Assembly: GCA_016191285.1 (NCBI GenBank)
Contig: JACPPA010000034.1
Coordinates: forward strand, 62,001-126,000
DNA from: Gammaproteobacteria bacterium
GTDB lineage: Bacteria > Pseudomonadota > Gammaproteobacteria > Ga0077536
Length of the DNA stretch: 64,000 bases
Direction of reading: 5' to 3'
Made by a program: the position numbers and the translations under genes. Below, piece after piece: positions 1-64,000 of this stretch. The stretch's first letter is position 1; each line of letters starts with the position of its first letter. Below the pieces are notes generated by a model. The model saw nothing but the letters and a program-made list of their open reading frames with translations. It made no database searches and was not told where the DNA came from.

Positions 1-1
1 T

Positions 2-487
2 GCCTCCATGAATCCACGTCTGACGGTCCGACAAATTGTCCTTGAGGGCCTAACCACACACGGTCTCGGAAACACGCGTGATGAACGCGAAGATCGAGTT
101 GACGAAGTTTTAAGCTGGGTCGGCCTCGAGCCGGCGCATAAAGGTCGCTATCCGCATGAATTTTCGGGCGGTCAACGGCAGCGGATCTGTATCGCGCGGG
201 CGCTTGCGGTCGAGCCAGAAATTCTGGTGTGTGACGAGCCGACGAGCGCGCTCGATGTCTCGGTGCAAGACCAAGTCTTGAAGCTATTACGTTCTTTGCA
301 AGAACGCTTCGGCCTCGCCTATTTGTTTATCACTCATAACCTTGCGGTGGTCGCCGAAATTGCCGATCGAGTCGTGGTGATGCACCGCGGCCGCGTGGTT
401 GAATCAGGCTCCTGCGCCGACGTGTTGAATTCGCCATCCCATCCGTACACGCAGTCATTGGTGGCCGCCGTTCCGAGAATTCCTTAG
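2..487 (+). CDS. Oligopeptide/dipeptide-type ABC transporter ATP-binding protein, C-terminal part
   Basis: This is the C-terminal portion of an ABC ATPase whose start lies before the window; the frame is already open at base 2. Visible are the ABC signature (SGGQRQRICIARAL), Walker B followed by the D-loop (ILVCDEPTSALD) and the switch histidine (ITHN). The ending (HPYTQSLVAAVPRIP) is typical of the C-terminal extension of DppD/DppF/OppF-type peptide importer ATPases, which energise uptake of peptides, nickel or opines at the inner membrane. Walker A is outside the window. The stop codon shares one base with the GTG start of the next gene (TAGTG), so the two are probably cotranscribed. The substrate cannot be inferred. 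Confidence 0.9.
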   Translation, partial: ASMNPRLTVRQIVLEGLTTHGLGNTRDEREDRVDEVLSWVGLEPAHKGRYPHEFSGGQRQRICIARALAVEPEILVCDEPTSALDVSVQDQVLKLLRSLQERFGLAYLFITHNLAVVAEIADRVVVMHRGRVVESGSCADVLNSPSHPYTQSLVAAVPRIP

Positions 488-1851
488 TGACGCGGACCGC
501 ATTGGCGCGTGATCTGATTGCGTTGTTGCGCGTCGGTTGGCCGCTCGTCCTGAATAATCTGTTTAGCATTGGCGTCAATGTGGCCGACACCTTGATGGTG
601 GGGCGTCTCGGTGCGACGCAGTTGGCGGCGCTGTCCATCGGGTCGAGTTTGTGGATTGGGATTTTCTTGGCGGGATTGGGTGTGATCATGGCCTTAGGCC
701 CGACCGTCGCCCAACACTACGGCGCGCAGCGCCTGCACGAGATCGGACACGATACGCGGCAAGCTATTTGGCTCGCGTTGGTGTTATCCGGGCTCGTTAT
801 CGGCGTCATGCATAGCGTTGCTCCGTTGCTTGCCTGGCTTGCGATTGACCCGGCGGTAAGTACGCTCGCTGAAGCCTATCTGCGTGCGCTGTCCTACGGT
901 GTCCCGGGCCTCTATCTGTATCACGTCATGCGCCAAATGAACGAAGGCATCGGGCGCACGTTGCCCATCATGTTCGTGATGGCGATCGCGCTGGTACTGA
1001 ATGTGGCGCTTAGTTACTGCTTTATTTTTGGCGCGTGCAATGTGCGGCGTCTTGGTGTTATTGGCTCGGGCGTTGGCAGCAGCATGAGCTATTGGTGCAT
1101 GTTCCTGATGATTGCCCTCTACACTTGGTACCATCCGTACTATCAACGCTTTAATTTATGGACCCGCGTCCAACCACCCGACCGGTCGGCCATGGCCCGG
1201 CTACTCGGATTAGGGGGACCCATAGGACTGTCATTGATGCTGCAGGCCGGTTTATTTACCGCGCTGGCGCTGTTGATGGGGACGCTTGGGAAAGAGTACG
1301 CAGCCGCGCATCAAATCACGCTTAACTATGCGGGGCTGGTATTCATGCTGCCGTTGGGTCTCGCCTTCGCCACCGCGGTGCTGGTAGGTCAGGCAAGCGG
1401 TCGCGGGTGTCCCCTTGATGCGCGGCGGATTGGCTATCTCGGGGTTACGGTGTGTTGCACGGTGGCGACGACAGTCGGGATCGCGACTTACTTTTTAGCG
1501 CCGCACATTGCGCGCGCGTATACCCACGATCTAAGAGTCGCAGGTTTGGCCAGCTCCTTACTGACGATTTCCGCGATTTTGCAGATGGGCGATGGGACCC
1601 AAAGTGCCGCCGCAGGGGCGTTGCGCGGATTAAAAGACACGCGTGTGCCGATGCTATTGAACGGCGCGATCTATTGGGGGATTGGATTCGCCACGGCCTA
1701 CCTCCTGGGCGTTAAGTTGGGCTATGGTGCGCAGGGAATTTGGCTGGGGCTCGCGCTTGCGTTGTGTACTGCAGCCGTCACCCTGACGTTACGCTTTCGA
1801 CGCGTGGTCGGCTTGCACGTGGCGCGCGTCAACGGCCTCGCATCTCGTTAA
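487..1851 (+). CDS. MATE family multidrug/cation exporter
   Basis: A 454-residue inner-membrane protein with about twelve hydrophobic segments. The N-terminal stretch (GWPLVLNNLFSIGVNVADTLMVGRLG) is characteristic of MatE domains, and the length is normal for NorM/DinF-type exporters, which expel cationic compounds using a Na+ or H+ gradient. The GTG start at 487 is chosen because it overlaps the stop codon of the ABC ATPase by one base and gives a complete first transmembrane segment. Linkage to a peptide-type ABC importer does not identify the exported compound. The family assignment is secure; the substrate is unknown. Confidence 0.92.
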   Translation: MTRTALARDLIALLRVGWPLVLNNLFSIGVNVADTLMVGRLGATQLAALSIGSSLWIGIFLAGLGVIMALGPTVAQHYGAQRLHEIGHDTRQAIWLALVLSGLVIGVMHSVAPLLAWLAIDPAVSTLAEAYLRALSYGVPGLYLYHVMRQMNEGIGRTLPIMFVMAIALVLNVALSYCFIFGACNVRRLGVIGSGVGSSMSYWCMFLMIALYTWYHPYYQRFNLWTRVQPPDRSAMARLLGLGGPIGLSLMLQAGLFTALALLMGTLGKEYAAAHQITLNYAGLVFMLPLGLAFATAVLVGQASGRGCPLDARRIGYLGVTVCCTVATTVGIATYFLAPHIARAYTHDLRVAGLASSLLTISAILQMGDGTQSAAAGALRGLKDTRVPMLLNGAIYWGIGFATAYLLGVKLGYGAQGIWLGLALALCTAAVTLTLRFRRVVGLHVARVNGLASR

Positions 1852-1958
1852 CGCGCGTGAACAATCTTTTAACAAGTAATGTATCCCGTGCCGGCCGGCG
1901 CGGCAGTCGAACGCGCATTTGGGTTAAGATTTCCACAAGCTATCGCCGTGACATAACG

Positions 1959-2498
1959 ATGACATTCCGAATTTTGCCGCTTCTAGCCTACGTGGGCGGA
2001 GTATCACGCATGGCACTGAGGGGGTTGCGGCGGTCGGCGCTGTTCGGCCTACTCGGCATCAATGTCAGTGTCGCCGCACCGCCGTTGCATCCCATCGATA
2101 TCAATCTGTATGCAGGGGAATACGAACTTGAGTCACCCCAGTGCAAGCTCCAAGCGGGCAAGCTTATCGATCGCTGTGGGAGCAACATCAAAGATCGCCT
2201 GGCAATCGTACGCATCGATGACGATAACGCGCGAGTAGTGGTGCATAGTTATCAAATCAACCAGCATGTTTGCCATGTTGACGGCGTCGCGATCCGGACC
2301 AAGATCGGATTGAAATATTGTCTCGAGTACGAACCCGAAACCTGCTTAAGTTTCGCTTTGAGTCCGACTGAAATCACGTTACACATGAATGTCGATCGCA
2401 ATCATCATGTGCCATTCTGCGGGAGCCGCGCCACGCTCGACGGGTTGACGTTTCCGCGCACCGCACGCCTCGATGGTGCTCGGTGTCTCAAGCACTAA
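1959..2498 (+). CDS. Small secreted protein of unknown function
   Basis: The open frame extends further upstream, but the stretch before 1959 overlaps the MATE gene and reads as arginine-rich shadow sequence. Starting at ATG 1959 gives 179 residues; an internal ATG at 2010 is an alternative. The N-terminus is basic and then hydrophobic (ALFGLLGINVSVAA), consistent with a signal peptide cleaved around the AA/PP junction. The mature part has about seven cysteines (for example ESPQCKL, IDRCGSN, QHVCHVD, KYCLEY, ETCLSF, PFCGSR), suggesting disulfides in the periplasm. I do not recognise a family. It lies convergent to gor with a 28-base gap. Confidence 0.6.
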   Translation: MTFRILPLLAYVGGVSRMALRGLRRSALFGLLGINVSVAAPPLHPIDINLYAGEYELESPQCKLQAGKLIDRCGSNIKDRLAIVRIDDDNARVVVHSYQINQHVCHVDGVAIRTKIGLKYCLEYEPETCLSFALSPTEITLHMNVDRNHHVPFCGSRATLDGLTFPRTARLDGARCLKH

Positions 2499-2526
2499 CA
2501 GCGATCGAGAAGCCTCCGGGCGACGG

Positions 2527-3879
2527 TCAGCGCACGGCATCGCGCAGCGTGACGAACTCCTCCGCCGTGGTCGGATGAATACCAATGGTCGAATCAAAAA
2601 TCTGCTTGGTCGCACCGGCGCGGAGCGCGACGGCGAATCCTTGGATTATTTCACCCGCGTCTTCGCCGCAGACATGTAATCCAACAACTTTGTCGGTGGC
2701 GCGCACCACAACGAGTTTCATCAGTGCGCGTTCCTTTTCACGACTGACGGTATAACGCAGCGGCGTGAACGACGAAACATAGACGCCGATGTCGCCAAAT
2801 TTGGCGCGCGCATCTTCTTCGTTGAATCCCACGGTGCCGATGGGTGGCTGGCTGAAGATGGCGGTAGGAATGTAGTCATAGTCAACGACGGTATCGCGGC
2901 TACCAAATAAGCGACGCGCCACCGCCATGCCTTCGGCCAGGGCGACGGGCGTGAGATTAACCCGATTGGTGACGTCGCCGATGGCGTAGATCGAGGGGAC
3001 GTTCGTGCGGTATAAGTCATCGACTTTAATCGCGCCGTCCGGTCCCAGGGCGACGCCGCACTCGGCGAGTCCGAGCTTGTCGCTGTGGGGGCGCCGGCCG
3101 GTTGCAAACAGCACGCAGTCGCAGTCGATTGCGTTGCCATTTTTCATTGTCAGCCGCAATGAATCGCCGTGCTTGGTGAGCGCGCTCACGTCATCGTTGA
3201 AACGCAGTTCAATGCCCTTGTGCCGCATCTCGGCGGCTAGGAATTGGCGAATTTCGGTATCGAAGCCGCGTAGAAATAACTCGCCGCGATAGACCTGCGT
3301 AACCTGCGCGCCGAAGCCATTAAATATTCCTGCAAATTCGACCGCGATATAGCCGCCACCGACGACGACGACACGCTCTGGCAGTTTAGGCAAGAAGAAC
3401 GCCTCATTCGAGGTGATGGCAAGTTCGCGTCCGCGGATCTCCGGCACATAAGGCCAGCCGCCGGTCGCGACTAGAATATGCTTGGCGGTATAGCGCTCCT
3501 TGCCAACCGCAACCGTGGTGGGGTCAACGAGTACCGCCCGTTCATCGAAGATTCGGCAGCCAGAATTAGCCAAGAGTCGGCGATACACGCCGTTCAGCCG
3601 TTCGATTTCGGTGTTCTTGTTCGCGATCAGCGTGTCCCAATTCAAGGTCAGGTCGCCGCCGCTCCAACCGTAGCCGCTCGCCACCGCATGCTCGTGCGGC
3701 ATGCGTGAACCGTAAACGAAGAGCTTCTTAGGAATGCAGCCGACATTCACACAGGTGCCCCCTAAGTAACGTTCTTCGGCAATGCCGACACAGGCGCCAA
3801 AGCCCGCTGCCATGCGGGCGGCGCGGACGCCGCCCGAGCCACCGCCAATGACAAAGAAATCGAAATCGTAGGAATTCAT
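2527..3879 (-). CDS. gor: Glutathione-disulfide reductase
   Basis: A 450-residue FAD flavoenzyme that reduces glutathione disulfide with NADPH in the cytoplasm. The N-terminal FAD-binding loop (IGGGSGG) is followed by the redox disulfide motif GGTCVNVGCIPKK (Cys43, Cys48). The second dinucleotide fold (VVVGGGYIAVEFAG) is followed by arginines in YRGELFLRGFD, the usual NADPH-specific signature. The C-terminal HPTTAEE motif supplies the partner active-site histidine. The length matches bacterial Gor, and these motifs favour it over dihydrolipoamide dehydrogenase or mercuric reductase. It is monocistronic as far as can be seen, with 716 bases of non-coding DNA upstream. Confidence 0.95.
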   Translation of the reverse strand: MNSYDFDFFVIGGGSGGVRAARMAAGFGACVGIAEERYLGGTCVNVGCIPKKLFVYGSRMPHEHAVASGYGWSGGDLTLNWDTLIANKNTEIERLNGVYRRLLANSGCRIFDERAVLVDPTTVAVGKERYTAKHILVATGGWPYVPEIRGRELAITSNEAFFLPKLPERVVVVGGGYIAVEFAGIFNGFGAQVTQVYRGELFLRGFDTEIRQFLAAEMRHKGIELRFNDDVSALTKHGDSLRLTMKNGNAIDCDCVLFATGRRPHSDKLGLAECGVALGPDGAIKVDDLYRTNVPSIYAIGDVTNRVNLTPVALAEGMAVARRLFGSRDTVVDYDYIPTAIFSQPPIGTVGFNEEDARAKFGDIGVYVSSFTPLRYTVSREKERALMKLVVVRATDKVVGLHVCGEDAGEIIQGFAVALRAGATKQIFDSTIGIHPTTAEEFVTLRDAVR

Positions 3880-4595
3880 GCGGGTTCCTCGTGGTGCGAC
3901 TCAAGACGCTGAAGGTTGACGCGAGGGGCGACGCGTCACGGTCGATGAGCGTAATTCTAAACGATTCAGAACCTTGAAGATAAATGCGGGGCTGGGGTGA
4001 GGGGACAATCCTAGACTCACCAATCCCACCGCGCACGGAAGTCGACACCGAGCTCGCCACCAGCTCACTGCCCCGGTCGTCTGCACGGTGCAGCAGTTGG
4101 CCGTGCACACCGAATAAATCAATGGCTGTCCCAATTTCCGCCAATTTCCGTTCGGTTATCGGTCCGGGTTTCAAACTGCTCAAATTAAGTGGTCCCATGA
4201 TTTGCTTGTTAGGGTGACGGAGCTCGATATGGATGAATCGTTAGATGATTAAATGCTACGGCACCGGCACGGGCGAATACTCGTCATCGTGGCGGCGACC
4301 CTGATTCCGATAAGGTTTCTGCTATCGGACGGTTACGTACCGGACGCGGGGCCAGTGGCCGCCATATTAAAGGACACCCACCGAATTGACAGGTAACGCG
4401 CGGCTGCATTAAGTTGCCCTCGTCGGCAAGGATGCCGATTAAGTTTCTAATCATCTCAGGAGGTCAAGGATAACCCGTCCGCGCGCTACCCTCGTGTCCG
4501 TTGCCGACGAGAGAATTGAGGACACCTGTTCTTTTTCAAAGAACTCGTTAAGGGGGAATGATTGCGGGAGGTCGTGTTAACGATAGCATGTCCCG
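3880..4595. other. Intergenic stretch with no supported gene
   Basis: About 716 bases lie between the gor start and hicA. Short frames exist on both strands, but none has a convincing ribosome site, codon pattern or recognisable family. A minus-strand frame beginning near 4198 encodes PGPITERKLAEIG, which faintly recalls a TfoX C-terminal helix-hairpin-helix, but the rest does not follow. No strong hairpin or repeat copy was found. The region presumably holds the promoters of gor (leftward) and hicAB (rightward). Confidence 0.5.
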
Positions 4596-4856
4596 ATGGG
4601 AACACAGGGCAAGTTACTTCGGCGTATCCTTGAAGGCCGTTCCGACGCCAATATCGATTTCTCAGAGTTGCGCGCGCTCTTGCTGTACCTGGGCTTTGAG
4701 GAGCGCACGAGAGGCAGCCATCACATCTTCCGGCGTGCCGATGTCGAGGAGCGAATTAACCTCCAAAGGCAAGGGAACAAGGCCAAGCCGTATCAGGTCC
4801 GTCAAGTCCGAGCTGTTGTCTTGCGCTACAAACTACGAGGTTTTATCGATGTATAG
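4596..4856 (+). CDS. hicA: HicA-family mRNA interferase toxin
   Basis: An 86-residue protein matching the longer subgroup of HicA toxins. It has an N-terminal SDANIDFSEL helix, the RGSHHIF motif containing the catalytic histidine of the double-stranded-RNA-binding-like fold, and the C-terminal KPYQVRQVR stretch. HicA cleaves mRNA when free of its antitoxin. The ATG at 4596 leaves the family N-terminus intact. The stop codon at 4854-4856 overlaps the hicB start at 4849 by eight bases, the usual toxin-first arrangement of this module. No inactivating change is visible, so the toxin is probably functional and held in check by HicB. Confidence 0.88.
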   Translation: MGTQGKLLRRILEGRSDANIDFSELRALLLYLGFEERTRGSHHIFRRADVEERINLQRQGNKAKPYQVRQVRAVVLRYKLRGFIDV

Positions 4857-5061
4857 GTACGAAGTGATCATCTATTGGAGCACTGAAGACGACGCCTTTG
4901 TCGCCGAAGTTCCCGAGCTCCCTGGATGTCTGGCGCACGGCGATACCTATGAGGCAGCATTAGCGAGGGCACAGGAGGCCATTGGCCTGTGGATTGATAC
5001 GGCCGCGGAGTTTGCCGATCGGATCCCGGAACCAAAGGGTCGCAGGCTGCAACTGGCCTGA
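4849..5061 (+). CDS. hicB: HicB-family antitoxin
   Basis: A 70-residue protein with the HicB partial RNase H-like fold: YEVIIYWSTEDDAFVAEVPE, then LPGCLAHGDTYEEA-like sequence and a helix ending IGLWIDTA, finishing with PEPKGRRL. HicB binds and neutralises HicA and often represses the shared promoter. There is no C-terminal DNA-binding domain, so autorepression would need the complex or another site. The longer open frame upstream is the shadow of hicA; ATG 4849 is chosen because it restores the family N-terminus (MYRYEV) and gives the short overlap with hicA. Confidence 0.88.
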   Translation: MYRYEVIIYWSTEDDAFVAEVPELPGCLAHGDTYEAALARAQEAIGLWIDTAAEFADRIPEPKGRRLQLA

Positions 5062-5180
5062 ACGCGACGCGTGAATGACCAGATTTAAGCGGGTGCAGCG
5101 GGATGTTCAGAGCTTGCGTCTTGCCCCTTTCATCGGGGGCCTATCTGGACGCCACGCGGTGGTAGTTCGTCGACTCGCGT

Positions 5181-6449
5181 TTATACGATGCCGAAGAACG
5201 GTTGCACATCGACCGGCGTGTCAGCCGGCACATGCGCGCTTTCCATGCCGAGCACAATGAAGCAATTGGCATTCGCCATGGAACTTAAAATTCCCGAGCC
5301 TTGATCGCCCGTTGCGGTCACGAGGTACTCGCCGTTCGCGTCGCGTGCGAGCGTGCCGCGTTGATATTCCACGCGGCCCGGGCGTTTTTTCAGGATCGAG
5401 GTCGTGCGTGCTTTGAAGGTGGGATACGGTGCAGGGTTGGCGCCCATCAATTGCAGCAGCGCGGGCTGCACGAATTGATAGAACGTTACCATCACCGATA
5501 CTGGATTGCCCGGCAGGCCGAAAAATAACGCATTGCCTAAATCCCCAAACGCCAACGGGCGACCCGGCTTCATCGCCACTTTCCAGAACCGCACTGCGCC
5601 GAGCTTGGTCAGAATTTCCTTGGTGTAGTCCGCTTCGCCTACCGAGACACCGCCGGACGTGATCACCACATCCGCGATACTGCTGGCGCGCTGGAACGCG
5701 GCCGTCAGCGCCACCGGGTCATCGACCACCACACCTAAATCCAAAACTTCGACACCCAAACGAGTCAACATGCCATAGAGCGTGTAGCGATTGCTGTCGT
5801 AGATCTCGCCTACGCCGAGCGGTTCGCCAAGCGAGCGCAATTCGTCGCCGGTCGAGAAAAATGCCACGCGGGGTCGGCGGATCACGTCCACTTCGACGAT
5901 GCCGAGCGACGCGATGAGGCCGAGTTCAACCGGTGAGATCAAGTGCCCCGCGCGCAACACGGTTTGGCCACTTTCGATATCTTCGCCCGCGCGACGCACA
6001 TGTTGACCTAGGCGATGCCGGCCATCGATGCGGATCCATTTGCCGTGCGCTTCGACGGATTCTTGCGGCGCAATGGTATCGGTGTCCGCGGGCACCACCG
6101 CGCCGGTCATGATTCGTACTGCTTGGTTATCGAGGACGCGGCCGGCGTACGGTTTCCCCGCGAACGATTCGCCAACGACTTCGAGCTCGGTCAAACCGGT
6201 GGCCGGCACGTCGTGCGCTTTGATGGCGTACCCGTCCATCGCCGAGTTGACGTGACCGGGGACATTGATGCTCGATTTCACCGGTTGCGCCAGCACGCGG
6301 CCGAGTGCGGTTCGCAACGGCACGCGTTCGGCAACCTGTAACGGTCGCACATGGGCGTGGATTCTCCGCCAAGCTTCGTCGCAGGTCAGCGAGTCCGGAT
6401 CGTAATCATCGTCGCAGCTCGGTTGAGTCGAGAGAATAGCTGAGGTCAT
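5181..6449 (-). CDS. moeA: Molybdopterin molybdenumtransferase MoeA
   Basis: MoeA (422 residues) inserts molybdate into adenylylated molybdopterin. Family motifs seen in order are SAMDGYA near residue 70, MTGAVVP, SPVELGLIASLG, FFSTGDEL, TSGGVSVGEADYTKE, MKPGRPLAFG and GLPGNPVSV. The length equals that of typical MoeA. Its ATG overlaps the mobB stop codon (ATGA), making it the last gene of a minus-strand moaA-mobA-mobB-moeA run. All transcription probably comes from upstream of moaA. The assignment is firm; only MoaC, MoaD, MoaE and MogA-type functions of the pathway are not found nearby (moaB is at 23.2 kb). Confidence 0.96.
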   Translation of the reverse strand: MTSAILSTQPSCDDDYDPDSLTCDEAWRRIHAHVRPLQVAERVPLRTALGRVLAQPVKSSINVPGHVNSAMDGYAIKAHDVPATGLTELEVVGESFAGKPYAGRVLDNQAVRIMTGAVVPADTDTIAPQESVEAHGKWIRIDGRHRLGQHVRRAGEDIESGQTVLRAGHLISPVELGLIASLGIVEVDVIRRPRVAFFSTGDELRSLGEPLGVGEIYDSNRYTLYGMLTRLGVEVLDLGVVVDDPVALTAAFQRASSIADVVITSGGVSVGEADYTKEILTKLGAVRFWKVAMKPGRPLAFGDLGNALFFGLPGNPVSVMVTFYQFVQPALLQLMGANPAPYPTFKARTTSILKKRPGRVEYQRGTLARDANGEYLVTATGDQGSGILSSMANANCFIVLGMESAHVPADTPVDVQPFFGIV

Positions 6450-6988
6450 GGCAGGTGCTCTAAGCTAACGGCAGCGTTGATCAAATCGAGGACAAAGCTC
6501 TCGATTTCGGCCAAATCATTGAGATTTAAACGTTGACGTCGGAGATCAACTACGCTCGCGTCATCGGTCGCGATAGCGATAATAGAGTTGTCAGTCGCGG
6601 CCAACAAGGGGCGCGCCGACTCACGCCGATGGATCTCAATCTTGGGGAATTGTTCGTGGCGGAAGCCCTCAACCAGGATTAGATCGAGTCGCTCGTGACC
6701 GAGAACCTCGAGCATTTCCGCGAGCGTTGGCTCGTGTTCGACCGGACGTTCGACGATCACCGCATAACGCCGCGCGGAACCGACGGCGATGCGCGCCGCG
6801 CCGGCGTGGCGCAGTTCGTAGCTATCCTTGCCCGGATGATCAATATCGAATTCGTGATGGGTGTGCTTAACCACGCCCACCGCGAGGCCACGCGCTTTTA
6901 GGCGCCTGATTAATTGCGTCAACAGCGTGGTCTTGCCACTCCCACTGTAACCAGCGAAGCCAAGGACGAACGGCTTAGGGTTGGCCAT
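6446..6988 (-). CDS. mobB: Molybdopterin-guanine dinucleotide biosynthesis adapter MobB
   Basis: MobB is a GTP-binding P-loop protein that assists MobA in making the guanine dinucleotide form of the cofactor. The start chosen (ATG at 6988, MANPKPF) puts the Walker A motif (GYSGSGKTT) close to the N-terminus as in the family; the longer frame to 7066 lies inside mobA. The protein is 180 residues and includes VVKHTHHEFDID and the DLILVEGFRHE motif. It overlaps the mobA stop by 14 bases and the moeA start by four, so translation is likely coupled. Confidence 0.93.
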   Translation of the reverse strand: MANPKPFVLGFAGYSGSGKTTLLTQLIRRLKARGLAVGVVKHTHHEFDIDHPGKDSYELRHAGAARIAVGSARRYAVIVERPVEHEPTLAEMLEVLGHERLDLILVEGFRHEQFPKIEIHRRESARPLLAATDNSIIAIATDDASVVDLRRQRLNLNDLAEIESFVLDLINAAVSLEHLP

Positions 6989-7577
6989 GGGACAGACGAT
7001 TGAGGGCGCGGGCGCGATCAGCTTCGGTGTTGAGGTTGTCGAATGCATCTGCTGCGTCGAATTCAACGGGAACCATCCGGTATTGTGCGTACCACCGGGT
7101 TATTTTGCGTTCGCCTGTCTGTAAGAAACGTTCGAGTGCGTCGCGTAAGGCACGCGGAATCAACGCAAAAACGGGTTGCAATTCCCCCTGGGCCGAAGCG
7201 ACCGCGATGGTGTCTTCGGTGGTCGCGACCGCGGCTAATTTCGCCACGAAATCAGTTGGTAAAAATGGGCAATCACAGGGCGCGGTGGCAAGCCACCGCG
7301 TCGTGCAATGATCTAACCCGGCCAAGATCCCGGCGAGCGGGCCAGGATAATCGGGCAGGCTGTCGTGGATCACCGGGAAACCTAAGGCTTGATAGGCCAT
7401 TTGATTGCGATTGGCGCACACGATGAGCGTTGCTACTTGCGGTTTTAATCGCTCGATGACGTAATCGACTAGCAGCCGCCCGTTTAATTCAATGAGCCCT
7501 TTGTCGCGGCCACCCATGCGTTGACCTTGGCCGCCGGCAAGTACCAGGCCTGTGATCGCGCTAGCCGCCAGTGGCAT
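6975..7577 (-). CDS. mobA: Molybdenum cofactor guanylyltransferase MobA
   Basis: MobA (200 residues) transfers GMP from GTP to Mo-molybdopterin. The N-terminal nucleotide-binding loop LVLAGGQGQRMGGRDKGL and the metal-binding APCDCPFLP motif (around residue 102) are clear. It begins inside the 3' end of moaA (17-base overlap) and its own end overlaps mobB. The presence of MobA/MobB implies that the organism makes MGD for DMSO-reductase-family enzymes; the CoxL-type hydroxylase at the right edge of the window would more commonly use the CMP form made by MocA, which I do not see here. Confidence 0.95.
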   Translation of the reverse strand: MPLAASAITGLVLAGGQGQRMGGRDKGLIELNGRLLVDYVIERLKPQVATLIVCANRNQMAYQALGFPVIHDSLPDYPGPLAGILAGLDHCTTRWLATAPCDCPFLPTDFVAKLAAVATTEDTIAVASAQGELQPVFALIPRALRDALERFLQTGERKITRWYAQYRMVPVEFDAADAFDNLNTEADRARALNRLSHGQP

Positions 7578-8583
7578 TCATATGGCGGAAGATCAGCGGC
7601 TGCGCGGCGACGTGGAAATCGTGGCCACGCGGTTTGATCTCCATCGCGTGTCGGATGACGTCTTTTAACGCATCCATCTCACCTGGAAATTGACGCAGGA
7701 CGTGCCGCAAATCGACCGAATGTTCTTGGCCTAAGCAGAGTAGCAGGCGACCTTCGGCCGTGACGCGCACACGATTACAGGCTTCGCAGAAATTGTGACT
7801 ATGCGGCGAAATAAAGCCGACTTTGTTGCCGAGTTCAGGCACGCGGAAATAACGCGATGGACCGCCGGTTTGTTCCGGGGTTGGTATCAATGCGAATTGC
7901 GCTTCGAGATCACGGCGGATCTGGTCGCTCGAATAATACGCCTCGGCACGATCGTGATCCGCGATCACGCCGAGCGGCATTTCTTCGATAAACGAGATGT
8001 CCATGCCGCGCTCGCCCGCAAAGCGCACCAGCGCTACGACTTCATCGTGGTTGCGGTGCTTGAGGATCACCGCATTGATTTTTAAACTTTCGAAGCCCGC
8101 GGCGCGCGCGGCATCGATCCCCGCCACGACCTCGACTAAGTTTCCGGTACGCGTGATGCGACGAAAGCGCTCGGCATCGAGTGAGTCGAGGCTGATATTG
8201 ATGCGCTTGACTCCGGCGCGTCGCAGCGGCTGGGCCAACTTGGTGAGTTGCGAACCATTGGTGGTGAGCACCAATTCGCGCAGCCCGGGTAGGTCGCCAA
8301 TTTGCTCCAGGAGGCTGACTACATTGCGACGTACCAGCGGCTCGCCACCCGTAATTCGAACTTTCTGAACGCCGAGTTCGACGAAGGCGCGCGCCACAAG
8401 GGCCAATTCTTCCAAGGTCAGCACTTGCGCGCGCGGGACGAACTGGGTGTCCGGTTCCATGCAGTAGACGCAGCGAAAATCGCAGCGGTCGGTGACCGAA
8501 ATGCGCACGTAGCTTACCATCCGGCCGAACCGGTCGATCAGTCGTTCGCCAGCGGGTGCTGAAGTTTCGGTTCTGGGTGCCAT
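7561..8583 (-). CDS. moaA: GTP 3',8-cyclase MoaA (radical SAM)
   Basis: MoaA catalyses the first step of molybdopterin synthesis, radical rearrangement of GTP. The N-terminal radical SAM cluster is CDFRCVYC (Cys34, Cys38, Cys41 from the start used here) and the second Fe-S cluster is formed by FCEACNRVR plus the cysteine of LLLCLG. The protein ends in Gly-Gly, the C-terminal feature needed for activity in the family. ATG 8583 (MAPRTE) is preferred to the ATG at 8640, which adds an atypical histidine-rich extension that would reach the neighbouring gene. First gene of the mo cofactor operon; no MOCO riboswitch was recognised upstream. Confidence 0.95.
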   Translation of the reverse strand: MAPRTETSAPAGERLIDRFGRMVSYVRISVTDRCDFRCVYCMEPDTQFVPRAQVLTLEELALVARAFVELGVQKVRITGGEPLVRRNVVSLLEQIGDLPGLRELVLTTNGSQLTKLAQPLRRAGVKRINISLDSLDAERFRRITRTGNLVEVVAGIDAARAAGFESLKINAVILKHRNHDEVVALVRFAGERGMDISFIEEMPLGVIADHDRAEAYYSSDQIRRDLEAQFALIPTPEQTGGPSRYFRVPELGNKVGFISPHSHNFCEACNRVRVTAEGRLLLCLGQEHSVDLRHVLRQFPGEMDALKDVIRHAMEIKPRGHDFHVAAQPLIFRHMNATGG

Positions 8584-8632
8584 TTCGAATGGCCATTCCT
8601 GATGATGATGCCAGGGAATTATACACCGAGAA

Positions 8633-9118
8633 TCAGTCACGCGAAGCCGCTGGCCACGCCGCGTACGGATGATCGATTAGGCATACGTTGTAGTAACGCG
8701 GGTCAGCGGAGACTTCGAGGCCTAGCCATTCGGGGCGGGCGAACGATTCTGCTACCGAGGTCAGCTCTATTTCGGCCACCACGAGGCCGGCATTGTCGCC
8801 TTCGAATGCATCGATCTCCCAGATATGAGGCGGGCGGGAAATATAGTGCCGCACTTTATCTAGACAGCGGCCGCGGCAGAAAAGATCGAGCAGTTCGCGG
8901 GCCTCGGTCACCGGAATGACGTATTCAAATTCACTGCGCGCCACGCCGAGTGTCGCACTTTTAATATTGAGATAGCCGACATCACCGGCCACGCGTACTC
9001 GAATCGAACAGCTTGCGTCCGACGCGAGATAGCCCTGACGCATCGTCGCCGATCGCGTGACCTGCGCCCGCCAGCGATCGTCCTTAAGCAGAAACTTACG
9101 TTCGATTTCTTGGGCCAT
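8633..9118 (-). CDS. CYTH domain protein, probable inorganic triphosphatase
   Basis: From ATG 9118 the protein is 161 residues and opens with MAQEIERKFLL, the hallmark EXEXK-type start of CYTH domains. The basic and acidic strands lining the triphosphate tunnel follow (QGYLASDASCSIRVR, LNIKSA, EFEYVIP, WEIDAFEG, LVVAEIEL). Bacterial proteins of this size are usually inorganic tripolyphosphatases related to NE1496 or YgiF; an adenylate cyclase or thiamine triphosphatase role is possible but less likely. The longer frame to 9160 adds residues before the conserved start. It ends 50 bases before the moaA start. Confidence 0.88.
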   Translation of the reverse strand: MAQEIERKFLLKDDRWRAQVTRSATMRQGYLASDASCSIRVRVAGDVGYLNIKSATLGVARSEFEYVIPVTEARELLDLFCRGRCLDKVRHYISRPPHIWEIDAFEGDNAGLVVAEIELTSVAESFARPEWLGLEVSADPRYYNVCLIDHPYAAWPAASRD

Positions 9119-9190
9119 GAGGAATCCTTTCACGCTATAGGCGGGTGTCATGGCCCGCAAGTTTAACGCCGCTTATGCCAGAATGACCCG

Positions 9191-10438
9191 ATGCCTTCCG
9201 CGTCGACGAATTCTCGTGTCCAGCCGTCACCGATCCGGGCGCTGGCCAGCGTCGCAGTGTTTGGATTCGCCTCTGGTTTACCACTGGCCTTAACCGGAAG
9301 CACCTTACAGGCGTGGTTGACTCAAGCGGGAATTTCGGTCGAAACCATCGGCGCCTTGTCGCTGGTGGGCCTGCCGTACTTGCTCAAATTTTTGTGGGCG
9401 CCGTTGCTCGATCGGTATCCGCTGTCGCGCTGGAGTCGACGGCGCGGGTGGGTGGTATTGACCCAGGTGCTTTTGGTTCTGCTCATCAGCGGCCTTGCCC
9501 TCAGCGATCCGAATGCACAGTCGCTGCGCATCGCCGTGCTAGTGTTAAGCCTCGCGGTGGTTTCGGCGACCCAGGATATTGCCGTTGATGCGTATCGCGC
9601 CGAAGTGTTGGCGCCTGCCCAGCGTGGCGTGGGCGCCGGGATCTCGGTTGCGGGCTATCGACTAGCGATGATCGTCTCGGGAGCTGGGCTGTTGGTGGGC
9701 GCAGAACATTTCGGCTTTGCCCGCGGTTTCGAAGGCATCGCACTCCTCACCGCGATGTTGTTAGTGTGGACGTTCATCGCTCCGGAGCCGAACCTCGGCA
9801 CGATGAATCCGCGCACGCTCACGGATGCTTATTCCTCGCAACTCTGGACTCTGGCAAAAATCCCCGGAATCACGGGTTTTGTCGCGCTGATTGTGTTGTA
9901 CAAACTCGGCGACGCGTTTGCCGGGAGTCTGACGATGACTTTCTTGTTGCGTGGCCCAGGATTCTCGCTGACCGAAATCGGCACGATCTACAAAGCGCTG
10001 GGGGTTGGCGCTTCGATCGTCGGCGGCATTGCCGGTGGCTGGTGGATGATGCGTTTGGGGCTATTTCGCGCGCTGTTGTGGTTTGGGGTGTTACAGGCCG
10101 CAACCAATTTGGGCTTTCTAGTATTGGCGACCTTCGACAAGTCCTTACTGACGATGAGTGTGGTGGTTGCGTTGGAAAACCTGTCGGGCGGGATGGGTAC
10201 GAGCGCGCTGCTCGCGTTCCTGATGAATCTCTGCGACCGGCGTTATACCGCGACGCATTTTGCGGTGTTGTCCGCGCTGGCGAGTTTAGCGCGGGTCTTG
10301 TCAGGGCCCGTGGCCGGGCAGGTCGCGACCCTTGGTTGGGGCCCTTTCTTCGTTTGCTCAATTGTGTTGTCGTTGCCCGGTTTGCTGGTGTTGATCGCGA
10401 TCCGAGAATCGATTACCGCGCGCGATCAATCTGCGTAA
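9191..10438 (+). CDS. AmpG-like MFS permease
   Basis: A 415-residue major facilitator with about twelve membrane segments. The first segments (FGFASGLPLALTGSTLQAWL, ISVETIGALSLVGLPYLLKFLWAPLLDRY) and the ATQDIAVDAYRAE motif are diagnostic of the AmpG/PAT family, which imports anhydromuropeptides for cell wall recycling in Gammaproteobacteria. The product would sit in the inner membrane. It is transcribed away from the CYTH gene and convergent with the phosphatase-SUMF1 gene; a REP-like hairpin at 10471-10540 separates the two stops. AmpG proteins feeding beta-lactamase induction look the same, but no ampR/ampC is visible here. Confidence 0.9.
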   Translation: MPSASTNSRVQPSPIRALASVAVFGFASGLPLALTGSTLQAWLTQAGISVETIGALSLVGLPYLLKFLWAPLLDRYPLSRWSRRRGWVVLTQVLLVLLISGLALSDPNAQSLRIAVLVLSLAVVSATQDIAVDAYRAEVLAPAQRGVGAGISVAGYRLAMIVSGAGLLVGAEHFGFARGFEGIALLTAMLLVWTFIAPEPNLGTMNPRTLTDAYSSQLWTLAKIPGITGFVALIVLYKLGDAFAGSLTMTFLLRGPGFSLTEIGTIYKALGVGASIVGGIAGGWWMMRLGLFRALLWFGVLQAATNLGFLVLATFDKSLLTMSVVVALENLSGGMGTSALLAFLMNLCDRRYTATHFAVLSALASLARVLSGPVAGQVATLGWGPFFVCSIVLSLPGLLVLIAIRESITARDQSA

Positions 10439-10470
10439 ATCGCCGGCTGTCCGCAGCGTAACATCGGGCA

Positions 10471-10540
10471 TTGTGGGAGTCGCTTCAGCGGTGAAATACG
10501 CTTTGACGTTCTCCGTTCGCGGCTAAAGCCGTTCCCACAA
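10471..10540. repeat. REP-like hairpin, orphan copy
   Basis: A long imperfect inverted repeat beginning TTGTGGGAGTCGCTT and ending AAGCCGTTCCCACAA, between two convergent genes. Three further copies occur at 23000-23062, 53320-53384 and 57689-57753. In this position it could act as a transcription barrier or mRNA stabiliser. Confidence 0.8.
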
Positions 10541-10555
10541 AACTTAAGCGTCGAT

Positions 10556-12400
10556 CTAATCGACTCGGACCACGCGAAACCCGAGGCTATCATTCGCTGA
10601 TTCAGCTCTGAGCTTGTCGCGTGCGGTGGCTCGTAGCCCTTTCGGTCCACTCGAGAAGGCGCCGCCGCGAACTACTCGCTGTCTGCAGTCACCGCCCTCG
10701 AAGACGCTGCCATCACCAGGGGCGCCGTTATAGTTGTCGTGGTAGCAATCGTAGACCCACTCTTGGACGTTCCCGACGGTGTCGTAGACGCCAAACGGAT
10801 TCGGTTTAAAGCGACCGACTTTGGTCGGTACTCGGCTATCAAGCCCGGTTTCGCAGGCAAAACAATGGGCATGCCCTTCGCCTAGCTCGCGACCCCACCA
10901 GTAATTCGCAGTGGTACCGGCGCGGGCGGCATATTCCCATTGCGCTTCGCTGGGCAGCCGATAATCGTGGCCGGTATTCTTGCTCAGCCACTGCGTGTAA
11001 TTCAGCGCGTCGTTCCAGCTAGTGAAAACCACCGGATTTTTTGGGTGATCCAACGCGCCTGCTTTTGGCATGCGTCGACCGGTTGCCGCCGCGAAACGAC
11101 CATACTCAGCGATCGTCACTTCGTAGACGCCGATTGCGAACTTGGACAGTTTGACCGCATGTTGGGGCCGTTCATTAAATTCGGCCGCAGTGTCCGGGCT
11201 CCCCATCAGGAAGCTGCCGGGCGGGATCTCGACCATTAATGGGCCTGCGCCGTCACGGAAGGTCGTGCCGGTGCCGGCGGTTGGTGTCGGTTCGAGAGCC
11301 ACCACCGGTGGCTTCTCGGTTGGTGCCTGCGGCGGGGCTGAGGCTTCCTCGACCGCGGACGCTGTCGAGGGCGGCGTTTCGGCCGGTGCTGGTGGCTGTT
11401 CGGGCACTGTGAGATCCGGTAACGGCACTGGTGCAGTCTGGGATCGGTGCTGCCAATACCAGTACCCACCGCCGCCCATCAGCACCAGGGCGAGGATCAC
11501 GGCGATGATCAATTTACCTGGGCCACCGGATTCATCGCTGGTTTCGATCGGCATTGGCGCCACGCGCGGTGATGGTGGCGGGGCTGAGGCAACGTTGGTT
11601 AGGCGGGTGACAGTGGGTTCGACTTTCGGCGCCGGACTGGATTTTTCGCCGACCACCACGACCACGATCGTGGTGTTGTCTTGACGCGGCATCTTGGCGT
11701 CTTGCACGGCTTTGAGCAGGGCGTCGACGCAGTCGCGAGCAGAGCCGGTGTTGTCCATGAACGTCAACACTTTGCCATGGCTTAAGGTGTCGAGGCCGTC
11801 GCTGGCGATAACGAGCCGATCTCCGGCGCGCAATTCGAGCGGCGTTTCCGGACAATCGATGTCCGCGATCTCGTCGCCCGTCAAGGCGCTCATCAGCATG
11901 TTGCGCGAAAAGCCCGCCTCCGGTTCGATCGGCTTGCCTTGTTCGGCCATGCGCGCCAGAAACCCACCATAGCTATGGTCCGCGTTTTGCTTTTTGATTT
12001 CGCGGTCGCGTACGAGATACAGATGGCTGTCGCCGACGCTAACCCATCGCAGAGACTGCGCTTCGACGACCGTCGCGACCAAGGTGCAGCCCATGCCCTT
12101 TAGCGCGGCCGTTTCGCGAACCGTTTCGGTAATGGAATTATTCGCCTGCAGCGCGGCCTCGCGCAGCACGCTCGATAACGTCTCGCTGGGGTAATTGCTG
12201 GTAAGGTGCTTATTGAAGGTCTGCACCGCCATGTTGCTCGCCACGTTTCCCGCCGCGTGGCCGCCCATGCCGTCCGCGACGACGACTAGCGACGCTGTAC
12301 GTTCGCCGCTCGGGTCCGAAAGTCGCGTAATGAGGAACGCATCTTCTTGGTAGTCCCGCGCCCCGTCGATTTGTGCGCCAGCGATGTCGAACGTCAGCAT
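10556..12400 (-). CDS. PP2C-type phosphatase fused through a membrane segment to a SUMF1/FGE-like domain
   Basis: A 614-residue fusion. Residues 1-250 are a PPM/PP2C serine-threonine phosphatase with its metal-binding motifs RDYQED (15-20), VADGMGGHAAG (41-51), VGDSHLYL, ASDGLDTL (199-206) and QDNTT (240-244). A single transmembrane segment lies at about 297-313, followed by a Pro/Ala/Thr-rich linker (315-385). Residues 388-614 form a formylglycine-generating-enzyme-like (SUMF1) domain with RLPSEAQWEYAAR, GNVQEW and RGGAF. The topology implies a cytoplasmic phosphatase tied to a periplasmic SUMF1 fold. The cysteine pair used for catalysis by true FGE is absent near the C-terminus, so this domain more likely senses or binds. 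No partner kinase gene adjoins it. Confidence 0.9.
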   Translation of the reverse strand: MLTFDIAGAQIDGARDYQEDAFLITRLSDPSGERTASLVVVADGMGGHAAGNVASNMAVQTFNKHLTSNYPSETLSSVLREAALQANNSITETVRETAALKGMGCTLVATVVEAQSLRWVSVGDSHLYLVRDREIKKQNADHSYGGFLARMAEQGKPIEPEAGFSRNMLMSALTGDEIADIDCPETPLELRAGDRLVIASDGLDTLSHGKVLTFMDNTGSARDCVDALLKAVQDAKMPRQDNTTIVVVVVGEKSSPAPKVEPTVTRLTNVASAPPPSPRVAPMPIETSDESGGPGKLIIAVILALVLMGGGGYWYWQHRSQTAPVPLPDLTVPEQPPAPAETPPSTASAVEEASAPPQAPTEKPPVVALEPTPTAGTGTTFRDGAGPLMVEIPPGSFLMGSPDTAAEFNERPQHAVKLSKFAIGVYEVTIAEYGRFAAATGRRMPKAGALDHPKNPVVFTSWNDALNYTQWLSKNTGHDYRLPSEAQWEYAARAGTTANYWWGRELGEGHAHCFACETGLDSRVPTKVGRFKPNPFGVYDTVGNVQEWVYDCYHDNYNGAPGDGSVFEGGDCRQRVVRGGAFSSGPKGLRATARDKLRAESANDSLGFRVVRVD

Positions 12401-12584
12401 GATTTTCGTGTGGCTTGGCCGGGATTTTTTGGCAGTACAGTGAGTTAGGCGATAAGCTTAGCAGCGAGGATTAAAATAGGAAAGCAGGCTCTGCAATGCC
12501 GACGTTCTTGAGCTGTCGAAGGCGATGGCCAAACTTCAACGACTCCATAGATTTGATTATGTCTGGCTCCCCTAGGCAAAAACC

Positions 12585-15500
12585 GTGACGCAGGCACAGT
12601 GCAGAACGGATTTTAAGATGCTGCCCGAAACCGCCCGCGGCGTGTCCGCGCTGCCCATTACACCCTACCTCGAAGCGATCGCCGCGGCCCTCGCGACCCA
12701 CGCAGTGACTATCCTATGCGGCGCCACGGGATCGGGAAAATCCACGCAGGTTCCGCAACTGTGTTTAAACCTGCCTGGCTCACATCCCTGCCGAATCGGC
12801 CACACCCAGCCGCGCCGTATTGCGGCGCGCGCGATTGCGGCACGCATCGCCGTCGAGCGCGGCGAGCGTCTCGGCGAGACGGTGGGGTATCACACCCGGT
12901 TTGAACAATGTCGAAGCCCGACGACACGCTTAAAGGTGATGACGGACGGCATACTCCTGCAGGAAATCCGCCGCGACCCGGTGCTACGAGCCTACGACGT
13001 GGTAATCATCGATGAAGTCCACGAGCGAAGTCTGAATGTCGATCTCCTGATTGGATACCTGCAAACGGTCCTGAGGCGGCGGCGTGATCTGCGCGTGATT
13101 TTGATGTCGGCGACCCTGGAAGCTGAACGCTGTCGTGAATTTTTCGGCGACGCCGCGGTTATCGAAGTGCCAGGCCGGGTGTACCCGGTGGATATCCGAT
13201 ATCGGCCGCTGGTCGATGATGAGGGTGACGAAGTCGATCTGACCGATGGCATCTTACAGGCCGTCCGCGAACTCGATGGCGAAGATCGCGGGGATATTCT
13301 GGTGTTCCTTCCTGGCGAGCGCGAAATTGCCGATGCCGATGAGGTATTGCGGGGCGCCTGCTTACCGGCAACCGAGGTGCTTCCCCTTTATGCGCGACTG
13401 AGCACACGCGACCAACAGCGGGTGTTCGCGCCGCACGACCGACGCCACATTATCCTGGCCACCAATGTCGCCGAGACCTCGTTAACCGTTCCCGGCGTCA
13501 GGCATGTGATCGACAGCGGACTCGCGCGCATCGGTCACTACGGCGCGCGCAGCAAACTGCAACGGCTGCCGGTGCTCCCCGTGGCGCAAGCCAGCGCCGC
13601 CCAGCGCGCCGGGCGTTGTGGGCGCGAACGCGCCGGCGTTTGCGTACGGCTGTATAGCGAAGACGATTTTACGCGGCGTTCCGCGCATACCGAACCCGAG
13701 CTGCGCCGCGCGAATTTGGCGGGGGTCATTCTGCGCTTGGCCGATCTTCGATTGGGGACCTTGGATACCTTTCCGTTGCTGGATCCGCCAACGAGCCTGG
13801 CCATCAACGACGGGTACCACCTGCTGCGCGAATTAGGCGCCGTCGATCACCGCCGCAAGCTAACACGTGCGGGACAGCAACTCGCCCGCTTGCCCATTGA
13901 TCCGCGCCTTGGCCGCGTGTTGTTGGCCGCTGGCGAGCTTAATTGTTTATCCGAGATGCTGGTGATTGTGAGTGCGCTCAGTGCCGGTGATATGCGCGAA
14001 CGCCCACCCGATGCGCTCACTGCCGCGGATCTCGCCCACGCTGAATTCAGCGATTCGCGCTCCGACTTTCTGTGGTACGTGAGGGCGTGGTCCGCACTAT
14101 GGCGTGAATTGATGCCGCTATCGCGGCGGCGCCAGCAGGCAGTGTGTCGCGCACGTTTCTTGGCCTGGCGCCGGGTCCGCGAGTGGTTTGATATTCATGC
14201 GGAACTCCGCAAACACGTAGCGACGCTCAAGCTTTCAGTCAATGTCGAACCTGCGTCGTATCGCGCGATTCATCACGCCTTGCTCGCCGGATTTGCCAGT
14301 CAAATTGCGCGCCGGGATAAGAAAAACGACTACGTGGCTTGTCGTCAACAACGGGTGCGCTTGCATCCCAGTTCGGCCTTACGCCATCGCCCGCCGCAAT
14401 GGGTGGTCGCCGCCGAACTAACCGAAACGACGACGATATATGCTCGCACGGGGGCCAAGATCGATCCGACCTGGGTCGCGCGCGCGGTGCCGCACCTGCT
14501 CAAACGTAGCTACAGCGAGCCGGAGTGGGATCCCGTGCGGGGTGAAGCCTTCGTGCTTGAAGACCAGGCGCTCTATGGCTTGACCGTGGTGCGCAGCCGT
14601 CGTCTGGCGTTGCATGCGCATGATCCGCCACTAGGGCGCGCCGTGTTTGTCGCGCGCGCGTTGGTGGCTGGCGAACTGCATGCGATGCCCGACTTTTTGC
14701 TGGCGAATTTAGCGCTGATTGCCCGGGTCAAGGCGACCGAAGAGCGAGTTCGGCGGCGCGATCTTTTGATCGCGAATGACGAGTTGGCCGCGTTTTACTT
14801 GGCGCGGATTCCAAGCGATGTCGCGACCCGCCGGCAACTCCTGGCGTGGCTCGCGAGCGAGCCCGCGAACGATGCGCTATTGCACCTGACTGAAGCGGAC
14901 GCGACACGCGTCGGCGTTAGCGTAATGAACGAATATCTGTATCCCGCACGCCTCGCGGTGCGGGGTACCGAGTTACCTTTGACCTATCGTTTTGCGCCTG
15001 CTGCTGACGATGACGGGATTAGTGTTACCGTACCGGCTGCGTTGATTCAGCAATTCGACTTGAGAGATTTTGAACGCCTTATCCCTGGCATGCTGACCGA
15101 AAAAATTCTGATGATGCTGAAACGTCTGCCCAAGGAACAACGGCGTTATTTGTCACCGCAGGCCGAATTTGGGCCAGCGTTGGCTGCGGCGATCGAGGGC
15201 AAACCTGGGCGATTGCACCTGGAATTGAGCGCCGCTGCCGCACGCATGACTGGGGCGCGGATTGCGCCCGAGGCATGGGCGGCGGCCATATTACCCGCGC
15301 ATTTACGCATGCGCTTCAGCGTCTGCGCTGACGACGGTACCGAAATCGCCTGCGGTCGCGATCTCGCCGCGCTCCAGAGTTCACCCCTCCCGGGGATCGC
15401 GCGCGCCTTTGAGAATTTGTCGTGGGGTCTACCGAAAATCGCGACGGCGGAGTGGCCGATAGACGACCTTCCACTGTGCGTGGAGCAGACGGTGGCCGGC

Positions 15501-16280
15501 GTCCAGGTACTCGGGTACCCAGGACTTCACGTTATTGACGGCATAGTGGCAATTAGTATTTTTCGCGATCGCCACGAAGCCGAGGTCCATCATCGTGTCG
15601 GTGTCATTGCGTTGCTCGGGCAGGCGTTGCCGAGCGTGCGAAAATCCCTGCACAAGGCGTTCGCGCATCAAATCCAGCTTCAGCTCCATGCCCGTCGACT
15701 GGGCCAAGGTCCGGGTTTTGAAGAATGTCTACTTAATGCCGCCCTGTGGCGCGCGGTTGGCACGGCACAATTGCCGCGTTCGCAATTAGCGTTCATGCAA
15801 CTTCGAGAGGCGGCCGTGACAGGGCTCCTCTCGACCTATTCGCAACTGCTCGCCGAGCTCAAGCCGATTTTCGCCGCGGCAGCGAGCATTCTGAGCGACG
15901 ATTTGCCAACGATCGCGTTACGGTGGCCGGCGGTTGCGCGGGACCTTGAAGATCAGCTACGCGCGCTAATTGATGACGACTTTCTTAGCGCTGGCGCTGC
16001 CGCCATCGAACATTACGGGCGCTATTTGCGCGCGATTAAATTCAGACTCGAGCGCTTATTCGAGGCGCCACACAAGGATCGACTGAAGCTGGACCGCTTG
16101 CGTCCAGTGCTGATGCGCTGTGCGGCCAGTGTGGGGACGTTGGACGCTGCGGCTACGCAGCGCGTTAAATTTCTAATCCAGGAATTTCGTGTGTCGCTGT
16201 TCGCCCCAACGCTCGGCGTGGCCGAAAAAGTTTCGAGCGAACGACTCATGGCCTATCTCGATTCGGTCGGCTGCGCATGA
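12585..16280 (+). CDS. hrpA: ATP-dependent RNA helicase HrpA
   Basis: A 1231-residue DExH helicase with the HrpA architecture: Walker A GATGSGKST (46-54), motif II DEVH (143-146, where Escherichia HrpA has DEAH), SAT (174-176), then QRAGRCGRERAGVC, the HA2 and OB-fold regions and a long C-terminal DUF3418-type extension. HrpA acts on structured mRNA and on stalled ribosomes. A GTG start at 12585 gives full length; ATG 12618 is a shorter alternative. The stop overlaps the start of the antiporter gene (ATGA), so the two are probably cotranscribed. The identification is firm. Confidence 0.94.
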   Translation: MTQAQCRTDFKMLPETARGVSALPITPYLEAIAAALATHAVTILCGATGSGKSTQVPQLCLNLPGSHPCRIGHTQPRRIAARAIAARIAVERGERLGETVGYHTRFEQCRSPTTRLKVMTDGILLQEIRRDPVLRAYDVVIIDEVHERSLNVDLLIGYLQTVLRRRRDLRVILMSATLEAERCREFFGDAAVIEVPGRVYPVDIRYRPLVDDEGDEVDLTDGILQAVRELDGEDRGDILVFLPGEREIADADEVLRGACLPATEVLPLYARLSTRDQQRVFAPHDRRHIILATNVAETSLTVPGVRHVIDSGLARIGHYGARSKLQRLPVLPVAQASAAQRAGRCGRERAGVCVRLYSEDDFTRRSAHTEPELRRANLAGVILRLADLRLGTLDTFPLLDPPTSLAINDGYHLLRELGAVDHRRKLTRAGQQLARLPIDPRLGRVLLAAGELNCLSEMLVIVSALSAGDMRERPPDALTAADLAHAEFSDSRSDFLWYVRAWSALWRELMPLSRRRQQAVCRARFLAWRRVREWFDIHAELRKHVATLKLSVNVEPASYRAIHHALLAGFASQIARRDKKNDYVACRQQRVRLHPSSALRHRPPQWVVAAELTETTTIYARTGAKIDPTWVARAVPHLLKRSYSEPEWDPVRGEAFVLEDQALYGLTVVRSRRLALHAHDPPLGRAVFVARALVAGELHAMPDFLLANLALIARVKATEERVRRRDLLIANDELAAFYLARIPSDVATRRQLLAWLASEPANDALLHLTEADATRVGVSVMNEYLYPARLAVRGTELPLTYRFAPAADDDGISVTVPAALIQQFDLRDFERLIPGMLTEKILMMLKRLPKEQRRYLSPQAEFGPALAAAIEGKPGRLHLELSAAAARMTGARIAPEAWAAAILPAHLRMRFSVCADDGTEIACGRDLAALQSSPLPGIARAFENLSWGLPKIATAEWPIDDLPLCVEQTVAGVQVLGYPGLHVIDGIVAISIFRDRHEAEVHHRVGVIALLGQALPSVRKSLHKAFAHQIQLQLHARRLGQGPGFEECLLNAALWRAVGTAQLPRSQLAFMQLREAAVTGLLSTYSQLLAELKPIFAAAASILSDDLPTIALRWPAVARDLEDQLRALIDDDFLSAGAAAIEHYGRYLRAIKFRLERLFEAPHKDRLKLDRLRPVLMRCAASVGTLDAAATQRVKFLIQEFRVSLFAPTLGVAEKVSSERLMAYLDSVGCA

Positions 16281-17446
16281 ACGATTCCTCGGTCGTGTTT
16301 GCAATCTTCGTGGTCTTTGCGGGCGCCGCGGTGCTGGCGACGCTCGCCCTCTACGCGCGGCAAGCGATGATTGTCGCGTATATCGTCGTTGGCATCGTAC
16401 TCGGGCCATCCGGTCTCGGCGTCGTCGAAGACGCGCATTGGATCGATGAGATCGCCAAGATCGGCATTATGTTTTTGCTGTATCTGTTGGGTCTGAACAT
16501 GGTGCCGGCGCAGCTTATACAGATGTTGCGCGAAGCGACGCTGGTGACGCTCGGCAGTTCGGTGATGTTTTTTATCGCCGCCACGGGCGCTGCTTGGGCC
16601 CTTGGATTTGGGCTGCAAGACGCCTTGGTCATCGGCGCCGCGATGATGTTTTCGAGCACCATCATCGGTCTTAAGTTACTCCCAACCACCGCACTCCATC
16701 ACCAGCACATGGGGCAGGTCATGATCAGCGTTTTGTTATTGCAGGATCTGCTCGCGATCTTGGTGTTGCTGGTGCTGCAAGGTTACGGCGCGCCCGGCGG
16801 AGGGGTGGCCGCCGGCGTGCGTGAACTGTTGGCGTTACCGGTGTTGATCGGCATTGCCTATATGTTCGAGCACTATGTGCTCGAACCGCTCCTGATACGC
16901 TTTGATCAAATTCATGAGTACATGTTCTTACTAGTCATCGCTTGGTGTTTGTCCATTGCGCAGCTCGCGCACGTGATGGGTCTTTCGCATGAAATTGGTG
17001 CGTTCATCGCCGGCGTCGCGCTGGCGGCATGCCCGGCTTCGATGTTTATCGCCGATAGCCTCCGCCCGTTACGCGATTTTTTCTTGATCCTGTTCTTCTT
17101 CTCATTGGGGGCGGGGCTTGATTTGTCGCTACTGCGTTCGACCTTGGCGCCAGCCGCCGCGCTGGCGGCGCTCGCCATGGTACTCAAGCCGTGGGTGTTC
17201 AGGCAGCTATTTCTGCGTTCGCGAGAGACCCTCAAACTCGCGACCGAAGCCGGCGTCCGGCTCGGCCAGGTAAGCGAATTTAGTCTGCTGGTGGCGGTAC
17301 TGGCCATGGACGTGGGCGCGTTAAGCCGACAGGCGTCTTACGTGGTGCAGTTGGCGACCGTGCTTACCTTTGTAGTATCAAGTTACATAATAGTGATGTG
17401 GTATCCAACTCCGATTGCCGTCCGTGATAATCTGCGGCAGGACTAA
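16277..17446 (+). CDS. CPA2-type monovalent cation:proton antiporter
   Basis: A 389-residue membrane protein with about twelve hydrophobic segments and the Na+/H+ exchanger domain of the KefB/RosB/GerN group. Recognisable stretches are YIVVGIVLGPSGLG near the N-terminus, a middle segment with MMFSSTIIG, and SHEIGAFIAGVALA. There is no C-terminal TrkA-N (RCK) domain, unlike full KefB/KefC, so it may be unregulated or controlled otherwise. It overlaps hrpA by four bases. The transported ion (K+ or Na+) cannot be told from sequence. Confidence 0.9.
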   Translation: MNDSSVVFAIFVVFAGAAVLATLALYARQAMIVAYIVVGIVLGPSGLGVVEDAHWIDEIAKIGIMFLLYLLGLNMVPAQLIQMLREATLVTLGSSVMFFIAATGAAWALGFGLQDALVIGAAMMFSSTIIGLKLLPTTALHHQHMGQVMISVLLLQDLLAILVLLVLQGYGAPGGGVAAGVRELLALPVLIGIAYMFEHYVLEPLLIRFDQIHEYMFLLVIAWCLSIAQLAHVMGLSHEIGAFIAGVALAACPASMFIADSLRPLRDFFLILFFFSLGAGLDLSLLRSTLAPAAALAALAMVLKPWVFRQLFLRSRETLKLATEAGVRLGQVSEFSLLVAVLAMDVGALSRQASYVVQLATVLTFVVSSYIIVMWYPTPIAVRDNLRQD

Positions 17447-17497
17447 AAATTTTCCCGGTATAGTCACCGGAGCCTTTCAAGTTGACCCCATTCTTTT

Positions 17498-18229
17498 ATG
17501 TTGCAATCGTTCGAAAGCTTGATCCGCGCGCCCGCGACTGGGCTCGTCAGCATCTTCTCGCCGCTGCGCAGCCGGATTAAGGGTGAAGGCGAGAGCCGGC
17601 GCGCGCAGATCGCGCAACTGGTTGGACTTAATTCGACGCAGCTCATATGCGGTATCGGATTTAATCCCGAGTTCGGTCGAATTCCTGATTTAGTGCGCTT
17701 CCTCGGCTATCCCGCACGCGACGCCTTAAGCGCCGATCGCAATTATCAATTCATCCATGATCGTTATCGCAGCCTGTCGGTAAATGACATCGTCGAGATC
17801 TATACGGTGATCGGCGGCAACCACGGGATCGGCGTCGACGGCGATGCGTCGGATCTCGTGATTAGCCGACTGGCTAATCTCGAAGCGCAGCTCGAGGAGA
17901 CGATCAATCCAATCCTGATCGGCGGCTATAAATTGGAAGTTCGCGCGATCTACGAAAATCGTCTCGCGAGTCCAGCGTTGATCGCGGCGCGTCTCGATCT
18001 TAACTACAGCGTGCTGCGCGACATGACCAATGAATCGATGATCATGCTCGAGGTAGGCGCGATTTCGGCGGCCGAATTCATCCGTCATCCCGGTGTGACA
18101 GGCGAAGAAAAAGGTCGTGCTATCTTTCAGAAATTAATTTCGGTGACCGACGTTAATGCGTATCTCGCAGAACGACCCACGGCGAGCGATGCGGAGCAAT
18201 TAAAGGTAGCGTGTGCGGGCGTGGTCTAG
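17498..18229 (+). CDS. Conserved-looking cytoplasmic protein of unknown function
   Basis: A 243-residue soluble protein following the antiporter by 51 bases. I do not recognise a family. The sequence mixes short helices and strands with no cysteine clusters, signal peptide or membrane segment. Notable stretches are RRAQIAQLVGLNSTQLICGIGF, a dense acidic DIVEIYTVIGGNHGIGVDGD loop and repeated ISRLANLE/ISAAEFIRH helices. Codon use matches neighbours and the frame is long without competing frames, so it is probably a genuine gene. It converges on the transglutaminase gene with a 59-base gap. Confidence 0.6.
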   Translation: MLQSFESLIRAPATGLVSIFSPLRSRIKGEGESRRAQIAQLVGLNSTQLICGIGFNPEFGRIPDLVRFLGYPARDALSADRNYQFIHDRYRSLSVNDIVEIYTVIGGNHGIGVDGDASDLVISRLANLEAQLEETINPILIGGYKLEVRAIYENRLASPALIAARLDLNYSVLRDMTNESMIMLEVGAISAAEFIRHPGVTGEEKGRAIFQKLISVTDVNAYLAERPTASDAEQLKVACAGVV

Positions 18230-18288
18230 CGGACGCCGGTTCGGTACAAAAGCGCAGGGCTACACCGCCGAGTCGGTTGATGCGTTGA

Positions 18289-20223
18289 TCATGGAAGCTC
18301 TTCCAATAAGCTGGCAACACCGGCGCCGAGTGCGTTGTGCTCTGTGACGGTCAACGCTTCGGGTCTGAACCGGGCGGCGTAATAGAGGTCGATCACACGG
18401 TTCAGCTCCGAGCTTCTGGCGGTTCGCCAATGTTGCATTAAAAACGCACGCACGGTGTCCGGTGGCGCGGGACGCAAACCCTGCTCCGCCAGACGGCGCA
18501 ATAGCGGTTGCAGCGCGGAGTGTGACTGTGCCGGGGACGATACGGCGCGGGTCGCGGGGCGGCGCGCAAGGGGTCGCAGGCGCCAGATCAGCGCCGCGAG
18601 CAGCACCGGTAGCGCGCCTGGTAGCCACGGTGACGGCTCGAACTTGACCTGCTGGAGTTGCTCGAAACGCAGTCGTAACCAATTCCCTCCATCGGTTACC
18701 CACACCCAGCCGGGCACCGCGGATGCTTCGTCGGCGTACCACTGCGCAGGCGTGGTATCGACTACTTGCCAGCGTCGATCGAGGTAGGCTTCAACCCAGG
18801 CATGAGCGTGACGCGCGCGCACCAGAAAAAGATGTTCGAAGCCGCTGTATTCAGCCGAGACATAGCCAACGGCATAGCGCGCGGGAATATTGGCCGCGCG
18901 CAGAATCAACGTAGTGGCGCTCGCGAAGTACTCGCAATGCCCCCGGCGTGTTTTGCGCAAGAACTCCGCCAATGGCATCCGTCCGGGATAATAGTCAGGT
19001 TGGACCAGGCTGTAATGGAAGCGCTGACGAAAGAACGCTTCGATCGCGAGCAACGCGACTTTTGGCGGTCGCTGTAGCGCGCCTGCTTCGCGCGCGATGT
19101 CATTTATCAATGCGGCGTATTGCGGCGGCACGTTGAGGTCGGCTGGCGCCGGTGCGTCGCGGCGTTCCTCAAGATTAAAATCGACGGCATAGCGCAGAAA
19201 GCCCGGGCGCGCCTCGGCGACGACGGTACCGAGGTCGTTAACCTGTAATTCCAATATTTCCTCGCCGCTCACCGCGGTGGTCCCGTTCGGTAGCGCTAAT
19301 GCGCCCAAGTCGCCGCGACGTTGATCGGTGATTTGCATTTGGCGCGCGGCGTGGGGAGGGTCTCCGAGCCGCCATTCGCGCTTAGTCGTCAGTTGATCGA
19401 GGGCGCGGAGCGGATGGGCTTCATTGCTCCAAATGCCATTCCGAAAATGTTGATAGCGCGCTTCCGTGAGTCGCAATGGCAGCGGTAGGTTAAGCGGCGC
19501 CTCAACACGCAAGCGGATTTGGTTCGATAGCTTTAAGCGGCCGAGCGAACCGAGTGCCGTGTAGGCGCGATCCGGATTTTGTGGTATCCAACCCAAGCTG
19601 CCGATAGCAGCCTGGGCAAAATCGCCAAGCAGGGTTTGACCGTGTTGCAACCCGCGGTGCAGGCCATAGGCGAGGCTCAAGGTAGCGACGAGTAACGTGC
19701 TCCAGATCGTTAACGGCCAGGTGTCGTTGCGATTTGCGAATAACAGCAACGCGAGCGACAGGGCCACACCCGTGGCGTACCACGCGTTCGGTAGCCCCCC
19801 GGCGCTCGCGGCCACCAAGGCTGTCGCGCCAAGCCCAAACCGAAGATCGACCAGCTTGATGGGCAGGGAACGCCGGCGCCGCAATGAGCGCACGAGTGCC
19901 GTCGCCGGCGTGAGATCGCTAACGCTATACAGCTGAAGGCAGACTAGCGGGAGCAGGAATAAAGGAAAAATGCTCAGTAGAAAATACGTCGCGTAGGGGC
20001 CGCGGTCGTAAAATTGATAAGTGGCGGTAAGGACGAAAATGACACTCGTCAAATCCGCCAGACGCTCAAAATGACGCGGACTGAATTCCCATCGCACACG
20101 TAGCTGAGGCGCCAGTTCGATCAACACCGCGCCGAGTACCCCGAGCAACGCGTGGCCGGTGGCGACACCCCAGAACACCAGCGTAGCACCCAACCAGCCG
20201 GGTACGGCGTGCAATTCACGCAT
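18289..20223 (-). CDS. TgpA-like membrane transglutaminase (DUF3488 plus transglutaminase core)
   Basis: About 644 residues from ATG 20223. The N-terminal third has several membrane segments (DUF3488-type), followed by a large extracytoplasmic region with a papain-like transglutaminase core: RRGHCEYFAS (catalytic Cys), HAHAWVEAY (His) and WQVVDTTP (Asp). A further membrane segment lies near PGALPVLLAALIW and a DUF4129-like cytoplasmic tail follows. TgpA is essential in Pseudomonas aeruginosa, with poorly defined substrates. The start overlaps the DUF58 stop by eight bases; the gene ends the hslR-moxR-DUF58-tgpA run. The longer frame to 20286 lies inside DUF58. Confidence 0.9.
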   Translation of the reverse strand: MRELHAVPGWLGATLVFWGVATGHALLGVLGAVLIELAPQLRVRWEFSPRHFERLADLTSVIFVLTATYQFYDRGPYATYFLLSIFPLFLLPLVCLQLYSVSDLTPATALVRSLRRRRSLPIKLVDLRFGLGATALVAASAGGLPNAWYATGVALSLALLLFANRNDTWPLTIWSTLLVATLSLAYGLHRGLQHGQTLLGDFAQAAIGSLGWIPQNPDRAYTALGSLGRLKLSNQIRLRVEAPLNLPLPLRLTEARYQHFRNGIWSNEAHPLRALDQLTTKREWRLGDPPHAARQMQITDQRRGDLGALALPNGTTAVSGEEILELQVNDLGTVVAEARPGFLRYAVDFNLEERRDAPAPADLNVPPQYAALINDIAREAGALQRPPKVALLAIEAFFRQRFHYSLVQPDYYPGRMPLAEFLRKTRRGHCEYFASATTLILRAANIPARYAVGYVSAEYSGFEHLFLVRARHAHAWVEAYLDRRWQVVDTTPAQWYADEASAVPGWVWVTDGGNWLRLRFEQLQQVKFEPSPWLPGALPVLLAALIWRLRPLARRPATRAVSSPAQSHSALQPLLRRLAEQGLRPAPPDTVRAFLMQHWRTARSSELNRVIDLYYAARFRPEALTVTEHNALGAGVASLLEELP

Positions 20224-21592
20224 GGCGACTCCGCGGTTGCGCGCTGTGCGCGCGGTTGAGATCGAAAAGCGCGAGGTCGTGGGCAAGGGTGTGAGGGTTC
20301 AAGACGTTGAGATTGAACTGTGTCGCGGATGGAGACTCGCTATCGGTAACCAACAAAACGTGAAGCTGCGCATTCGTTAACGCCAAGCGTTCGGCGAATC
20401 GTTGACGCGCGCTGTCCCAGTGAGTATTTAGCAAAAATACTGCGGCGTTCCCCGCGTGGTCAGCGGTTTTCGGATCAGGATTGAAGGCGCTTTCGGGGTC
20501 GGGCAACAGATACGCGAGATATTCGAGCGCGGCGAGTTCGCTGGTCGCGAAATAGCTCCTCCCGAAGTGCTGGCGGCCGGCGATTCTCGGCGTGGCTCCT
20601 AGGCACGTGAAGTCAACGGCGTGCGCGCCAGCACGAAAACTCGCACCGGCAAGCGATGCCGCGGTTTCGATTAATGCTTCAAACCGGGCAGGGTGCGTGG
20701 CCGTGTCGACAAACAGCTGCACCGTTCCGCTGTGGACCTCGGTGAATTGACGCACCACGAGTGCGCCGCGTTTCGCCGAGGTCCGCCAATGAATATGTCG
20801 TAAGGGATCGCCAACGCGGTATTCACGCAGGGCGTGGAATTCGTGGTTTCCGGTACGCGCTGCGGCGAAGGCGTTGGGTAGGCTGCGTGAACACCCCTGC
20901 CCGGTGACGACTAGCAGCGGCATCGGATACTGGCGCGGCAGGGCGAGCAGCCAATCCGCCGCCGCAATCGGCAGGATACGGTTCACCATCCCAAACGGGT
21001 CGGGGCGATACAGCGCAAACTTAAGGAATTCGATTTTTCCGCGTCGAAGCGGAGTGAATTGCAGCCGCACCTTCGCGCTCGCACCGCTTGCGAGCACTGG
21101 AATCTCGAAGGTGCCGGGAATGCCGCCGGCTAGGTGGCGTGCGAGCCGAAGCCAAGGAAGAAAGCCAACGCGCCGATCGAACCAATGATCGCCGGTGGCG
21201 AAATACGGCGCACGGGCATTGAATTCGGCGCGACTTAACTGCGGCGTGGCCAGTTCATCGCGCACCGACAATGAATATTCACTTCGTGCCCCGTGATTGG
21301 TTAGGGTGATTTCATAGTCGAGTGGAACGCCGGCTACCGCATAGCGTGGCAGTCGGCGAGCACCGGAAATTTGCGTGTTCGCCGTCCGCGAGGAAAGGCA
21401 GGCGACGCCAAAACACGCCAGCACCCCGGCGAGCAGCGTCAAGGCGGTGGTATGCGACGGATCCAACGCAAAGAGCAATGCCCCGCCACCCAGCGCGGCG
21501 AGATGTTTCCCCAGCATGGTGAAACGAGCGTCAACCCATTGGCTGAGGCGGGCAACGCGTTGAAAGCGGAGAAAATCAGCGCGATGCGCCAT
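20216..21592 (-). CDS. DUF58 domain protein (MoxR partner)
   Basis: A 458-residue protein with two N-terminal membrane segments (residues about 25-70) and a C-terminal DUF58 region. The diagnostic stretch is EFHALREYRVGDPLRHIHW followed by RTSAKRGALVVRQF, after which comes a von Willebrand A-like fold (VQLFVDTATHPAR). Such proteins occur next to MoxR ATPases and transglutaminases, as here, and are thought to couple ATPase action to cell-envelope protein assembly. It lies 17 bases downstream of moxR and overlaps the transglutaminase. Confidence 0.9.
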   Translation of the reverse strand: MAHRADFLRFQRVARLSQWVDARFTMLGKHLAALGGGALLFALDPSHTTALTLLAGVLACFGVACLSSRTANTQISGARRLPRYAVAGVPLDYEITLTNHGARSEYSLSVRDELATPQLSRAEFNARAPYFATGDHWFDRRVGFLPWLRLARHLAGGIPGTFEIPVLASGASAKVRLQFTPLRRGKIEFLKFALYRPDPFGMVNRILPIAAADWLLALPRQYPMPLLVVTGQGCSRSLPNAFAAARTGNHEFHALREYRVGDPLRHIHWRTSAKRGALVVRQFTEVHSGTVQLFVDTATHPARFEALIETAASLAGASFRAGAHAVDFTCLGATPRIAGRQHFGRSYFATSELAALEYLAYLLPDPESAFNPDPKTADHAGNAAVFLLNTHWDSARQRFAERLALTNAQLHVLLVTDSESPSATQFNLNVLNPHTLAHDLALFDLNRAHSAQPRSRHA

Positions 21593-21609
21593 AGCGAATT
21601 CGCAACTCC

Positions 21610-22557
21610 CTAACGCGGAACCGCGATCTCAGCCAACAGTTTTTGGACCAGTGTCGTGCCGCTCAGGTGTTGGAACCGCGCGTTCGGCGCGAGCGAGATC
21701 CGATGGGCGATCACCGGGACGGCGAGCTCCTGCAGATGATCTGGCGTCACGAAGCCAACCCCATCAAATAAAGCCAGCGCTTTGGCACAGGCCACCAAGC
21801 TCAGCGAAGCGCGCGGACTCGCGCCGAGCGCGACATCGGCCGCGTGGCGGGTGGCGTTGACCACGCTAACGGCATAGCGCACCAACTCCGGGGCAATGGG
21901 GATCGCGCGGACGGCGCTCGTCACGCTCGCGATTTCGGCGGCATCGAGACAGGCCGTCAGCGGTGCTTGCAGGCGCCCGAGATGCAGCGTTTCTATCATC
22001 GCTGCTTCTGCCGCCTCGGACAGATAACCCAGCGTCAAACACATCGCAAAGCGATCGAGCTGGGCTTCCGGTAGCGGATAAGTTCCCTGTAATTCGACGG
22101 GATTCTGAGTGGCGATCACAAAAAACTTCGAGGCCAAGGGGTGGGTCGCATTATCCAGGCTGACCTGACGTTCGGCCATCGCCTCGAGCAGCGCCGATTG
22201 GGTGCGTGGTGAGGCGCGATTGATCTCATCGGCCAGCAAAATCTCGGTGAATATAGGGCCGCGATGAAGCTCAAATTGGTTCGACTTTGGATTGAATATC
22301 GATACGCCTAAAATGTCCGACGGCAGCAGGTCGGGGGTGCATTGAATGCGCTTGAAGCTGCTGCCAATCGACGCGGCGAGTGCTTTGGCCAAGGTGGTTT
22401 TACCCGTGCCCGGGAAGTCTTCGAGCAGGACGTGACCGTGAGTAAAGAACGCGGCTAATAAAAGCCGCACGGTGCGCGAGTTGCCGACAACGACCCTATT
22501 GATCTGCGCGGCGACGCGGGCCACGCAGGCCTGGGCGCTAGTCGAACCGGAGGTCAT
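21610..22557 (-). CDS. MoxR family AAA+ ATPase
   Basis: A 315-residue AAA+ ATPase with Walker A GTGKTTLAK, Walker B LLADEINR, sensor 1 FFVIATQNPVELQGTYPLPEAQLDRF and a C-terminal lid with the GASPRASLSLVACAKA segment typical of MoxR. These chaperone-like ATPases mature or insert partners with vWA domains; the DUF58 protein immediately downstream is the probable partner. The start codon overlaps the hslR stop (ATGA). Confidence 0.94.
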   Translation of the reverse strand: MTSGSTSAQACVARVAAQINRVVVGNSRTVRLLLAAFFTHGHVLLEDFPGTGKTTLAKALAASIGSSFKRIQCTPDLLPSDILGVSIFNPKSNQFELHRGPIFTEILLADEINRASPRTQSALLEAMAERQVSLDNATHPLASKFFVIATQNPVELQGTYPLPEAQLDRFAMCLTLGYLSEAAEAAMIETLHLGRLQAPLTACLDAAEIASVTSAVRAIPIAPELVRYAVSVVNATRHAADVALGASPRASLSLVACAKALALFDGVGFVTPDHLQELAVPVIAHRISLAPNARFQHLSGTTLVQKLLAEIAVPR

Positions 22558-22949
22558 ACGTCGTCTCTGCCGAGCTCGCGTTGGAAGGCTTCGCGTGCGC
22601 GCCGGTCATGTTTCGAGAGCTTGCCGGGCGCGCGGTCTTCGATAATCGCGCGCAGCCGAAGCTCGGCGCTAAGTTTCTCGCGAGCCGTAGCGCTGTCGGG
22701 TGTTTCAAGGTACAAGGCTTTGGCGAGCGGCGCGGAAACGCGCTGCGCGACGAGCCCTTGGACGCTGACTACAAACTCGTAGGGTGGCATCTTAATCACA
22801 AGTTGGTCGCCCACGGCGAGCAGTTTCGCTGGCTTCGCCGACAGCCCGTTGACTGCCACACGCCCGGCCTTAATCGCCTCGGCCGCCAGCGTCCGGGTCT
22901 TGTAGAATCGCGCGCACCATAACCATTTATCGAGTCGTTGATCTACCAT
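22554..22949 (-). CDS. hslR: Hsp15-like S4-domain RNA-binding protein
   Basis: A 131-residue protein opening with the S4 RNA-binding domain (RLDKWLWCARFYKTRTLAAEAIKAGRVAVNG, split here by the family consensus) and a basic C-terminal tail, KLSKHDRRAREAF. Hsp15 binds 50S subunits carrying nascent chains released from stalled translation and is heat-inducible in Escherichia coli. The size and tail fit Hsp15 rather than RluB/RsuA-type enzymes. It is the first gene of the moxR run, though a functional link is not obvious. The upstream flank carries a MITE-like element at 22951. Confidence 0.9.
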   Translation of the reverse strand: MVDQRLDKWLWCARFYKTRTLAAEAIKAGRVAVNGLSAKPAKLLAVGDQLVIKMPPYEFVVSVQGLVAQRVSAPLAKALYLETPDSATAREKLSAELRLRAIIEDRAPGKLSKHDRRAREAFQRELGRDDV

Positions 22950-22950
22950 C

Positions 22951-23113
22951 TACTGGGTTGTCCCGCAATTAACTTTCATAAATCGACGCGTCAGTTATCG
23001 TGGGGGCGGCTTTAGCAGCGCATCGGGTTCAACCAAGATTCGCCGCTAAAGCGGCTCCCACAAAGCAGCCCGATGCGGACGAATTATGAGATTCGTAGCG
23101 GGACACCCCACTA
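22951..23113. mobile_element. MITE-like element with TA ends and a nested REP-like hairpin
   Basis: 163 bases, beginning TACTGGGTTGTCCCGCAA and ending GCGGGACACCCCACTA, so the ends form an imperfect terminal inverted repeat with TA at both tips. A REP-like hairpin sits centrally (23000-23062). A second element of 165 bases with the same layout is at 53266-53430 in the opposite orientation; both share the subterminal AACTTTCATAAATCG / TTTATGAAACTT motif. TA-ended inverted repeats with GGTGTCC sequence are typical of IS630-family elements, so this is inferred to be a non-autonomous derivative. No transposase gene is in the window. Confidence 0.7.
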
Positions 23114-23155
23114 ACTTATTACCTTGGGCCCCATGCCCTACGGAGATCAAGCTTC

Positions 23156-23677
23156 ATGGCCACTGAACGCGAATTCCTTCCTCTCCAGATTGCAGTGTTG
23201 ACCATCTCGGACTCGCGCACCGAAGACACGGATACTTCGGGCCGCGCGTTGGTCGAGCGCCTGATTGGTGCTGGACATAAACTGTATGCCAAACACGTCG
23301 TGCGTGACGACGTCTATCAGATCCGCGCCGTCGTGTCCGGGTGGATCGCCGAGGTTGCGGTTAATGTGGTTCTCACCACCGGCGGCACTGGCGTCACCGG
23401 GCGCGATGGCACCCCCGAAGCCGTCACTGTCTTGTTCGATAAACAGATCGATGGCTTTGGAGAGATGTTCCGCGTGCTTTCTTACGAACAAATCAAAACC
23501 TCCACGCTCCAATCGCGCGCAGTCGCTGGGGTGGCGAACGCCACTTATATTTTTTGTATGCCGGGCTCGACCAGCGCTTGTACCACGGCGTGGGACGCCC
23601 TGATTTCCAAACAGCTCGATTATCGAACACGGCCCTGCAATCTAGTCGAATTGATGCCGCGATTGTTGGAGCGCTAG
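23156..23677 (+). CDS. moaB: Molybdenum cofactor biosynthesis protein MoaB (MogA family)
   Basis: A 173-residue protein of the MoaB/MogA fold, which adenylylates molybdopterin before molybdate insertion. It shows the motifs LTISDSRTEDTDTSG near the N-terminus, LTTGGTGVTGRDGTPEA in the middle and FCMPGSTSACTTAWD near the end. Length and the position of these motifs match MoaB. It stands alone, 15 kb from the moaA-mobA-mobB-moeA operon, but would act directly before MoeA. Just upstream is the MITE-like element, which may influence its promoter region. Confidence 0.93.
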   Translation: MATEREFLPLQIAVLTISDSRTEDTDTSGRALVERLIGAGHKLYAKHVVRDDVYQIRAVVSGWIAEVAVNVVLTTGGTGVTGRDGTPEAVTVLFDKQIDGFGEMFRVLSYEQIKTSTLQSRAVAGVANATYIFCMPGSTSACTTAWDALISKQLDYRTRPCNLVELMPRLLER

Positions 23678-23776
23678 GCCAAAATACACATTCAGCTTTC
23701 AGACATCTGTTGTGAGTTGAAATACTGGGCCCCGGTGGGCGAACCCTGATTTTTTATTATTGGATTAAATCGAAAA

Positions 23777-24742
23777 ATGTTGGTGCGTCTGAGTTGTCGT
23801 TTAGTCCCGCCTGGGTTTGCTTACGTTTTAGCGGCGCTCCTGTGTTGGGCGCCACCGCCGGTCAATGCGATGAATTATCCGCTGAATGGCGAGGTCGTCG
23901 GCGAACTGGTTCTGACCACTACCGCACATAAGGATACGATCGCCGATATTGCGCGGACCTATAGCCAAGGGTACCGCGAGATGCGCCTGGCTAATCCTAA
24001 GGTCGATCCGTGGTTGCCCGGCGACGATACGGAAGTGATGGTGCCGAGCCTGTACGTGTTGCCGAATGCGCCACGCGAAGGAATCATCGTCAATGTGCCG
24101 GAAATGCGGATCTACTATTTCCCGGCGCACAAACGTAACGAAGCTGCCTATGTCGCGACTTATCCAATTAGTATCGGACGTCAGGATTGGTCGACGCCGC
24201 ACGGTGTGACGCGGGTCGTGAGCAAAATTAAAGATCCGACGTGGACGCCGCCGGAGACGATCCGGCTTGAACATGCCGCGGAGGGGGATTTTCTCCCTAA
24301 GGTGGTGCCGGCGGGGCCGGAGAATCCGCTCGGCGCCTACGCCTTACGGCTTGGCTTTGAGGGTTACTTAATTCACGGTACTGATAAGCCGTACGGAATA
24401 GGGATGCGCGTGACGCATGGTTGCATGCGTCTCTATCCGCACGACATCGATACGGTGTATCACACGGTGCCGGTGGGCACACCGGTACGATTGGTCAATC
24501 AGCCTTACAAAATCGGTATCGCGCAAGGCCGCCTCTATATCGAGGTGCATCCGCATCTCGACGAAGACGCGGCAAAATTTCAGGATGAATTCACCTACGT
24601 AATTAATCTGATCGTGGCGCGCGTGGCGCCTTATCAAGTGGTGCTCGACTGGCCGGCTTTACGCGCCGCGATTTATCAGCCGGATGGCATTCCTAAAATC
24701 GTCGGTGACGCGACACTGCGCGCCGTGGTGTCGTCGAAATAG
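23777..24742 (+). CDS. L,D-transpeptidase (ErfK/YbiS/YcfS type)
   Basis: A 321-residue exported enzyme. A signal peptide spans about residues 1-31 (hydrophobic AYVLAALLCW, then AMN). A LysM-like segment (TIADIARTYSQGYREMRLANP) precedes the YkuD catalytic domain, whose active site is H200 and the THGCMRLYP motif with Cys216. These enzymes form 3-3 peptidoglycan crosslinks or attach Lpp to meso-diaminopimelate. The gene converges on an Lpp/OprI-like lipoprotein gene ending in lysine, with a shared terminator between, which favours an Lpp-anchoring role. The start ATG at 23777 gives a complete signal peptide. Confidence 0.93.
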   Translation: MLVRLSCRLVPPGFAYVLAALLCWAPPPVNAMNYPLNGEVVGELVLTTTAHKDTIADIARTYSQGYREMRLANPKVDPWLPGDDTEVMVPSLYVLPNAPREGIIVNVPEMRIYYFPAHKRNEAAYVATYPISIGRQDWSTPHGVTRVVSKIKDPTWTPPETIRLEHAAEGDFLPKVVPAGPENPLGAYALRLGFEGYLIHGTDKPYGIGMRVTHGCMRLYPHDIDTVYHTVPVGTPVRLVNQPYKIGIAQGRLYIEVHPHLDEDAAKFQDEFTYVINLIVARVAPYQVVLDWPALRAAIYQPDGIPKIVGDATLRAVVSSK

Positions 24743-24808
24743 TCATCATCGCTACGCGACCGGTTGACCGTACTAAATTCTGCGAAGGTGCGCGCTGCCT
24801 TTAGCCGG

Positions 24809-24841
24809 CCAAAAAAAACCCCGCCGAAGCGGGGTTTTTGG
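24809..24841. terminator. Bidirectional Rho-independent terminator
   Basis: A stem of CCCCGC / GCGGGG with a CGAA loop, preceded by an A-run and followed by a T-run (AAAAAAAACCCCGC ... GCGGGGTTTTTG). It lies between the convergent L,D-transpeptidase and lipoprotein genes and should work in both directions. Confidence 0.92.
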
Positions 24842-24865
24842 TACTAGCGCGGTAAGGGCCAATAC

Positions 24866-25162
24866 TTATTTCTTCATCGCGTGCTCGAACATGCTGTCGA
24901 GACGCGACTTGTTCTCGTTGCAGCAGGCCATCGACGCATCGGCGGCGCTTTGCGCGGCCTGTGCGGCAGCGGCGGCGTCGGTCGCGGTCTTCAACGCCTT
25001 GTCAGCGTTGGCGCTAGCCGAGCCTGCTTTCGCAAGCGCTTCGCTGGCCTTGGCTTCAACCGCCGAGAGCTGCTCCGGGGTAACATTAGAACAACCAACC
25101 ATGAGCCCAACGACGCCCGCGACGAGGGCGGCGCGCATGGTGAGTGAAAGTGACTTCTGCAT
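24866..25162 (-). CDS. OprI/Lpp-like alanine-zipper outer-membrane lipoprotein
   Basis: 98 residues from ATG 25162. A lipoprotein signal peptide ends in the lipobox LMVGC (Cys24). The mature part is a heptad alanine-rich coiled coil (SEALAKAGSASANADKALK, then ATDAAAAAQAAQSAADAS) and the protein ends in Lys-Lys, as in OprI and Lpp where the terminal lysine is joined to peptidoglycan. Unusually, two adjacent cysteines (MACCNENK) lie in the mature part. The strong SD-like AGGAGAT is just upstream of the ATG. An L,D-transpeptidase gene faces it across a shared terminator. Confidence 0.88.
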   Translation of the reverse strand: MQKSLSLTMRAALVAGVVGLMVGCSNVTPEQLSAVEAKASEALAKAGSASANADKALKTATDAAAAAQAAQSAADASMACCNENKSRLDSMFEHAMKK

Positions 25163-25238
25163 TTGATATCTCCTATCGACTTGAACAGACATTCCTAGTG
25201 AGGAATTCATTGAATTAACGGCAGAATGATGCCGCATT

Positions 25239-25913
25239 TTAGTTCTTATCGCAATCAGCGAATAAGGACTGGACCGCAGCCGCATCGGGATGCGCGCGGA
25301 GACGGTGTGAAAAATCGACGATCATCCGGGCGGTCGCACCCCAAATATGTCGCGCGCCGTAGTCAATCGCGAAGTACTCGCGGCGCTGACCGTTAAATTC
25401 GCGATGCAAGCGTTGATGACGTGCGGGATCGAGTGCGTAGGACAACGGAACGTGAAAGATTTCGGCGACTTCTCCGGGGTCTAGACGATATGCGTAGGCT
25501 GCGGGAATCAGGCCTAAGATCGGCACTACGCTGAATCCGGTTCCGGTATAACAAGGATCGAGTGCACCGATTACGCGCACATCGTTGGGATTAACGCCGA
25601 TCTCCTCGAAGGCTTCGCGAGTTGCGGTGGCCGCCGCGTCGCGATCTCCCCGTTCGACGCGCCCACCCGGGAAACTGATCTGTCCTGGATGACTGCGGAG
25701 AGTCGCATTACGTACCGTGAGGACAAGATCGATCGCAGCGTGTTGTACTGATAGTGCGAAAAGTACGGCGGCGGGCCTGAGCGGCAGCTGAACGGACACG
25801 TCTGCGATCTCGCCATTGGCGCGATGGAGCGGGTGTGGGCCTACGGGATCGACCAGTGCGGCAAAGGTCGATATCACGCGCTCGGCGTGGTCCGAATGGC
25901 GAGATGTAGTCAC
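25239..25913 (-). CDS. Nudix hydrolase, CoA pyrophosphatase-like
   Basis: The Nudix box GGRVERGDRDAAATATREAFEEIG is clear and is preceded by LRSHPGQISFPGG, the UPF0035 signature of CoA diphosphatases (NudL type), which cut CoA to phosphopantetheine and 3',5'-ADP. The start is uncertain: the open frame runs to 26123 but its first part overlaps the neighbouring gene and contains no plausible start beyond 26005. GTG at 25913 is used here (224 residues); TTG at 25934 is possible. It lies downstream of the small secreted-protein gene on the same strand. Confidence 0.85.
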   Translation of the reverse strand: MTTSRHSDHAERVISTFAALVDPVGPHPLHRANGEIADVSVQLPLRPAAVLFALSVQHAAIDLVLTVRNATLRSHPGQISFPGGRVERGDRDAAATATREAFEEIGVNPNDVRVIGALDPCYTGTGFSVVPILGLIPAAYAYRLDPGEVAEIFHVPLSYALDPARHQRLHREFNGQRREYFAIDYGARHIWGATARMIVDFSHRLRAHPDAAAVQSLFADCDKN

Positions 25914-26004
25914 TTCAATTGACTCGGGCAACAACGTGGCGGCCGCATCTGAATCCAGTACCCAGTGTCGTCGATTAAGGACTTCGGCACCGCGTGTCGA
26001 GCAG

Positions 26005-26415
26005 TCAGTTGTCGGTTGGCTGGACCGGCGCTGGCGGTCGACCCCAGTTATTCGACTGCGTAGCGGCGCCCTGTTGACGTTGCGCTTCCTTATTGGCGAG
26101 GAGCGCCTGGATCGCGCGCTCAAAGCTGTCCATGCGATGCCCCACGCAATGATCGTGGAGGAATTTTAGGTTATCGGTTGCCGTATTCTTGCCCGTCGCT
26201 TGATACGTGAGGTGGGCGACGGTGTTGTAGGCCGTAAGATAGCCCGCCAAGTACGATTTGTAATCCTGGGCAGTCGCCTGGCCGTAGGCGGCAACGAACT
26301 GATTGCACGAGGCTTGTCCCACGCCCCACACCGCGTAATTCCCTGCGGCGTCGGCGGCCGGCGTTGGCGCGGCGACAACCGACAGACCAAGGGCACAGAC
26401 CGCGAGGGCGCGCAT
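26005..26415 (-). CDS. Small secreted protein with two cysteines (HdeA-like fold possible)
   Basis: 136 residues with a signal peptide (LAVCALGLSVVAAPTPAADA). The mature part begins NYAVWGVGQASCNQF and includes KSYLAGYLTAYNTVAH and LKFLHDHCVGHRM, a pattern common in small proteobacterial periplasmic proteins of unknown role that resemble HdeA/Rap1a in having two cysteines and mainly helical structure. The C-terminal 25 residues are Gln/Asn/Pro-rich and likely disordered. Function is not established. Neighbours are HNH (upstream) and Nudix (downstream). Confidence 0.75.
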   Translation of the reverse strand: MRALAVCALGLSVVAAPTPAADAAGNYAVWGVGQASCNQFVAAYGQATAQDYKSYLAGYLTAYNTVAHLTYQATGKNTATDNLKFLHDHCVGHRMDSFERAIQALLANKEAQRQQGAATQSNNWGRPPAPVQPTDN

Positions 26416-26453
26416 GGAGCTAATCCTTCCGCTTAAGCAAACGCGATTGATTT

Positions 26454-27038
26454 TTAATGTTGTCCGAAAGCTAACGGACGGCGGCGACGTTTAAACTGGG
26501 TCCGCAGAAAGTCCATCTGGTCGGCGAGGATACGACGATTCGAGAGCGCGAGAAATTCAGCCCAATTCGGCGCGTAAGGTACCGCTAACAGAGGCATGTG
26601 CGCGGTTTCGGGCGAGCGTCCACCCTTGCGGGTGTTGCAATGGCGGCAGGCGGCAACGACGTTCTGCCATTTATCCCGGCCACCGAGGGATAGGGGCACG
26701 ACATGATCGCGCGTCAGGTGACTATCCGGAAATTCTTCGCCACAGTACATGCACAGGTAACCGTCGCGGCGGAATAACTCATGATTATTTAGCGGCGGCA
26801 CGGCGCGTGGAATATGCGCCCCGCGGCCCGAGCGCTTAATGGCGATGATACTGTGGACCAAAATTCGCGAACGTTCACCGGTGGCCCGGGCGATTCCACC
26901 TTGAATCTCGAATTTGTGCTCGCCGGCGGTCCACGCGACTAAGCCACGGCTATATAGACAGACGGCGTCCTGCCATGGCATCCAACGTACGGGAACGCCA
27001 GTTACATCTAGCCTAAGAATTAGTGGAACACTGATCAT
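26454..27038 (-). CDS. HNH endonuclease family protein
   Basis: A 194-residue protein of a widespread bacterial HNH group. Zinc-binding pairs are CMYCGEEF and ACRHCNTRKGG, between which lies the catalytic LTRDHVVPLSLGG segment with the HNH histidine. The N-terminal 90 residues form the additional domain seen in this group (WQDAVCLYSRGLV). These proteins are commonly chromosomal and without a paired methylase; cellular substrates are not known. Motifs are complete, so a metal-dependent nuclease is expected. Divergent from mazG. Confidence 0.9.
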   Translation of the reverse strand: MISVPLILRLDVTGVPVRWMPWQDAVCLYSRGLVAWTAGEHKFEIQGGIARATGERSRILVHSIIAIKRSGRGAHIPRAVPPLNNHELFRRDGYLCMYCGEEFPDSHLTRDHVVPLSLGGRDKWQNVVAACRHCNTRKGGRSPETAHMPLLAVPYAPNWAEFLALSNRRILADQMDFLRTQFKRRRRPLAFGQH

Positions 27039-27241
27039 GTCGCGGATCGGATGTTGAGTAATATCGTTACTTCGTGGACTCGAAACTATGTCTGGGTGAA
27101 TTGTTTCCCGAATCCTGCTGCCTAATCAAGCGCCGCTCCGCATCGCCGACGATTTCCATGAGCACCCTGAGCGCTAGGGGGCAGTTTCAACGATCGGCTT
27201 GCGCGGCATTTAGGCCAAACAAAAAAATTGAGGACTTTCTC

Positions 27242-28033
27242 ATGCCAGCGAGTTTAAACGACCTGCTCGAACTGATGCGGCAATTGCGGGCGCCCGGAGG
27301 ATGCCCGTGGGATCGCGAACAGACGCTGCAGAGCTTGGTCAAACACACGCTGGAAGAAGCTTACGAAGTAGTCGACGTCGTTGAACGTTCGGCGCATGGC
27401 GAATTGAAGGCTGAACTCGGCGATCTCTTATTCCAAGTGGTGTTCTATGCGCAAATCGCGACCGAAATGGGCGCTTTCGATTTCACCGAGGTCATCGACA
27501 CGCTCCATGAAAAATTAACGCGCCGCCATCCGCATGTCTTTGGTTCCGAGCCGATAACGAGCGCGCCCGCGACCACGCTGCGGTGGGAGACATTGAAAGC
27601 GGCGGAGCGTACGGCGCGCGCGATGGGCCGGCCGGCGAGCGAATTGGACAATGTGCCGCTGGCTTTACCGGCGCTGACGCGTGCCGCCAAACTGCAGAAG
27701 CGGGCGGCGCGGGTCGGTTTCGATTGGCAGTCCATCGGTCCAGTATTCGCAAAAGTACGCGAAGAATTAGTCGAACTCGAATCTGCGATTGCCGATTCGG
27801 CGGCAGTCGACCATCTAACCGAGGAGCTCGGCGACATTCTCTTTGCCAGCGTCAATCTCGGACGCCATTTAGGATTGGATCCGGAAGGCGCCTTACGTGC
27901 AGCCAATCGAAAGTTTGAGCGTCGCTTTCACTACATCGAATCCGAACTAGCGGCGACCGGCGCGCGCATCGACGATGCGGATTTGGCCGCGATGGACGCA
28001 CTGTGGGAGGCGGCGAAGCGCGCTGGCCTCTAA
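27242..28033 (+). CDS. mazG: Nucleoside triphosphate pyrophosphohydrolase MazG
   Basis: MazG hydrolyses NTPs to NMP and pyrophosphate and moderates (p)ppGpp and oxidised nucleotide pools. From ATG 27242 it is 263 residues, the usual length. Two tandem MazG domains are visible: APGGCPWDREQTLQSL, EEAYEV, ELGDLLFQVVFYAQ in the first, and a second EELGDILFASVNLGRHLG. The open frame extends upstream to 27074, but the start at 27242 restores the family N-terminus (MPASLNDLLELMRQLR) and has GAGGA at a suitable distance. Confidence 0.94.
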   Translation: MPASLNDLLELMRQLRAPGGCPWDREQTLQSLVKHTLEEAYEVVDVVERSAHGELKAELGDLLFQVVFYAQIATEMGAFDFTEVIDTLHEKLTRRHPHVFGSEPITSAPATTLRWETLKAAERTARAMGRPASELDNVPLALPALTRAAKLQKRAARVGFDWQSIGPVFAKVREELVELESAIADSAAVDHLTEELGDILFASVNLGRHLGLDPEGALRAANRKFERRFHYIESELAATGARIDDADLAAMDALWEAAKRAGL

Positions 28034-28075
28034 ATTATCGGCGTTAATCCCGAGTGGGCGGGTGCCAGGTGCATC

Positions 28076-28101
28076 AAAAAATCGGGTGCCGTAGCACCCG
28101 C
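28076..28101 (-). terminator. Rho-independent terminator for xseB-ispA
   Basis: Read on the minus strand, a CGGGTGC / GCACCCG stem with a four-base loop is followed by TTTTTT. It lies about 40 bases beyond the ispA stop and is convergent with mazG. Confidence 0.8.
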
Positions 28102-28110
28102 AATAGACCA

Positions 28111-28137
28111 AGGGAATGGACTTATTCAGAGTTTCCT
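28111..28137. repeat. Partial copy of the CTCTGAATAAGTCC element end
   Basis: The 15 bases TGGACTTATTCAGAG at 28117-28131 are identical to the right arm of the hairpin at 59808-59840, and the flanks (AGGGAA, TTTCCTT) resemble that element's outer end in the opposite orientation. It abuts the ispA stop codon. Confidence 0.6.
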
Positions 28138-29027
28138 TAGCGGTCGCGTTTTACGATGTATTCGGCAAGCCAGCGCAAGGGATCGGCGCTCGTACCGAAG
28201 CAATCGAGGGCGTCGATTGCGTCCGCGCAGAGTCGACGCGCGGTGTCTTTGGCCGCGCCTACCCCTAACAAATTTGGATAGGTGGGTTTGTCTCGATCTT
28301 GATCGGAGCCTTGCGGCTTGCCTATCGTGCCCGTCTCCCCTTCCACGTCGAGGATGTCATCTTGTACCTGAAACGCGAGGCCAACGTTACGCGCATAGCG
28401 ATCGAGGCGCGCTTGATGCATTGTTGAGTCGCCGCCACCGGCCAGATAGCCGAGGTGCACACTGGCCCGTATCAGCGCGCCGGTTTTGTGTAAATGCATG
28501 GTCTCGAGTTCGGTCAGGCTTATCCGCTGCCCGACAGCGGCGAGGTCGATGGCCTGGCCGCCCGCCATGCCAACGGAACCGCTGGCATCGGCCAACACAC
28601 GCAGCATCTCAAGCGGTCGCCCGCCTAATTCATCCAGCGCCCGATCGCTAGCGAGGACAAAAAAGGCGAGGGCCTGTAAGGCGTCACCGGCGAGAATCGC
28701 GGTGGCTTCATCGTAGGCACGATGGCAGGTCGGACGACCGCGACGCAGATCGTCATTGTCCATCGCGGGTAAGTCGTCGTGCACCAGCGAGTAAGCGTGA
28801 ATGAGTTCAACTGCCACCGCACTGGAATCGAGGCGTGCCAGCGGACACCCGAAAACCTGTCCGGTGGCGTAGACCAATACCGGCCGCACGCGCTTGCCTG
28901 GGCCCAGCACGGCGTAACGCATGGCCTCGTGCAGACGAGTGGGCGCTAGCGTGTTCGCTGGCAGCGCGCGTTCCAAGGCCGCGCTAATCTGCGCCTGATA
29001 CCGCGTCAGCGTCGCGTCTAAACTCAT
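28137..29027 (-). CDS. ispA: Farnesyl diphosphate synthase (polyprenyl synthetase)
   Basis: A 296-residue trans-prenyltransferase that condenses isopentenyl diphosphate with DMAPP/GPP. The first aspartate-rich motif is LVHDDLPAMDNDDLRRG and the second FQVQDDILDVEG; substrate-binding GKRVRP is also present. The insertion type and length fit IspA. The ATG overlaps the xseB stop (ATGA). In many Gammaproteobacteria dxs follows, but here the operon ends at a terminator. Confidence 0.95.
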   Translation of the reverse strand: MSLDATLTRYQAQISAALERALPANTLAPTRLHEAMRYAVLGPGKRVRPVLVYATGQVFGCPLARLDSSAVAVELIHAYSLVHDDLPAMDNDDLRRGRPTCHRAYDEATAILAGDALQALAFFVLASDRALDELGGRPLEMLRVLADASGSVGMAGGQAIDLAAVGQRISLTELETMHLHKTGALIRASVHLGYLAGGGDSTMHQARLDRYARNVGLAFQVQDDILDVEGETGTIGKPQGSDQDRDKPTYPNLLGVGAAKDTARRLCADAIDALDCFGTSADPLRWLAEYIVKRDR

Positions 29028-29290
29028 GCGGGATCTTTAGGGTTGGGGTCAACGTCGGCGAAGGGCACGAGCGTTTCATCGCGCCCGCTACGGCTTAATT
29101 GTTGAACTTTTTGTTCGGCGGCCTGGAGCGCTTGCTGGCAGCTTCGTGCCAGTGCGATGCCGCGTTCAAAATGCTGTAGCGATTCCTCTAACGGTAGATC
29201 GCCACGCTCCATGCGTTCCACGACTTGTTCTAACTCGGCTAGGGTCGTTTCGAACTGATGCGGATTTTTGCGCTTCACGCTGGCCTCCAA
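29024..29290 (-). CDS. xseB: Exodeoxyribonuclease VII small subunit
   Basis: An 88-residue subunit, slightly longer than average, with the conserved FETTLAELEQVVERMERGDLPLEESL core and a second helix ALARSCQQAL. It partners XseA (not in the window) to degrade single-stranded DNA. The gene order xseB-ispA is a classical gammaproteobacterial pairing and the stop overlaps the ispA start. The C-terminal acidic tail is typical. Confidence 0.93.
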   Translation of the reverse strand: MEASVKRKNPHQFETTLAELEQVVERMERGDLPLEESLQHFERGIALARSCQQALQAAEQKVQQLSRSGRDETLVPFADVDPNPKDPA

Positions 29291-29390
29291 TCAAGAGCCG
29301 CGCACTGTACCGATGGTGCTTGATGCCGGTCAACGCGAACGATGCTCGCGATTGCGTTTTGTGGGATCGCGGCATAGACTGCCCGGAGAT

Positions 29391-29405
29391 TTAGACTTAG
29401 TCTAA
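29391..29405. promoter_or_regulatory. Perfect 7-1-7 palindrome, candidate FUR/PerR-family operator
   Basis: TTAGACTTAGTCTAA is a perfect seven-base inverted repeat about a single central base, the architecture of PerR, Fur and Zur boxes. It lies 65 bases upstream of the rubrerythrin ATG, where a promoter would be expected. The sequence differs from the consensus TTATAAT core, so which regulator binds is inferred from architecture and from the peroxide-defence role of rubrerythrin. Confidence 0.55.
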
Positions 29406-29469
29406 AAACTGTCAAGCGGGCCGCGCTTTAGCCCGGCAGAATCAGCAGAACACTCATATGGAGGGCGAC

Positions 29470-29892
29470 ATGCCAGCATTAAAAGGTACTAAGACCGTAG
29501 ATAACTTAAAGGCCGCCTTCGCCGGCGAGTCACAAGCCAATCGTCGCTACCTGTACTTCGCGCAAAAGGCCGATGTGGAAGGTTTCAACGATGTTTCCGC
29601 CGTTTTTCGTTCAACCGCGGAAGGTGAGACCGGACACGCACATGGCCATCTTGAGTATCTCGAGCAAGTGGGTGATCCGGCGACGGGCCAGCCGATCGGC
29701 ACTACCGATTTGAATCTGAAAGCTGCGATCGCGGGCGAGACGCACGAATACACGGATATGTATCCCGGTATGGCCAAGACCGCCCGGCAAGAAGGCTTGG
29801 ATGAAATCGCGGACTGGTTTGAAACGCTGGCGAAAGCGGAACGCTCGCACGCCAATCGTTTTCAAAAGGCGCTTGATTCACTCTCGAATTGA
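29470..29892 (+). CDS. Rubrerythrin (ferritin-like di-iron domain only)
   Basis: 140 residues from ATG 29470 (preceded by GGAGGG; the in-frame ATG at 29458 would carry a four-residue extension). The ferritin-like fold has the di-iron ligands in [30 protein letters not shown] and [11 protein letters not shown]. It lacks the C-terminal rubredoxin domain of classical rubrerythrin, so reducing power must come from another protein, perhaps the Fe-S protein encoded downstream. Rubrerythrins reduce hydrogen peroxide. A terminator follows, so the downstream genes may depend on readthrough or their own start. Confidence 0.93.
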
Positions 29893-29919
29893 GTTAGTAA
29901 CTCGTATCGAGTACGCAAG

Positions 29920-29946
29920 GAGCCGGGTTTCCCCGGCTTCTTTTTG
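29920..29946 (+). terminator. Rho-independent terminator after rubrerythrin
   Basis: GAGCCGGG and CCCCGGCTTC arms with a TTT loop, followed by TTTTT. It sits 28 bases beyond the rubrerythrin stop and 33 bases before the next start, so it may attenuate rather than separate the operon. Confidence 0.85.
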
Positions 29947-29978
29947 GTTCGCTGATTGAAGCGGGTGGGGAGGAATCG

Positions 29979-31325
29979 TTGAGCGAGCGAATCGACGAGC
30001 AACGCGAAGGGAGTTTGGGGGCGCCGACCCGGCATCCACTCGACTGGCGTAGCCCAACGTTTTACGACGAGCCGGCGTTGTTTTCCGAGCTCGAACGTGT
30101 CTACGACATTTGTCATGGGTGCCGGCGCTGCGTGAGTCTGTGCAATGCGTTTCCGACCTTGTTCGATTTGGTCGACGAATCCACGACCATGGAAGTCGAC
30201 GGCGTGGCCAAGCCGGATTATTGGAAGGTCGTCGATCAGTGCTACTTGTGCGATCTGTGTTACATGACCAAGTGCCCTTACGTGCCGCCGCACCAGTGGA
30301 ATGTCGATTTTCCGCACCTGATGCTGCGCGCCAAGGCCGTGAAATATGAAAGTGGGGACGTGTCATTTCGCGATCGCGTGCTGACCTCCACCGATGTGGT
30401 GGGGCGCATTGCCTCGATTCCCGTGGTTGCCGAAGCCGTGAATGCCGCTAATCGATCGAAGCCGCTCCGGCGGCTGGTGCAGAAAGTCGCGGGTATTCAT
30501 GCCGAGGCACCGCTACCGCGCTTCGAAAGCCGCGCGGCGCGCCACCGCTTACGGGGGCTCGGGTCGGACGCGAGCGAAGCCATCGTTAAAACTACCGACA
30601 CCACCGGACGGGTCGCGATTTTCGTGACCTGCTACGGCAATCGCAACGCGCCTGACGTGGTCGAAGATCTGGCGGCGGTTCTCCATCACAACGGCGTCGA
30701 GGTTGTTCTCGCCAGCGCCGATAAATGTTGCGGGATGCCGAAACTCGAACTCGGTGACTTACAGTCGGTGGCCCGTCTTAAAGACGCCAACATTCCACAG
30801 CTCATGGCGATGATCGCCGAAGGTTACGACTTGATAGCACCCATCCCGAGTTGTGTGCTGATGTACAAACAAGAATTGCCGCTGATGTATCCGGACGATC
30901 CCGACGTCGCGCAAGTCAAGCAGGCTTTTTTCGATCCGTTTGAATACCTCATGCTGCGTCACCGCGCTGGGGCTTTGAATACTGATTTCAAGCAGCCGTT
31001 GGGTGCCGTGGGTTACCACGCGCCCTGTCATCAGCGCGTGCAGAATATCGGTCTGAAAACCAAGGAGCTGCTTGAACTGGTGCCCGATACCGCGGTTGCC
31101 GCCATCGAACGTTGTTCCGGGCACGATGGAACCTACGCGGTCAAGGTCGAAAACTACAATTTCGCAAAAAAAATCTGCAAGCCCGTGGTGTCACGAATGA
31201 CCGACGGCAATTTTGATCATTATTTTAGCGACTGTCCGATGGCCGGTGAACTGATCGAACAGGGCGTCGGCACTGCGCGTGCGAGTTCGGCATTCGCGTT
31301 GCTTCGTCAAGCCTACGGAATCTGA
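29979..31325 (+). CDS. CCG-domain Fe-S protein (GlpC/HdrD-like heterodisulfide reductase family)
   Basis: 448 residues with two 4Fe-4S clusters near the N-terminus (CHGCRRCVSLCNAFP and CYLCDLCYMTKCPYVPP) and two C-terminal cysteine-rich CCG-type domains (DKCCGMPKLELG and later YHAPCHQRVQ ... CSGHDG). This resembles GlpC and the HdrD subunit of heterodisulfide reductase, electron carriers often acting with a flavoprotein. It starts at TTG 29979 with a strong GGGGAGGAA ribosome site. In this genome it sits between rubrerythrin and DUF3501, an arrangement I recall from other proteobacteria. Function is unproven; electron transfer to rubrerythrin is an inference. Confidence 0.88.
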   Translation: MSERIDEQREGSLGAPTRHPLDWRSPTFYDEPALFSELERVYDICHGCRRCVSLCNAFPTLFDLVDESTTMEVDGVAKPDYWKVVDQCYLCDLCYMTKCPYVPPHQWNVDFPHLMLRAKAVKYESGDVSFRDRVLTSTDVVGRIASIPVVAEAVNAANRSKPLRRLVQKVAGIHAEAPLPRFESRAARHRLRGLGSDASEAIVKTTDTTGRVAIFVTCYGNRNAPDVVEDLAAVLHHNGVEVVLASADKCCGMPKLELGDLQSVARLKDANIPQLMAMIAEGYDLIAPIPSCVLMYKQELPLMYPDDPDVAQVKQAFFDPFEYLMLRHRAGALNTDFKQPLGAVGYHAPCHQRVQNIGLKTKELLELVPDTAVAAIERCSGHDGTYAVKVENYNFAKKICKPVVSRMTDGNFDHYFSDCPMAGELIEQGVGTARASSAFALLRQAYGI

Positions 31326-31329
31326 CACG

Positions 31330-31920
31330 ATGCCCAAGCCGCAACTCATGCGTACGGACCTGATGCCGCTCGAACGGTATCACGCCGAACGTCCGCAATT
31401 TCGGCAACGAGTGCTGGCGCATAAAGCCGCACGCCAGGTAGCGCTAGGCGAACATATCAATCTCGTGTTTGAAGATGCCTTGACGATCCAGTATCAAATT
31501 CAGGAGATGCTGCGCGTGGAGCGCATCTTCGAAAGTGAGGGGATCCAGGCCGAATTGGACGCTTACACCCCGTTGATCCCGGATGGTACCAATTGGAAAG
31601 CGACCATGATGATTGAGTATGAAGACGTCGAAGAGCGTCGCGTGGCGCTGATGCAGCTGGTTGGCATCGAAGATCGCGTATGGACTCGAGTGGGAGATGG
31701 GCCAACTCTTTTTGCGATCGCCGACGAAGATCTTGACCGTTCGCGTGCCGACAAAACGGCGGCGGTACATTTCCTGCGCTTCCAGCTGCTGCCAGCACAG
31801 ATCGCCGCCGCGAAGTCCGGCGGCGTGATTGCCTTTGGGATCGATCATCCAGCGTATCAGGTTACACTCGAAGTCTTGTCGAACGCGACGCGAAGTTCTC
31901 TGATCGACGATCTCGCTTGA
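31330..31920 (+). CDS. DUF3501 family protein
   Basis: 196 residues from ATG 31330, five bases after the Fe-S protein stop. The sequence (LMPLERYHAERPQFRQRVLA, QYQIQEMLRVERIFE, WKATMMIEYED, FLRFQL) matches the DUF3501 group, which I associate with neighbours like those here. No cysteines or cofactor motif are visible; acidic residues and EM-rich helices dominate. It may be a subunit or chaperone for the Fe-S protein. The longer frame upstream is a shadow of the previous gene. Confidence 0.8.
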   Translation: MPKPQLMRTDLMPLERYHAERPQFRQRVLAHKAARQVALGEHINLVFEDALTIQYQIQEMLRVERIFESEGIQAELDAYTPLIPDGTNWKATMMIEYEDVEERRVALMQLVGIEDRVWTRVGDGPTLFAIADEDLDRSRADKTAAVHFLRFQLLPAQIAAAKSGGVIAFGIDHPAYQVTLEVLSNATRSSLIDDLA

Positions 31921-32032
31921 CCATCCGTACACATTAGCTGAACATCCGCGCCGATCTCGCGTGTCGCGAAGGCGAGCTCGGTCATTCGTCGAGCTTGATC
32001 ATTCATTTTGAATTACCCGATGGTGTTTGCCA

Positions 32033-33925
32033 GTGAGCGGACGATATGACGCGGTTGATATTGAAGTCCTCACCGGACTCGAGCCGGTCCGCAAACGCCC
32101 CGGCATGTACACCGACACCACCCGGCCGAATCACTTAGTCCAAGAAGTGGTCGATAACAGCGTTGACGAGGCAATCGCGGGCCATTGCGCGCGAATTGAT
32201 GTCACGCTGCACGGCGACGGATCGATCAGCGTCACCGATGACGGGCGCGGTATGCCGGTCGACGTTCACCCGGGGGAGAAAGTGTCCGGGGTCGAAGTCA
32301 TCTTGACCCGACTCCATGCCGGTGGAAAGTTTTCTAGCAAGAATTATAAATTCTCCGGTGGACTCCACGGCGTGGGCGTGTCGGTCGTCAATGCGTTGTC
32401 GCAACGTCTCGAAGTCCGCGTTAAACGGGGTGGCGTTGAATACGGCATGACTTTCGCTGGTGGCGAGCGACGCACGCCGTTAAGCGAAATCGGCAAAGTC
32501 GGGCGGCAAAATACCGGCACCGCGATTCGCTTTACGCCCGATCCCAAATACTTCGACACGATAAAAATCGCGCCGCCGCGATTGAAGCATCTACTGCGGG
32601 CCAAGGCCGTGCTATGCCCGGGCTTGACCGTCACTCTGTACGATGAAGGCGCTGACGAGCGCGATACCTGGTACTTCGAAGATGGTTTGACGGGATACCT
32701 CGCGGCGGCCATGGAAGATGCCGAGTTAGTGCCCACGGAGGCTGTCCAAGGAACCGTCGAAGCCGAGCACAGCGCGGTGCAGTGGGCGTTGCACTGGCGT
32801 GTCGACGAGGGCGAATTGGTCACTGAGAGTTATGTGAATTTGGTGCCGACGCCCCAAGGCGGAACGCATGTCAACGGGTTGCGGCAAGGACTGCTCGAAG
32901 CGGTGCGGGAATTTTGTGAGTTCCGCAATTTGTTGCCGCGTGGCGTCAAGCTCAACGCCGACGATGTCTTCGATCGCTGTGCGTATCTGCTGTCGGTCAA
33001 ATTGATGGAACCGCAGTTTTCGGGTCAGACCAAGGAGCGCTTGTCGTCGCAGGCCGCGAATGCGTTAGTCGCCGGCGCGGTACGCGACGCGGTGACTTTA
33101 TGGCTGCATCAGCATGTCGAAGCGGGTGAGCGCGTCGCCGATCTCGCGATTCAACGGGCCCAGTCGCGTTTGAAAGCGGCGAAGGCGGTGGTGCGTAAAA
33201 AGATCGCTGGCGCGGGGCCCGCACTACCCGGCAAGCTCGCCGACTGCCTGTCGAATGACTTGGGCGAATCTGAGTTATTTCTGGTCGAGGGCGATTCGGC
33301 CGGAGGCTCGGCCAAGCAGGCGCGAAGTAAGGAGTTCCAAGCCATCCTGCCATTGCGCGGTAAGATTTTAAATACCTGGGAAGTCGAATCGACTCAGGTG
33401 CTGGCGTCGCAGGAAGTGCATGACATCGCCGTGGCCTTGGGCGTCGATCCCGGCACCGATAATCTGACCGAACTGCGTTACGGAAAAATTTGCATCTTGG
33501 CCGATGCCGATTCCGACGGTGCACATATAGCGACGCTACTATGTGCGTTGTTTCTGCGACATTTCCGCGCGCTGGTCGAAGCCGGGCATGTCTATGTCGC
33601 GATGCCGCCATTATTTCGAATCGATGCGGGCAAGGAAGTATTCTATGCCCAAGACGAGCGTGAGAAGGACCAAATCGTCGCGCAAATTCAAGCCGACAAG
33701 ATCCGTGGCAAGATCAATATCCAACGCTTCAAAGGCCTGGGCGAGATGAATCCACTGCAATTGCGTGAAACGACGATGGCGCCGGAATCGCGTCGCCTGG
33801 TGCAATTGACCGTAGACGACGATCGTCTGTCCGAGGCCTTGCTTGACATGTTGCTCGCGAAAAAACGCGCCGGCGATCGCCGCGATTGGTTGGAACGCAA
33901 GGGTAATTTAGCCGCTGTCGATTAG
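32033..33925 (+). CDS. parE: DNA topoisomerase IV subunit B
   Basis: ParE supplies the ATPase of topoisomerase IV, which decatenates sister chromosomes. The GHKL ATPase motifs [25 protein letters not shown] and [15 protein letters not shown], the TOPRIM stretch [21 protein letters not shown] and [12 protein letters not shown]-like [11 protein letters not shown] are seen. The N-terminus [17 protein letters not shown] is ParE-like rather than GyrB-like, and the ~630-residue length (shorter than GyrB) agrees. GTG 32033 (MSGRYDA) is preferred over TTG 32027. parC follows 23 bases later. Confidence 0.95.
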
Positions 33926-33948
33926 AAGCTCTCAACGGGACAACTAAC

Positions 33949-36186
33949 ATGGGCGAGCGCGCCAATATCGAACGCAAGCTGTTGCGCGATTTTACCGAGC
34001 AAGCGTACTTGGATTATTCCATGTACGTCATTTTGGATCGCGCCTTGCCGCACCTTGGCGATGGCCTGAAACCGGTTCAGCGCCGCATTATTTACGCCAT
34101 GTCCGAACTCGGTTTGAACGCGGCGGCGAAATACAAGAAGTCCGCGCGCACCGTCGGCGACGTGATCGGTAAATTCCATCCGCACGGCGATTCCGCGTGC
34201 TATGAAGCGATGGTGCTGATGGCGCAACCGTTTAGCTACCGCTATCCGTTGGTAGACGGTCAAGGCAATTGGGGCTCGGCCGACGATCCGAAGTCGTTTG
34301 CCGCGATGCGTTACACCGAGGCGAAATTAAGCCCATACGCCGATTTGTTGTTAAGCGAACTCGAACAGGGCACGGCCGATTGGGTGCCGAATTTTGATGG
34401 CACGTTGGACGAACCCAAACTCTTGCCGGCACGGCTGCCGAACGTTCTCTTAAACGGCACCACCGGCATTGCCGTCGGCATGGCGACGGATATTCCACCG
34501 CACAATTTGCGCGAAATGGCGGCGGCTTGTGTGCGTCTGCTCGAGTACCCGAACACCACGGTCAGCGAATTGTGCGAATTGGTCCTGGGCCCGGATTACC
34601 CATCGGGTGGCGAGCTGATCAGCGCGGCCGCGGAAATTCGGCAAATCTACGAAACCGGCGCGGGCAGCGTGAGATTACGCGCCTGCTACGAAATCGAACA
34701 AGGCAATATCGTCGTCACCGCGCTGCCTTACCAAACCTCGGGCGCCAAAATCATTGAACAAATCGCCGAGCAAATGCAGGCAAGGAAGCTCCCCATGCTC
34801 GACGATGTGCGCGATGAATCGGATCACGAAACCCCGACGCGTCTCGTCATCATTCCACGCTCGAATCGAGTCGATCTCGAACCGTTAATTCAGCATCTCT
34901 TCGCGACCACCGATTTGGAACGAACCTATCGCGTCAACGTGAACGTAATCGGTTTGAATGGCTTGCCCAGCGTTCGCAATTTAAAGTCGTTGTTAAGCGA
35001 ATGGCTCGAATACCGTACGGACACGGTGCGTCGGCGTCTGCAATTCCGCCTCGATAAGGTCACTGATCGCCTCCACGTGTTGGCGGGGTATTTGATCGCC
35101 TACCTCAATATCGACGAGGTTATTCACATCATTCGCACCGAGGAGGAACCGAAAGCGGAGTTGATGCGGCGTTTCGACTTGACCGCGATCCAAGCCGACG
35201 CAATTCTCGATCTCCGTTTACGGCATTTGGCCCGCCTCGAAGAACAGCGGATCCGCGGCGAACAGGCGGAACTCGACGCCGAGCGCCAGAAGCTTGAAGC
35301 AATTCTGAATTCGGCCCGCCGCTTAAAAACACTCGTGCGCGATGAAATCAACGCCGATGCGAGCGAGTTCGGTGACGAGCGTCGCACGGCCATTGTCGAG
35401 CGCAACGCAGCGCAGGCCTTATCGGAGACAGAATTATTGCCCACCGAACCGATTACCGTGGTGTTGTCGGAAAAGGGTTGGGTGCGCGCGGCCAAAGGTC
35501 ACGACATAAATCCCAGTGAACTAGGTTATCGCAGTGGCGATGGATTCAAATCGGCGGCGCGCGGTCGTAGTAATCAGCTTGCGATAGTGATGGGCGCGGA
35601 TGGTCGAACGTATTCTTTGGCCGCGCATACCTTGCCCTCGGCGCGCGGTATGGGTGAGCCGCTAGCCGGGCGCTTAACGGCGCCCGACGGGGTGCCGTTT
35701 GTCGGCGTCGTGCTCGGCAATCCTGAGCATCATGTGATCCTGGCGTCGGATGCGGGGTATGGATTTCTCGCCACGTTGGAATCACTCGCCGTGAAAAATA
35801 AAGCGGGCAAGGCCGTGTTGAATGTTTCCAGCGGTGCGGTGGCGTTGAGTCCCGTCATGTGCGGCGAACCCGCCGAAGTTGAGATTGCCTGTGCTACGAA
35901 CACCGGTCATTTGCTGGTTTTTAAAGCCAGCGAATTGCCGCTCTTAGGACGGGGCAAGGGGCTTAAGTTGATCAATATTCCGACGTCGAAATCAAAGGAG
36001 CGCAGCGAATATGTGGTCGGCGTCGTCGCGCTCGCGGCGGGCGCGGGTTTGAAAGTCAGTGCCGGTAATCGGTTTCTGGTATTGCGGGCGCGCGATTTGG
36101 ATATTTATCGGAGCGATCGCGCAAAGCGCGGGAGCAAACTGCCGCGTGGCCTGCAGCGCGTCGACACTGTCGAAGCCGTTGACTAA
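33949..36186 (+). CDS. parC: DNA topoisomerase IV subunit A
   Basis: A 745-residue subunit that cleaves and religates DNA. The N-terminal breakage-reunion domain shows [15 protein letters not shown], the quinolone-resistance region [13 protein letters not shown] (residues equivalent to Ser80 and Glu84 of Escherichia ParC are both wild type, so no resistance change) and the active-site tyrosine in [11 protein letters not shown]. The C-terminal domain is short and less repetitive than in GyrA, as expected for ParC. Followed by a strong GC-rich hairpin. Confidence 0.95.
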
Positions 36187-36191
36187 GAGAG

Positions 36192-36219
36192 GGCGGGCCG
36201 GCCGCGAAGCCGGCCCGCC
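36192..36219 (+). terminator. GC-rich hairpin after parC
   Basis: Eleven perfect base pairs (GGCGGGCCGGC with GCCGGCCCGCC) around a CGCGAA loop, six bases past the parC stop. There is no T-run, so it may terminate inefficiently or instead protect the mRNA 3' end. Confidence 0.6.
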
Positions 36220-36313
36220 AAGTAACGAACGGTAGACAAGGAGGGGAGGGTATCACCGTTCAAATTCCTTAGCGGCGCGGCGGCGTTGAAACTTGAGTGT
36301 GCTAGGTCATTGC

Positions 36314-37369
36314 CTAAAATAGGGTCGGCTGCCGCTCGCTGTCATGCGCCGTGAGGTGCGAAATCCCTACCCCAACCAACCGAAATAAGGTGGTTGGCGC
36401 CAGCTCGACGCGCGCGAGTAAACCGAGTGCGAGATCTATCACTTCGTCAGCTGATGTCGGTGACACGCGTGGCGTGATGCTTCGTGTCAGCGTTTTGAAT
36501 TCAGTGGTTTTTAACTTTAGGTTGATGGTCTTACCGCACCGCGCCGATTTCAGCAGCGCGACCCACACGCGCGCGGCACTTTCCTGCACCGCTGGCGCGA
36601 GAGCAGCGAGGGACAAGTCGCGCTCAAAGGTTTGTTCGACCGAGATCTGTTGCAATGGTCGATTGGGTTCAACTTGGTGCTGATCTTCGCCGCGGGCGAG
36701 TTGAAACAGACGCTCGCCGAAGCGGCCAAATCGGGCATTGATTTCGCGTAATTCTATCTTGCGCAAATCGCGAATCGTGGCGATTCCGAGCAGGTGCAGT
36801 TGTGCTTCAGTGGCCTTGCCGACACCCGGTAAGCGGCTGACCGGCAGCGGCGCGAGAAAATCCAAGACCTGATGGGGTTGAATCACGAACAAGCCATCGG
36901 GTTTGCGCCATTCCGACGCGATCTTCGCCAGGAATTTATTTGGAGCCACGCCCGCCGACGCGGTGAGCCCGGTTTCGGCTTTGATCGCAGCGCGGATCGC
37001 TTGGGCAATCCGGGTGGCCGTCGTCAGTGCCGATTTGCCGTGGCTCACATCGAGATAGGCTTCGTCCAATGACAGGGGTTCGACCATCTCGGTGAAGCGT
37101 AAAAAAATATTCCTGACCTGTTCGGACACTGCGCGATAGCGCGCGAAATCTGGCGCAATGAATTCCGCCTGTGGACACAGGCGCTCGGCGTGCGCAGTTG
37201 CCATCGCGGAGCGGATCCCGAACTTCCGCGCCTCGTAGGATGCCGCGCAGACCACCGAGCGCGCGCCGCGCCAGGCGACGATGACCGGACGTCCGCGCAA
37301 ATCGGGCCGGTCGCGTTGTTCGACCGCGGCATAGAACGCGTCCATATCGACATGAATGATTTTCCGCAT
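36314..37369 (-). CDS. dinB: DNA polymerase IV (Y family)
   Basis: 351 residues from ATG 37369 (MRKIIHVDMDAFYAAVE); an alternative start at 37405 adds 12 residues. The catalytic palm shows HVDMDAFYAAVEQRD and PLSLDEAYLDVS (catalytic Asp/Glu), then the YEARKFGIRSAM fingers segment, helix-hairpin-helix LPGVGKATEAQLHLLGI and the little-finger domain. Error-prone translesion synthesis is the expected role. No SOS box of CTGT-N8-ACAG type was found upstream, so control may differ from Escherichia coli. A C-terminal motif (RQPTLF) resembles a beta-clamp-binding peptide. Confidence 0.94.
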   Translation of the reverse strand: MRKIIHVDMDAFYAAVEQRDRPDLRGRPVIVAWRGARSVVCAASYEARKFGIRSAMATAHAERLCPQAEFIAPDFARYRAVSEQVRNIFLRFTEMVEPLSLDEAYLDVSHGKSALTTATRIAQAIRAAIKAETGLTASAGVAPNKFLAKIASEWRKPDGLFVIQPHQVLDFLAPLPVSRLPGVGKATEAQLHLLGIATIRDLRKIELREINARFGRFGERLFQLARGEDQHQVEPNRPLQQISVEQTFERDLSLAALAPAVQESAARVWVALLKSARCGKTINLKLKTTEFKTLTRSITPRVSPTSADEVIDLALGLLARVELAPTTLFRLVGVGISHLTAHDSERQPTLF

Positions 37370-37549
37370 TAGTGCGCCTAGGCCAGTTGGCGGGGTCTCC
37401 ATCAAAACTCCAGGAGGATGTGACCGGCCGCACGTTTCGCTCCTTGCAACCTCGCTTTAGAAACGATGTTTTGCGAATATTTTGACCTATGGGGCGGCTA
37501 CTACCAAGCGACGGTCTCGGACTCAACCACAAGAAGTAGGAAATGAACT

Positions 37550-37738
37550 ATGAATCAGCAACCGCGTAACGGCTGCGAGCACGACGTGAAACCCAATTCG
37601 GCGATTAGAAGTTCCTTGCCGGCGTTTTCATTTGTGCCGCCAGCCACGGAGAAATTAATGAGTGCCGTGCACTCCGGGTTTCTCGATACCCGCTTTCTCA
37701 TGGAAGACGATCCAGCACTGGATGTGACGATGAGCTAA
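37550..37738 (+). CDS. Small open reading frame, possible gene
   Basis: A 62-codon frame preceded by AGGAAATGAACT, a fair ribosome site, lying between dinB and spoVR on the opposite strand. The peptide (for example EHDVKPNSAIRSSLPAFSF) has no recognisable domain, membrane segment or signal. Its composition differs from the shadow frames, but there is no independent support. It may be a genuine small protein or chance. Confidence 0.3.
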   Translation: MNQQPRNGCEHDVKPNSAIRSSLPAFSFVPPATEKLMSAVHSGFLDTRFLMEDDPALDVTMS

Positions 37739-37779
37739 ACCGTCGTTCGGATCGTTTGATGCGTGCGCCGATCCAGGCC

Positions 37780-39279
37780 TCAATTGGCAGGATGCGCGTG
37801 GCCAACCAATTCCGGTTTGTTATTCACATCCAGCGTTTCAAGTCTTACCGGGAAACCCCATAGCCGCGCGATGTGCTTCAGCACATCGCCGGTCGATTCG
37901 CCCAAAGGCCGGCGTTCGAATGGAATATGGCGCAAGGTCAGCGACCGATCTCCCCGCCGGTCCACTGCGTTCACCTGGATATTGGGTTCACGACTCCCTA
38001 AATTGTATTGCTCCGCCAAGGCCCGTCTTATGCGGCGATACCCGTTATCGTCATGAATCGCGGACACCGCGTAGGCGTCCTCTCGATCATCATCAATGAG
38101 CGAAAACAGGCGCAGGTCGCGGATCAATTTCGGCGACAAATATTGGGCCACAAAAGATTCGTCCTTGAAATTGCGCATGGCGAAGTCGAGCGCTCCGAGC
38201 CACGGAGTCCCCGCCAGATCCGGAAACCATTGTCGGTCCTCTGGCGTCGGCGTTTCGCAGATCCGTCGGATGTCCGTCATCATCGAGAAGCCCAATGCAT
38301 ACGGATTAACCCCGCGGTAGTAGGGATGATCGAACCCAGGTTGCGCGATGACATTGGTATGTGAGGTCAGGAACTCGAGCATGAACGAGTCGTCGACCAG
38401 ACCTTCGTCATACATCCGGTTCAGTAGGGTGTAATGCCAAAACGTTGCCCAGCCTTCATTCATGACCTGAGTTTGTCGCTGCGGATAAAAATACTGCGCA
38501 AGCTTACGCACGATGCGCACGATTTCACGCTGCCACGGTTCAAGTAACGGCGCGTGTTTTTCGATGAAATACAACAAATTTTCCTGTGGTTCGGCCGGAA
38601 AGCGTTCGTCCGACGCACCATCTTGCACCGCATCTCGAGTGGGCAGCGTGCGCCAGATGTCATTGACCGCAGCCTGACGATACTCGTCACGTTCGCGACG
38701 GCGCGCGGTTTCGCGCTCCACCGACAATTGGGGTGGGCGTTTATAACGATCGACCCCGTAATTGCGCAATGCATGGCACGAGTCGAGCAGCTCTTCGATC
38801 GCCGTTTCTCCGTAGCGCTGTTCGCATTCGCCAATAAACCCTCGCGCAAACACCAGATAGTCGACGATCGAATCCGCGGTGGTCCAAGCCCGGAATAAGT
38901 AATTAGATTTGAAGAACGAGTTGTGACCGTAACACGCATGGGCGAGCACAAGGGCTTGCATGGTCATGGTGTTCTCTTCCATCAGATACGCGATGCACGG
39001 GTTGGAATTGATCACGAGTTCGTAGGCAAGGCCCATTTGGCCACGGCGATAGCGATTCTCGACCGCCAGATATTCCTTGCCGTAAGACCAGTGTTGATAA
39101 CCTATGGGCATGCCGACCGAGGCATAGGCGTCCATCATTTGCTCGGCGGTGACCACCTCAATTTGATTGGGATAGGTGTCGAGTTTGAAATCGGCCGCGA
39201 TCCGCGCCAACTCACGATCATATTTATCAATGAGCTCGAACGACCATTCCGAACCGGTGGACAGTAATTGACGGGTCAT
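37780..39279 (-). CDS. SpoVR family protein
   Basis: 499 residues from ATG 39279. It shows the SpoVR N-terminal signature (GSEWSFELIDKYDRELARIA) and conserved HACYGHNSFFKSNYLF, followed by MNEGWATFWHYTLLNRMYDEG and the conserved PGFDHPYYRGVNPYALGF. The metal-binding histidines in these stretches are intact. SpoVR-type proteins (YcgB in Escherichia coli) go with PrkA and YeaH and are induced in stationary phase or nitrogen limitation; the molecular role is unclear. The start overlaps the yeaH stop (ATGA). The longer frame is in the yeaH gene. Confidence 0.94.
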   Translation of the reverse strand: MTRQLLSTGSEWSFELIDKYDRELARIAADFKLDTYPNQIEVVTAEQMMDAYASVGMPIGYQHWSYGKEYLAVENRYRRGQMGLAYELVINSNPCIAYLMEENTMTMQALVLAHACYGHNSFFKSNYLFRAWTTADSIVDYLVFARGFIGECEQRYGETAIEELLDSCHALRNYGVDRYKRPPQLSVERETARRRERDEYRQAAVNDIWRTLPTRDAVQDGASDERFPAEPQENLLYFIEKHAPLLEPWQREIVRIVRKLAQYFYPQRQTQVMNEGWATFWHYTLLNRMYDEGLVDDSFMLEFLTSHTNVIAQPGFDHPYYRGVNPYALGFSMMTDIRRICETPTPEDRQWFPDLAGTPWLGALDFAMRNFKDESFVAQYLSPKLIRDLRLFSLIDDDREDAYAVSAIHDDNGYRRIRRALAEQYNLGSREPNIQVNAVDRRGDRSLTLRHIPFERRPLGESTGDVLKHIARLWGFPVRLETLDVNNKPELVGHAHPAN

Positions 39280-40535
39280 GCGGGTTTCTTCGCGAAGAGC
39301 TGACGAAAGACCGGATAGATATCGGCGACCGTATTGATCTTGCGGATGGCGAGGCGCGGATGCGCCGCGCTGGTCGCCGCATATTGTTGCCACAGCCCTT
39401 GCTCTTCTTCCGCGCCAACTTGGACGTAAGCGAAGTATTGGACGTGCGGCAGAATCTCCTGTTCAAGCAGTTCGCGGCAACGGCTAGAGTCCGAATGCCA
39501 GTTGTCGCCATCCGATGCCTGTGCCCCATAAATGTTCCAGGCCGCACTGGTATAGCGCGCGGCGATGATTTCTTGCATCAACATTAGGGCGGAGGAGACC
39601 ACGGTACCGCCGGTGTCACGCGCCGAGAAGAATTCCTCCTCATTGACTTCAGCGGCTTGAGTGTGATGCCGGATGAATACCACATCAATTCGTTCGTAGA
39701 CGCGAGTAAGAAATAAATAGAGCAACGCAAAAAATCGTTTGGCGATTTCTTTCCGGCCTTGGTCCATTGAACCCGATACATCCATTAAGCAGAACATCAC
39801 CGCCTGGGTGGTCGGTTGTGGTTGTTTAATGCGATGGTTGTAGCGCAGATCGATCGTGTCGATAAACGGAACGGCGCGAATGCGACGCTTAAGCCGGGCA
39901 ATTTCTTCGTCCAGCGCTTCAAGCTCAGGCGCTCTGCCGCGACCGACCACCAACGCGTCGCGCTGGGTTTCGACACCTTTCAGACGCGTTCGATAAGGAG
40001 CTTGCAAGACTTGGCGGCGCGCGGCCGCGCTCTTTAATGAGCGAATGACATTGATATTGGTCGGCACCCCGCTGGTGGTAAAGCCCGCACGAACCGATTT
40101 GTACCGCGGCAAGCGGGTCAACTCCGTTTTGACCAGATCGGGTAAGGCCAAGTCCTCGAAGAAAAAATTCAAGAACTCTTCGCGCGACAGGACGAAGCTA
40201 AAATCATCTTCACCCTCACCGCTGTCGCTTGCTTGGTTACCTCGACCTTGCGCGCCACCCGCCGGCCGCGGCAAGCGGTCGCCGGCGCTATATTCTTTAT
40301 TACCCGGATGCACCGACTCGCGATATCCACCACCGCCGTGATGAAACACTGGCTCGCGAATATCGCGCCGCGGCAGGTCAACGCGTTCGCCGCGTTCGAG
40401 ATCTTTGATCGAGCGTTTACTGATGGCGTCGGCCACCGCCCGTTTGAGTTGATCCTGATAGCGCCGCACAAAACGCGCGCGATTCACCGCGCTCTTGTTA
40501 CGTCCGTTCAGCCGCCGATCGACAATGCTATCCAT
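39276..40535 (-). CDS. yeaH: YeaH/YhbH family protein (DUF444)
   Basis: A 419-residue protein with the DUF444 N-terminal half (LDRRLNGRNKSAVNRARF-like start, VDLPRRDIREPVFHHG) and a von Willebrand A-like C-terminal half with VMFCLMDVSGSMDQGRKEIAKRFF (MIDAS DxSxS), RHHTQAAEV and GTVVSSALMLM. It lies four bases after prkA and overlaps spoVR. The three-gene order matches the proteobacterial prkA-yeaH-spoVR operon; YeaH is thought to work with the kinase. Confident on family, not on biochemical role. Confidence 0.95.
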   Translation of the reverse strand: MDSIVDRRLNGRNKSAVNRARFVRRYQDQLKRAVADAISKRSIKDLERGERVDLPRRDIREPVFHHGGGGYRESVHPGNKEYSAGDRLPRPAGGAQGRGNQASDSGEGEDDFSFVLSREEFLNFFFEDLALPDLVKTELTRLPRYKSVRAGFTTSGVPTNINVIRSLKSAAARRQVLQAPYRTRLKGVETQRDALVVGRGRAPELEALDEEIARLKRRIRAVPFIDTIDLRYNHRIKQPQPTTQAVMFCLMDVSGSMDQGRKEIAKRFFALLYLFLTRVYERIDVVFIRHHTQAAEVNEEEFFSARDTGGTVVSSALMLMQEIIAARYTSAAWNIYGAQASDGDNWHSDSSRCRELLEQEILPHVQYFAYVQVGAEEEQGLWQQYAATSAAHPRLAIRKINTVADIYPVFRQLFAKKPA

Positions 40536-40539
40536 CGCC

Positions 40540-42462
40540 CTAGGCCGACTTGCGCACTCTTAAATACCATTCACACAGCAGTCTTACTTGCTTCTCGGTA
40601 TAGCCTTTGGCGACCATGCGGCCGACGAAGTCCTGATGTTTGCGTTGCTCGTCAGCCGACGCTTTAGTATTAAATGAAATCACGGGAAGCAGGTCTTCGG
40701 TATTCGAGAACATCTTTTTCTCGATCACTTCGCGCAGTTTCTCATAGCTGGTCCACAACGGATTCTTGCCGCTATTCCCAGCTCGCGCGCGCAATACAAA
40801 GTTGACAATTTCATTGCGGAAATCTTTAGGGTTGCTGATTCCGGCTGGCTTCTCGATTTTTTCGAGTTCGCCGTTCAGCGCCGCGCGATCAAAAATCTCG
40901 CCGGTGTCAGGATCGCGATAATCCTCATCCTGGATCCAATAATCGGCGTAGGTCACATAGCGATCAAAAATGTTTTGTCCATACTCTGAATACGACTCCA
41001 GATAGGCGGTCTGGATTTCCTTGCCGACGAGTTCGGCGTAGCGCGTCGCCAGGTAACCTTTTAGATGCGCCACATATTTATCTTCTTGCTCTTTCGGAAA
41101 CTGCTCGCGCTCGATGGCTTGTTCGAGGACGTACATTAAATGCACGGGATTCGCCGCGATTTCGCCATGATCGAAGTTAAACGTCTTCGACAGTATCTTG
41201 AACGCAAAGCGAGTCGAGAGCCCGGTCATGCCTTCGTCGACGCCGGCGTAATCACGGTACTCCTGATAACTCTTCGCCTTAGGATCGACGTCTTTCAGAT
41301 TTTCGCCATCGTAGACGCGGAGCTTCGAATAGATGTTTGAATTCTCGGGCTCTTTCATTCGAGATAACACCGCGAATTGCGCCATCATTTCGAGGGTGCC
41401 TGGTGCACAGCGGGCCTCGGCCAGGGAACTGTTTCGAAGCAGCTTTTGATAAATCCGAATTTCTTCGGAGACTCGCATGCAGTACGGCACCTTGACGATA
41501 TAGATGCGATCGAGAAAGGCTTCGTTGTTGCGGTTGTTTTTAAACGCAAGCCATTCGGATTCATTTGAATGGGCCAAGATGATGCCGTCGAACGGGATCG
41601 CGGACAGGCCCTCGGTGCCCTTGTAATTGCCTTCTTGGGTCGCGGTCAGTAACGGATGCAGTACTTTGATGGGGGCTTTGAACATCTCGACGAATTCGAG
41701 CAAGCCCTGATTGGCGATGCACAGGCCACCCGAATACGCATACGCGTCGGGATCGTTCTGCGCGAAATGTTCGAGCATCCGAATATCAACCTTGCCGACC
41801 AAGGCGGAGATATCCTGGTTGTTCTCGTCGCCGGGTTCGGTCTTGGCCACGGCGATCTGTCGTAAAACTGACGGATGGCGTTTGACGACACGGAATCGTG
41901 TCACGTCGCCGTTATATTCGTGGAGCCGTTTGACGGCCCAGGGCGACATCAGTCCGGTTAGATAACGGCGCGGGATCCCGTAGTCTTCTTCCAAAATCGC
42001 ACTGTCTTCGGTCGGTGAAAATAGGCCCAGCGGCGACTCGTTGACGGGCGAATCCTTCAGTGCGTAGAAGGGCTGCAGTTCCATCAATGATTTAAGCTTC
42101 TCGGCTAGCGAGGATTTGCCGCCGCCAACGGGACCGAGCAAATAGAGTATTTGTTTGCGCTCTTCGAGACCCTGCGCAGCATGCCGGAAGTAGGCGACGA
42201 TCTGTTCAATCGTCTCCTCCATGCCATAGAACTCGCGGAACGCGGGATAGACGCGGATGACCTTATTGGAAAAGAGGCGAGAGAGGTGCGGATCTTTCCG
42301 CGTATCAATGACTTCGGGTTCGCCAATCGCGAGCAGCATGCGTTCGGTGGCGGTGGCATAGGTCGTTGGCGCGCGCCGACACAACGCCAGGTATTCGCTT
42401 AGCGATAGTTCAGTCTCTTGCGCGTGTTCATATCGCGCGACGTACTTGTCGAAAATCGTCAT
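40540..42462 (-). CDS. prkA: PrkA-type serine protein kinase (YeaG)
   Basis: 640 residues, an AAA-type ATPase domain N-terminally (Walker A GPVGGGKSSLAEKL) with a PrkA C-terminal kinase region. The family-specific start MTIFDKYVARYEHAQETEL-like and the conserved GLFSPTEDSAILEEDYGIPRRYL stretch are seen. In Escherichia coli yeaG is induced by nitrogen starvation through sigma-54 and RpoS. A sigma-54 promoter is present about 120 bases upstream (42581-42596), consistent with that control. It heads the prkA-yeaH-spoVR operon. Confidence 0.95.
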   Translation of the reverse strand: MTIFDKYVARYEHAQETELSLSEYLALCRRAPTTYATATERMLLAIGEPEVIDTRKDPHLSRLFSNKVIRVYPAFREFYGMEETIEQIVAYFRHAAQGLEERKQILYLLGPVGGGKSSLAEKLKSLMELQPFYALKDSPVNESPLGLFSPTEDSAILEEDYGIPRRYLTGLMSPWAVKRLHEYNGDVTRFRVVKRHPSVLRQIAVAKTEPGDENNQDISALVGKVDIRMLEHFAQNDPDAYAYSGGLCIANQGLLEFVEMFKAPIKVLHPLLTATQEGNYKGTEGLSAIPFDGIILAHSNESEWLAFKNNRNNEAFLDRIYIVKVPYCMRVSEEIRIYQKLLRNSSLAEARCAPGTLEMMAQFAVLSRMKEPENSNIYSKLRVYDGENLKDVDPKAKSYQEYRDYAGVDEGMTGLSTRFAFKILSKTFNFDHGEIAANPVHLMYVLEQAIEREQFPKEQEDKYVAHLKGYLATRYAELVGKEIQTAYLESYSEYGQNIFDRYVTYADYWIQDEDYRDPDTGEIFDRAALNGELEKIEKPAGISNPKDFRNEIVNFVLRARAGNSGKNPLWTSYEKLREVIEKKMFSNTEDLLPVISFNTKASADEQRKHQDFVGRMVAKGYTEKQVRLLCEWYLRVRKSA

Positions 42463-42851
42463 GACGCAGCCTCTCTTCCGTTGATTAACACGGAGGGCGC
42501 GCGACGCGACTGCCTAGTGCCCGATTCTTCTGGGTCTTCTTCGGCGCGACGCCGCGATGACCTCCCTAACGCTTAGACGGTGCAAGTGGTGTGCCAGTTG
42601 CACGGATCAGTCCAAGAATCGCAAAAATATTGGAACTCTGGTACAGAATGCACCAGCGTGCCTGAACCACGGCAGAACAAAAATGCTGGTCTTTCGGCTG
42701 CGGTGGCCATGCTAGTGGCGGAGACCGAACAACACTTGCGTCCATCCGCGAACGGCGCAGGCCAAAACGGTAGGAATAAAAGGTCATTACTGATGCAGTC
42801 TAGTCGGCCGGTACGCACTCGTATATCCGAGATTAATTCGGGGCGTCCGGT
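42463..42851. other. Divergent intergenic region between prkA and the symporter
   Basis: 389 bases with no supported gene; short frames on both strands are not credible. It contains the sigma-54 promoter at 42581-42596, plus TCCAA ... TTGGA (42611-42634) and CTGGT ... ACCAG (42638-42656) inverted repeats upstream of it, which could be activator sites. The ribosome site for the rightward symporter is not obvious. Confidence 0.6.
42581..42596 (-). promoter_or_regulatory. Sigma-54 promoter for prkA-yeaH-spoVR
   Basis: Read on the minus strand it is TGGCACA-CCAC-TTGCA, matching the -24/-12 consensus TGGCACG-N4-TTGCW at all key positions and spacing. The expected start is near 42570, about 108 bases upstream of the prkA ATG. 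Confidence 0.85.
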
Positions 42852-44180
42852 GTGCTCGCCACCTTGAGTGACCGGGACGCCGCGCCGTGGCCATTGCACC
42901 GTCGCATCCTGTGCGGTCTCGGTATTGGCGCGGTTGCCGGTTTGGTGGTCAATCTTGCCGCTTCGGGTGCCGCGTGGGTGCCGTTTGTCATCGATCAGTT
43001 TACGCAGCCGATCGGTCAACTGTTTCTGAATCTACTGTTAATGATCGTCGTGCCCCTGGTGTTCTCGTCGCTGGTGTTGGGGGTGGCGGGAATCGGTGAC
43101 GTGCGGCGGTTAGGCCGGGTCGGGTTGCGATCGTTTGTGTATTGCCTGGTCATTTCGGCCATCTCGGTATTGATTGGTCTTGGTTTGGCGAATCTGATCG
43201 AACCCGGCCACCGGCTGGCTCCGAACACCGCCGAAGCATTAAAGATGCGTTACCACACGGATGCGGCACATCGCGTCGATGACGCAGCCGCAGCTCGCAT
43301 TAACGCGAGCCCATTGCAGCAGGTGGTGGCTTCGGTGGTGCCTCGGAATCCCGTCGCCGCAGTCGCGAGCGACCCACCGAACATGCTGCATTTGATGTTT
43401 TTCGCGCTGATGGTCGGGGTCGCGATGACGCTCCTGCCGCCGTTGCAAGTGGCGGGATTCACCGAAGCACTGCGCGGGCTTTACGCGGTGTCGATCAAGC
43501 TCATCGATCTCATCATGGAATTCGCGCCGTACGCGGTCACCTGTTTGATTTTCAACAACGTCGCGTTGTTTGGGTTCGATCTGCTTCGCGCCCTCGGCTG
43601 GTTCCTGGTCACCGTCCTTGCTGGGCTTGGGCTACACATGTTCGGCGTCTATTCGATCGCCGTGTATTGGTTATCCAAGATGGCGCCGCGCGAGTTTTTT
43701 CGACGCATCAAAACCGTCATGCTGACGGCCTTTTCCACCTCCTCGTCCAACGCCACGTTGCCGACCGCGCTCAAGGTGGCGGAAGAAAATCTGCACGTAC
43801 CCAAAGAGATTGCGAGCTTTGTCTTAACGATCGGCGCCACCGCCAATCAAAACGGTACGGCCTTATATGAAGGGGTCACGGTATTGTTCTTGGCGCAGCT
43901 GGCCAGGGTCGACCTGACACTGGCGCAGCAATTGATGGTGGTGTATTTGGCCATTCTGGGCGGGATTGGTACTGCTGGTGTGCCGTCAGGCTCCATTCCA
44001 TTCATCATCGGCATTCTGGCGACGATCGGCGTCGACCCGGGCTTGATTGCGATTGTGCTTGGGGTGGATAGAATCCTCGATATGTGTCGAACCACCTTGA
44101 ACGTTGCCGGCGACCTTACCGCCGCCACCTACATCGCGCGCGTCAAAGCCGAGCGTGTACTGGAGCAAGTGCGTGTCTAG
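42852..44180 (+). CDS. DAACS family dicarboxylate/amino acid:cation symporter
   Basis: A 442-residue member of the SLC1/GltP/DctA family. Motifs are the first segment GIGAVAGLVVN, LLLMIVVPLVFSSLVLGVAG, the serine-rich FSTSSSNATLPTAL hairpin 1 loop, the TIGATANQNGTALYEGV substrate region, and GIGTAGVPSGSIPFIIGIL. All are present, so it is probably active. GTG 42852 is the start. The TAG stop overlaps the next gene's GTG start by eight bases, suggesting translational coupling to the MetE-like protein. Confidence 0.92.
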   Translation: MLATLSDRDAAPWPLHRRILCGLGIGAVAGLVVNLAASGAAWVPFVIDQFTQPIGQLFLNLLLMIVVPLVFSSLVLGVAGIGDVRRLGRVGLRSFVYCLVISAISVLIGLGLANLIEPGHRLAPNTAEALKMRYHTDAAHRVDDAAAARINASPLQQVVASVVPRNPVAAVASDPPNMLHLMFFALMVGVAMTLLPPLQVAGFTEALRGLYAVSIKLIDLIMEFAPYAVTCLIFNNVALFGFDLLRALGWFLVTVLAGLGLHMFGVYSIAVYWLSKMAPREFFRRIKTVMLTAFSTSSSNATLPTALKVAEENLHVPKEIASFVLTIGATANQNGTALYEGVTVLFLAQLARVDLTLAQQLMVVYLAILGGIGTAGVPSGSIPFIIGILATIGVDPGLIAIVLGVDRILDMCRTTLNVAGDLTAATYIARVKAERVLEQVRV

Positions 44181-45183
44181 AGCAACCATCACGGGCAGTT
44201 TGCCGAAACCCGCGTGGCTCGCGGAGCCCAACACCCTGTGGCCGCGCTGGCGCCTCGACGGCGCTGAACTCGCCGCCGCTAAACGTGACGCGACCCTGCT
44301 GTGGCTGAAGTTGCAAGAGGACGCCGGTCTCGACATCGTGACCGATGGCGAACAGTCGCGCCAACATTTCGTGCATGGTTTTCTGGAGGCCGTCAACGGT
44401 ATCGACTTCGCACACAAGGTGCCGATGGGGATCCGCGACAATCGCTACGAAGCCATGGTGCCGCAGGTCGTGGATGTACTGACGCTCCGCGGACGCGTAC
44501 ATGAAAGCGAAGCGCGGCTGTGCCGGGCGCATACCACCCGGGCGCTTAAATTCACGTTGCCCGGTCCCATGACGGTGGTCGACACCATCGCTGATCGATT
44601 CTATGGTGATAAAGTCAAACTGGCGTTTGCGGTGGCGGATTTGTTGAATCAAGAAGCGCGCGCGCTGGTCGCGGACGGCGTCGATGTCATTCAATTCGAC
44701 GAGCCAGCCTTTAATGTTTATATGCGCGACGCAGCCGGCTGGGGGATCGATGCCTTGCATCGTGCGATCGATGGTTTGCAGTGCACGACCTGCGTCCACA
44801 TTTGTTACGGCTATGGCATCAAGGCCAATATCGATTGGAAAGCGGGGCTCGGCGCCGAATGGCGACAATATGCCGAGGTGTTTCCAGCGCTCGCACGGAG
44901 TCGAATCGATCAGGTCTCGCTCGAATGCGTGAACTCACATGTCCCACCCCGGCTGCTGGAACTGTTGGAAGGCAAAGACGTCTTGGTTGGCGTGATCGAC
45001 GTCGCGAACGATGCGATCGAGAGCCCCGAAGCGGTGGCTGCCACGCTCGAACTCGCCCGCCGGCATGTGCCACGGACTAAACTTATTGCGTGCACCAATT
45101 GCGGTATGGCGCCGATGGCCTGGGAAATTGCACTACGCAAACTGAAAGCCTTGGCCGCCGGCGCCCGACTGGCGGGGATATGA
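44173..45183 (+). CDS. Single-domain cobalamin-independent methionine synthase-like protein (core MetE)
   Basis: 336 residues starting at GTG 44173 (MSRATITGSLPKP). It corresponds to the C-terminal catalytic barrel of MetE, without the N-terminal half. The zinc ligands are in VHICYGYG (His and Cys) and CTNCGMAP (second Cys), with the IQFDEPAF stretch supporting the barrel. Core-type proteins transfer methyl groups to homocysteine from various donors, often not methyl-THF-polyglutamate. The frame further upstream lies inside the transporter gene. Whether it makes methionine or acts on another thiol is open. Confidence 0.88.
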   Translation: MSRATITGSLPKPAWLAEPNTLWPRWRLDGAELAAAKRDATLLWLKLQEDAGLDIVTDGEQSRQHFVHGFLEAVNGIDFAHKVPMGIRDNRYEAMVPQVVDVLTLRGRVHESEARLCRAHTTRALKFTLPGPMTVVDTIADRFYGDKVKLAFAVADLLNQEARALVADGVDVIQFDEPAFNVYMRDAAGWGIDALHRAIDGLQCTTCVHICYGYGIKANIDWKAGLGAEWRQYAEVFPALARSRIDQVSLECVNSHVPPRLLELLEGKDVLVGVIDVANDAIESPEAVAATLELARRHVPRTKLIACTNCGMAPMAWEIALRKLKALAAGARLAGI

Positions 45184-45216
45184 GTGGATTGAGCAATTCG
45201 ATGCGGAGTTTAACGT

Positions 45217-46659
45217 ATGAATGCGGTGACGTTCCCCGAGCTTAAATCCGTAGCGGCGCTACCCGGCCCCAAGTCGTGGCCGTTGGTGGGCGGCCTGCTC
45301 GGTAATTTTCCGCAGATTAATTTCGCCGAATTTCATCGGCAGCTCGAACGGTGGGCGGACGCCTATGGTCCCACCTATCGGTTTTCCTTAGGGCCCCGAT
45401 CGCTGGTCGTGATCGCCGATGCCGAAGCAATTGGTGTGGTATTGCGCGAGCGCCCGCATTTGTTCGGACGCCGCGCCGAATTGGAACGGGTGTTCGACGA
45501 ACTCGGGTTCAACGGCGTTTTTTCATCCGACGGCGAAGACTGGAAGCGGCAACGGAAAATTGTCGCGATGGCGCTTAATTCAGCGCATCTGCATAAATTT
45601 CATGACGGATTGCTTGCGACCACCGAGCGCTTGCGGCAACGTTGGCTGGAAGTCGCGAAGGCGGATCGGCCGACCGATCTGTGCGCGGATCTCATGCGCT
45701 ACACCGTTGATGTCACGACCCAGCTCGCGTTCGGGATCGACTTCAATACGCTGGAAACCGACGGGCCGATCATCCAGCAACACCTCGACAAAGTGTTCCC
45801 GATGCTGAGCAAGCGCCTCGGTGCGCCGTTTCCGTATTGGCGTCATCTCAAATTTCGCGCAGACCGCGAACTTGATCGCGCGGTCGACGCCATCCACCAG
45901 CAGATCAAAGTCATTATCAATGAGTGTCGACAACGCATGGCGGCGAATCCGGGCCTGCATCAGGAGCCAACAAACTTTCTGGAAGCGATGATCGCGGCCA
46001 AGGAAACCGAGGGTCTGGCGTTTTCGGACGACGATATCATCGCCAATTCGTTCACGTTATTACTGGCCGGCGAAGACACCACCGCGAACACGCTGGCGTG
46101 GGCGATCAAGTTTTTTATCGATTATCCAGAACTCTTTCGACAGGTCCGCACCGAAGTGGACAGCGTGCTCGGCGCGGAACTAATTCCGGCGCATTTCACC
46201 GATATCGCGCGTTTGCCGGCCGTCGAAGCCTTCGCCAACGAAACGATGCGCCTAAAGCCTGTGGCGCCGATCTTGGTGTTCGATGCCAAGGAGACCGTCA
46301 CCTTGGCTGGCGTCGAAATTCCACCGGGCGTGGCGATTGTTCTGTTGACGCGACGGATCGCGAACAGGCCTGAGAATTTTTCGGCGCCGGCCCAATTTCA
46401 ATTATCGCGGTGGTTGGAGAAGGCGCCGGCGCCCGATCGCGTGCATAACACCAAGGCGTTTTTACCGTTCGGTACGGGGCCGCGTTTTTGTCCAGGCCGC
46501 AACCTGGCGCTGGTCGAAATCAAGATGGTGCTGGCGATGCTCGCGCGTAATTTCGAAGTCGCGCTGGCCGATCCAAGCGTACCGGTTGAAGAATTATTCG
46601 CGTTCACGATGAGTCCAACGAATCTCAACGTTAAATTCAAGTCGCGGGCACACTTTTGA
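45217..46659 (+). CDS. Cytochrome P450
   Basis: A 480-residue soluble bacterial P450. Motifs seen are the proline-rich start LPGPKSWPLVGG, the oxygen-binding I-helix LLLAGEDTTANT, the ExxR in FANETMRLKP, and the heme loop FGTGPRFCPGR with the proximal cysteine. The N-terminus lacks a membrane anchor. It is closer in style to CYP102/CYP4-like or fatty acid hydroxylases than to class I camphor-type, but no redox partner gene adjoins. It lies 33 bases after the MetE-like gene and may be cotranscribed. Substrate unknown. Confidence 0.93.
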   Translation: MNAVTFPELKSVAALPGPKSWPLVGGLLGNFPQINFAEFHRQLERWADAYGPTYRFSLGPRSLVVIADAEAIGVVLRERPHLFGRRAELERVFDELGFNGVFSSDGEDWKRQRKIVAMALNSAHLHKFHDGLLATTERLRQRWLEVAKADRPTDLCADLMRYTVDVTTQLAFGIDFNTLETDGPIIQQHLDKVFPMLSKRLGAPFPYWRHLKFRADRELDRAVDAIHQQIKVIINECRQRMAANPGLHQEPTNFLEAMIAAKETEGLAFSDDDIIANSFTLLLAGEDTTANTLAWAIKFFIDYPELFRQVRTEVDSVLGAELIPAHFTDIARLPAVEAFANETMRLKPVAPILVFDAKETVTLAGVEIPPGVAIVLLTRRIANRPENFSAPAQFQLSRWLEKAPAPDRVHNTKAFLPFGTGPRFCPGRNLALVEIKMVLAMLARNFEVALADPSVPVEELFAFTMSPTNLNVKFKSRAHF

Positions 46660-46668
46660 GGGGGGCTG

Positions 46669-47229
46669 ATGCGTAACGCCTTGCATGAACAATTGCTCAA
46701 AGCGGGGTTGATTGACGAACAGCGTCTACACGACATGGAGCGCGATAAAGATCGCGGCCAAAAAGCGCCGAGCGGGCGCGGTCCAAAACCCAAACACCAT
46801 CGGCAGCAACGAAATGGCGCGACCGAACCGCCTCCCGCACCGACCGCGCGTTCCACACCGCCGCCGGTGCGCGCGCCGCAACGTGCGCCCGATGAACACG
46901 CGGCGCGGCGCGCCGTCGAGCGCGAACTGGTGCAAATCATCAAGGCGGGGCGTCATCCGCACAACGACGGCGACGAGGTGTATAACTTCGTGGACGGCAA
47001 GAAGGTCGGCCGAATTTATGTGACCCCGGCGACTCACGCGGCGATTGCGCGCGGTGAGTTGGTGATTGTACGTTTGCGTACGCGCTATGCGGTCGTCAAT
47101 CAAACGACCGCGGCGGAAGTCGCGATTCGCGCGCCCGGATCGATCGTACTCGCCAATGCCGCATCGGCGCCAGGCGGAAATGATCCCGCCTATGCCGAAC
47201 ATCCAATTCCGGATGATCTACGCTGGTAG
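46669..47229 (+). CDS. DUF2058 family protein (YaiL-like)
   Basis: A 186-residue protein with the DUF2058 pattern: a basic, helical N-terminus (MRNALHEQLLKAGLIDEQ), a low-complexity Pro/Arg-rich middle, and a C-terminal part with YNFVDGKKVGRIYVTP, AIARGELVIVRL and YAVVNQ. YaiL is described as a nucleoprotein or polynucleotide-associated protein. It lies nine bases after the P450 gene. The family identification is fairly secure; its function is not established. Confidence 0.85.
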   Translation: MRNALHEQLLKAGLIDEQRLHDMERDKDRGQKAPSGRGPKPKHHRQQRNGATEPPPAPTARSTPPPVRAPQRAPDEHAARRAVERELVQIIKAGRHPHNDGDEVYNFVDGKKVGRIYVTPATHAAIARGELVIVRLRTRYAVVNQTTAAEVAIRAPGSIVLANAASAPGGNDPAYAEHPIPDDLRW

Positions 47230-48063
47230 ACCCCACATGCGGTTGAGCATGTGTGCGCTCGATTGCGAGCGAAACCGCTCGTCCCCTCTCTCCGCGCGGG
47301 GGGAGAGGGCTAGGGGAAGGACGGATCGCGCGAGGAAATTGTCGAACTACTCCGCTGAGCAGCGTCGCCGGAATCGTGGGGGAAGTTGCCAGGAATTATT
47401 ACCCCTCACGCCATCCCTACCGCAAGGCTGACGCTTATTCACATTCATCCCTCGAAGTACCCTGTACACACCCCCACCGTCATTCCGGCGAATGCCGGAA
47501 TCCAAAGGGCCTTCGAGCACCCCCATCGCCGTTCCGGCGAACGAGGCCGTGTAACAACTCGAACCGCCGTCACCCCGGAATTCGCAAAGCGAAACTCCGG
47601 GGTCCAGTCAGAATTGGCGTTCGCGCAGCGTGGAGCCGCTTTTTTTACTGGATTCCGGCGTGCGCCGGAATGACGGGTGCTGGGTTCCTGTTCCCTGCTC
47701 GAATTCACTTGGAGTTGTTACACGGCCCGGAACGCCGGAATCCAGAGGACCCAAAGCACCCCCACCATCGTCATTCGGGCGCACGCCGGAATCCAGAGGG
47801 CCTTGGAGCACCCCCGAATACCGGTCTTCCCACCGCGGGTTCGTGCGCTCAATCAGGTCCAGCTTCCACTGACGGTGCTAATTCTTGAGAGATTTTTTTC
47901 ACGCGCGATGGCACCGCGAAACTGTACTGGATTCCGGCATTCGCCGGCATGACGGCAGTTGGCATGCGGCCGCTGTTGCAAAAATGTGCACAAGCAACAG
48001 TCCGCAACGGGAGAGGGCGAAAGATTGAGATCGTCGCGCTACGCACCCAATGACCGCTGCGCA
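47230..48063. repeat. Repeat-rich intergenic region: cluster of CCGGAATCC-type inverted repeats
   Basis: About 834 bases without a gene. At least six degenerate copies of the GTCATTCCGG(N)CCGGAATCCA unit are visible near 47481-47505, 47528-47545, 47570-47606, 47647-47675, 47726-47790 and 47925-47955, several as closed hairpins such as ATTCCGGCGTGCGCCGGAAT. They recur in both orientations. Frames here (for example 47253 onward) are chance readings of these repeats. Possibly folding structures in the 3' region of the P450 operon and the convergent phosphohexomutase gene. Confidence 0.8.
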
Positions 48064-49752
48064 CTACACTTTGGTAGCCAGCTCCCTCTCGAGCTGCCGC
48101 AACAGACCATCGGGCTCTTGCGCGCCTAAGGCTGCGATGACATCCGCACGAGCCTGAGTATCGGCGACGGTGTAAATCCTGAGTTCATCGGCATTACCCG
48201 AAGGCCGCACGTGTGCGATATCGCCGTTGGAAAAAGTGATGCGGACGCCGTCGGTATAGTCCACGCAACGAACCGCGCCAAACCCGTGCGCAAGCGAGAA
48301 GGTACGTTCGATGGCGGCGCGCAACGTCGGCGATGGCGCACGATTGTCTGTGCTTTGCGCATCGGTCAGCGCCGCGAGAATTTTTAAACTGGTCGACCGT
48401 GGAAAATTCCGCAGCAGCGCAGCACGGCTAAATCGACGCGGCAGTTTTCTAAATAGCTCGCTCATCGATATTTTGCGCTCCGCCATTTCGCACAGCACGC
48501 AGAGAATCGGTAGAAACGCGTCGCGGGTCGGCAATGCACTAAGTACTCGACCGCGACGATCGATCGCCGAGGCCGTCAGAAATCCGCCGTTAGCTTCCCA
48601 GCCGCATACGCGGCGCGCTCCGCGCGCGAGTGCAGCCTTCATTCCGTCTACTACATAGGGCGAGCCGATTTTGGTTTTCGGCGCCACCCGGGAGGCGAGT
48701 GGACCGTGGTCAATGGCATCGTTACAGCTGATGGGAACGACTATTGCGTCGGCGTTTAAGAACTCCGCGACAACCATGCCTACAAGATCCCCGCCGAAAA
48801 AACGTGCAGTGCACTTGGCGTCATCGGCGGCCTCTAGCGCGATGAGTAAGGGGCGGTCACTGTCGCCATCGGTCGAGACCAAAGCATCGAAGCGGCCGTG
48901 CTCGCGCGTCGTGTCGTCAACGAGTTCTTGAATCGATGCCAGAGTGGGCGCATCGATCGCTTCGGTATCGATCGGCACGAAGGTCGCGCTGCGGCCGACG
49001 GGGATTGCCACGGCGCCGACGGCTTGCAGCGTCTCGACCAGCAAGTCGCGGCCGACGGCCGAATGTTGATAGACCAAGACGCGCAGGCCTCGCAGCGCAG
49101 ATCCGCCCAGAAAATCATGGTGCCGTGCGAGGTATGCGTCGCGTCCGGCATGCTCGACTGGGAGTAAATCGCGATGGCCATGTTTGAAGTTGCCGTTCGC
49201 CGCGAACAGGGAGTTAACGAAATCCTCGCGGTACAACCGCTCGCGCCATTCGGCTACGCGTTGATTTATTGGCCCCTCATCGGCTTTTAGCAATTCGCCT
49301 TTAGCGCTATTGGTCTTATACCCGTTGCGATGAAACGGAATGTGACTACCGGTGATCATCATGCTGCCAGAGTCGCGTGCCAGCGCGTACGCCATCAAGG
49401 CAGGCGTTGGGAGCTGACCGAGGTTGACGGGTTGTAATCCAGCGTCGCGGATCGCCATTTCGATGGCCTGCGCGAGTTCGCCGCGCCCCCCCTGCGCGGC
49501 AACGAACGACGTCGAACTCGGGCGCAGATCAGTCGCGTAGAAAAAAAACTGTCCCGGCTTGATCGCGCCGGCAGCGGGTGGCAAGTCGATGAGATAGTCG
49601 AGTTCGGCGCGCGCGTTTAGGTAGATTTCGAGCTGCGTTAAATCCACTACATCGCCGCGACGGCCACTGGTGCCGAATTGTAATTCTCGTGGGCGATGGT
49701 CGAGATGCGCACGCAGCGCGGTCGAAGGGTAGGATTGGTCGTGCGTATCCAT
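48064..49752 (-). CDS. Alpha-D-phosphohexomutase (phosphomannomutase/phosphoglucomutase-like)
   Basis: 562 residues of the alpha-D-phosphohexomutase superfamily. Motifs are GTSGRRGDVV near residue 30, the phosphoserine loop MMITGSHIPFHRNGYK (usual enzymes have T-A-S-H-N-P), the metal loop STDGDSDRP and GWEANGGFLTAS, then the phosphate-binding RPSGNADELRIY near the end. The unusual TGSHIP sequence still keeps the catalytic serine and histidine. It would interconvert 1- and 6-phosphates of mannose or glucose for cell-surface sugars. Solitary; a little longer than typical (about 460). Confidence 0.9.
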   Translation of the reverse strand: MDTHDQSYPSTALRAHLDHRPRELQFGTSGRRGDVVDLTQLEIYLNARAELDYLIDLPPAAGAIKPGQFFFYATDLRPSSTSFVAAQGGRGELAQAIEMAIRDAGLQPVNLGQLPTPALMAYALARDSGSMMITGSHIPFHRNGYKTNSAKGELLKADEGPINQRVAEWRERLYREDFVNSLFAANGNFKHGHRDLLPVEHAGRDAYLARHHDFLGGSALRGLRVLVYQHSAVGRDLLVETLQAVGAVAIPVGRSATFVPIDTEAIDAPTLASIQELVDDTTREHGRFDALVSTDGDSDRPLLIALEAADDAKCTARFFGGDLVGMVVAEFLNADAIVVPISCNDAIDHGPLASRVAPKTKIGSPYVVDGMKAALARGARRVCGWEANGGFLTASAIDRRGRVLSALPTRDAFLPILCVLCEMAERKISMSELFRKLPRRFSRAALLRNFPRSTSLKILAALTDAQSTDNRAPSPTLRAAIERTFSLAHGFGAVRCVDYTDGVRITFSNGDIAHVRPSGNADELRIYTVADTQARADVIAALGAQEPDGLLRQLERELATKV

Positions 49753-49778
49753 GGAGGCTAGGTGAAGGACAGTTAACG

Positions 49779-50243
49779 CTAGGTAGTCGGTCGCGTGAGT
49801 CCGGCCATCGCCTCGTGCGCGCTGCTGCGCACTGGGTACTCAGCGTAATCCGCCTTGAGTTCGAGGGTATGGCCATCGGGATCGAGGACATAGACGGAGG
49901 TTCCGAAACCGGTTGCGCCATACAGCTCGATCGGACCCAAGGTGATCGGTACGTCCCAGGCCCTGAGATGCGCGACGATTGCATTGAAATCGCCGTGCAC
50001 CAGCAAGCACAGATGATCCACGCCACGTTCCTCCTGGGACGCGAGGCGCTTACCCGCTGGCAACACGCGAAGATCGATCAGATTGCGGCCGCAGCGCAGC
50101 TGATAAATCTGCAGGTCCTCGATAATGCGCTCGAGAGTTAGCCCCAGAATCTCGGTATAGAAACGCAAGGATTGCGTGATATCGGTGACCTTCAATACCA
50201 GGTGATCGAGGCCGTGAAATTGGATCGGGCAAGGTGTTTTCAT
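49779..50243 (-). CDS. VOC superfamily (glyoxalase/dioxygenase fold) protein
   Basis: 154 residues from ATG 50243. The fold is a pair of beta-alpha-beta-beta-beta units with metal-binding residues HLVLKVTD (His), DHLCLLVHG (His) and LDPDGHTLELK (Glu). The sequence is like ring-cleaving dioxygenase or glyoxalase I relatives, but the group is broad (fosfomycin resistance, methylmalonyl-CoA epimerase). The start overlaps the alpha/beta hydrolase stop (ATGA), so they are cotranscribed. Role unassigned. Confidence 0.88.
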   Translation of the reverse strand: MKTPCPIQFHGLDHLVLKVTDITQSLRFYTEILGLTLERIIEDLQIYQLRCGRNLIDLRVLPAGKRLASQEERGVDHLCLLVHGDFNAIVAHLRAWDVPITLGPIELYGATGFGTSVYVLDPDGHTLELKADYAEYPVRSSAHEAMAGLTRPTT

Positions 50244-50932
50244 CCCGTAAGCCACAGGCGCATCAGCGCAGTCACGGCATGTGGGCGCTCCAAGGTCGAA
50301 ATATGACCACACTCCTCGATGACGGCGAGACGCGCGTGTGGAATCGCCTGGGCCATTTCTTCATGCATCTCAAGGGTAGTGATCGCGTCTTCGCGGCCGA
50401 CGAGTACTAGCGTCGGCACGGCGTAGGCAGCAAGTTGTACGCGTCGATCGGGGCGGCCAATGATCGCGTGCACGTGTCGGAGAAATGTCGCCGGACCGAT
50501 TCGCGTCGCCATCGATAGCAGCTGCCCAGTCAACATTGCGTCGTCTTGTCGCGTTGGATGGAGTAATGCGGGGACTAGCAAGGGCGTGACTTCAGCAAAG
50601 CGTCCCTGTTCAGTCATTTCGATCAGTCGTTGTCGGCGACTCGTTTGCTCGGCGGTGTCGGCGCGTGCGGTGGTGCTGATCAAAGCCAAGCGTTCGACGC
50701 GTTCGGGCGCCAGCGCCATGATGGCATGCGCGATGATCCCGCCCATCGACAAGCCGGCGAGGGCGAATTTGGGCGGCGCTTGGGCCAGTACCGATTCCGC
50801 GAGGCCACTGATGCTGTTGGCCGTGCCGGCGTCCGGCACCAGACAGTGCGCGACGTCGCCCAGGTATCGGGTTTGATGTGACCATAATCTCTCATCACAC
50901 AGCAGACCCGGGACGAGCACCAATGTTTGCAC
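50240..50932 (-). CDS. Alpha/beta hydrolase
   Basis: A 230-residue hydrolase. The nucleophile elbow is AGLSMGG, the acid is likely in VGREDAITTL, and the histidine is in EECGHISTLE. Length, oxyanion region VPGLLCDERLW and absence of a signal peptide point to a cytosolic esterase or lactonase. Lying in a run with the VOC protein and the LLM monooxygenase, it may hydrolyse an ester or lactone formed in a degradation pathway. Confidence 0.9.
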   Translation of the reverse strand: MQTLVLVPGLLCDERLWSHQTRYLGDVAHCLVPDAGTANSISGLAESVLAQAPPKFALAGLSMGGIIAHAIMALAPERVERLALISTTARADTAEQTSRRQRLIEMTEQGRFAEVTPLLVPALLHPTRQDDAMLTGQLLSMATRIGPATFLRHVHAIIGRPDRRVQLAAYAVPTLVLVGREDAITTLEMHEEMAQAIPHARLAVIEECGHISTLERPHAVTALMRLWLTG

Positions 50933-50944
50933 CTTAACGGCGTC

Positions 50945-52180
50945 CTAATCGATCGTGGAGGAACGTGGACGACCCACGGCGCCCGCGATCATATCGCGCA
51001 CCTCGGCCGAAGGTGGTTGCGACAGCTTGAGGCGGGAGCGCGTGTTGAATGGGTCGGTATCAATGTGATCGAGCACAATCTCGCGCCTGAGAACGGCATC
51101 TTTCCATTGTTGATGCGCGGGTTCGTCGGCGACGAATTTCGGCATCACCTCACGCGCAAAAAGTTCGAGGCTCGCGCAAATGTCTTCGTGCTTATTTTTG
51201 CCGGCCTGATTCAGCAGGATCACTTGATCAACGTGGGACGCTGCGAGTTCGCGTAGGCGCGCGCGGATGGTGGCCGGCGAGCCGATCAATTCCGAGCCTG
51301 ATCGCGCTTGTCCTTCCGGGGTGGTTTTCCAGGCTTCGTACTTCTCCCAAATACTGACGCTGCCCGGCTTGAACGGTCCCTCTTTGTTATACAGCTGGAG
51401 CGCGAATTGGAAGAAGGTCCAACCATCGGCCTTGCGCCAGGCCTCTTCATCGGTCTCGCAACACATGAAGCCCGCGACCACCGCGATATTCGGGTTGGTC
51501 GCGTAATCGGTAAGTTTTTCTTGATCGTCGAGAAAGCTGTGGTAGTAGGCGTTGACCCACGCGCGCGCCGCGGCAAGATCAACAAATTTGAAGCACAGCG
51601 CACCCATGCCGCGATGCGCCGCGTACTTGATGGTATCGAGCTGCGAGCAGGCGACCCACAACGGTGGATGCGGTTTTTGTTTGGGTTTGGGGATGATGGC
51701 GCGCAACGGAAAATCGTAGAACGGCCCATGGTATTCCCAGCCGTGATTCCAGAACATCGGCAAGGTACAGCGCACCGCGTCTTCCCATACCAGGCGTTTG
51801 TCGCGAAAACGCAGATTGAACGGATGCAGTTCGGTGACCGACGCGCCTTCGCCCAATCCAAGCTCCACACGCCCGTTCGACAGCAGATCAAGCGTCGCGA
51901 TCTTCTCCGCGACGCGCGCTGGATGATTGGTCGTGAGTTGCACAATCCCATGCCCGAGCCGAATGTTTTTCGTGCGTTGGCTGGCGGCGCCCAAAAAAAC
52001 CTCGGGCGAGGGCGAATGCGAGTATTCCTCAAGAAAGTGATGCTCGACTTCCCACGCATAGTGATAACCCAGACGATCCGCGAGCTCGATCTGGGTCAGC
52101 GAGTCCTGAAAGAGTTGATATTCGCTATCGGCGGCCCACGGCCGCGGGAGTTGGTGCTCGTAGAAGATACCAAATTTCAT
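50945..52180 (-). CDS. LLM class flavin-dependent monooxygenase
   Basis: A 411-residue luciferase-like TIM-barrel protein: MKFGIFYEHQLPRPW start, GYHYAWEVEHHFLEEYSHSP, and conserved SNGRVELGLGEGASVTELHPFN and KPGSVSIW stretches. Such enzymes oxidise substrates with reduced flavin supplied by a separate reductase. It lies 12 bases upstream of the hydrolase gene and is probably the first gene of that run. Aldehyde or ketone oxidation followed by hydrolysis would be a sensible sequence, but the substrate is unknown. Confidence 0.92.
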   Translation of the reverse strand: MKFGIFYEHQLPRPWAADSEYQLFQDSLTQIELADRLGYHYAWEVEHHFLEEYSHSPSPEVFLGAASQRTKNIRLGHGIVQLTTNHPARVAEKIATLDLLSNGRVELGLGEGASVTELHPFNLRFRDKRLVWEDAVRCTLPMFWNHGWEYHGPFYDFPLRAIIPKPKQKPHPPLWVACSQLDTIKYAAHRGMGALCFKFVDLAAARAWVNAYYHSFLDDQEKLTDYATNPNIAVVAGFMCCETDEEAWRKADGWTFFQFALQLYNKEGPFKPGSVSIWEKYEAWKTTPEGQARSGSELIGSPATIRARLRELAASHVDQVILLNQAGKNKHEDICASLELFAREVMPKFVADEPAHQQWKDAVLRREIVLDHIDTDPFNTRSRLKLSQPPSAEVRDMIAGAVGRPRSSTID

Positions 52181-52245
52181 GCCTGCGCCCCGGGCTAAGA
52201 GAGTGTTGAGATCATGCCTTAATAAGCCGAGCTGCGCGACACTCC

Positions 52246-52321
52246 GTCGTTGCGAGGAGTGTAGCCACGAAGCAATCCATGGACCTCGAATCCTGAATTG
52301 CTTCGCTCCGCTCGCAATGAC
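52246..52321. repeat. Dispersed 'GCAATGAC' repeat, copy 1
   Basis: Starts GTCGTTGCGAGGAG and contains GAAGCAATCCATGG, then closes with TTGCTTCGCTCCGCTCGCAATGAC, a mirrored arrangement. A second copy with the same pieces is at 60181-60262. Confidence 0.75.
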
Positions 52322-52426
52322 CAGAGTAAAATGCGAGACCCTTAGGGTTCTGAACGCACTTTGTGCTTAGATCACGCCGCCTAGGTCACGGGCGCCACAC
52401 CTGCGCCGCTTAGCAATGAGGAACGT

Positions 52427-53254
52427 ATGACAGATCAAACTGACACCCGCATCATGGCGCTGTACTGCGATTTTGAAAATGTCGCGCTCGGCGCGCGCGA
52501 TGCGAAGTACGCACGCTTCGATATTCGCAAGATCCTGGAGCGTCTGCTGCTCAAAGGCAATATCGTCGTTAAAAAAGCTTATTGCGACTGGGAGCGCTAT
52601 AAGGAATTCAAAGCCGACATGCACGAAGCGGCGTTTGAATTAATCGAGATCCCGCATGTACGGATGTCCGGCAAGAATTCGGCCGACATTCGCATGGTGG
52701 TCGATGCACTCGATCTCTGTTACACCAAATCGCATGTGGATACGTTTGTGATCATCAGCGGCGACTCGGATTTTTCGCCCTTGGTCAGTAAACTACGCGA
52801 AAATAATAAGACTGTGATTGGCGTTGGGACCAAACAATCGTCGTCCGATTTGCTGATCGCGAACTGCGACGAATTCATTTATTACGACGATCTGGTGCGT
52901 GTCGAAAAGCAACGCAAGCCACGCCGGAAACCGCAACTGCCAGCAGTGACAGCGACAACTAACCCCGCCACGGCAACCGGGGCGGATGTTGATCGTAGCC
53001 AAGAGGCGATTGACATCGTCATGGAAACCGTCGAAGCCTTGTTCACCGAACGCGGTGCGGAAGACAAGATCTGGGGCTCGATGGTAAAGCAGGCGCTGAA
53101 GCGGCAGCGGCCGGGCTTTAACGAAGCCTACTATGGATTCAAATCGTTTAGTCGCCTGTTGGACGAAGCCGAGAACCGTAAATTGCTGACCTTGGAGCAC
53201 GATGAGAAGTCCGGTGGCGTGATTATCCGTAACTTCGTTAATGAGACGGAATGA
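52427..53254 (+). CDS. NYN domain protein (LabA/DUF88-type) with OST-HTH-like C-terminus
   Basis: A 275-residue protein with a PIN-like NYN nuclease fold: YCDFENVALG (first acidic), ADIRMVVDALDLCY and VIISGDSDFSPLV (acidic catalytic pocket). Residues about 165-275, after a Lys/Pro/Thr-rich linker, fold as an OST-HTH/LOTUS-like RNA-binding segment (IWGSMVKQALKRQRPGFNEAYYGFKSFSRLL). This combination suggests an RNA-targeting nuclease or RNA-binding regulator. Isolated by repeat sequences on both sides. Confidence 0.88.
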   Translation: MTDQTDTRIMALYCDFENVALGARDAKYARFDIRKILERLLLKGNIVVKKAYCDWERYKEFKADMHEAAFELIEIPHVRMSGKNSADIRMVVDALDLCYTKSHVDTFVIISGDSDFSPLVSKLRENNKTVIGVGTKQSSSDLLIANCDEFIYYDDLVRVEKQRKPRRKPQLPAVTATTNPATATGADVDRSQEAIDIVMETVEALFTERGAEDKIWGSMVKQALKRQRPGFNEAYYGFKSFSRLLDEAENRKLLTLEHDEKSGGVIIRNFVNETE

Positions 53255-53265
53255 CAAATTTAGAC

Positions 53266-53430
53266 TAGTGTGGTGTCCCGCAAAAAAACGTGCATAGATT
53301 GTGGGGTATTGCGGCCGGTTGTGGGAGCCGCTTTGAGCTTCGAATCTTCGTGACTGCCCCTTCGCGGCTGAAGCCGCTCCCACGAAAACATAAGCGCCGA
53401 TTTATGAAACTTCTTTGTGGGACAACACTA
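53266..53430. mobile_element. MITE-like element with TA ends and a nested REP-like hairpin, copy 2
   Basis: 165 bases. The left end is TAGTGTGGTGTCCCGCAAA and the right end TTTGTGGGACAACACTA, an imperfect inverted repeat with TA at both tips and CTAG at each boundary. The REP hairpin is at 53320-53384. Its right half, reversed, matches the left half of the 22951-23113 element (shared TTTATGAAACTT and CATAAATCG motif). No coding sequence. Confidence 0.75.
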
Positions 53431-53538
53431 GAACTCATCTCAAGACTCATTCTGGAGCGCCCATACGTTGTTGCGCGACTTGTGGACACCCCACAATAAG
53501 TTCTGAGGTGAGTTCTAATTAAATGAGAGGAAATCTGT

Positions 53539-54477
53539 ATGGTTAAAATACGCGAAATTACTTCCGGTCTGCAGTTCCCCGAAGGGCCGATTGCCCTCGA
53601 CGACGGCAGTGTACTGGTGGTCGAAATCAAGCGCGGCACACTGACGCGGGTGAAACCCGACGGTAAGCTGCAAGTCATCGCCGAAACTGGCGGTGGGCCG
53701 AATGGTGCGGCGATCGGTCCTGACGGCATGGTGTATATCTGTAACGACGGCGGCTTCGAGTGGATGGAAATGGACGGGATGACCGTCCCCGGACATACGC
53801 CGCACAGCTACACGCGCGGCAGCATCCAGCGCGTGAACATGGCCACCGGCAAAGTGGAAATCCTCTATACCCAATGCGATGGCCATGCCTTGAAGGGGCC
53901 GAATGACATCGTGTTCGATCGCCACGGTGGTTTCTGGTTTACGGATTTTGGGAAGACCTACGACCGATCCCGTGATCGCACCGGGATTTTCTATGCGAAA
54001 ACCGACGGCTCGATGATCAAGGAAATCGTGTTCCCGATGGATGGGCCGAACGGCATCGGGCTCTCCGCGGGTGACAAAAAACTCTATGTCGCGGAAACTT
54101 TTACGGCCCGGGTGTGGCAATGGGAAGTGGCTGGTCCCGGCGAATTGGTTCGCGGCAAAGGCGTCGGTGGACCCTTACTGGAGGGTCCGGGCGGCGCGAC
54201 GTTGTTGACTGGGTTACCCGGTTATCAATTGTTGGATTCGTTGGCGCTCGACAGTGAAGGCTACGTGGCGGTAGCGACGATCATCAACGGCGGGATCACG
54301 GCGATCTCGCCCGATGGAAAGCACATCGAACACGTGCCGCTGCCCGATCCGCTGACTACCAATATCTGCTTCGGCGGCAAGGATCTGCGGACGGCCTATG
54401 CGACGCTGTCCGGCACTGGCAAGCTGGTCGCTTTCGATTGGCCGCGGCCTGGATTGAAATTGAATTTCACCGCCTAG
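53539..54477 (+). CDS. SMP-30/gluconolactonase family protein
   Basis: 312 residues, six-bladed propeller of the SMP-30/LRE type: FPEGPIALDDGSVLVVEI, GGGPNGAAIGPDGMVYICNDG, LKGPNDIVFDRHGGFWFTDFGKT and DGPNGIGLSAGDKKLYVAET. The acidic/Asn metal-binding positions are all present. Such enzymes hydrolyse sugar lactones, or other lactones. A GAGAGGAAAT ribosome site precedes ATG 53539. No signal peptide. The upstream intergenic DNA holds the MITE-like element. Confidence 0.9.
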   Translation: MVKIREITSGLQFPEGPIALDDGSVLVVEIKRGTLTRVKPDGKLQVIAETGGGPNGAAIGPDGMVYICNDGGFEWMEMDGMTVPGHTPHSYTRGSIQRVNMATGKVEILYTQCDGHALKGPNDIVFDRHGGFWFTDFGKTYDRSRDRTGIFYAKTDGSMIKEIVFPMDGPNGIGLSAGDKKLYVAETFTARVWQWEVAGPGELVRGKGVGGPLLEGPGGATLLTGLPGYQLLDSLALDSEGYVAVATIINGGITAISPDGKHIEHVPLPDPLTTNICFGGKDLRTAYATLSGTGKLVAFDWPRPGLKLNFTA

Positions 54478-54544
54478 CAGATGCCGTTGTCGCGGTTGGC
54501 CTGCGGTGCGAACTCACCGCAGGCGTGGTGGCGGGCACCGGCGG

Positions 54545-55219
54545 TTATCGCTTGGCGCCCGCCGTTTCGCGTTCGACCTCTTGCGCGAAGTCGCCATCCG
54601 CAAGCTGCTGCAGGAAGTTCGGATAGCGCGCCGCGAAATCTTGGCGGATGGTGGCGATGGGCACCTCCGCGAATTCGCCGCGATAGCGCAAATATTCCAT
54701 GTGTTGCCGCCCGTCCTCATCGAAGGCGTGATAGATCGAATCTGTCGTGCCATCGAATTCGAGCGGTTTCAGGCGAAATTTCTGGCATAACTCAACATTG
54801 AATGCCGGGGTGGCCTTAACCCACTGGCCGGCGAGGTGGATGTCGGTATACCCGTGCCAATAATATTCATCGGTCCCCATGATGCGGCGCATGCGCTCGG
54901 TGGAGAGATGATTTTTAACATCGGCGTAGCCGAGGCGAGCGGGGATCCCCGCCGCGCGACAACACGCCGCTAACAGCACCGCTTTGCTGACACACCAGCC
55001 GCGGCCGGTCGCGAGGACGCGGCTGGCCGACAGCCCCGCGACCGTGAGGTCGATGGCGTAACCGTCGTAGCGAATTTGATCGCGTACCGCGTAGTAGAGC
55101 GCGACGGCGCGATCGCCTTCCGCGTTAATTCCTTCGACGTGGCGCTGCGCGAAGGCGGCGACTGCCGGGTGGTCGGCATCAACGGTCGGGGTAGGTGCGA
55201 GGTACGCGGGATCGATCAT
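54545..55219 (-). CDS. Transglutaminase-like cysteine peptidase
   Basis: 224 residues. Catalytic triad residues are in GRGWCVSKAVLL (Cys), YYWHGYTDIHL (His) and VKATPAFN (the usual Asp position, here less clear). No signal peptide, so likely cytoplasmic. Its start is at 55219, which overlaps the TGA at 55216-55218 that would end the full-length acyl-CoA synthetase frame by an ATGA junction. This fits the idea that the upstream gene originally read through. Role unassigned. Confidence 0.85.
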   Translation of the reverse strand: MIDPAYLAPTPTVDADHPAVAAFAQRHVEGINAEGDRAVALYYAVRDQIRYDGYAIDLTVAGLSASRVLATGRGWCVSKAVLLAACCRAAGIPARLGYADVKNHLSTERMRRIMGTDEYYWHGYTDIHLAGQWVKATPAFNVELCQKFRLKPLEFDGTTDSIYHAFDEDGRQHMEYLRYRGEFAEVPIATIRQDFAARYPNFLQQLADGDFAQEVERETAGAKR

Positions 55220-55302
55220 GTTTGGCCGCCATCCAGTCGTTCACGTGCTTGCACCCGCAATTCGACTTTGCGAATTTTGCCGCTCGAGGTCATCGGAAAC
55301 GC
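55216..55302 (-). pseudogene. 3' remnant of the acyl-CoA synthetase frame beyond an amber codon
   Basis: Directly after the stop at 55303-55305 (TAG) the same frame continues as AFPMTSSGKIRKVELR and ends QARERLDGGQT then TGA at 55216-55218. This is the A10 motif region containing the catalytic lysine (GKIRK) expected at the end of acyl-CoA ligases. The TGA overlaps the start of the next gene (ATGA), as expected for an intact operon. So a nonsense codon, or a sequencing error, truncates the gene by about 29 residues. Confidence 0.85.
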
Positions 55303-56850
55303 CTAGACAAAAATCACGTGTCGCGGGATCTTGAAGCTCGCGATACGCCCCTTCATCCGCTCGAGCAAGGTATCCGCGCCGACTTTCTGATCGGGCTTTA
55401 AGATGACGAAAGCAACCGGCACTTCGCTCAAGCGCGGGTCGGGATACGCGACCACCGAGGCATCTTGAATCTCGACCATGTTGCGCAGATAAGCCTCGAT
55501 TTCAGCGGGCGACACATTTTCGCCGCCGACTTTTAACATATCCTTGGCCCGCCCCATGAACACCAGGTGGCCGTCCTCTCGTAGATAGGCGGTATCACCG
55601 GAATGCACCCAGCCATCGATCAACGTGGCAGCCGTGGCGTCGGGTTTATCCCAGTAGCCCTTCATGATGCCGTAGCCTTTGATCAGCAGTTCGCCTTGTC
55701 CGCCCAGGGGCTGTTCGCGTCCGGTTGCGGGATCGATGACTTTGAATTCGTAGTCATTCATCGGGTAGCCAGAGGCGTAGACGCGTTGCTCGCGGGTATG
55801 CGACGGGTTATTACACGCCACATAGGCCCAGACTTCGCTCATGCCGAAGCCCGAAATCGTCGGGCAGAACACGTCTTGGACTTTTTCAGCAATGGGAATG
55901 GTGCTCGCCTGCCCAGCCGGTAAGGTGCCCATGCGAATCGACAATTTGCGCGGCTTCCGCGCTTGGACGACGAGCAAATCGGCCCAATGCGTTTCGAAGC
56001 CATGCAGAAATGTCGCGCCTTCGCGCTCCGCGAGATCGAGCGCGCGCTCGGCGTCGAAGGCCTCCATCAGGATCTGTTTGCCACCGGTCAGCGCACACAT
56101 CAGTGCGATTTCGCTGTAGGAATAGACGTGAAACAGCGGCAGATAATTCACGTGAATTTCCGCCATTGTTTGACCAAGCAGTTGTCCACGTTCGTGCACC
56201 GAACGAATCGGCGCGTGCGAATGCATGACACCTTTCGGATGGCCGGTGGTGCCGGACGTGTACGCAATCATCATCAACCAGTCGGGATCCACGGCTTGCA
56301 AGCGGGCGGCGAGTACGTCATCTGTGATTCTCTCACCACCGGCAATTAACGCGGCCCAATCCAGCGCATGCGGCAGGCGAGCCTCGCCAAGCACGACCAG
56401 CCGTCGAATGTCGGGATAATTTTCGACGCTTAGACTCCCATCGGCGCGGCGTGTGATCGCCGGCATCGAATCAATCAGCATGCCTTGATAATCTACCGGC
56501 CCCGAGCGATCGAGCGTAATCAAGGTCGCGCTCCGCGATTGCGTGACGGTATAAGCCACGTCATCGGTTCGATAGCGCGTATTGAGCGGGACAATACACG
56601 CACCGACCTTGGCAATGGCGAACATCAGCCACAGCCATTCGGGGCGATTGGTCATCCACAACGCAACGCGCTCCTCGGGTTCGACGCCGAGCGCCATCAA
56701 CCCCTTCGCGACCGCATCGGTCTCGCGCTTGAATTCGGCCCAGGTCCAGCGTCGATCGCCAAAGACCAAGGCTTCGCGATTCCCCCAGCGCAGGGCCGCT
56801 TCATCGACGAGCTGGCCTAGGGTCCGTTTGCGATACCACTCCATTCCCAT
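55303..56850 (-). CDS. Acyl-CoA synthetase (AMP-dependent), truncated by an in-frame amber codon
   Basis: 515 residues of the ANL (acyl/aryl-CoA synthetase) family: ATP-binding MIAYTSGTTGHPKGVMHSH, GFGMSEVWAY, GWVHSGDTAYLREDGH and MGRAKDMLKVGGENVSPAEIE. It activates a carboxylic acid to its CoA thioester in two steps. The frame stops with TAG just before the A10 catalytic-lysine motif, which is still intact in the next codons (see 55216-55302). Without readthrough the protein could bind ATP and form adenylate poorly but not complete the reaction well. The start ATG 56850 gives a complete N-terminus. Substrate unknown; the neighbourhood suggests catabolism. Confidence 0.85.
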   Translation of the reverse strand: MGMEWYRKRTLGQLVDEAALRWGNREALVFGDRRWTWAEFKRETDAVAKGLMALGVEPEERVALWMTNRPEWLWLMFAIAKVGACIVPLNTRYRTDDVAYTVTQSRSATLITLDRSGPVDYQGMLIDSMPAITRRADGSLSVENYPDIRRLVVLGEARLPHALDWAALIAGGERITDDVLAARLQAVDPDWLMMIAYTSGTTGHPKGVMHSHAPIRSVHERGQLLGQTMAEIHVNYLPLFHVYSYSEIALMCALTGGKQILMEAFDAERALDLAEREGATFLHGFETHWADLLVVQARKPRKLSIRMGTLPAGQASTIPIAEKVQDVFCPTISGFGMSEVWAYVACNNPSHTREQRVYASGYPMNDYEFKVIDPATGREQPLGGQGELLIKGYGIMKGYWDKPDATAATLIDGWVHSGDTAYLREDGHLVFMGRAKDMLKVGGENVSPAEIEAYLRNMVEIQDASVVAYPDPRLSEVPVAFVILKPDQKVGADTLLERMKGRIASFKIPRHVIFV

Positions 56851-56937
56851 CCTCCGTTATGTTCGAAGCCTGCATGGTACTGACCGCTAAGAATCTACGC
56901 TATGCTTAAACGGCCGCTGCCGATCGAGGGGAACATC

Positions 56938-57657
56938 ATGCAGTTCGAAGAGACGATTCCACGCCAATATTTCACGCGCAAGGCAATGGCCAAGCGCGTG
57001 GCCCGCTTCGCGAAGGTAAAGGGTTCTGACGGTGGTCTACCCGATAGCTACCATCCTTCCGCCGAGCGCATCTTATATAACGTGATTGGTTTTCAACCGC
57101 CGCCGCACGAGGCCGACGGCTTGCATTCGCCAGTCGGCGCTAACGCCGCGCGGATGGCTGCGATCAAGATCTCCGAAGGCTTCAATCTCGGGTTCTGTCG
57201 CGCCTTGCCGGGCAAGGGGCCGATGATGCATAACCACGATACCAACGAGACCTTCGTGTGTATTACTGGTAAATGGCGCGCGAGTTGGGAACAGCCGAAC
57301 GGCAAGATCGATTACTTTGATCTCAATCCACTCGATGTCATTTCGTTTCCGCCGGGCTGCATTCGACGCTTCGAAAACGTGACCAAGGGTCCGAAGCAGC
57401 AATATTCGACGCTGATGTTCGTGATCGCCGGCGATCAGCCGCAAGCCGAATTCAGCAAGGAGGCGATGGCCGTGCTCGAAGCGGCCGGGTTATTGGCTGG
57501 CGACCCCGCGCGCAAGGCCAAGGCGATTGGAACACGGAGTGCCCGGGTTGCGGCAACGAAGCCTAAACGCGCGACTACCAAACGGGCTCTGCGACGCGCG
57601 CCGACCAAGGCCAAGTTGCCAACCAAACGCGCGAGGACTACACAACGCTTGCGCTAG
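56938..57657 (+). CDS. Cupin-domain protein with a strongly basic C-terminal tail
   Basis: 239 residues from ATG 56938 (GAGGGGAAC upstream). Residues about 85-165 form a cupin: MMHNHDTNETFVCITGKW (metal-binding HxH, E) and the second motif near LDVISFPPGCIRRFENV. From residue 190 on the chain is dominated by Lys, Arg, Ala and Thr (for example ATKPKRATTKRALRRAP), resembling histone H1-like tails, so it may bind nucleic acid or polyphosphate. Function unknown. Divergent from the acyl-CoA synthetase. Confidence 0.82.
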   Translation: MQFEETIPRQYFTRKAMAKRVARFAKVKGSDGGLPDSYHPSAERILYNVIGFQPPPHEADGLHSPVGANAARMAAIKISEGFNLGFCRALPGKGPMMHNHDTNETFVCITGKWRASWEQPNGKIDYFDLNPLDVISFPPGCIRRFENVTKGPKQQYSTLMFVIAGDQPQAEFSKEAMAVLEAAGLLAGDPARKAKAIGTRSARVAATKPKRATTKRALRRAPTKAKLPTKRARTTQRLR

Positions 57658-57688
57658 CGGTTAGGGGAGTCATATTGTTGGAGCCACA

Positions 57689-57753
57689 TTGTGGGAGCCG
57701 CTTCAGCGGCGAATCTTTATCGGCGCCCTTCGCGGTTAAAGCCGCTCCCACAA
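57689..57753. repeat. REP-like hairpin, orphan copy
   Basis: TTGTGGGAGCCGCTT ... AAGCCGCTCCCACAA arms around an irregular loop; between the cupin gene and the convergent propeller gene. Closest to the copy at 53320. Confidence 0.85.
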
Positions 57754-57782
57754 TAGAGTTCGGGGGTGCTGCAGCTTTCTAA

Positions 57783-58901
57783 TTATCGCGCACGGACTTC
57801 CACGACAAACCCATCCGGCAGCTCGCGCTTACCAGCAATGAAGTCGCCATTGATATCCGTGACCCAGAGTTTGTCGCCGACGAAGCGCACGCCCATGGGG
57901 TTATGCAAGCCGCTGGCAACGAGTTCCGTCTTGCCCGCTCGCGTTAATCGGTAGAGTTTGCCATCGGCCTTGATGGCTTGGCTCATCGGCACCGGAATTT
58001 GAAACAGTCCGATGTCAGCAAAGAATAACTGACCGCTAAACGCCCCGAATCCCGGGGGTGCGAAGTCCATCCCCATCGGTCGCCCGGGTCCTTCGAAGAC
58101 AGGTTTGTCGTCAATCTTCCCCGTGGATGAGACACGCACGATAGCGCCGGTTGGCGCGGCGGTGCTGGTGATGTCGAACGCACCGCGGCTGACCGACACC
58201 AGCATGTTTTGACCATCAGGCGCGAAGGCGATCATCGCCGGTGCGCTATAGCGCTGTCCATCAAACACGACGAAGGACGTGCACTGTCCGTCAGGCGTGA
58301 CCTGATAAATCGTATCGTTGTAGATCGTGATCGCGTAAAGCTTACCGGCGAACGGAGAGCCGGGAGGTCCAAAACGTGCGTCCAAACCAAAGCCAGAGAT
58401 TTTTTTCTTGCCCGCGTCCGGTAGCGTACAAAAAATGCTGGTCGAATACGCGTGTGTAGGATCAACACGTTGGATCACATGGTTGGCGACCGCGCCTTCC
58501 ATCGCGACTTTAGCTTGTGCCAATGTAAAAATCTGGCCCTCGAACTCGCCGAAACCGGGCGGTGCGATATCAAAGCCAACGGTCGGCAGCAGCTTGCCGA
58601 TATCCGCCAGCACCGTGATTTTGCCGGTTGCACCGAGCGCCAACAGACGACTGCCTTTATCTTCCTCCTCGCCGCCATCGTCGTTCAACCAAATCGCGTC
58701 GCCTACCGGCAACATGATCAGCGGATCGTAAAGTTGGCCGGGCGGAATCAGCACGTTCGCCATAAAGCCGGGCGCGGCCGTAATGACCGGTGGCATGAGC
58801 AAGCGGCTCAGGCGGTCCTGCGGATTTTCCGCGGTTGTGCCTGACGACATTCCTACAACGGCGACTAAAAAGCCTAGGCCGAGTTGTCTAATACTGCGCA
58901 T
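57783..58901 (-). CDS. Exported beta-propeller protein (NHL/SMP-30-like)
   Basis: 372 residues from ATG 58901, with a signal peptide (QLGLGFLVAVVGMSSGTTAE). The mature part has repeated propeller blades such as DIAPPGFGEFEGQIFTLA, MDFAPPGFGAFSGQLFFAD and PDGQNMLVSVSRGA, showing the duplicated APPGFG(E/A)F motif. It resembles SMP-30-like and NHL proteins but has no obvious catalytic acidic triad. A secreted binding or lactonase-like role is possible. It is the third propeller-type gene in this cluster. Confidence 0.8.
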   Translation of the reverse strand: MRSIRQLGLGFLVAVVGMSSGTTAENPQDRLSRLLMPPVITAAPGFMANVLIPPGQLYDPLIMLPVGDAIWLNDDGGEEEDKGSRLLALGATGKITVLADIGKLLPTVGFDIAPPGFGEFEGQIFTLAQAKVAMEGAVANHVIQRVDPTHAYSTSIFCTLPDAGKKKISGFGLDARFGPPGSPFAGKLYAITIYNDTIYQVTPDGQCTSFVVFDGQRYSAPAMIAFAPDGQNMLVSVSRGAFDITSTAAPTGAIVRVSSTGKIDDKPVFEGPGRPMGMDFAPPGFGAFSGQLFFADIGLFQIPVPMSQAIKADGKLYRLTRAGKTELVASGLHNPMGVRFVGDKLWVTDINGDFIAGKRELPDGFVVEVRAR

Positions 58902-59080
58902 GATTGCTCTCCGAAAAAGTCGGTATCGCAGGCCACAGCGTAATGAAGGTTGGTCGCGCGCAATCACAAAAGGAAATCAATTTCTCTGATCCCGAGCTCA
59001 ACTGCCGTCATCAATATGATGTTGTAGGCCGGACGGTCAATGGAGAACGGTAGGCGACTTTTCGGACAATAACGCGACCC

Positions 59081-59650
59081 CTAATCCGTGAAGACATCCT
59101 TCAAGGTGATGGCTAGTTCTCCCAGAAGCGTGCACGTCATGACATCATTTTCGTTATAGCGGGTCGGATCTAGATATTCTGCCGGCCCCGCGCTGTAAAC
59201 ATCGACCGTGCGGGCGTCGGGATCGACAATCCAATATTCGCGGACGCCGTGGCGCGCGTACATTTTAAGCTTGTAGCCGCGGTCACGGGTTTCGGTCCCG
59301 GGCGAAAGAATTTCCACGACCAAGTCCGGTGGTCCTTCGATACCGTGTAACTTGACCGTATCGCGTCGAGCGGCAGCGATAAAGAACAAATCGGGCTGGA
59401 CGACTTCGCGCGCATCGCCCTGTCCGAGGATGACGTCCACTGGTGCAAAAAAAGCGTCGCCCAGTTGGCGACTTCTCACGTGTTCGAGCATCAGTGAATT
59501 CAACCTACTCAGTACGCGTTGATGGCGCGTCGTCGGTGCTGGCACCATATACAAATCTCCGTGCAATAGTTCATACCGACGCGACATATCTTCCGGTAAC
59601 GTGCGATAGTCATCGTAGGTATAGGGCAGGCGAGGCTTGGTGGCAGTCAT
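59081..59650 (-). CDS. Uma2 family putative restriction-like endonuclease (DUF820)
   Basis: 189 residues with the PD-(D/E)XK fold of DUF820/Uma2: RRYELLHGDLYMV, VVQPDLFFI, PDLVVEILSPGT (catalytic Asp, Glu) and KLKMYARHGVREYWIVD. These proteins are abundant and scattered in cyanobacteria and other genomes, often transposon-linked; the cellular role is unclear. All catalytic positions are intact. Confidence 0.9.
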   Translation of the reverse strand: MTATKPRLPYTYDDYRTLPEDMSRRYELLHGDLYMVPAPTTRHQRVLSRLNSLMLEHVRSRQLGDAFFAPVDVILGQGDAREVVQPDLFFIAAARRDTVKLHGIEGPPDLVVEILSPGTETRDRGYKLKMYARHGVREYWIVDPDARTVDVYSAGPAEYLDPTRYNENDVMTCTLLGELAITLKDVFTD

Positions 59651-59800
59651 GACACGTATGATGGATAGAGATCTCGATTGAAGTGTAGCAATGGGCCGAG
59701 GTCTACGCTACGCGTTGCTAGGTCTCCTTGTCGAACATGCCGTTCGAGCTCGAAATCGACTTCGGTCGCCGTTTGTACGGAATCTGGCGCGCATGGTTTT

Positions 59801-59926
59801 AGGGAACCTCTGAATAAGTCCATCCTGGACTTATTCAGAGTACGGGAAGCAAAAAGTATGATTTTTGCTTCCCTTCATTTTCAATGGTTTGCAACCATCG
59901 AAAATGGCGGCACCTCCCTGTGCCGC
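59801..59926. repeat. Multi-hairpin element disrupting the brnA 3' end
   Basis: Four successive inverted repeats: CTCTGAATAAGTCCA / TGGACTTATTCAGAG (59808-59840, 15-bp arms, 3-base loop), GGGAAGCAAAAA / TTTTTGCTTCCC (59844-59873), CATTTTCAATGGTT / AACCATCGAAAATG (59876-59904, one mismatch), and GCGGCAC / GTGCCGC (59907-59926). Its left end resembles the fragment at 28111-28137. It could be a MITE or integrated structural element; no transposase. Confidence 0.7.
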
Positions 59927-60087
59927 GGGAAGCTCTGCGTCGAAATCTTCGTCGGCGCTTTCTGGGGACCGCGACCACGACGAATTCGCGGCGTACCTAG
60001 CATCGCCTCGGTCCACGGTGGATTGTCTTGGTCACCGCGTTTAACGGCGGTACTTTTTGGTGGCTTCAAGGTAGTAAGTCGTTTCAT
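59881..60087 (-). pseudogene. BrnA-like antitoxin, C-terminally truncated
   Basis: From ATG 60087, MKRLTTLKPPKST then GDQDNPPWTEAMLGTPRIRRG and PQKAPTKIS match BrnA (DUF4415) antitoxin N-termini, which precede a ribbon-helix-helix DNA-binding domain. After KIST the sequence diverges (QSFPRHREVPPFSMVANH) and stops inside the multi-hairpin element at 59881, so the DNA-binding half is missing. ATG 60087 overlaps the end of the brnT remnant, the usual toxin-antitoxin order. Confidence 0.7.
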
Positions 60088-60175
60088 AGGGCTCTGCTCT
60101 TCGAAGAGAGAGGTAGTGATCATCATCTACACTCTCGGTATAAACGAGAATTCCAAGGCGTCCGAATAAAACTCC
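60041..60175 (-). pseudogene. BrnT-like toxin, N-terminally truncated remnant
   Basis: The minus-strand frame ending at 60041 encodes GRLGILVYTESVDDDHYLSL then RRAEPYETTYYLEATKK, which matches the C-terminal half of BrnT RNase toxins (VVYTE ... ISLRRA ... YYLEA). Upstream of about 60175 the frame enters the GCAATGAC repeat (60181-60262) and loses similarity, so the first half of the gene is gone. The remnant and brnA fragment overlap, preserving the original order. Confidence 0.7.
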
Positions 60176-60180
60176 GCAAT

Positions 60181-60262
60181 TCGTCGTTGCGAGCGAATGC
60201 GAAGCAATCCATCGTGTGCCGCATTCTGGATTGCTTCGTCGTTGCACTCCTCGCAATGACGG
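60181..60262. repeat. Dispersed 'GCAATGAC' repeat, copy 2
   Basis: Begins TCGTCGTTGCGAGCG, includes GAAGCAATCCATC and closes GGATTGCTTCGTCGTTGC then CTCGCAATGACGG. It resembles the 52246-52321 copy and lies where the brnT N-terminal half should be. Confidence 0.75.
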
Positions 60263-60352
60263 CGGTCTGGCTTCTGGGCGATCCATGCGCTCCCTGTCGC
60301 GCACCATTTCTGCACCCTGGCCGCCTTTATGCGCTTCTATTTAAGTGTGACA

Positions 60353-61351
60353 TTACTCCAGCACCACCACCAATTTCCCCAATGCCCGCCGCTCCGCCAG
60401 CGCCTTAATCGCCAACCCAGCGTTCGCCAGTGAAAAGCGCGCCGAGACATGCGGCTTCAGCGCTCCTTTCGAATAGAGCTCGATCAGTTCGCGGTTATTG
60501 CGTTGATTGGTCGCTGCGTCGCGCTCGGCGAATGCGCCCCAAAAGACACCGACGATTTGACAGCCCTTGAGCAGTGCGAGATTGAGGGGGATGCGTGGAA
60601 TGCCGGCAGGAAAACCGACGACGAGAAAACGGCCTTCCCAGGCCGTCGCGCGCAGTGCTGCTTCGGCGTAGTCGCCGCCGACGGCGTCGTAGACCACGTC
60701 CGCGCCAGTTGTGCCGCAGGCATGTTTGAATTGTTCGGCGAGCGCCTTGGCCGCTGGTTTATCGAATGGGCCGGTGGGATAGATCACCGCCGTGTTGGCG
60801 CCGTGTGCAACGGCGAGTTCGGCTTTCTCCGTACTGGAGGCGGCGGCGATAACACGCGCGCCCATGGCGCGACCAATCTCGATTGCAGCCAGCCCCACAC
60901 CACCGCCGGCGCCCAACACCAATAGGGTGTCGCCACTGCCTAACGCGGCGCGCTGTTTCAACGCGTGATACGAAGTGCCGTAGGTGAAAATGAAGGCTGC
61001 CGCCTCGTCATACGGCATCGCCGCCGGCATCCGCACACACTTGGTGGCTTTGGTCACGACGTATTCGGCCATGCCGCCGAAGCCGACCAGTCCGATCACC
61101 CGATCGCCCACTTTGAAATCGCTAACCTCCGCACCAATGGCATCGACTTCGCCAGCCACTTCGCCGCCAGGCGCGAAGGGCCGCGGCGGTTGGAACTGGT
61201 ATTTGTCTTCGATCATCAACGTATCGGGGTAATTGACACCGCAGGCGTGAACCCGGATTCGAATTTCGCCAGGTTTGGGCTCTGGAATCGGCAGTTCGCC
61301 TAAGACAAGCGTGTCGGGGCCGCCGGAAGCTTGACTCAATAAGGCTTTCAT
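60353..61351 (-). CDS. Quinone oxidoreductase-like MDR family enzyme
   Basis: 332 residues of the zeta-crystallin/quinone reductase group without zinc-binding cysteines: N-terminal GroES-like domain (HACGVNYPDTLMIEDKYQ, APGGEVAGEV), then NADPH-binding GAGGGVGLAAIEIGRAMGA. Such enzymes reduce quinones or enoyl-type substrates. Nearby catabolic genes suggest a role with enone intermediates, but this is not proven. Followed upstream by another SMP-30 gene on the same strand (48-base gap). Confidence 0.92.
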   Translation of the reverse strand: MKALLSQASGGPDTLVLGELPIPEPKPGEIRIRVHACGVNYPDTLMIEDKYQFQPPRPFAPGGEVAGEVDAIGAEVSDFKVGDRVIGLVGFGGMAEYVVTKATKCVRMPAAMPYDEAAAFIFTYGTSYHALKQRAALGSGDTLLVLGAGGGVGLAAIEIGRAMGARVIAAASSTEKAELAVAHGANTAVIYPTGPFDKPAAKALAEQFKHACGTTGADVVYDAVGGDYAEAALRATAWEGRFLVVGFPAGIPRIPLNLALLKGCQIVGVFWGAFAERDAATNQRNNRELIELYSKGALKPHVSARFSLANAGLAIKALAERRALGKLVVVLE

Positions 61352-61399
61352 TAAAAATTCCTAAAATGTTGTCGTGGGGATTCGAATAGTTAAGTCATC

Positions 61400-62320
61400 T
61401 CAGCCAGCGAAGCGCGGTTCGGGAAGGCCTTTGATCCCTAAGCCGCGAATGCGAAACAGGCTGCCCGCGCCAAATTGCGGTTTGAGTTGCTTGGCAAAAT
61501 GTTCATGGTTTGCTGGATGGCGTACTCGCGCCATGGAGGTTACGTAAAGCTCATCGAGATTCGGGCCGCCAAAATTTAGGCTGGTGATGTTTTTCACCGG
61601 CATGCCGATTCGACGTTCGATCGCGCCGTCCGGACTATACCGAATGAGCTCGCCGCCAATCACCAAGGCGTTCCACACACAGCCTTCGGCATCCACCGTC
61701 GAGCCGTCGAAGAAGCTTGCCTCGTTTTTGGTGGAGGCGAATTCGCGTTTGTTCGAGACCGTGCCGCTCGGGAGATCGTAGTCGTAGGCCCATATAGTCT
61801 GTTGAAAAGTGTCGGCGAAATAAAAGGTCCTGTCATCCGGGCTCCAGCAAGGTCCGTTGGAACAGATAATGCCGTGGTCGAGTCTGGTCACCTTGAGATC
61901 GGGGTCGAGCCGCCACAGGCCGCAAATCTTAAGTTCCTCCTGATCGTCCATGCCGCCGGCGAGGAAGCGACCGCGGCGGTCGCATTTGCCGTCGTTCAAG
62001 CGGGTGCGTGGCCGGTCGACGTCGATTTTTTCGATGAGCTCAATTTTTCTACTCGTGAAATCGAAAAAATAAAAACCGTCATCGAGCGCCAGCACGGCAC
62101 CGCCACCCTTGCGTAGCGCCATCGCGCCCACATCGTGCCCCAGCGACCAGTGGGAGGTGCGGCCATTACGCGGGTCATACTGCCAAATCGAGGGTTTACC
62201 TACCCGCCGCCCGACGCCGTCCACCCAATACAAGACGCCTTCTTCCACGTCCCAAATCGGGCCTTCGCCCAATTCGTTCGCTTCCGCCACCACACATTCG
62301 ATGCTGTATCCCATGCTCAA
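61400..62320 (-). CDS. SMP-30/gluconolactonase/LRE family protein
   Basis: 306 residues (ATG 62320; ATG 62314 is also possible). Propeller motifs are LGEGPIWDVEEGVLYWVDGVG, RTRLNDGKCDRRGRFLAGGMDD, CSNGPCWSPDDRTFYFADTF and FFDGSTVDAEGCVWNALVIGG, with the conserved Glu, Asn, Asp metal ligands. These are regucalcin-type lactonases acting in sugar acid pathways, for example L-arabinonolactone or related compounds. It diverges from the CoxM-type gene. Confidence 0.92.
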   Translation of the reverse strand: MSMGYSIECVVAEANELGEGPIWDVEEGVLYWVDGVGRRVGKPSIWQYDPRNGRTSHWSLGHDVGAMALRKGGGAVLALDDGFYFFDFTSRKIELIEKIDVDRPRTRLNDGKCDRRGRFLAGGMDDQEELKICGLWRLDPDLKVTRLDHGIICSNGPCWSPDDRTFYFADTFQQTIWAYDYDLPSGTVSNKREFASTKNEASFFDGSTVDAEGCVWNALVIGGELIRYSPDGAIERRIGMPVKNITSLNFGGPNLDELYVTSMARVRHPANHEHFAKQLKPQFGAGSLFRIRGLGIKGLPEPRFAG

Positions 62321-62466
62321 AACCTCACCTAGCGTGGCGCCATTAAATCAGGGTTGCTTTTCGTTGACGAGGCGGTTACATAGATCGCACTCAAATCAAA
62401 AACGCAGCCGCCGCACGGACTGCACTAACGTAGCGTGCACCGCGCCACCCAAGGGGAACCGTTGTT

Positions 62467-63345
62467 ATGTATCCGGCACCTATTGAGGACTACATTCGAC
62501 CTCGAACGCTGGCTGAAGCGGTTTCCGCGCTTGCCCGCTACGCTCCCGGCGAGGCCGTGTTTCTCGCTGGGGGTCAAAGCCTCATGCAGGCGATGAAATC
62601 GCGGATGGTGCGGCCCCGATGCATCGTTGATCTGCAGACGTTAACGGAGCTTAAAGGCATACGCATCAGTGATGGGCTAGCGATCGGCGCCATGACGCGC
62701 TATGTCGAAATCGCCGAAAGCCAAGCGATCGGTCCGGCTTACGCGGCGCTACAAGACGCGGCCCAGCATGTGGGCGATCGGCAAGTGCGCAATCGCGGCA
62801 CGCTCGGCGGCAGCGTGTGTTGGAATTATCTTGCATCGTGCATGCCGGCAGTCACGCTCGGCCTCGGCGGCACCATGCAATTACTCGCCGCTAACGGTAA
62901 GACGCGCGCCGTTAGCGCGGACGACTTCCTAATCGCGCCATTGGAAACCGCGCGTGCCGAGGATGAACTATTAACCAGCATCACGTTTCCGGCGGCCCCC
63001 GCCAACACCGGCAGCGCGTACAAAAAATGGGGTCTGGTGACGGATGCGTTACCCGTGGTCGGCGTGTGCATGCAGGTCACGCTGAACGCCGCGGGCGCGT
63101 GCAGCGCGGCGCGGATCGCGCTCTCGGGCTTAAGCGCGGGCGCTCAGCGCGCGCCGGCCGGCGAAGCATTGCTCGTGGGCTCAAAGGTCGATGAATCGGC
63201 CATGAAACGTGCGCTTGAAGCGATTGTCGGCTCGGTGGATGCGCAAAGCGACAAGTGGGCAGACACCGCTTATCGCCATCAACTCATTCGCACGCTCGGC
63301 TTGGACGTCGCTAACTCGGCATTCGCACGCGCGAGGGGAGTCTGA
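62467..63345 (+). CDS. FAD-binding medium subunit of a molybdenum hydroxylase (CoxM/CutM family)
   Basis: 292 residues with the FAD-binding PCMH-like domain of xanthine dehydrogenase-family medium subunits: LAGGQSLMQAMKSRMV, RPRCIVDLQTLTELKGI, DRQVRNRGTLGGSVCW and the C-terminal domain. It transfers electrons from the [2Fe-2S] clusters to the acceptor. The TGA stop overlaps the small-subunit ATG by one base. First gene of a CoxMSL-type operon running off the window's right edge. Start ATG 62467. Confidence 0.93.
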   Translation: MYPAPIEDYIRPRTLAEAVSALARYAPGEAVFLAGGQSLMQAMKSRMVRPRCIVDLQTLTELKGIRISDGLAIGAMTRYVEIAESQAIGPAYAALQDAAQHVGDRQVRNRGTLGGSVCWNYLASCMPAVTLGLGGTMQLLAANGKTRAVSADDFLIAPLETARAEDELLTSITFPAAPANTGSAYKKWGLVTDALPVVGVCMQVTLNAAGACSAARIALSGLSAGAQRAPAGEALLVGSKVDESAMKRALEAIVGSVDAQSDKWADTAYRHQLIRTLGLDVANSAFARARGV

Positions 63346-63812
63346 TGAAAACGATTAGCGTCACGATCAATGGCGAAGCGTACGTCGAAACTGTTCCGGT
63401 GCGCATGCTGCTGGTCGATTTTATTCGCGAAAAATGCGGCCTCACCGGCACACATGTCTCGTGCACTTATGAAGGTGTGTGTGGGGCGTGCACCGTCCAG
63501 CTTAACGGCGAAGCGATTAAAAGTTGCATGATGTTAGCCGCGCAGGCGGATGGACATCGCGTGACCACCGTTGAAGGCCTGGCGAACGGCGAGGAGCTCA
63601 CGCCGCTACAAAAGGCGTTCAAGGCGCATCATGGGTTGCAGTGTGGCTTCTGCACGCCAGGGATATTGATGAACATGACCGAGTTCTTGCAGAAGAATCC
63701 GCGACCGACCGATGACGAAATTCGCCGCGGATTGGTCGGCAATTTGTGTCGCTGCACGGGCTATGTGCACATCGTGGACGCGGTGCGCGCCGCGGCTAAT
63801 AGCGCCACATAA
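63345..63812 (+). CDS. [2Fe-2S] small subunit of a molybdenum hydroxylase (CoxS/CutS family)
   Basis: 155 residues with both cluster-binding motifs: VSCTYEGVCGACTV then IKSC in the ferredoxin domain, and LQCGFCTPG with NLCRCTGYVHIV in the helical domain. It hands electrons from the molybdenum centre to the flavin subunit. Overlap with the medium-subunit gene and a following large-subunit gene confirm the operon. Substrate specificity is set by the large subunit, mostly outside the window. Confidence 0.95.
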   Translation: MKTISVTINGEAYVETVPVRMLLVDFIREKCGLTGTHVSCTYEGVCGACTVQLNGEAIKSCMMLAAQADGHRVTTVEGLANGEELTPLQKAFKAHHGLQCGFCTPGILMNMTEFLQKNPRPTDDEIRRGLVGNLCRCTGYVHIVDAVRAAANSAT

Positions 63813-63865
63813 AATGCGGTCGTTAATGACGGATCGCCTCACGCGATCTCTTGAGAGGTAAGACC

Positions 63866-64000
63866 ATGGCAGCGATTCCGCAAGACTCCAAGGATTGGAT
63901 GGGGGCCCGTCTAGAGCGCAAGGAAGATTTACGTCTGATTACCGGCCATGGCAAATACGTGGCCGATATCGTGTTGCCGGGCATGCTGCATGCCGCGTTC
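63866..64000 (+). CDS. Molybdopterin-binding large subunit of a molybdenum hydroxylase, N-terminal part
   Basis: The window ends 45 codons into this gene. Starting at ATG 63866 (GAGAGGTAAG upstream), the sequence KDWMGARLERKEDLRLITGHG followed by GKYVADIVLPGMLHAAF is the characteristic opening of CoxL/XdhB-type large subunits. The active-site loop that separates CO dehydrogenase from other hydroxylases is not in the window. 53 bases after the small-subunit stop. Confidence 0.9.
   Translation, partial: MAAIPQDSKDWMGARLERKEDLRLITGHGKYVADIVLPGMLHAAF

Follow-up and report, generated by a model that had tools for sequence, protein, structure and literature searches.

Does an acyl-CoA synthetase gene that is cut by an in-frame TAG codon carry a recent nonsense mutation, a misread base, or a codon that the cell decodes as an amino acid? 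The question arises in the window, by which we mean the whole 64,000-nucleotide stretch of DNA analyzed here (C58:62001-126000), which belongs to a 5.1-Mb genome assembled in 60 contigs. A first-pass annotation of this DNA had reported an amber codon at 55303-55305 on the minus strand, and this codon is indeed present in the sequence (Table 1). Beyond the TAG the frame begins AFPMTSSGKIRK and stays open for 28 sense codons; with the TAG written as X, the frame continues through these 28 codons as AFPMTSSGKIRKVELRVQARERLDGGQT and then closes with TGA at 55216-55218. This final stop shares bases with the start codon of a transglutaminase-like gene (ATG at 55217-55219, minus strand), forming the ATGA that had been described earlier. 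The same annotation placed the end of the frame 29 codons after the TAG, a count that holds when the TGA is taken as the 29th codon and fails when sense codons are counted. The locus is represented by one full copy in the genome, and only short, weak matches to the 90-base end of the gene were found elsewhere genome-wide.

Table 1. Features at the interrupted acyl-CoA synthetase locus, in window coordinates.
Feature	Position	Strand	Description
AMP-forming acyl-CoA synthetase ORF (ANL superfamily)	55303..56850	-	515 aa, closed by in-frame TAG
In-frame amber codon TAG	55303..55305	-	Own genome only; Asp, Glu or Gln codons in 31/31 readable relatives
Conserved C-terminal continuation	55216..55302	-	28 sense codons and TGA, with A10 motif SSGKIRK
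A10 (catalytic) lysine codon	55276..55278	-	Residue 525 of read-through frame; final residue of Pfam AMP-binding_C match
Possible re-initiation frame, 25 aa	55216..55293	-	ATG 9 bases past TAG; speculative, read from sequence
Transglutaminase-like gene, downstream	54545..55219	-	Start overlaps old stop (ATGA); adjoins ligase in same-genus relatives too

The position of the stop determines what the protein loses. The AMP-binding domain (PF00501) is matched above its cut-off by residues 16-400 of the ligase (259 bits). Translated only as far as the stop, the protein covers 66 of the 76 positions of the AMP-binding_C domain (PF13193, positions 1-66, 41.3 bits), and the read-through frame covers all 76 (positions 1-76, 56.1 bits) with lysine 525 as the last matched residue. 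The stop thus removes the last 10 positions of this domain, including the A10 lysine (K525), and leaves a product that lacks a complete C-terminal domain with this residue. That the TAG lies just ahead of the catalytic-lysine motif, as had been proposed, is borne out by the presence of K525 in the continuation, where it aligns with the lysine of the SGK motif in PDB entries 8weu and 8wev. In a review (PMC8388817), the A10 lysine figures as the key catalytic residue that acts in the adenylation conformation and is highly conserved among acyl-CoA ligases. Among the 25 NCBIfam models listed (107 matched), none reaches its curated cut-off, the best listed being PRK12583 (352.8 versus 832 bits), and therefore we do not assign a substrate to the ligase.

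Related genomes bear on the site itself. A homologue search across 58 genomes, own included, gave 32 relative matches at E <= 1e-195 among the matches listed, with the own match excluded. Of these, 31 could be read at the site; the match in G032 (L029, L140) stops at query residue 480, short of the site, and was excluded. Also outside this count are weaker paralogues and five matches with E-values from 1.4e-165 to 1.4e-162 and 48-50% identity. The site codon encodes Asp in 15, Glu in 10, and Gln in 3 of 28 relatives, and Asp in each of the further three. No readable relative has a stop here (0/31), and all 31 proteins run on through the A10 motif, so the scenario in which related genomes all end the protein at this point was checked and does not apply. 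In all 31 comparisons the stop is missing from the orthologue and homology extends past it, which is the pattern used to recognize a nonsense-mutated gene. The downstream piece had been called intact; it shows homology to the C-terminal ends of all 31 readable relatives and extends the AMP-binding_C match, and is thus no product of chance. Stops that fall inside the matches of several relatives (TAG in G022; TGA in G019, G003, and G007; TAA in G031), and in the weak paralogue G042 (TAG), were considered and set aside as normal terminal stops that the match had reached or overrun.

Our sample of the genus comprises six genomes, own included, each of the other five being from a species other than that of the genome under study. 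Four of these five carry a ligase match at E <= 1e-150, with best identities of 81, 81, 80, and 68%. The fifth, G005 (94% complete), is without a match at this threshold, an absence suggesting that members of the genus can do without the gene; a copy may also hide in the 6% completeness gap of G005. In three same-genus genomes (L010-L012, and again in records L039-L041), the ligase is surrounded by the transglutaminase-like gene, a divergent gene (56902-57657 in the window), and an NYN-domain gene. In the window, an SMP-30/gluconolactonase-like gene (53539-54477, plus strand) separates the transglutaminase-like gene from the NYN-domain gene. Because these two adjoin in the three relatives, the SMP-30/gluconolactonase-like gene was either gained here or lost there.

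The state of the gene bears on the age of the event. Among columns with at least 95% conservation, the own sequence departs at 1 of 175 before the stop and at 0 of 11 after it, and three intact same-genus copies show 0, 1, and 1 departures over these 186 near-invariant columns, a comparison more telling than substitution rates. A Val in the own tail, where the printed relatives show Ala or Gln, is conspicuous by eye and lies in a column that is not near-invariant. Values of dN for body and tail are 0.138 and 0.134 against L010, 0.130 and 0.136 against L011, and 0.144 and 0.241 against L012, figures that carry little weight due to synonymous sites that are saturated or nearly so and a tail of only ~60 nonsynonymous sites. 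Body and tail thus show no visible decay, and therefore the event is either very young or a base error.

We assign a probability of roughly 0.64 to the best explanation, namely that the acyl-CoA synthetase gene, which is dispensable and present in single copy, has recently acquired a nonsense mutation in this lineage alone. The sense codon in all 31 readable relatives and the undecayed body and tail speak for such a mutation, as do the RF1, tRNA, and stop-usage results given below. Against it stands the fact that a single assembled sequence is at hand, in which a base error would look identical. We therefore rank second the possibility that the consensus carries an erroneous base, or the base of a minority variant, in an otherwise intact gene; this reading is a serious one, although on balance we consider it unlikely. 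It draws on the good preservation of the gene in both body and tail, and on the finding, made partly by eye, that no other TAG among the sampled genes described below has a demonstrably same-protein continuation. It is opposed, if not decisively, by the nature of the difference, which is of the substitution type rather than a homopolymer indel, and by the quality of the assembly (60 contigs, with a listed completeness of 100% and contamination of 0%).

An in-frame amber codon with a conserved continuation also raises the matter of recoding, which had been judged improbable at first pass because other genes of this DNA, such as hicA, use TAG as a normal stop. The HicA frame (4596-4856) does close with TAG, and the same is true on a larger scale. 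We sampled 564 kb, consisting of the window and 25 stretches of 20 kb, and took genes from open reading frames of at least 80 codons by a codon-score heuristic rather than from annotation. The 387 sampled genes end in TAA (148), TGA (134), or TAG (105), and the 50 genes in the window alone in TAA (12), TGA (20), or TAG (18). Extensions past the stop were scored for 384 of the 387 genes, and 238 of these 384 are free of other called genes. In this filtered set the mean coding scores are alike, at -3.02 for 74 TAG genes, -2.97 for 95 TAA genes, and -3.42 for 69 TGA genes. Unfiltered means are highest for TAG (3.49, compared with 2.18 for TAA and -4.96 for TGA), which on its face would favor reassignment of TAG to an amino acid, whether genome-wide or partial. 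By eye, however, this lead arises because neighboring genes happen to share the frame. Seven TAG genes with overlapping extensions that score above 10 (7 of 146 overlapping extensions) were inspected, and six run into a same-frame called gene that starts 4 to 12 codons past the stop and appears by eye to be a separate gene. In the seventh case, L093:15817-16353, the frame contains no called gene.

Release factor 1 was found with 534 bits against a cut-off of 423. None of the 45 tRNAs called by ARAGORN, at 46 RF00005 matches, has a CUA (cta) anticodon, in a set that may be incomplete. With TAG closing 105 of the 387 sampled genes, RF1 present, and no cta anticodon seen, the earlier judgment is upheld: general recoding of TAG is rejected by stop usage together with extension scoring, RF1, and the tRNAs, and we give reassignment virtually no credence. 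The tRNA set may be incomplete because tRNA-Ile(gat) and tRNA-Ala(tgc) are not among the 45 found, and their absence may mean that the assembly lacks the ribosomal RNA operon. The 46th RF00005 match is a partial tRNA-like copy of 31 bits that ARAGORN did not call (L089:155-217, or C24:41104-41166). A complete tRNA-Lys(ctt) is situated ~4.3 kb away at C24:36766, and the partial copy may be the remnant attachment site of a small integrated element.

The same scores help to gauge how far the continuation of the ligase can be trusted as coding sequence. By coding score per codon, the tail ranks second among 97 non-overlapping extensions of at least 20 codons. The first rank is held by the 23-codon extension past the TGA of L091:5613-6668, which serves as a control and is not conserved: in the five same-genus matches the alignment extends no further than query residue 355 of 375, and the stop is at residue 352. 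Because a non-conserved control ranks first, the coding score alone proves little and homology carries the case. Seven non-overlapping coding-like extensions besides the ligase tail were inspected. Four appear, by eye, to be separate downstream genes in the same frame, and the remaining three are a likely UGA-Sec gene, the non-conserved control, and L102:9252-10373, with 13 codons. A scan of the 564 kb that sees in-frame stops only, and misses frameshifts, confirmed no other disrupted gene, and thus nothing locally points to genome decay, which counts against the nonsense mutation.

Readthrough or suppression at this one UAG, which would restore the full-length enzyme, is a narrower proposal. 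Efficient readthrough would, like a recent mutation, keep a fully conserved tail, and this counts against the mutation; the intact tail, the normal length, and the preserved gene overlap all agree with readthrough. Nevertheless, no suppressor tRNA was seen among the 45 tRNAs, RF1 is present, and the best match to PylS falls below threshold (25.1 bits versus a cut-off of 178.15). No unusual RNA structure that might serve as a readthrough signal was detected around the stop, where the fold is unremarkable (z = 0.50), and no readable relative has a stop at the site. We consequently hold readthrough or suppression to be improbable, although readthrough at a low level may take place. The first-pass annotation had offered three options, namely a nonsense mutation of very recent date, readthrough or suppression, and a base-call error; the comparison with relatives backs the first and last of these and speaks against suppression and recoding. 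CTAG, the tetramer that includes the stop, is slightly underrepresented in the sampled DNA (540 occurrences against 696.5 expected), which is of no use in interpreting the site.

A further arrangement would make two proteins of the frame. An AGG lies 8 bases ahead of the ATG that follows the TAG, and ribosomes might re-initiate there to produce a 25-aa A10 peptide that, together with the 515-aa body, would constitute an active acyl-CoA synthetase. The position of this ATG and AGG is the sole support for such a split enzyme, and we deem it very improbable.

If the stop is a true nonsense mutation, ribosomes would halt at the UAG with RF1 and release a 515-aa protein without the A10 lysine. Because this residue helps to form the acyl-adenylate, the truncated product is expected to have no activity in the adenylation half-reaction; translational coupling of the overlapping gene downstream may also be partly lost. 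In a metabolic annotation of the organism, the ligase gene should be flagged as inactive or misread. Settling the nature of its stop mainly averts a false claim of recoding.

A better candidate for recoding than the ligase TAG is located on the same contig, outside the window. A carboxymuconolactone-decarboxylase-like frame at L091:13974-14537 (minus strand; C58:139974-140537), which we take to be AhpD-like, is crossed by an in-frame TGA that occupies the second position of a C-x-x-C-type motif in NNCFL(TGA)IHAR. In the Pfam search, nothing matches the part ahead of the TGA, and the part past it gives a marginal match to the CMD family at 23.1 bits (cut-off 23). A stable hairpin with a GGUC loop lies about a dozen bases past the TGA (z = -2.69), and SelB (396 bits) is encoded beside tRNA-Sec in the same genome (C37:6112-8146). 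As judged from its own genome, this frame is a probable selenoprotein of the AhpD-like (CMD family) type. The name AhpD-like occurs in work on bacterial selenoproteins, and thus the candidate would be of a known kind.

Three known systems resemble the interrupted ligase in different ways. The gene conforms to AMP-forming acyl-CoA synthetases of the ANL type in that both domains, AMP-binding and AMP-binding_C, score above their cut-offs and the continuation retains the A10 lysine, but the frame here halts 9 codons ahead of that lysine. It recalls the decoding of UAG by pyrrolysine or suppressor tRNAs in that an in-frame UAG is followed by a conserved stretch of the frame, and differs in that the tRNA and PylS searches did not find the decoding machinery. 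It is also like a unitary pseudogene made by a single nonsense codon, with one in-frame stop in one lineage and intact orthologues elsewhere. It differs from an ordinary one in showing no further decay, and this again indicates a very young event or a base error. In metabolic genes that are dispensable, lone nonsense codons are frequent, and the stop in the ligase is most likely an ordinary event of this kind or a base error.
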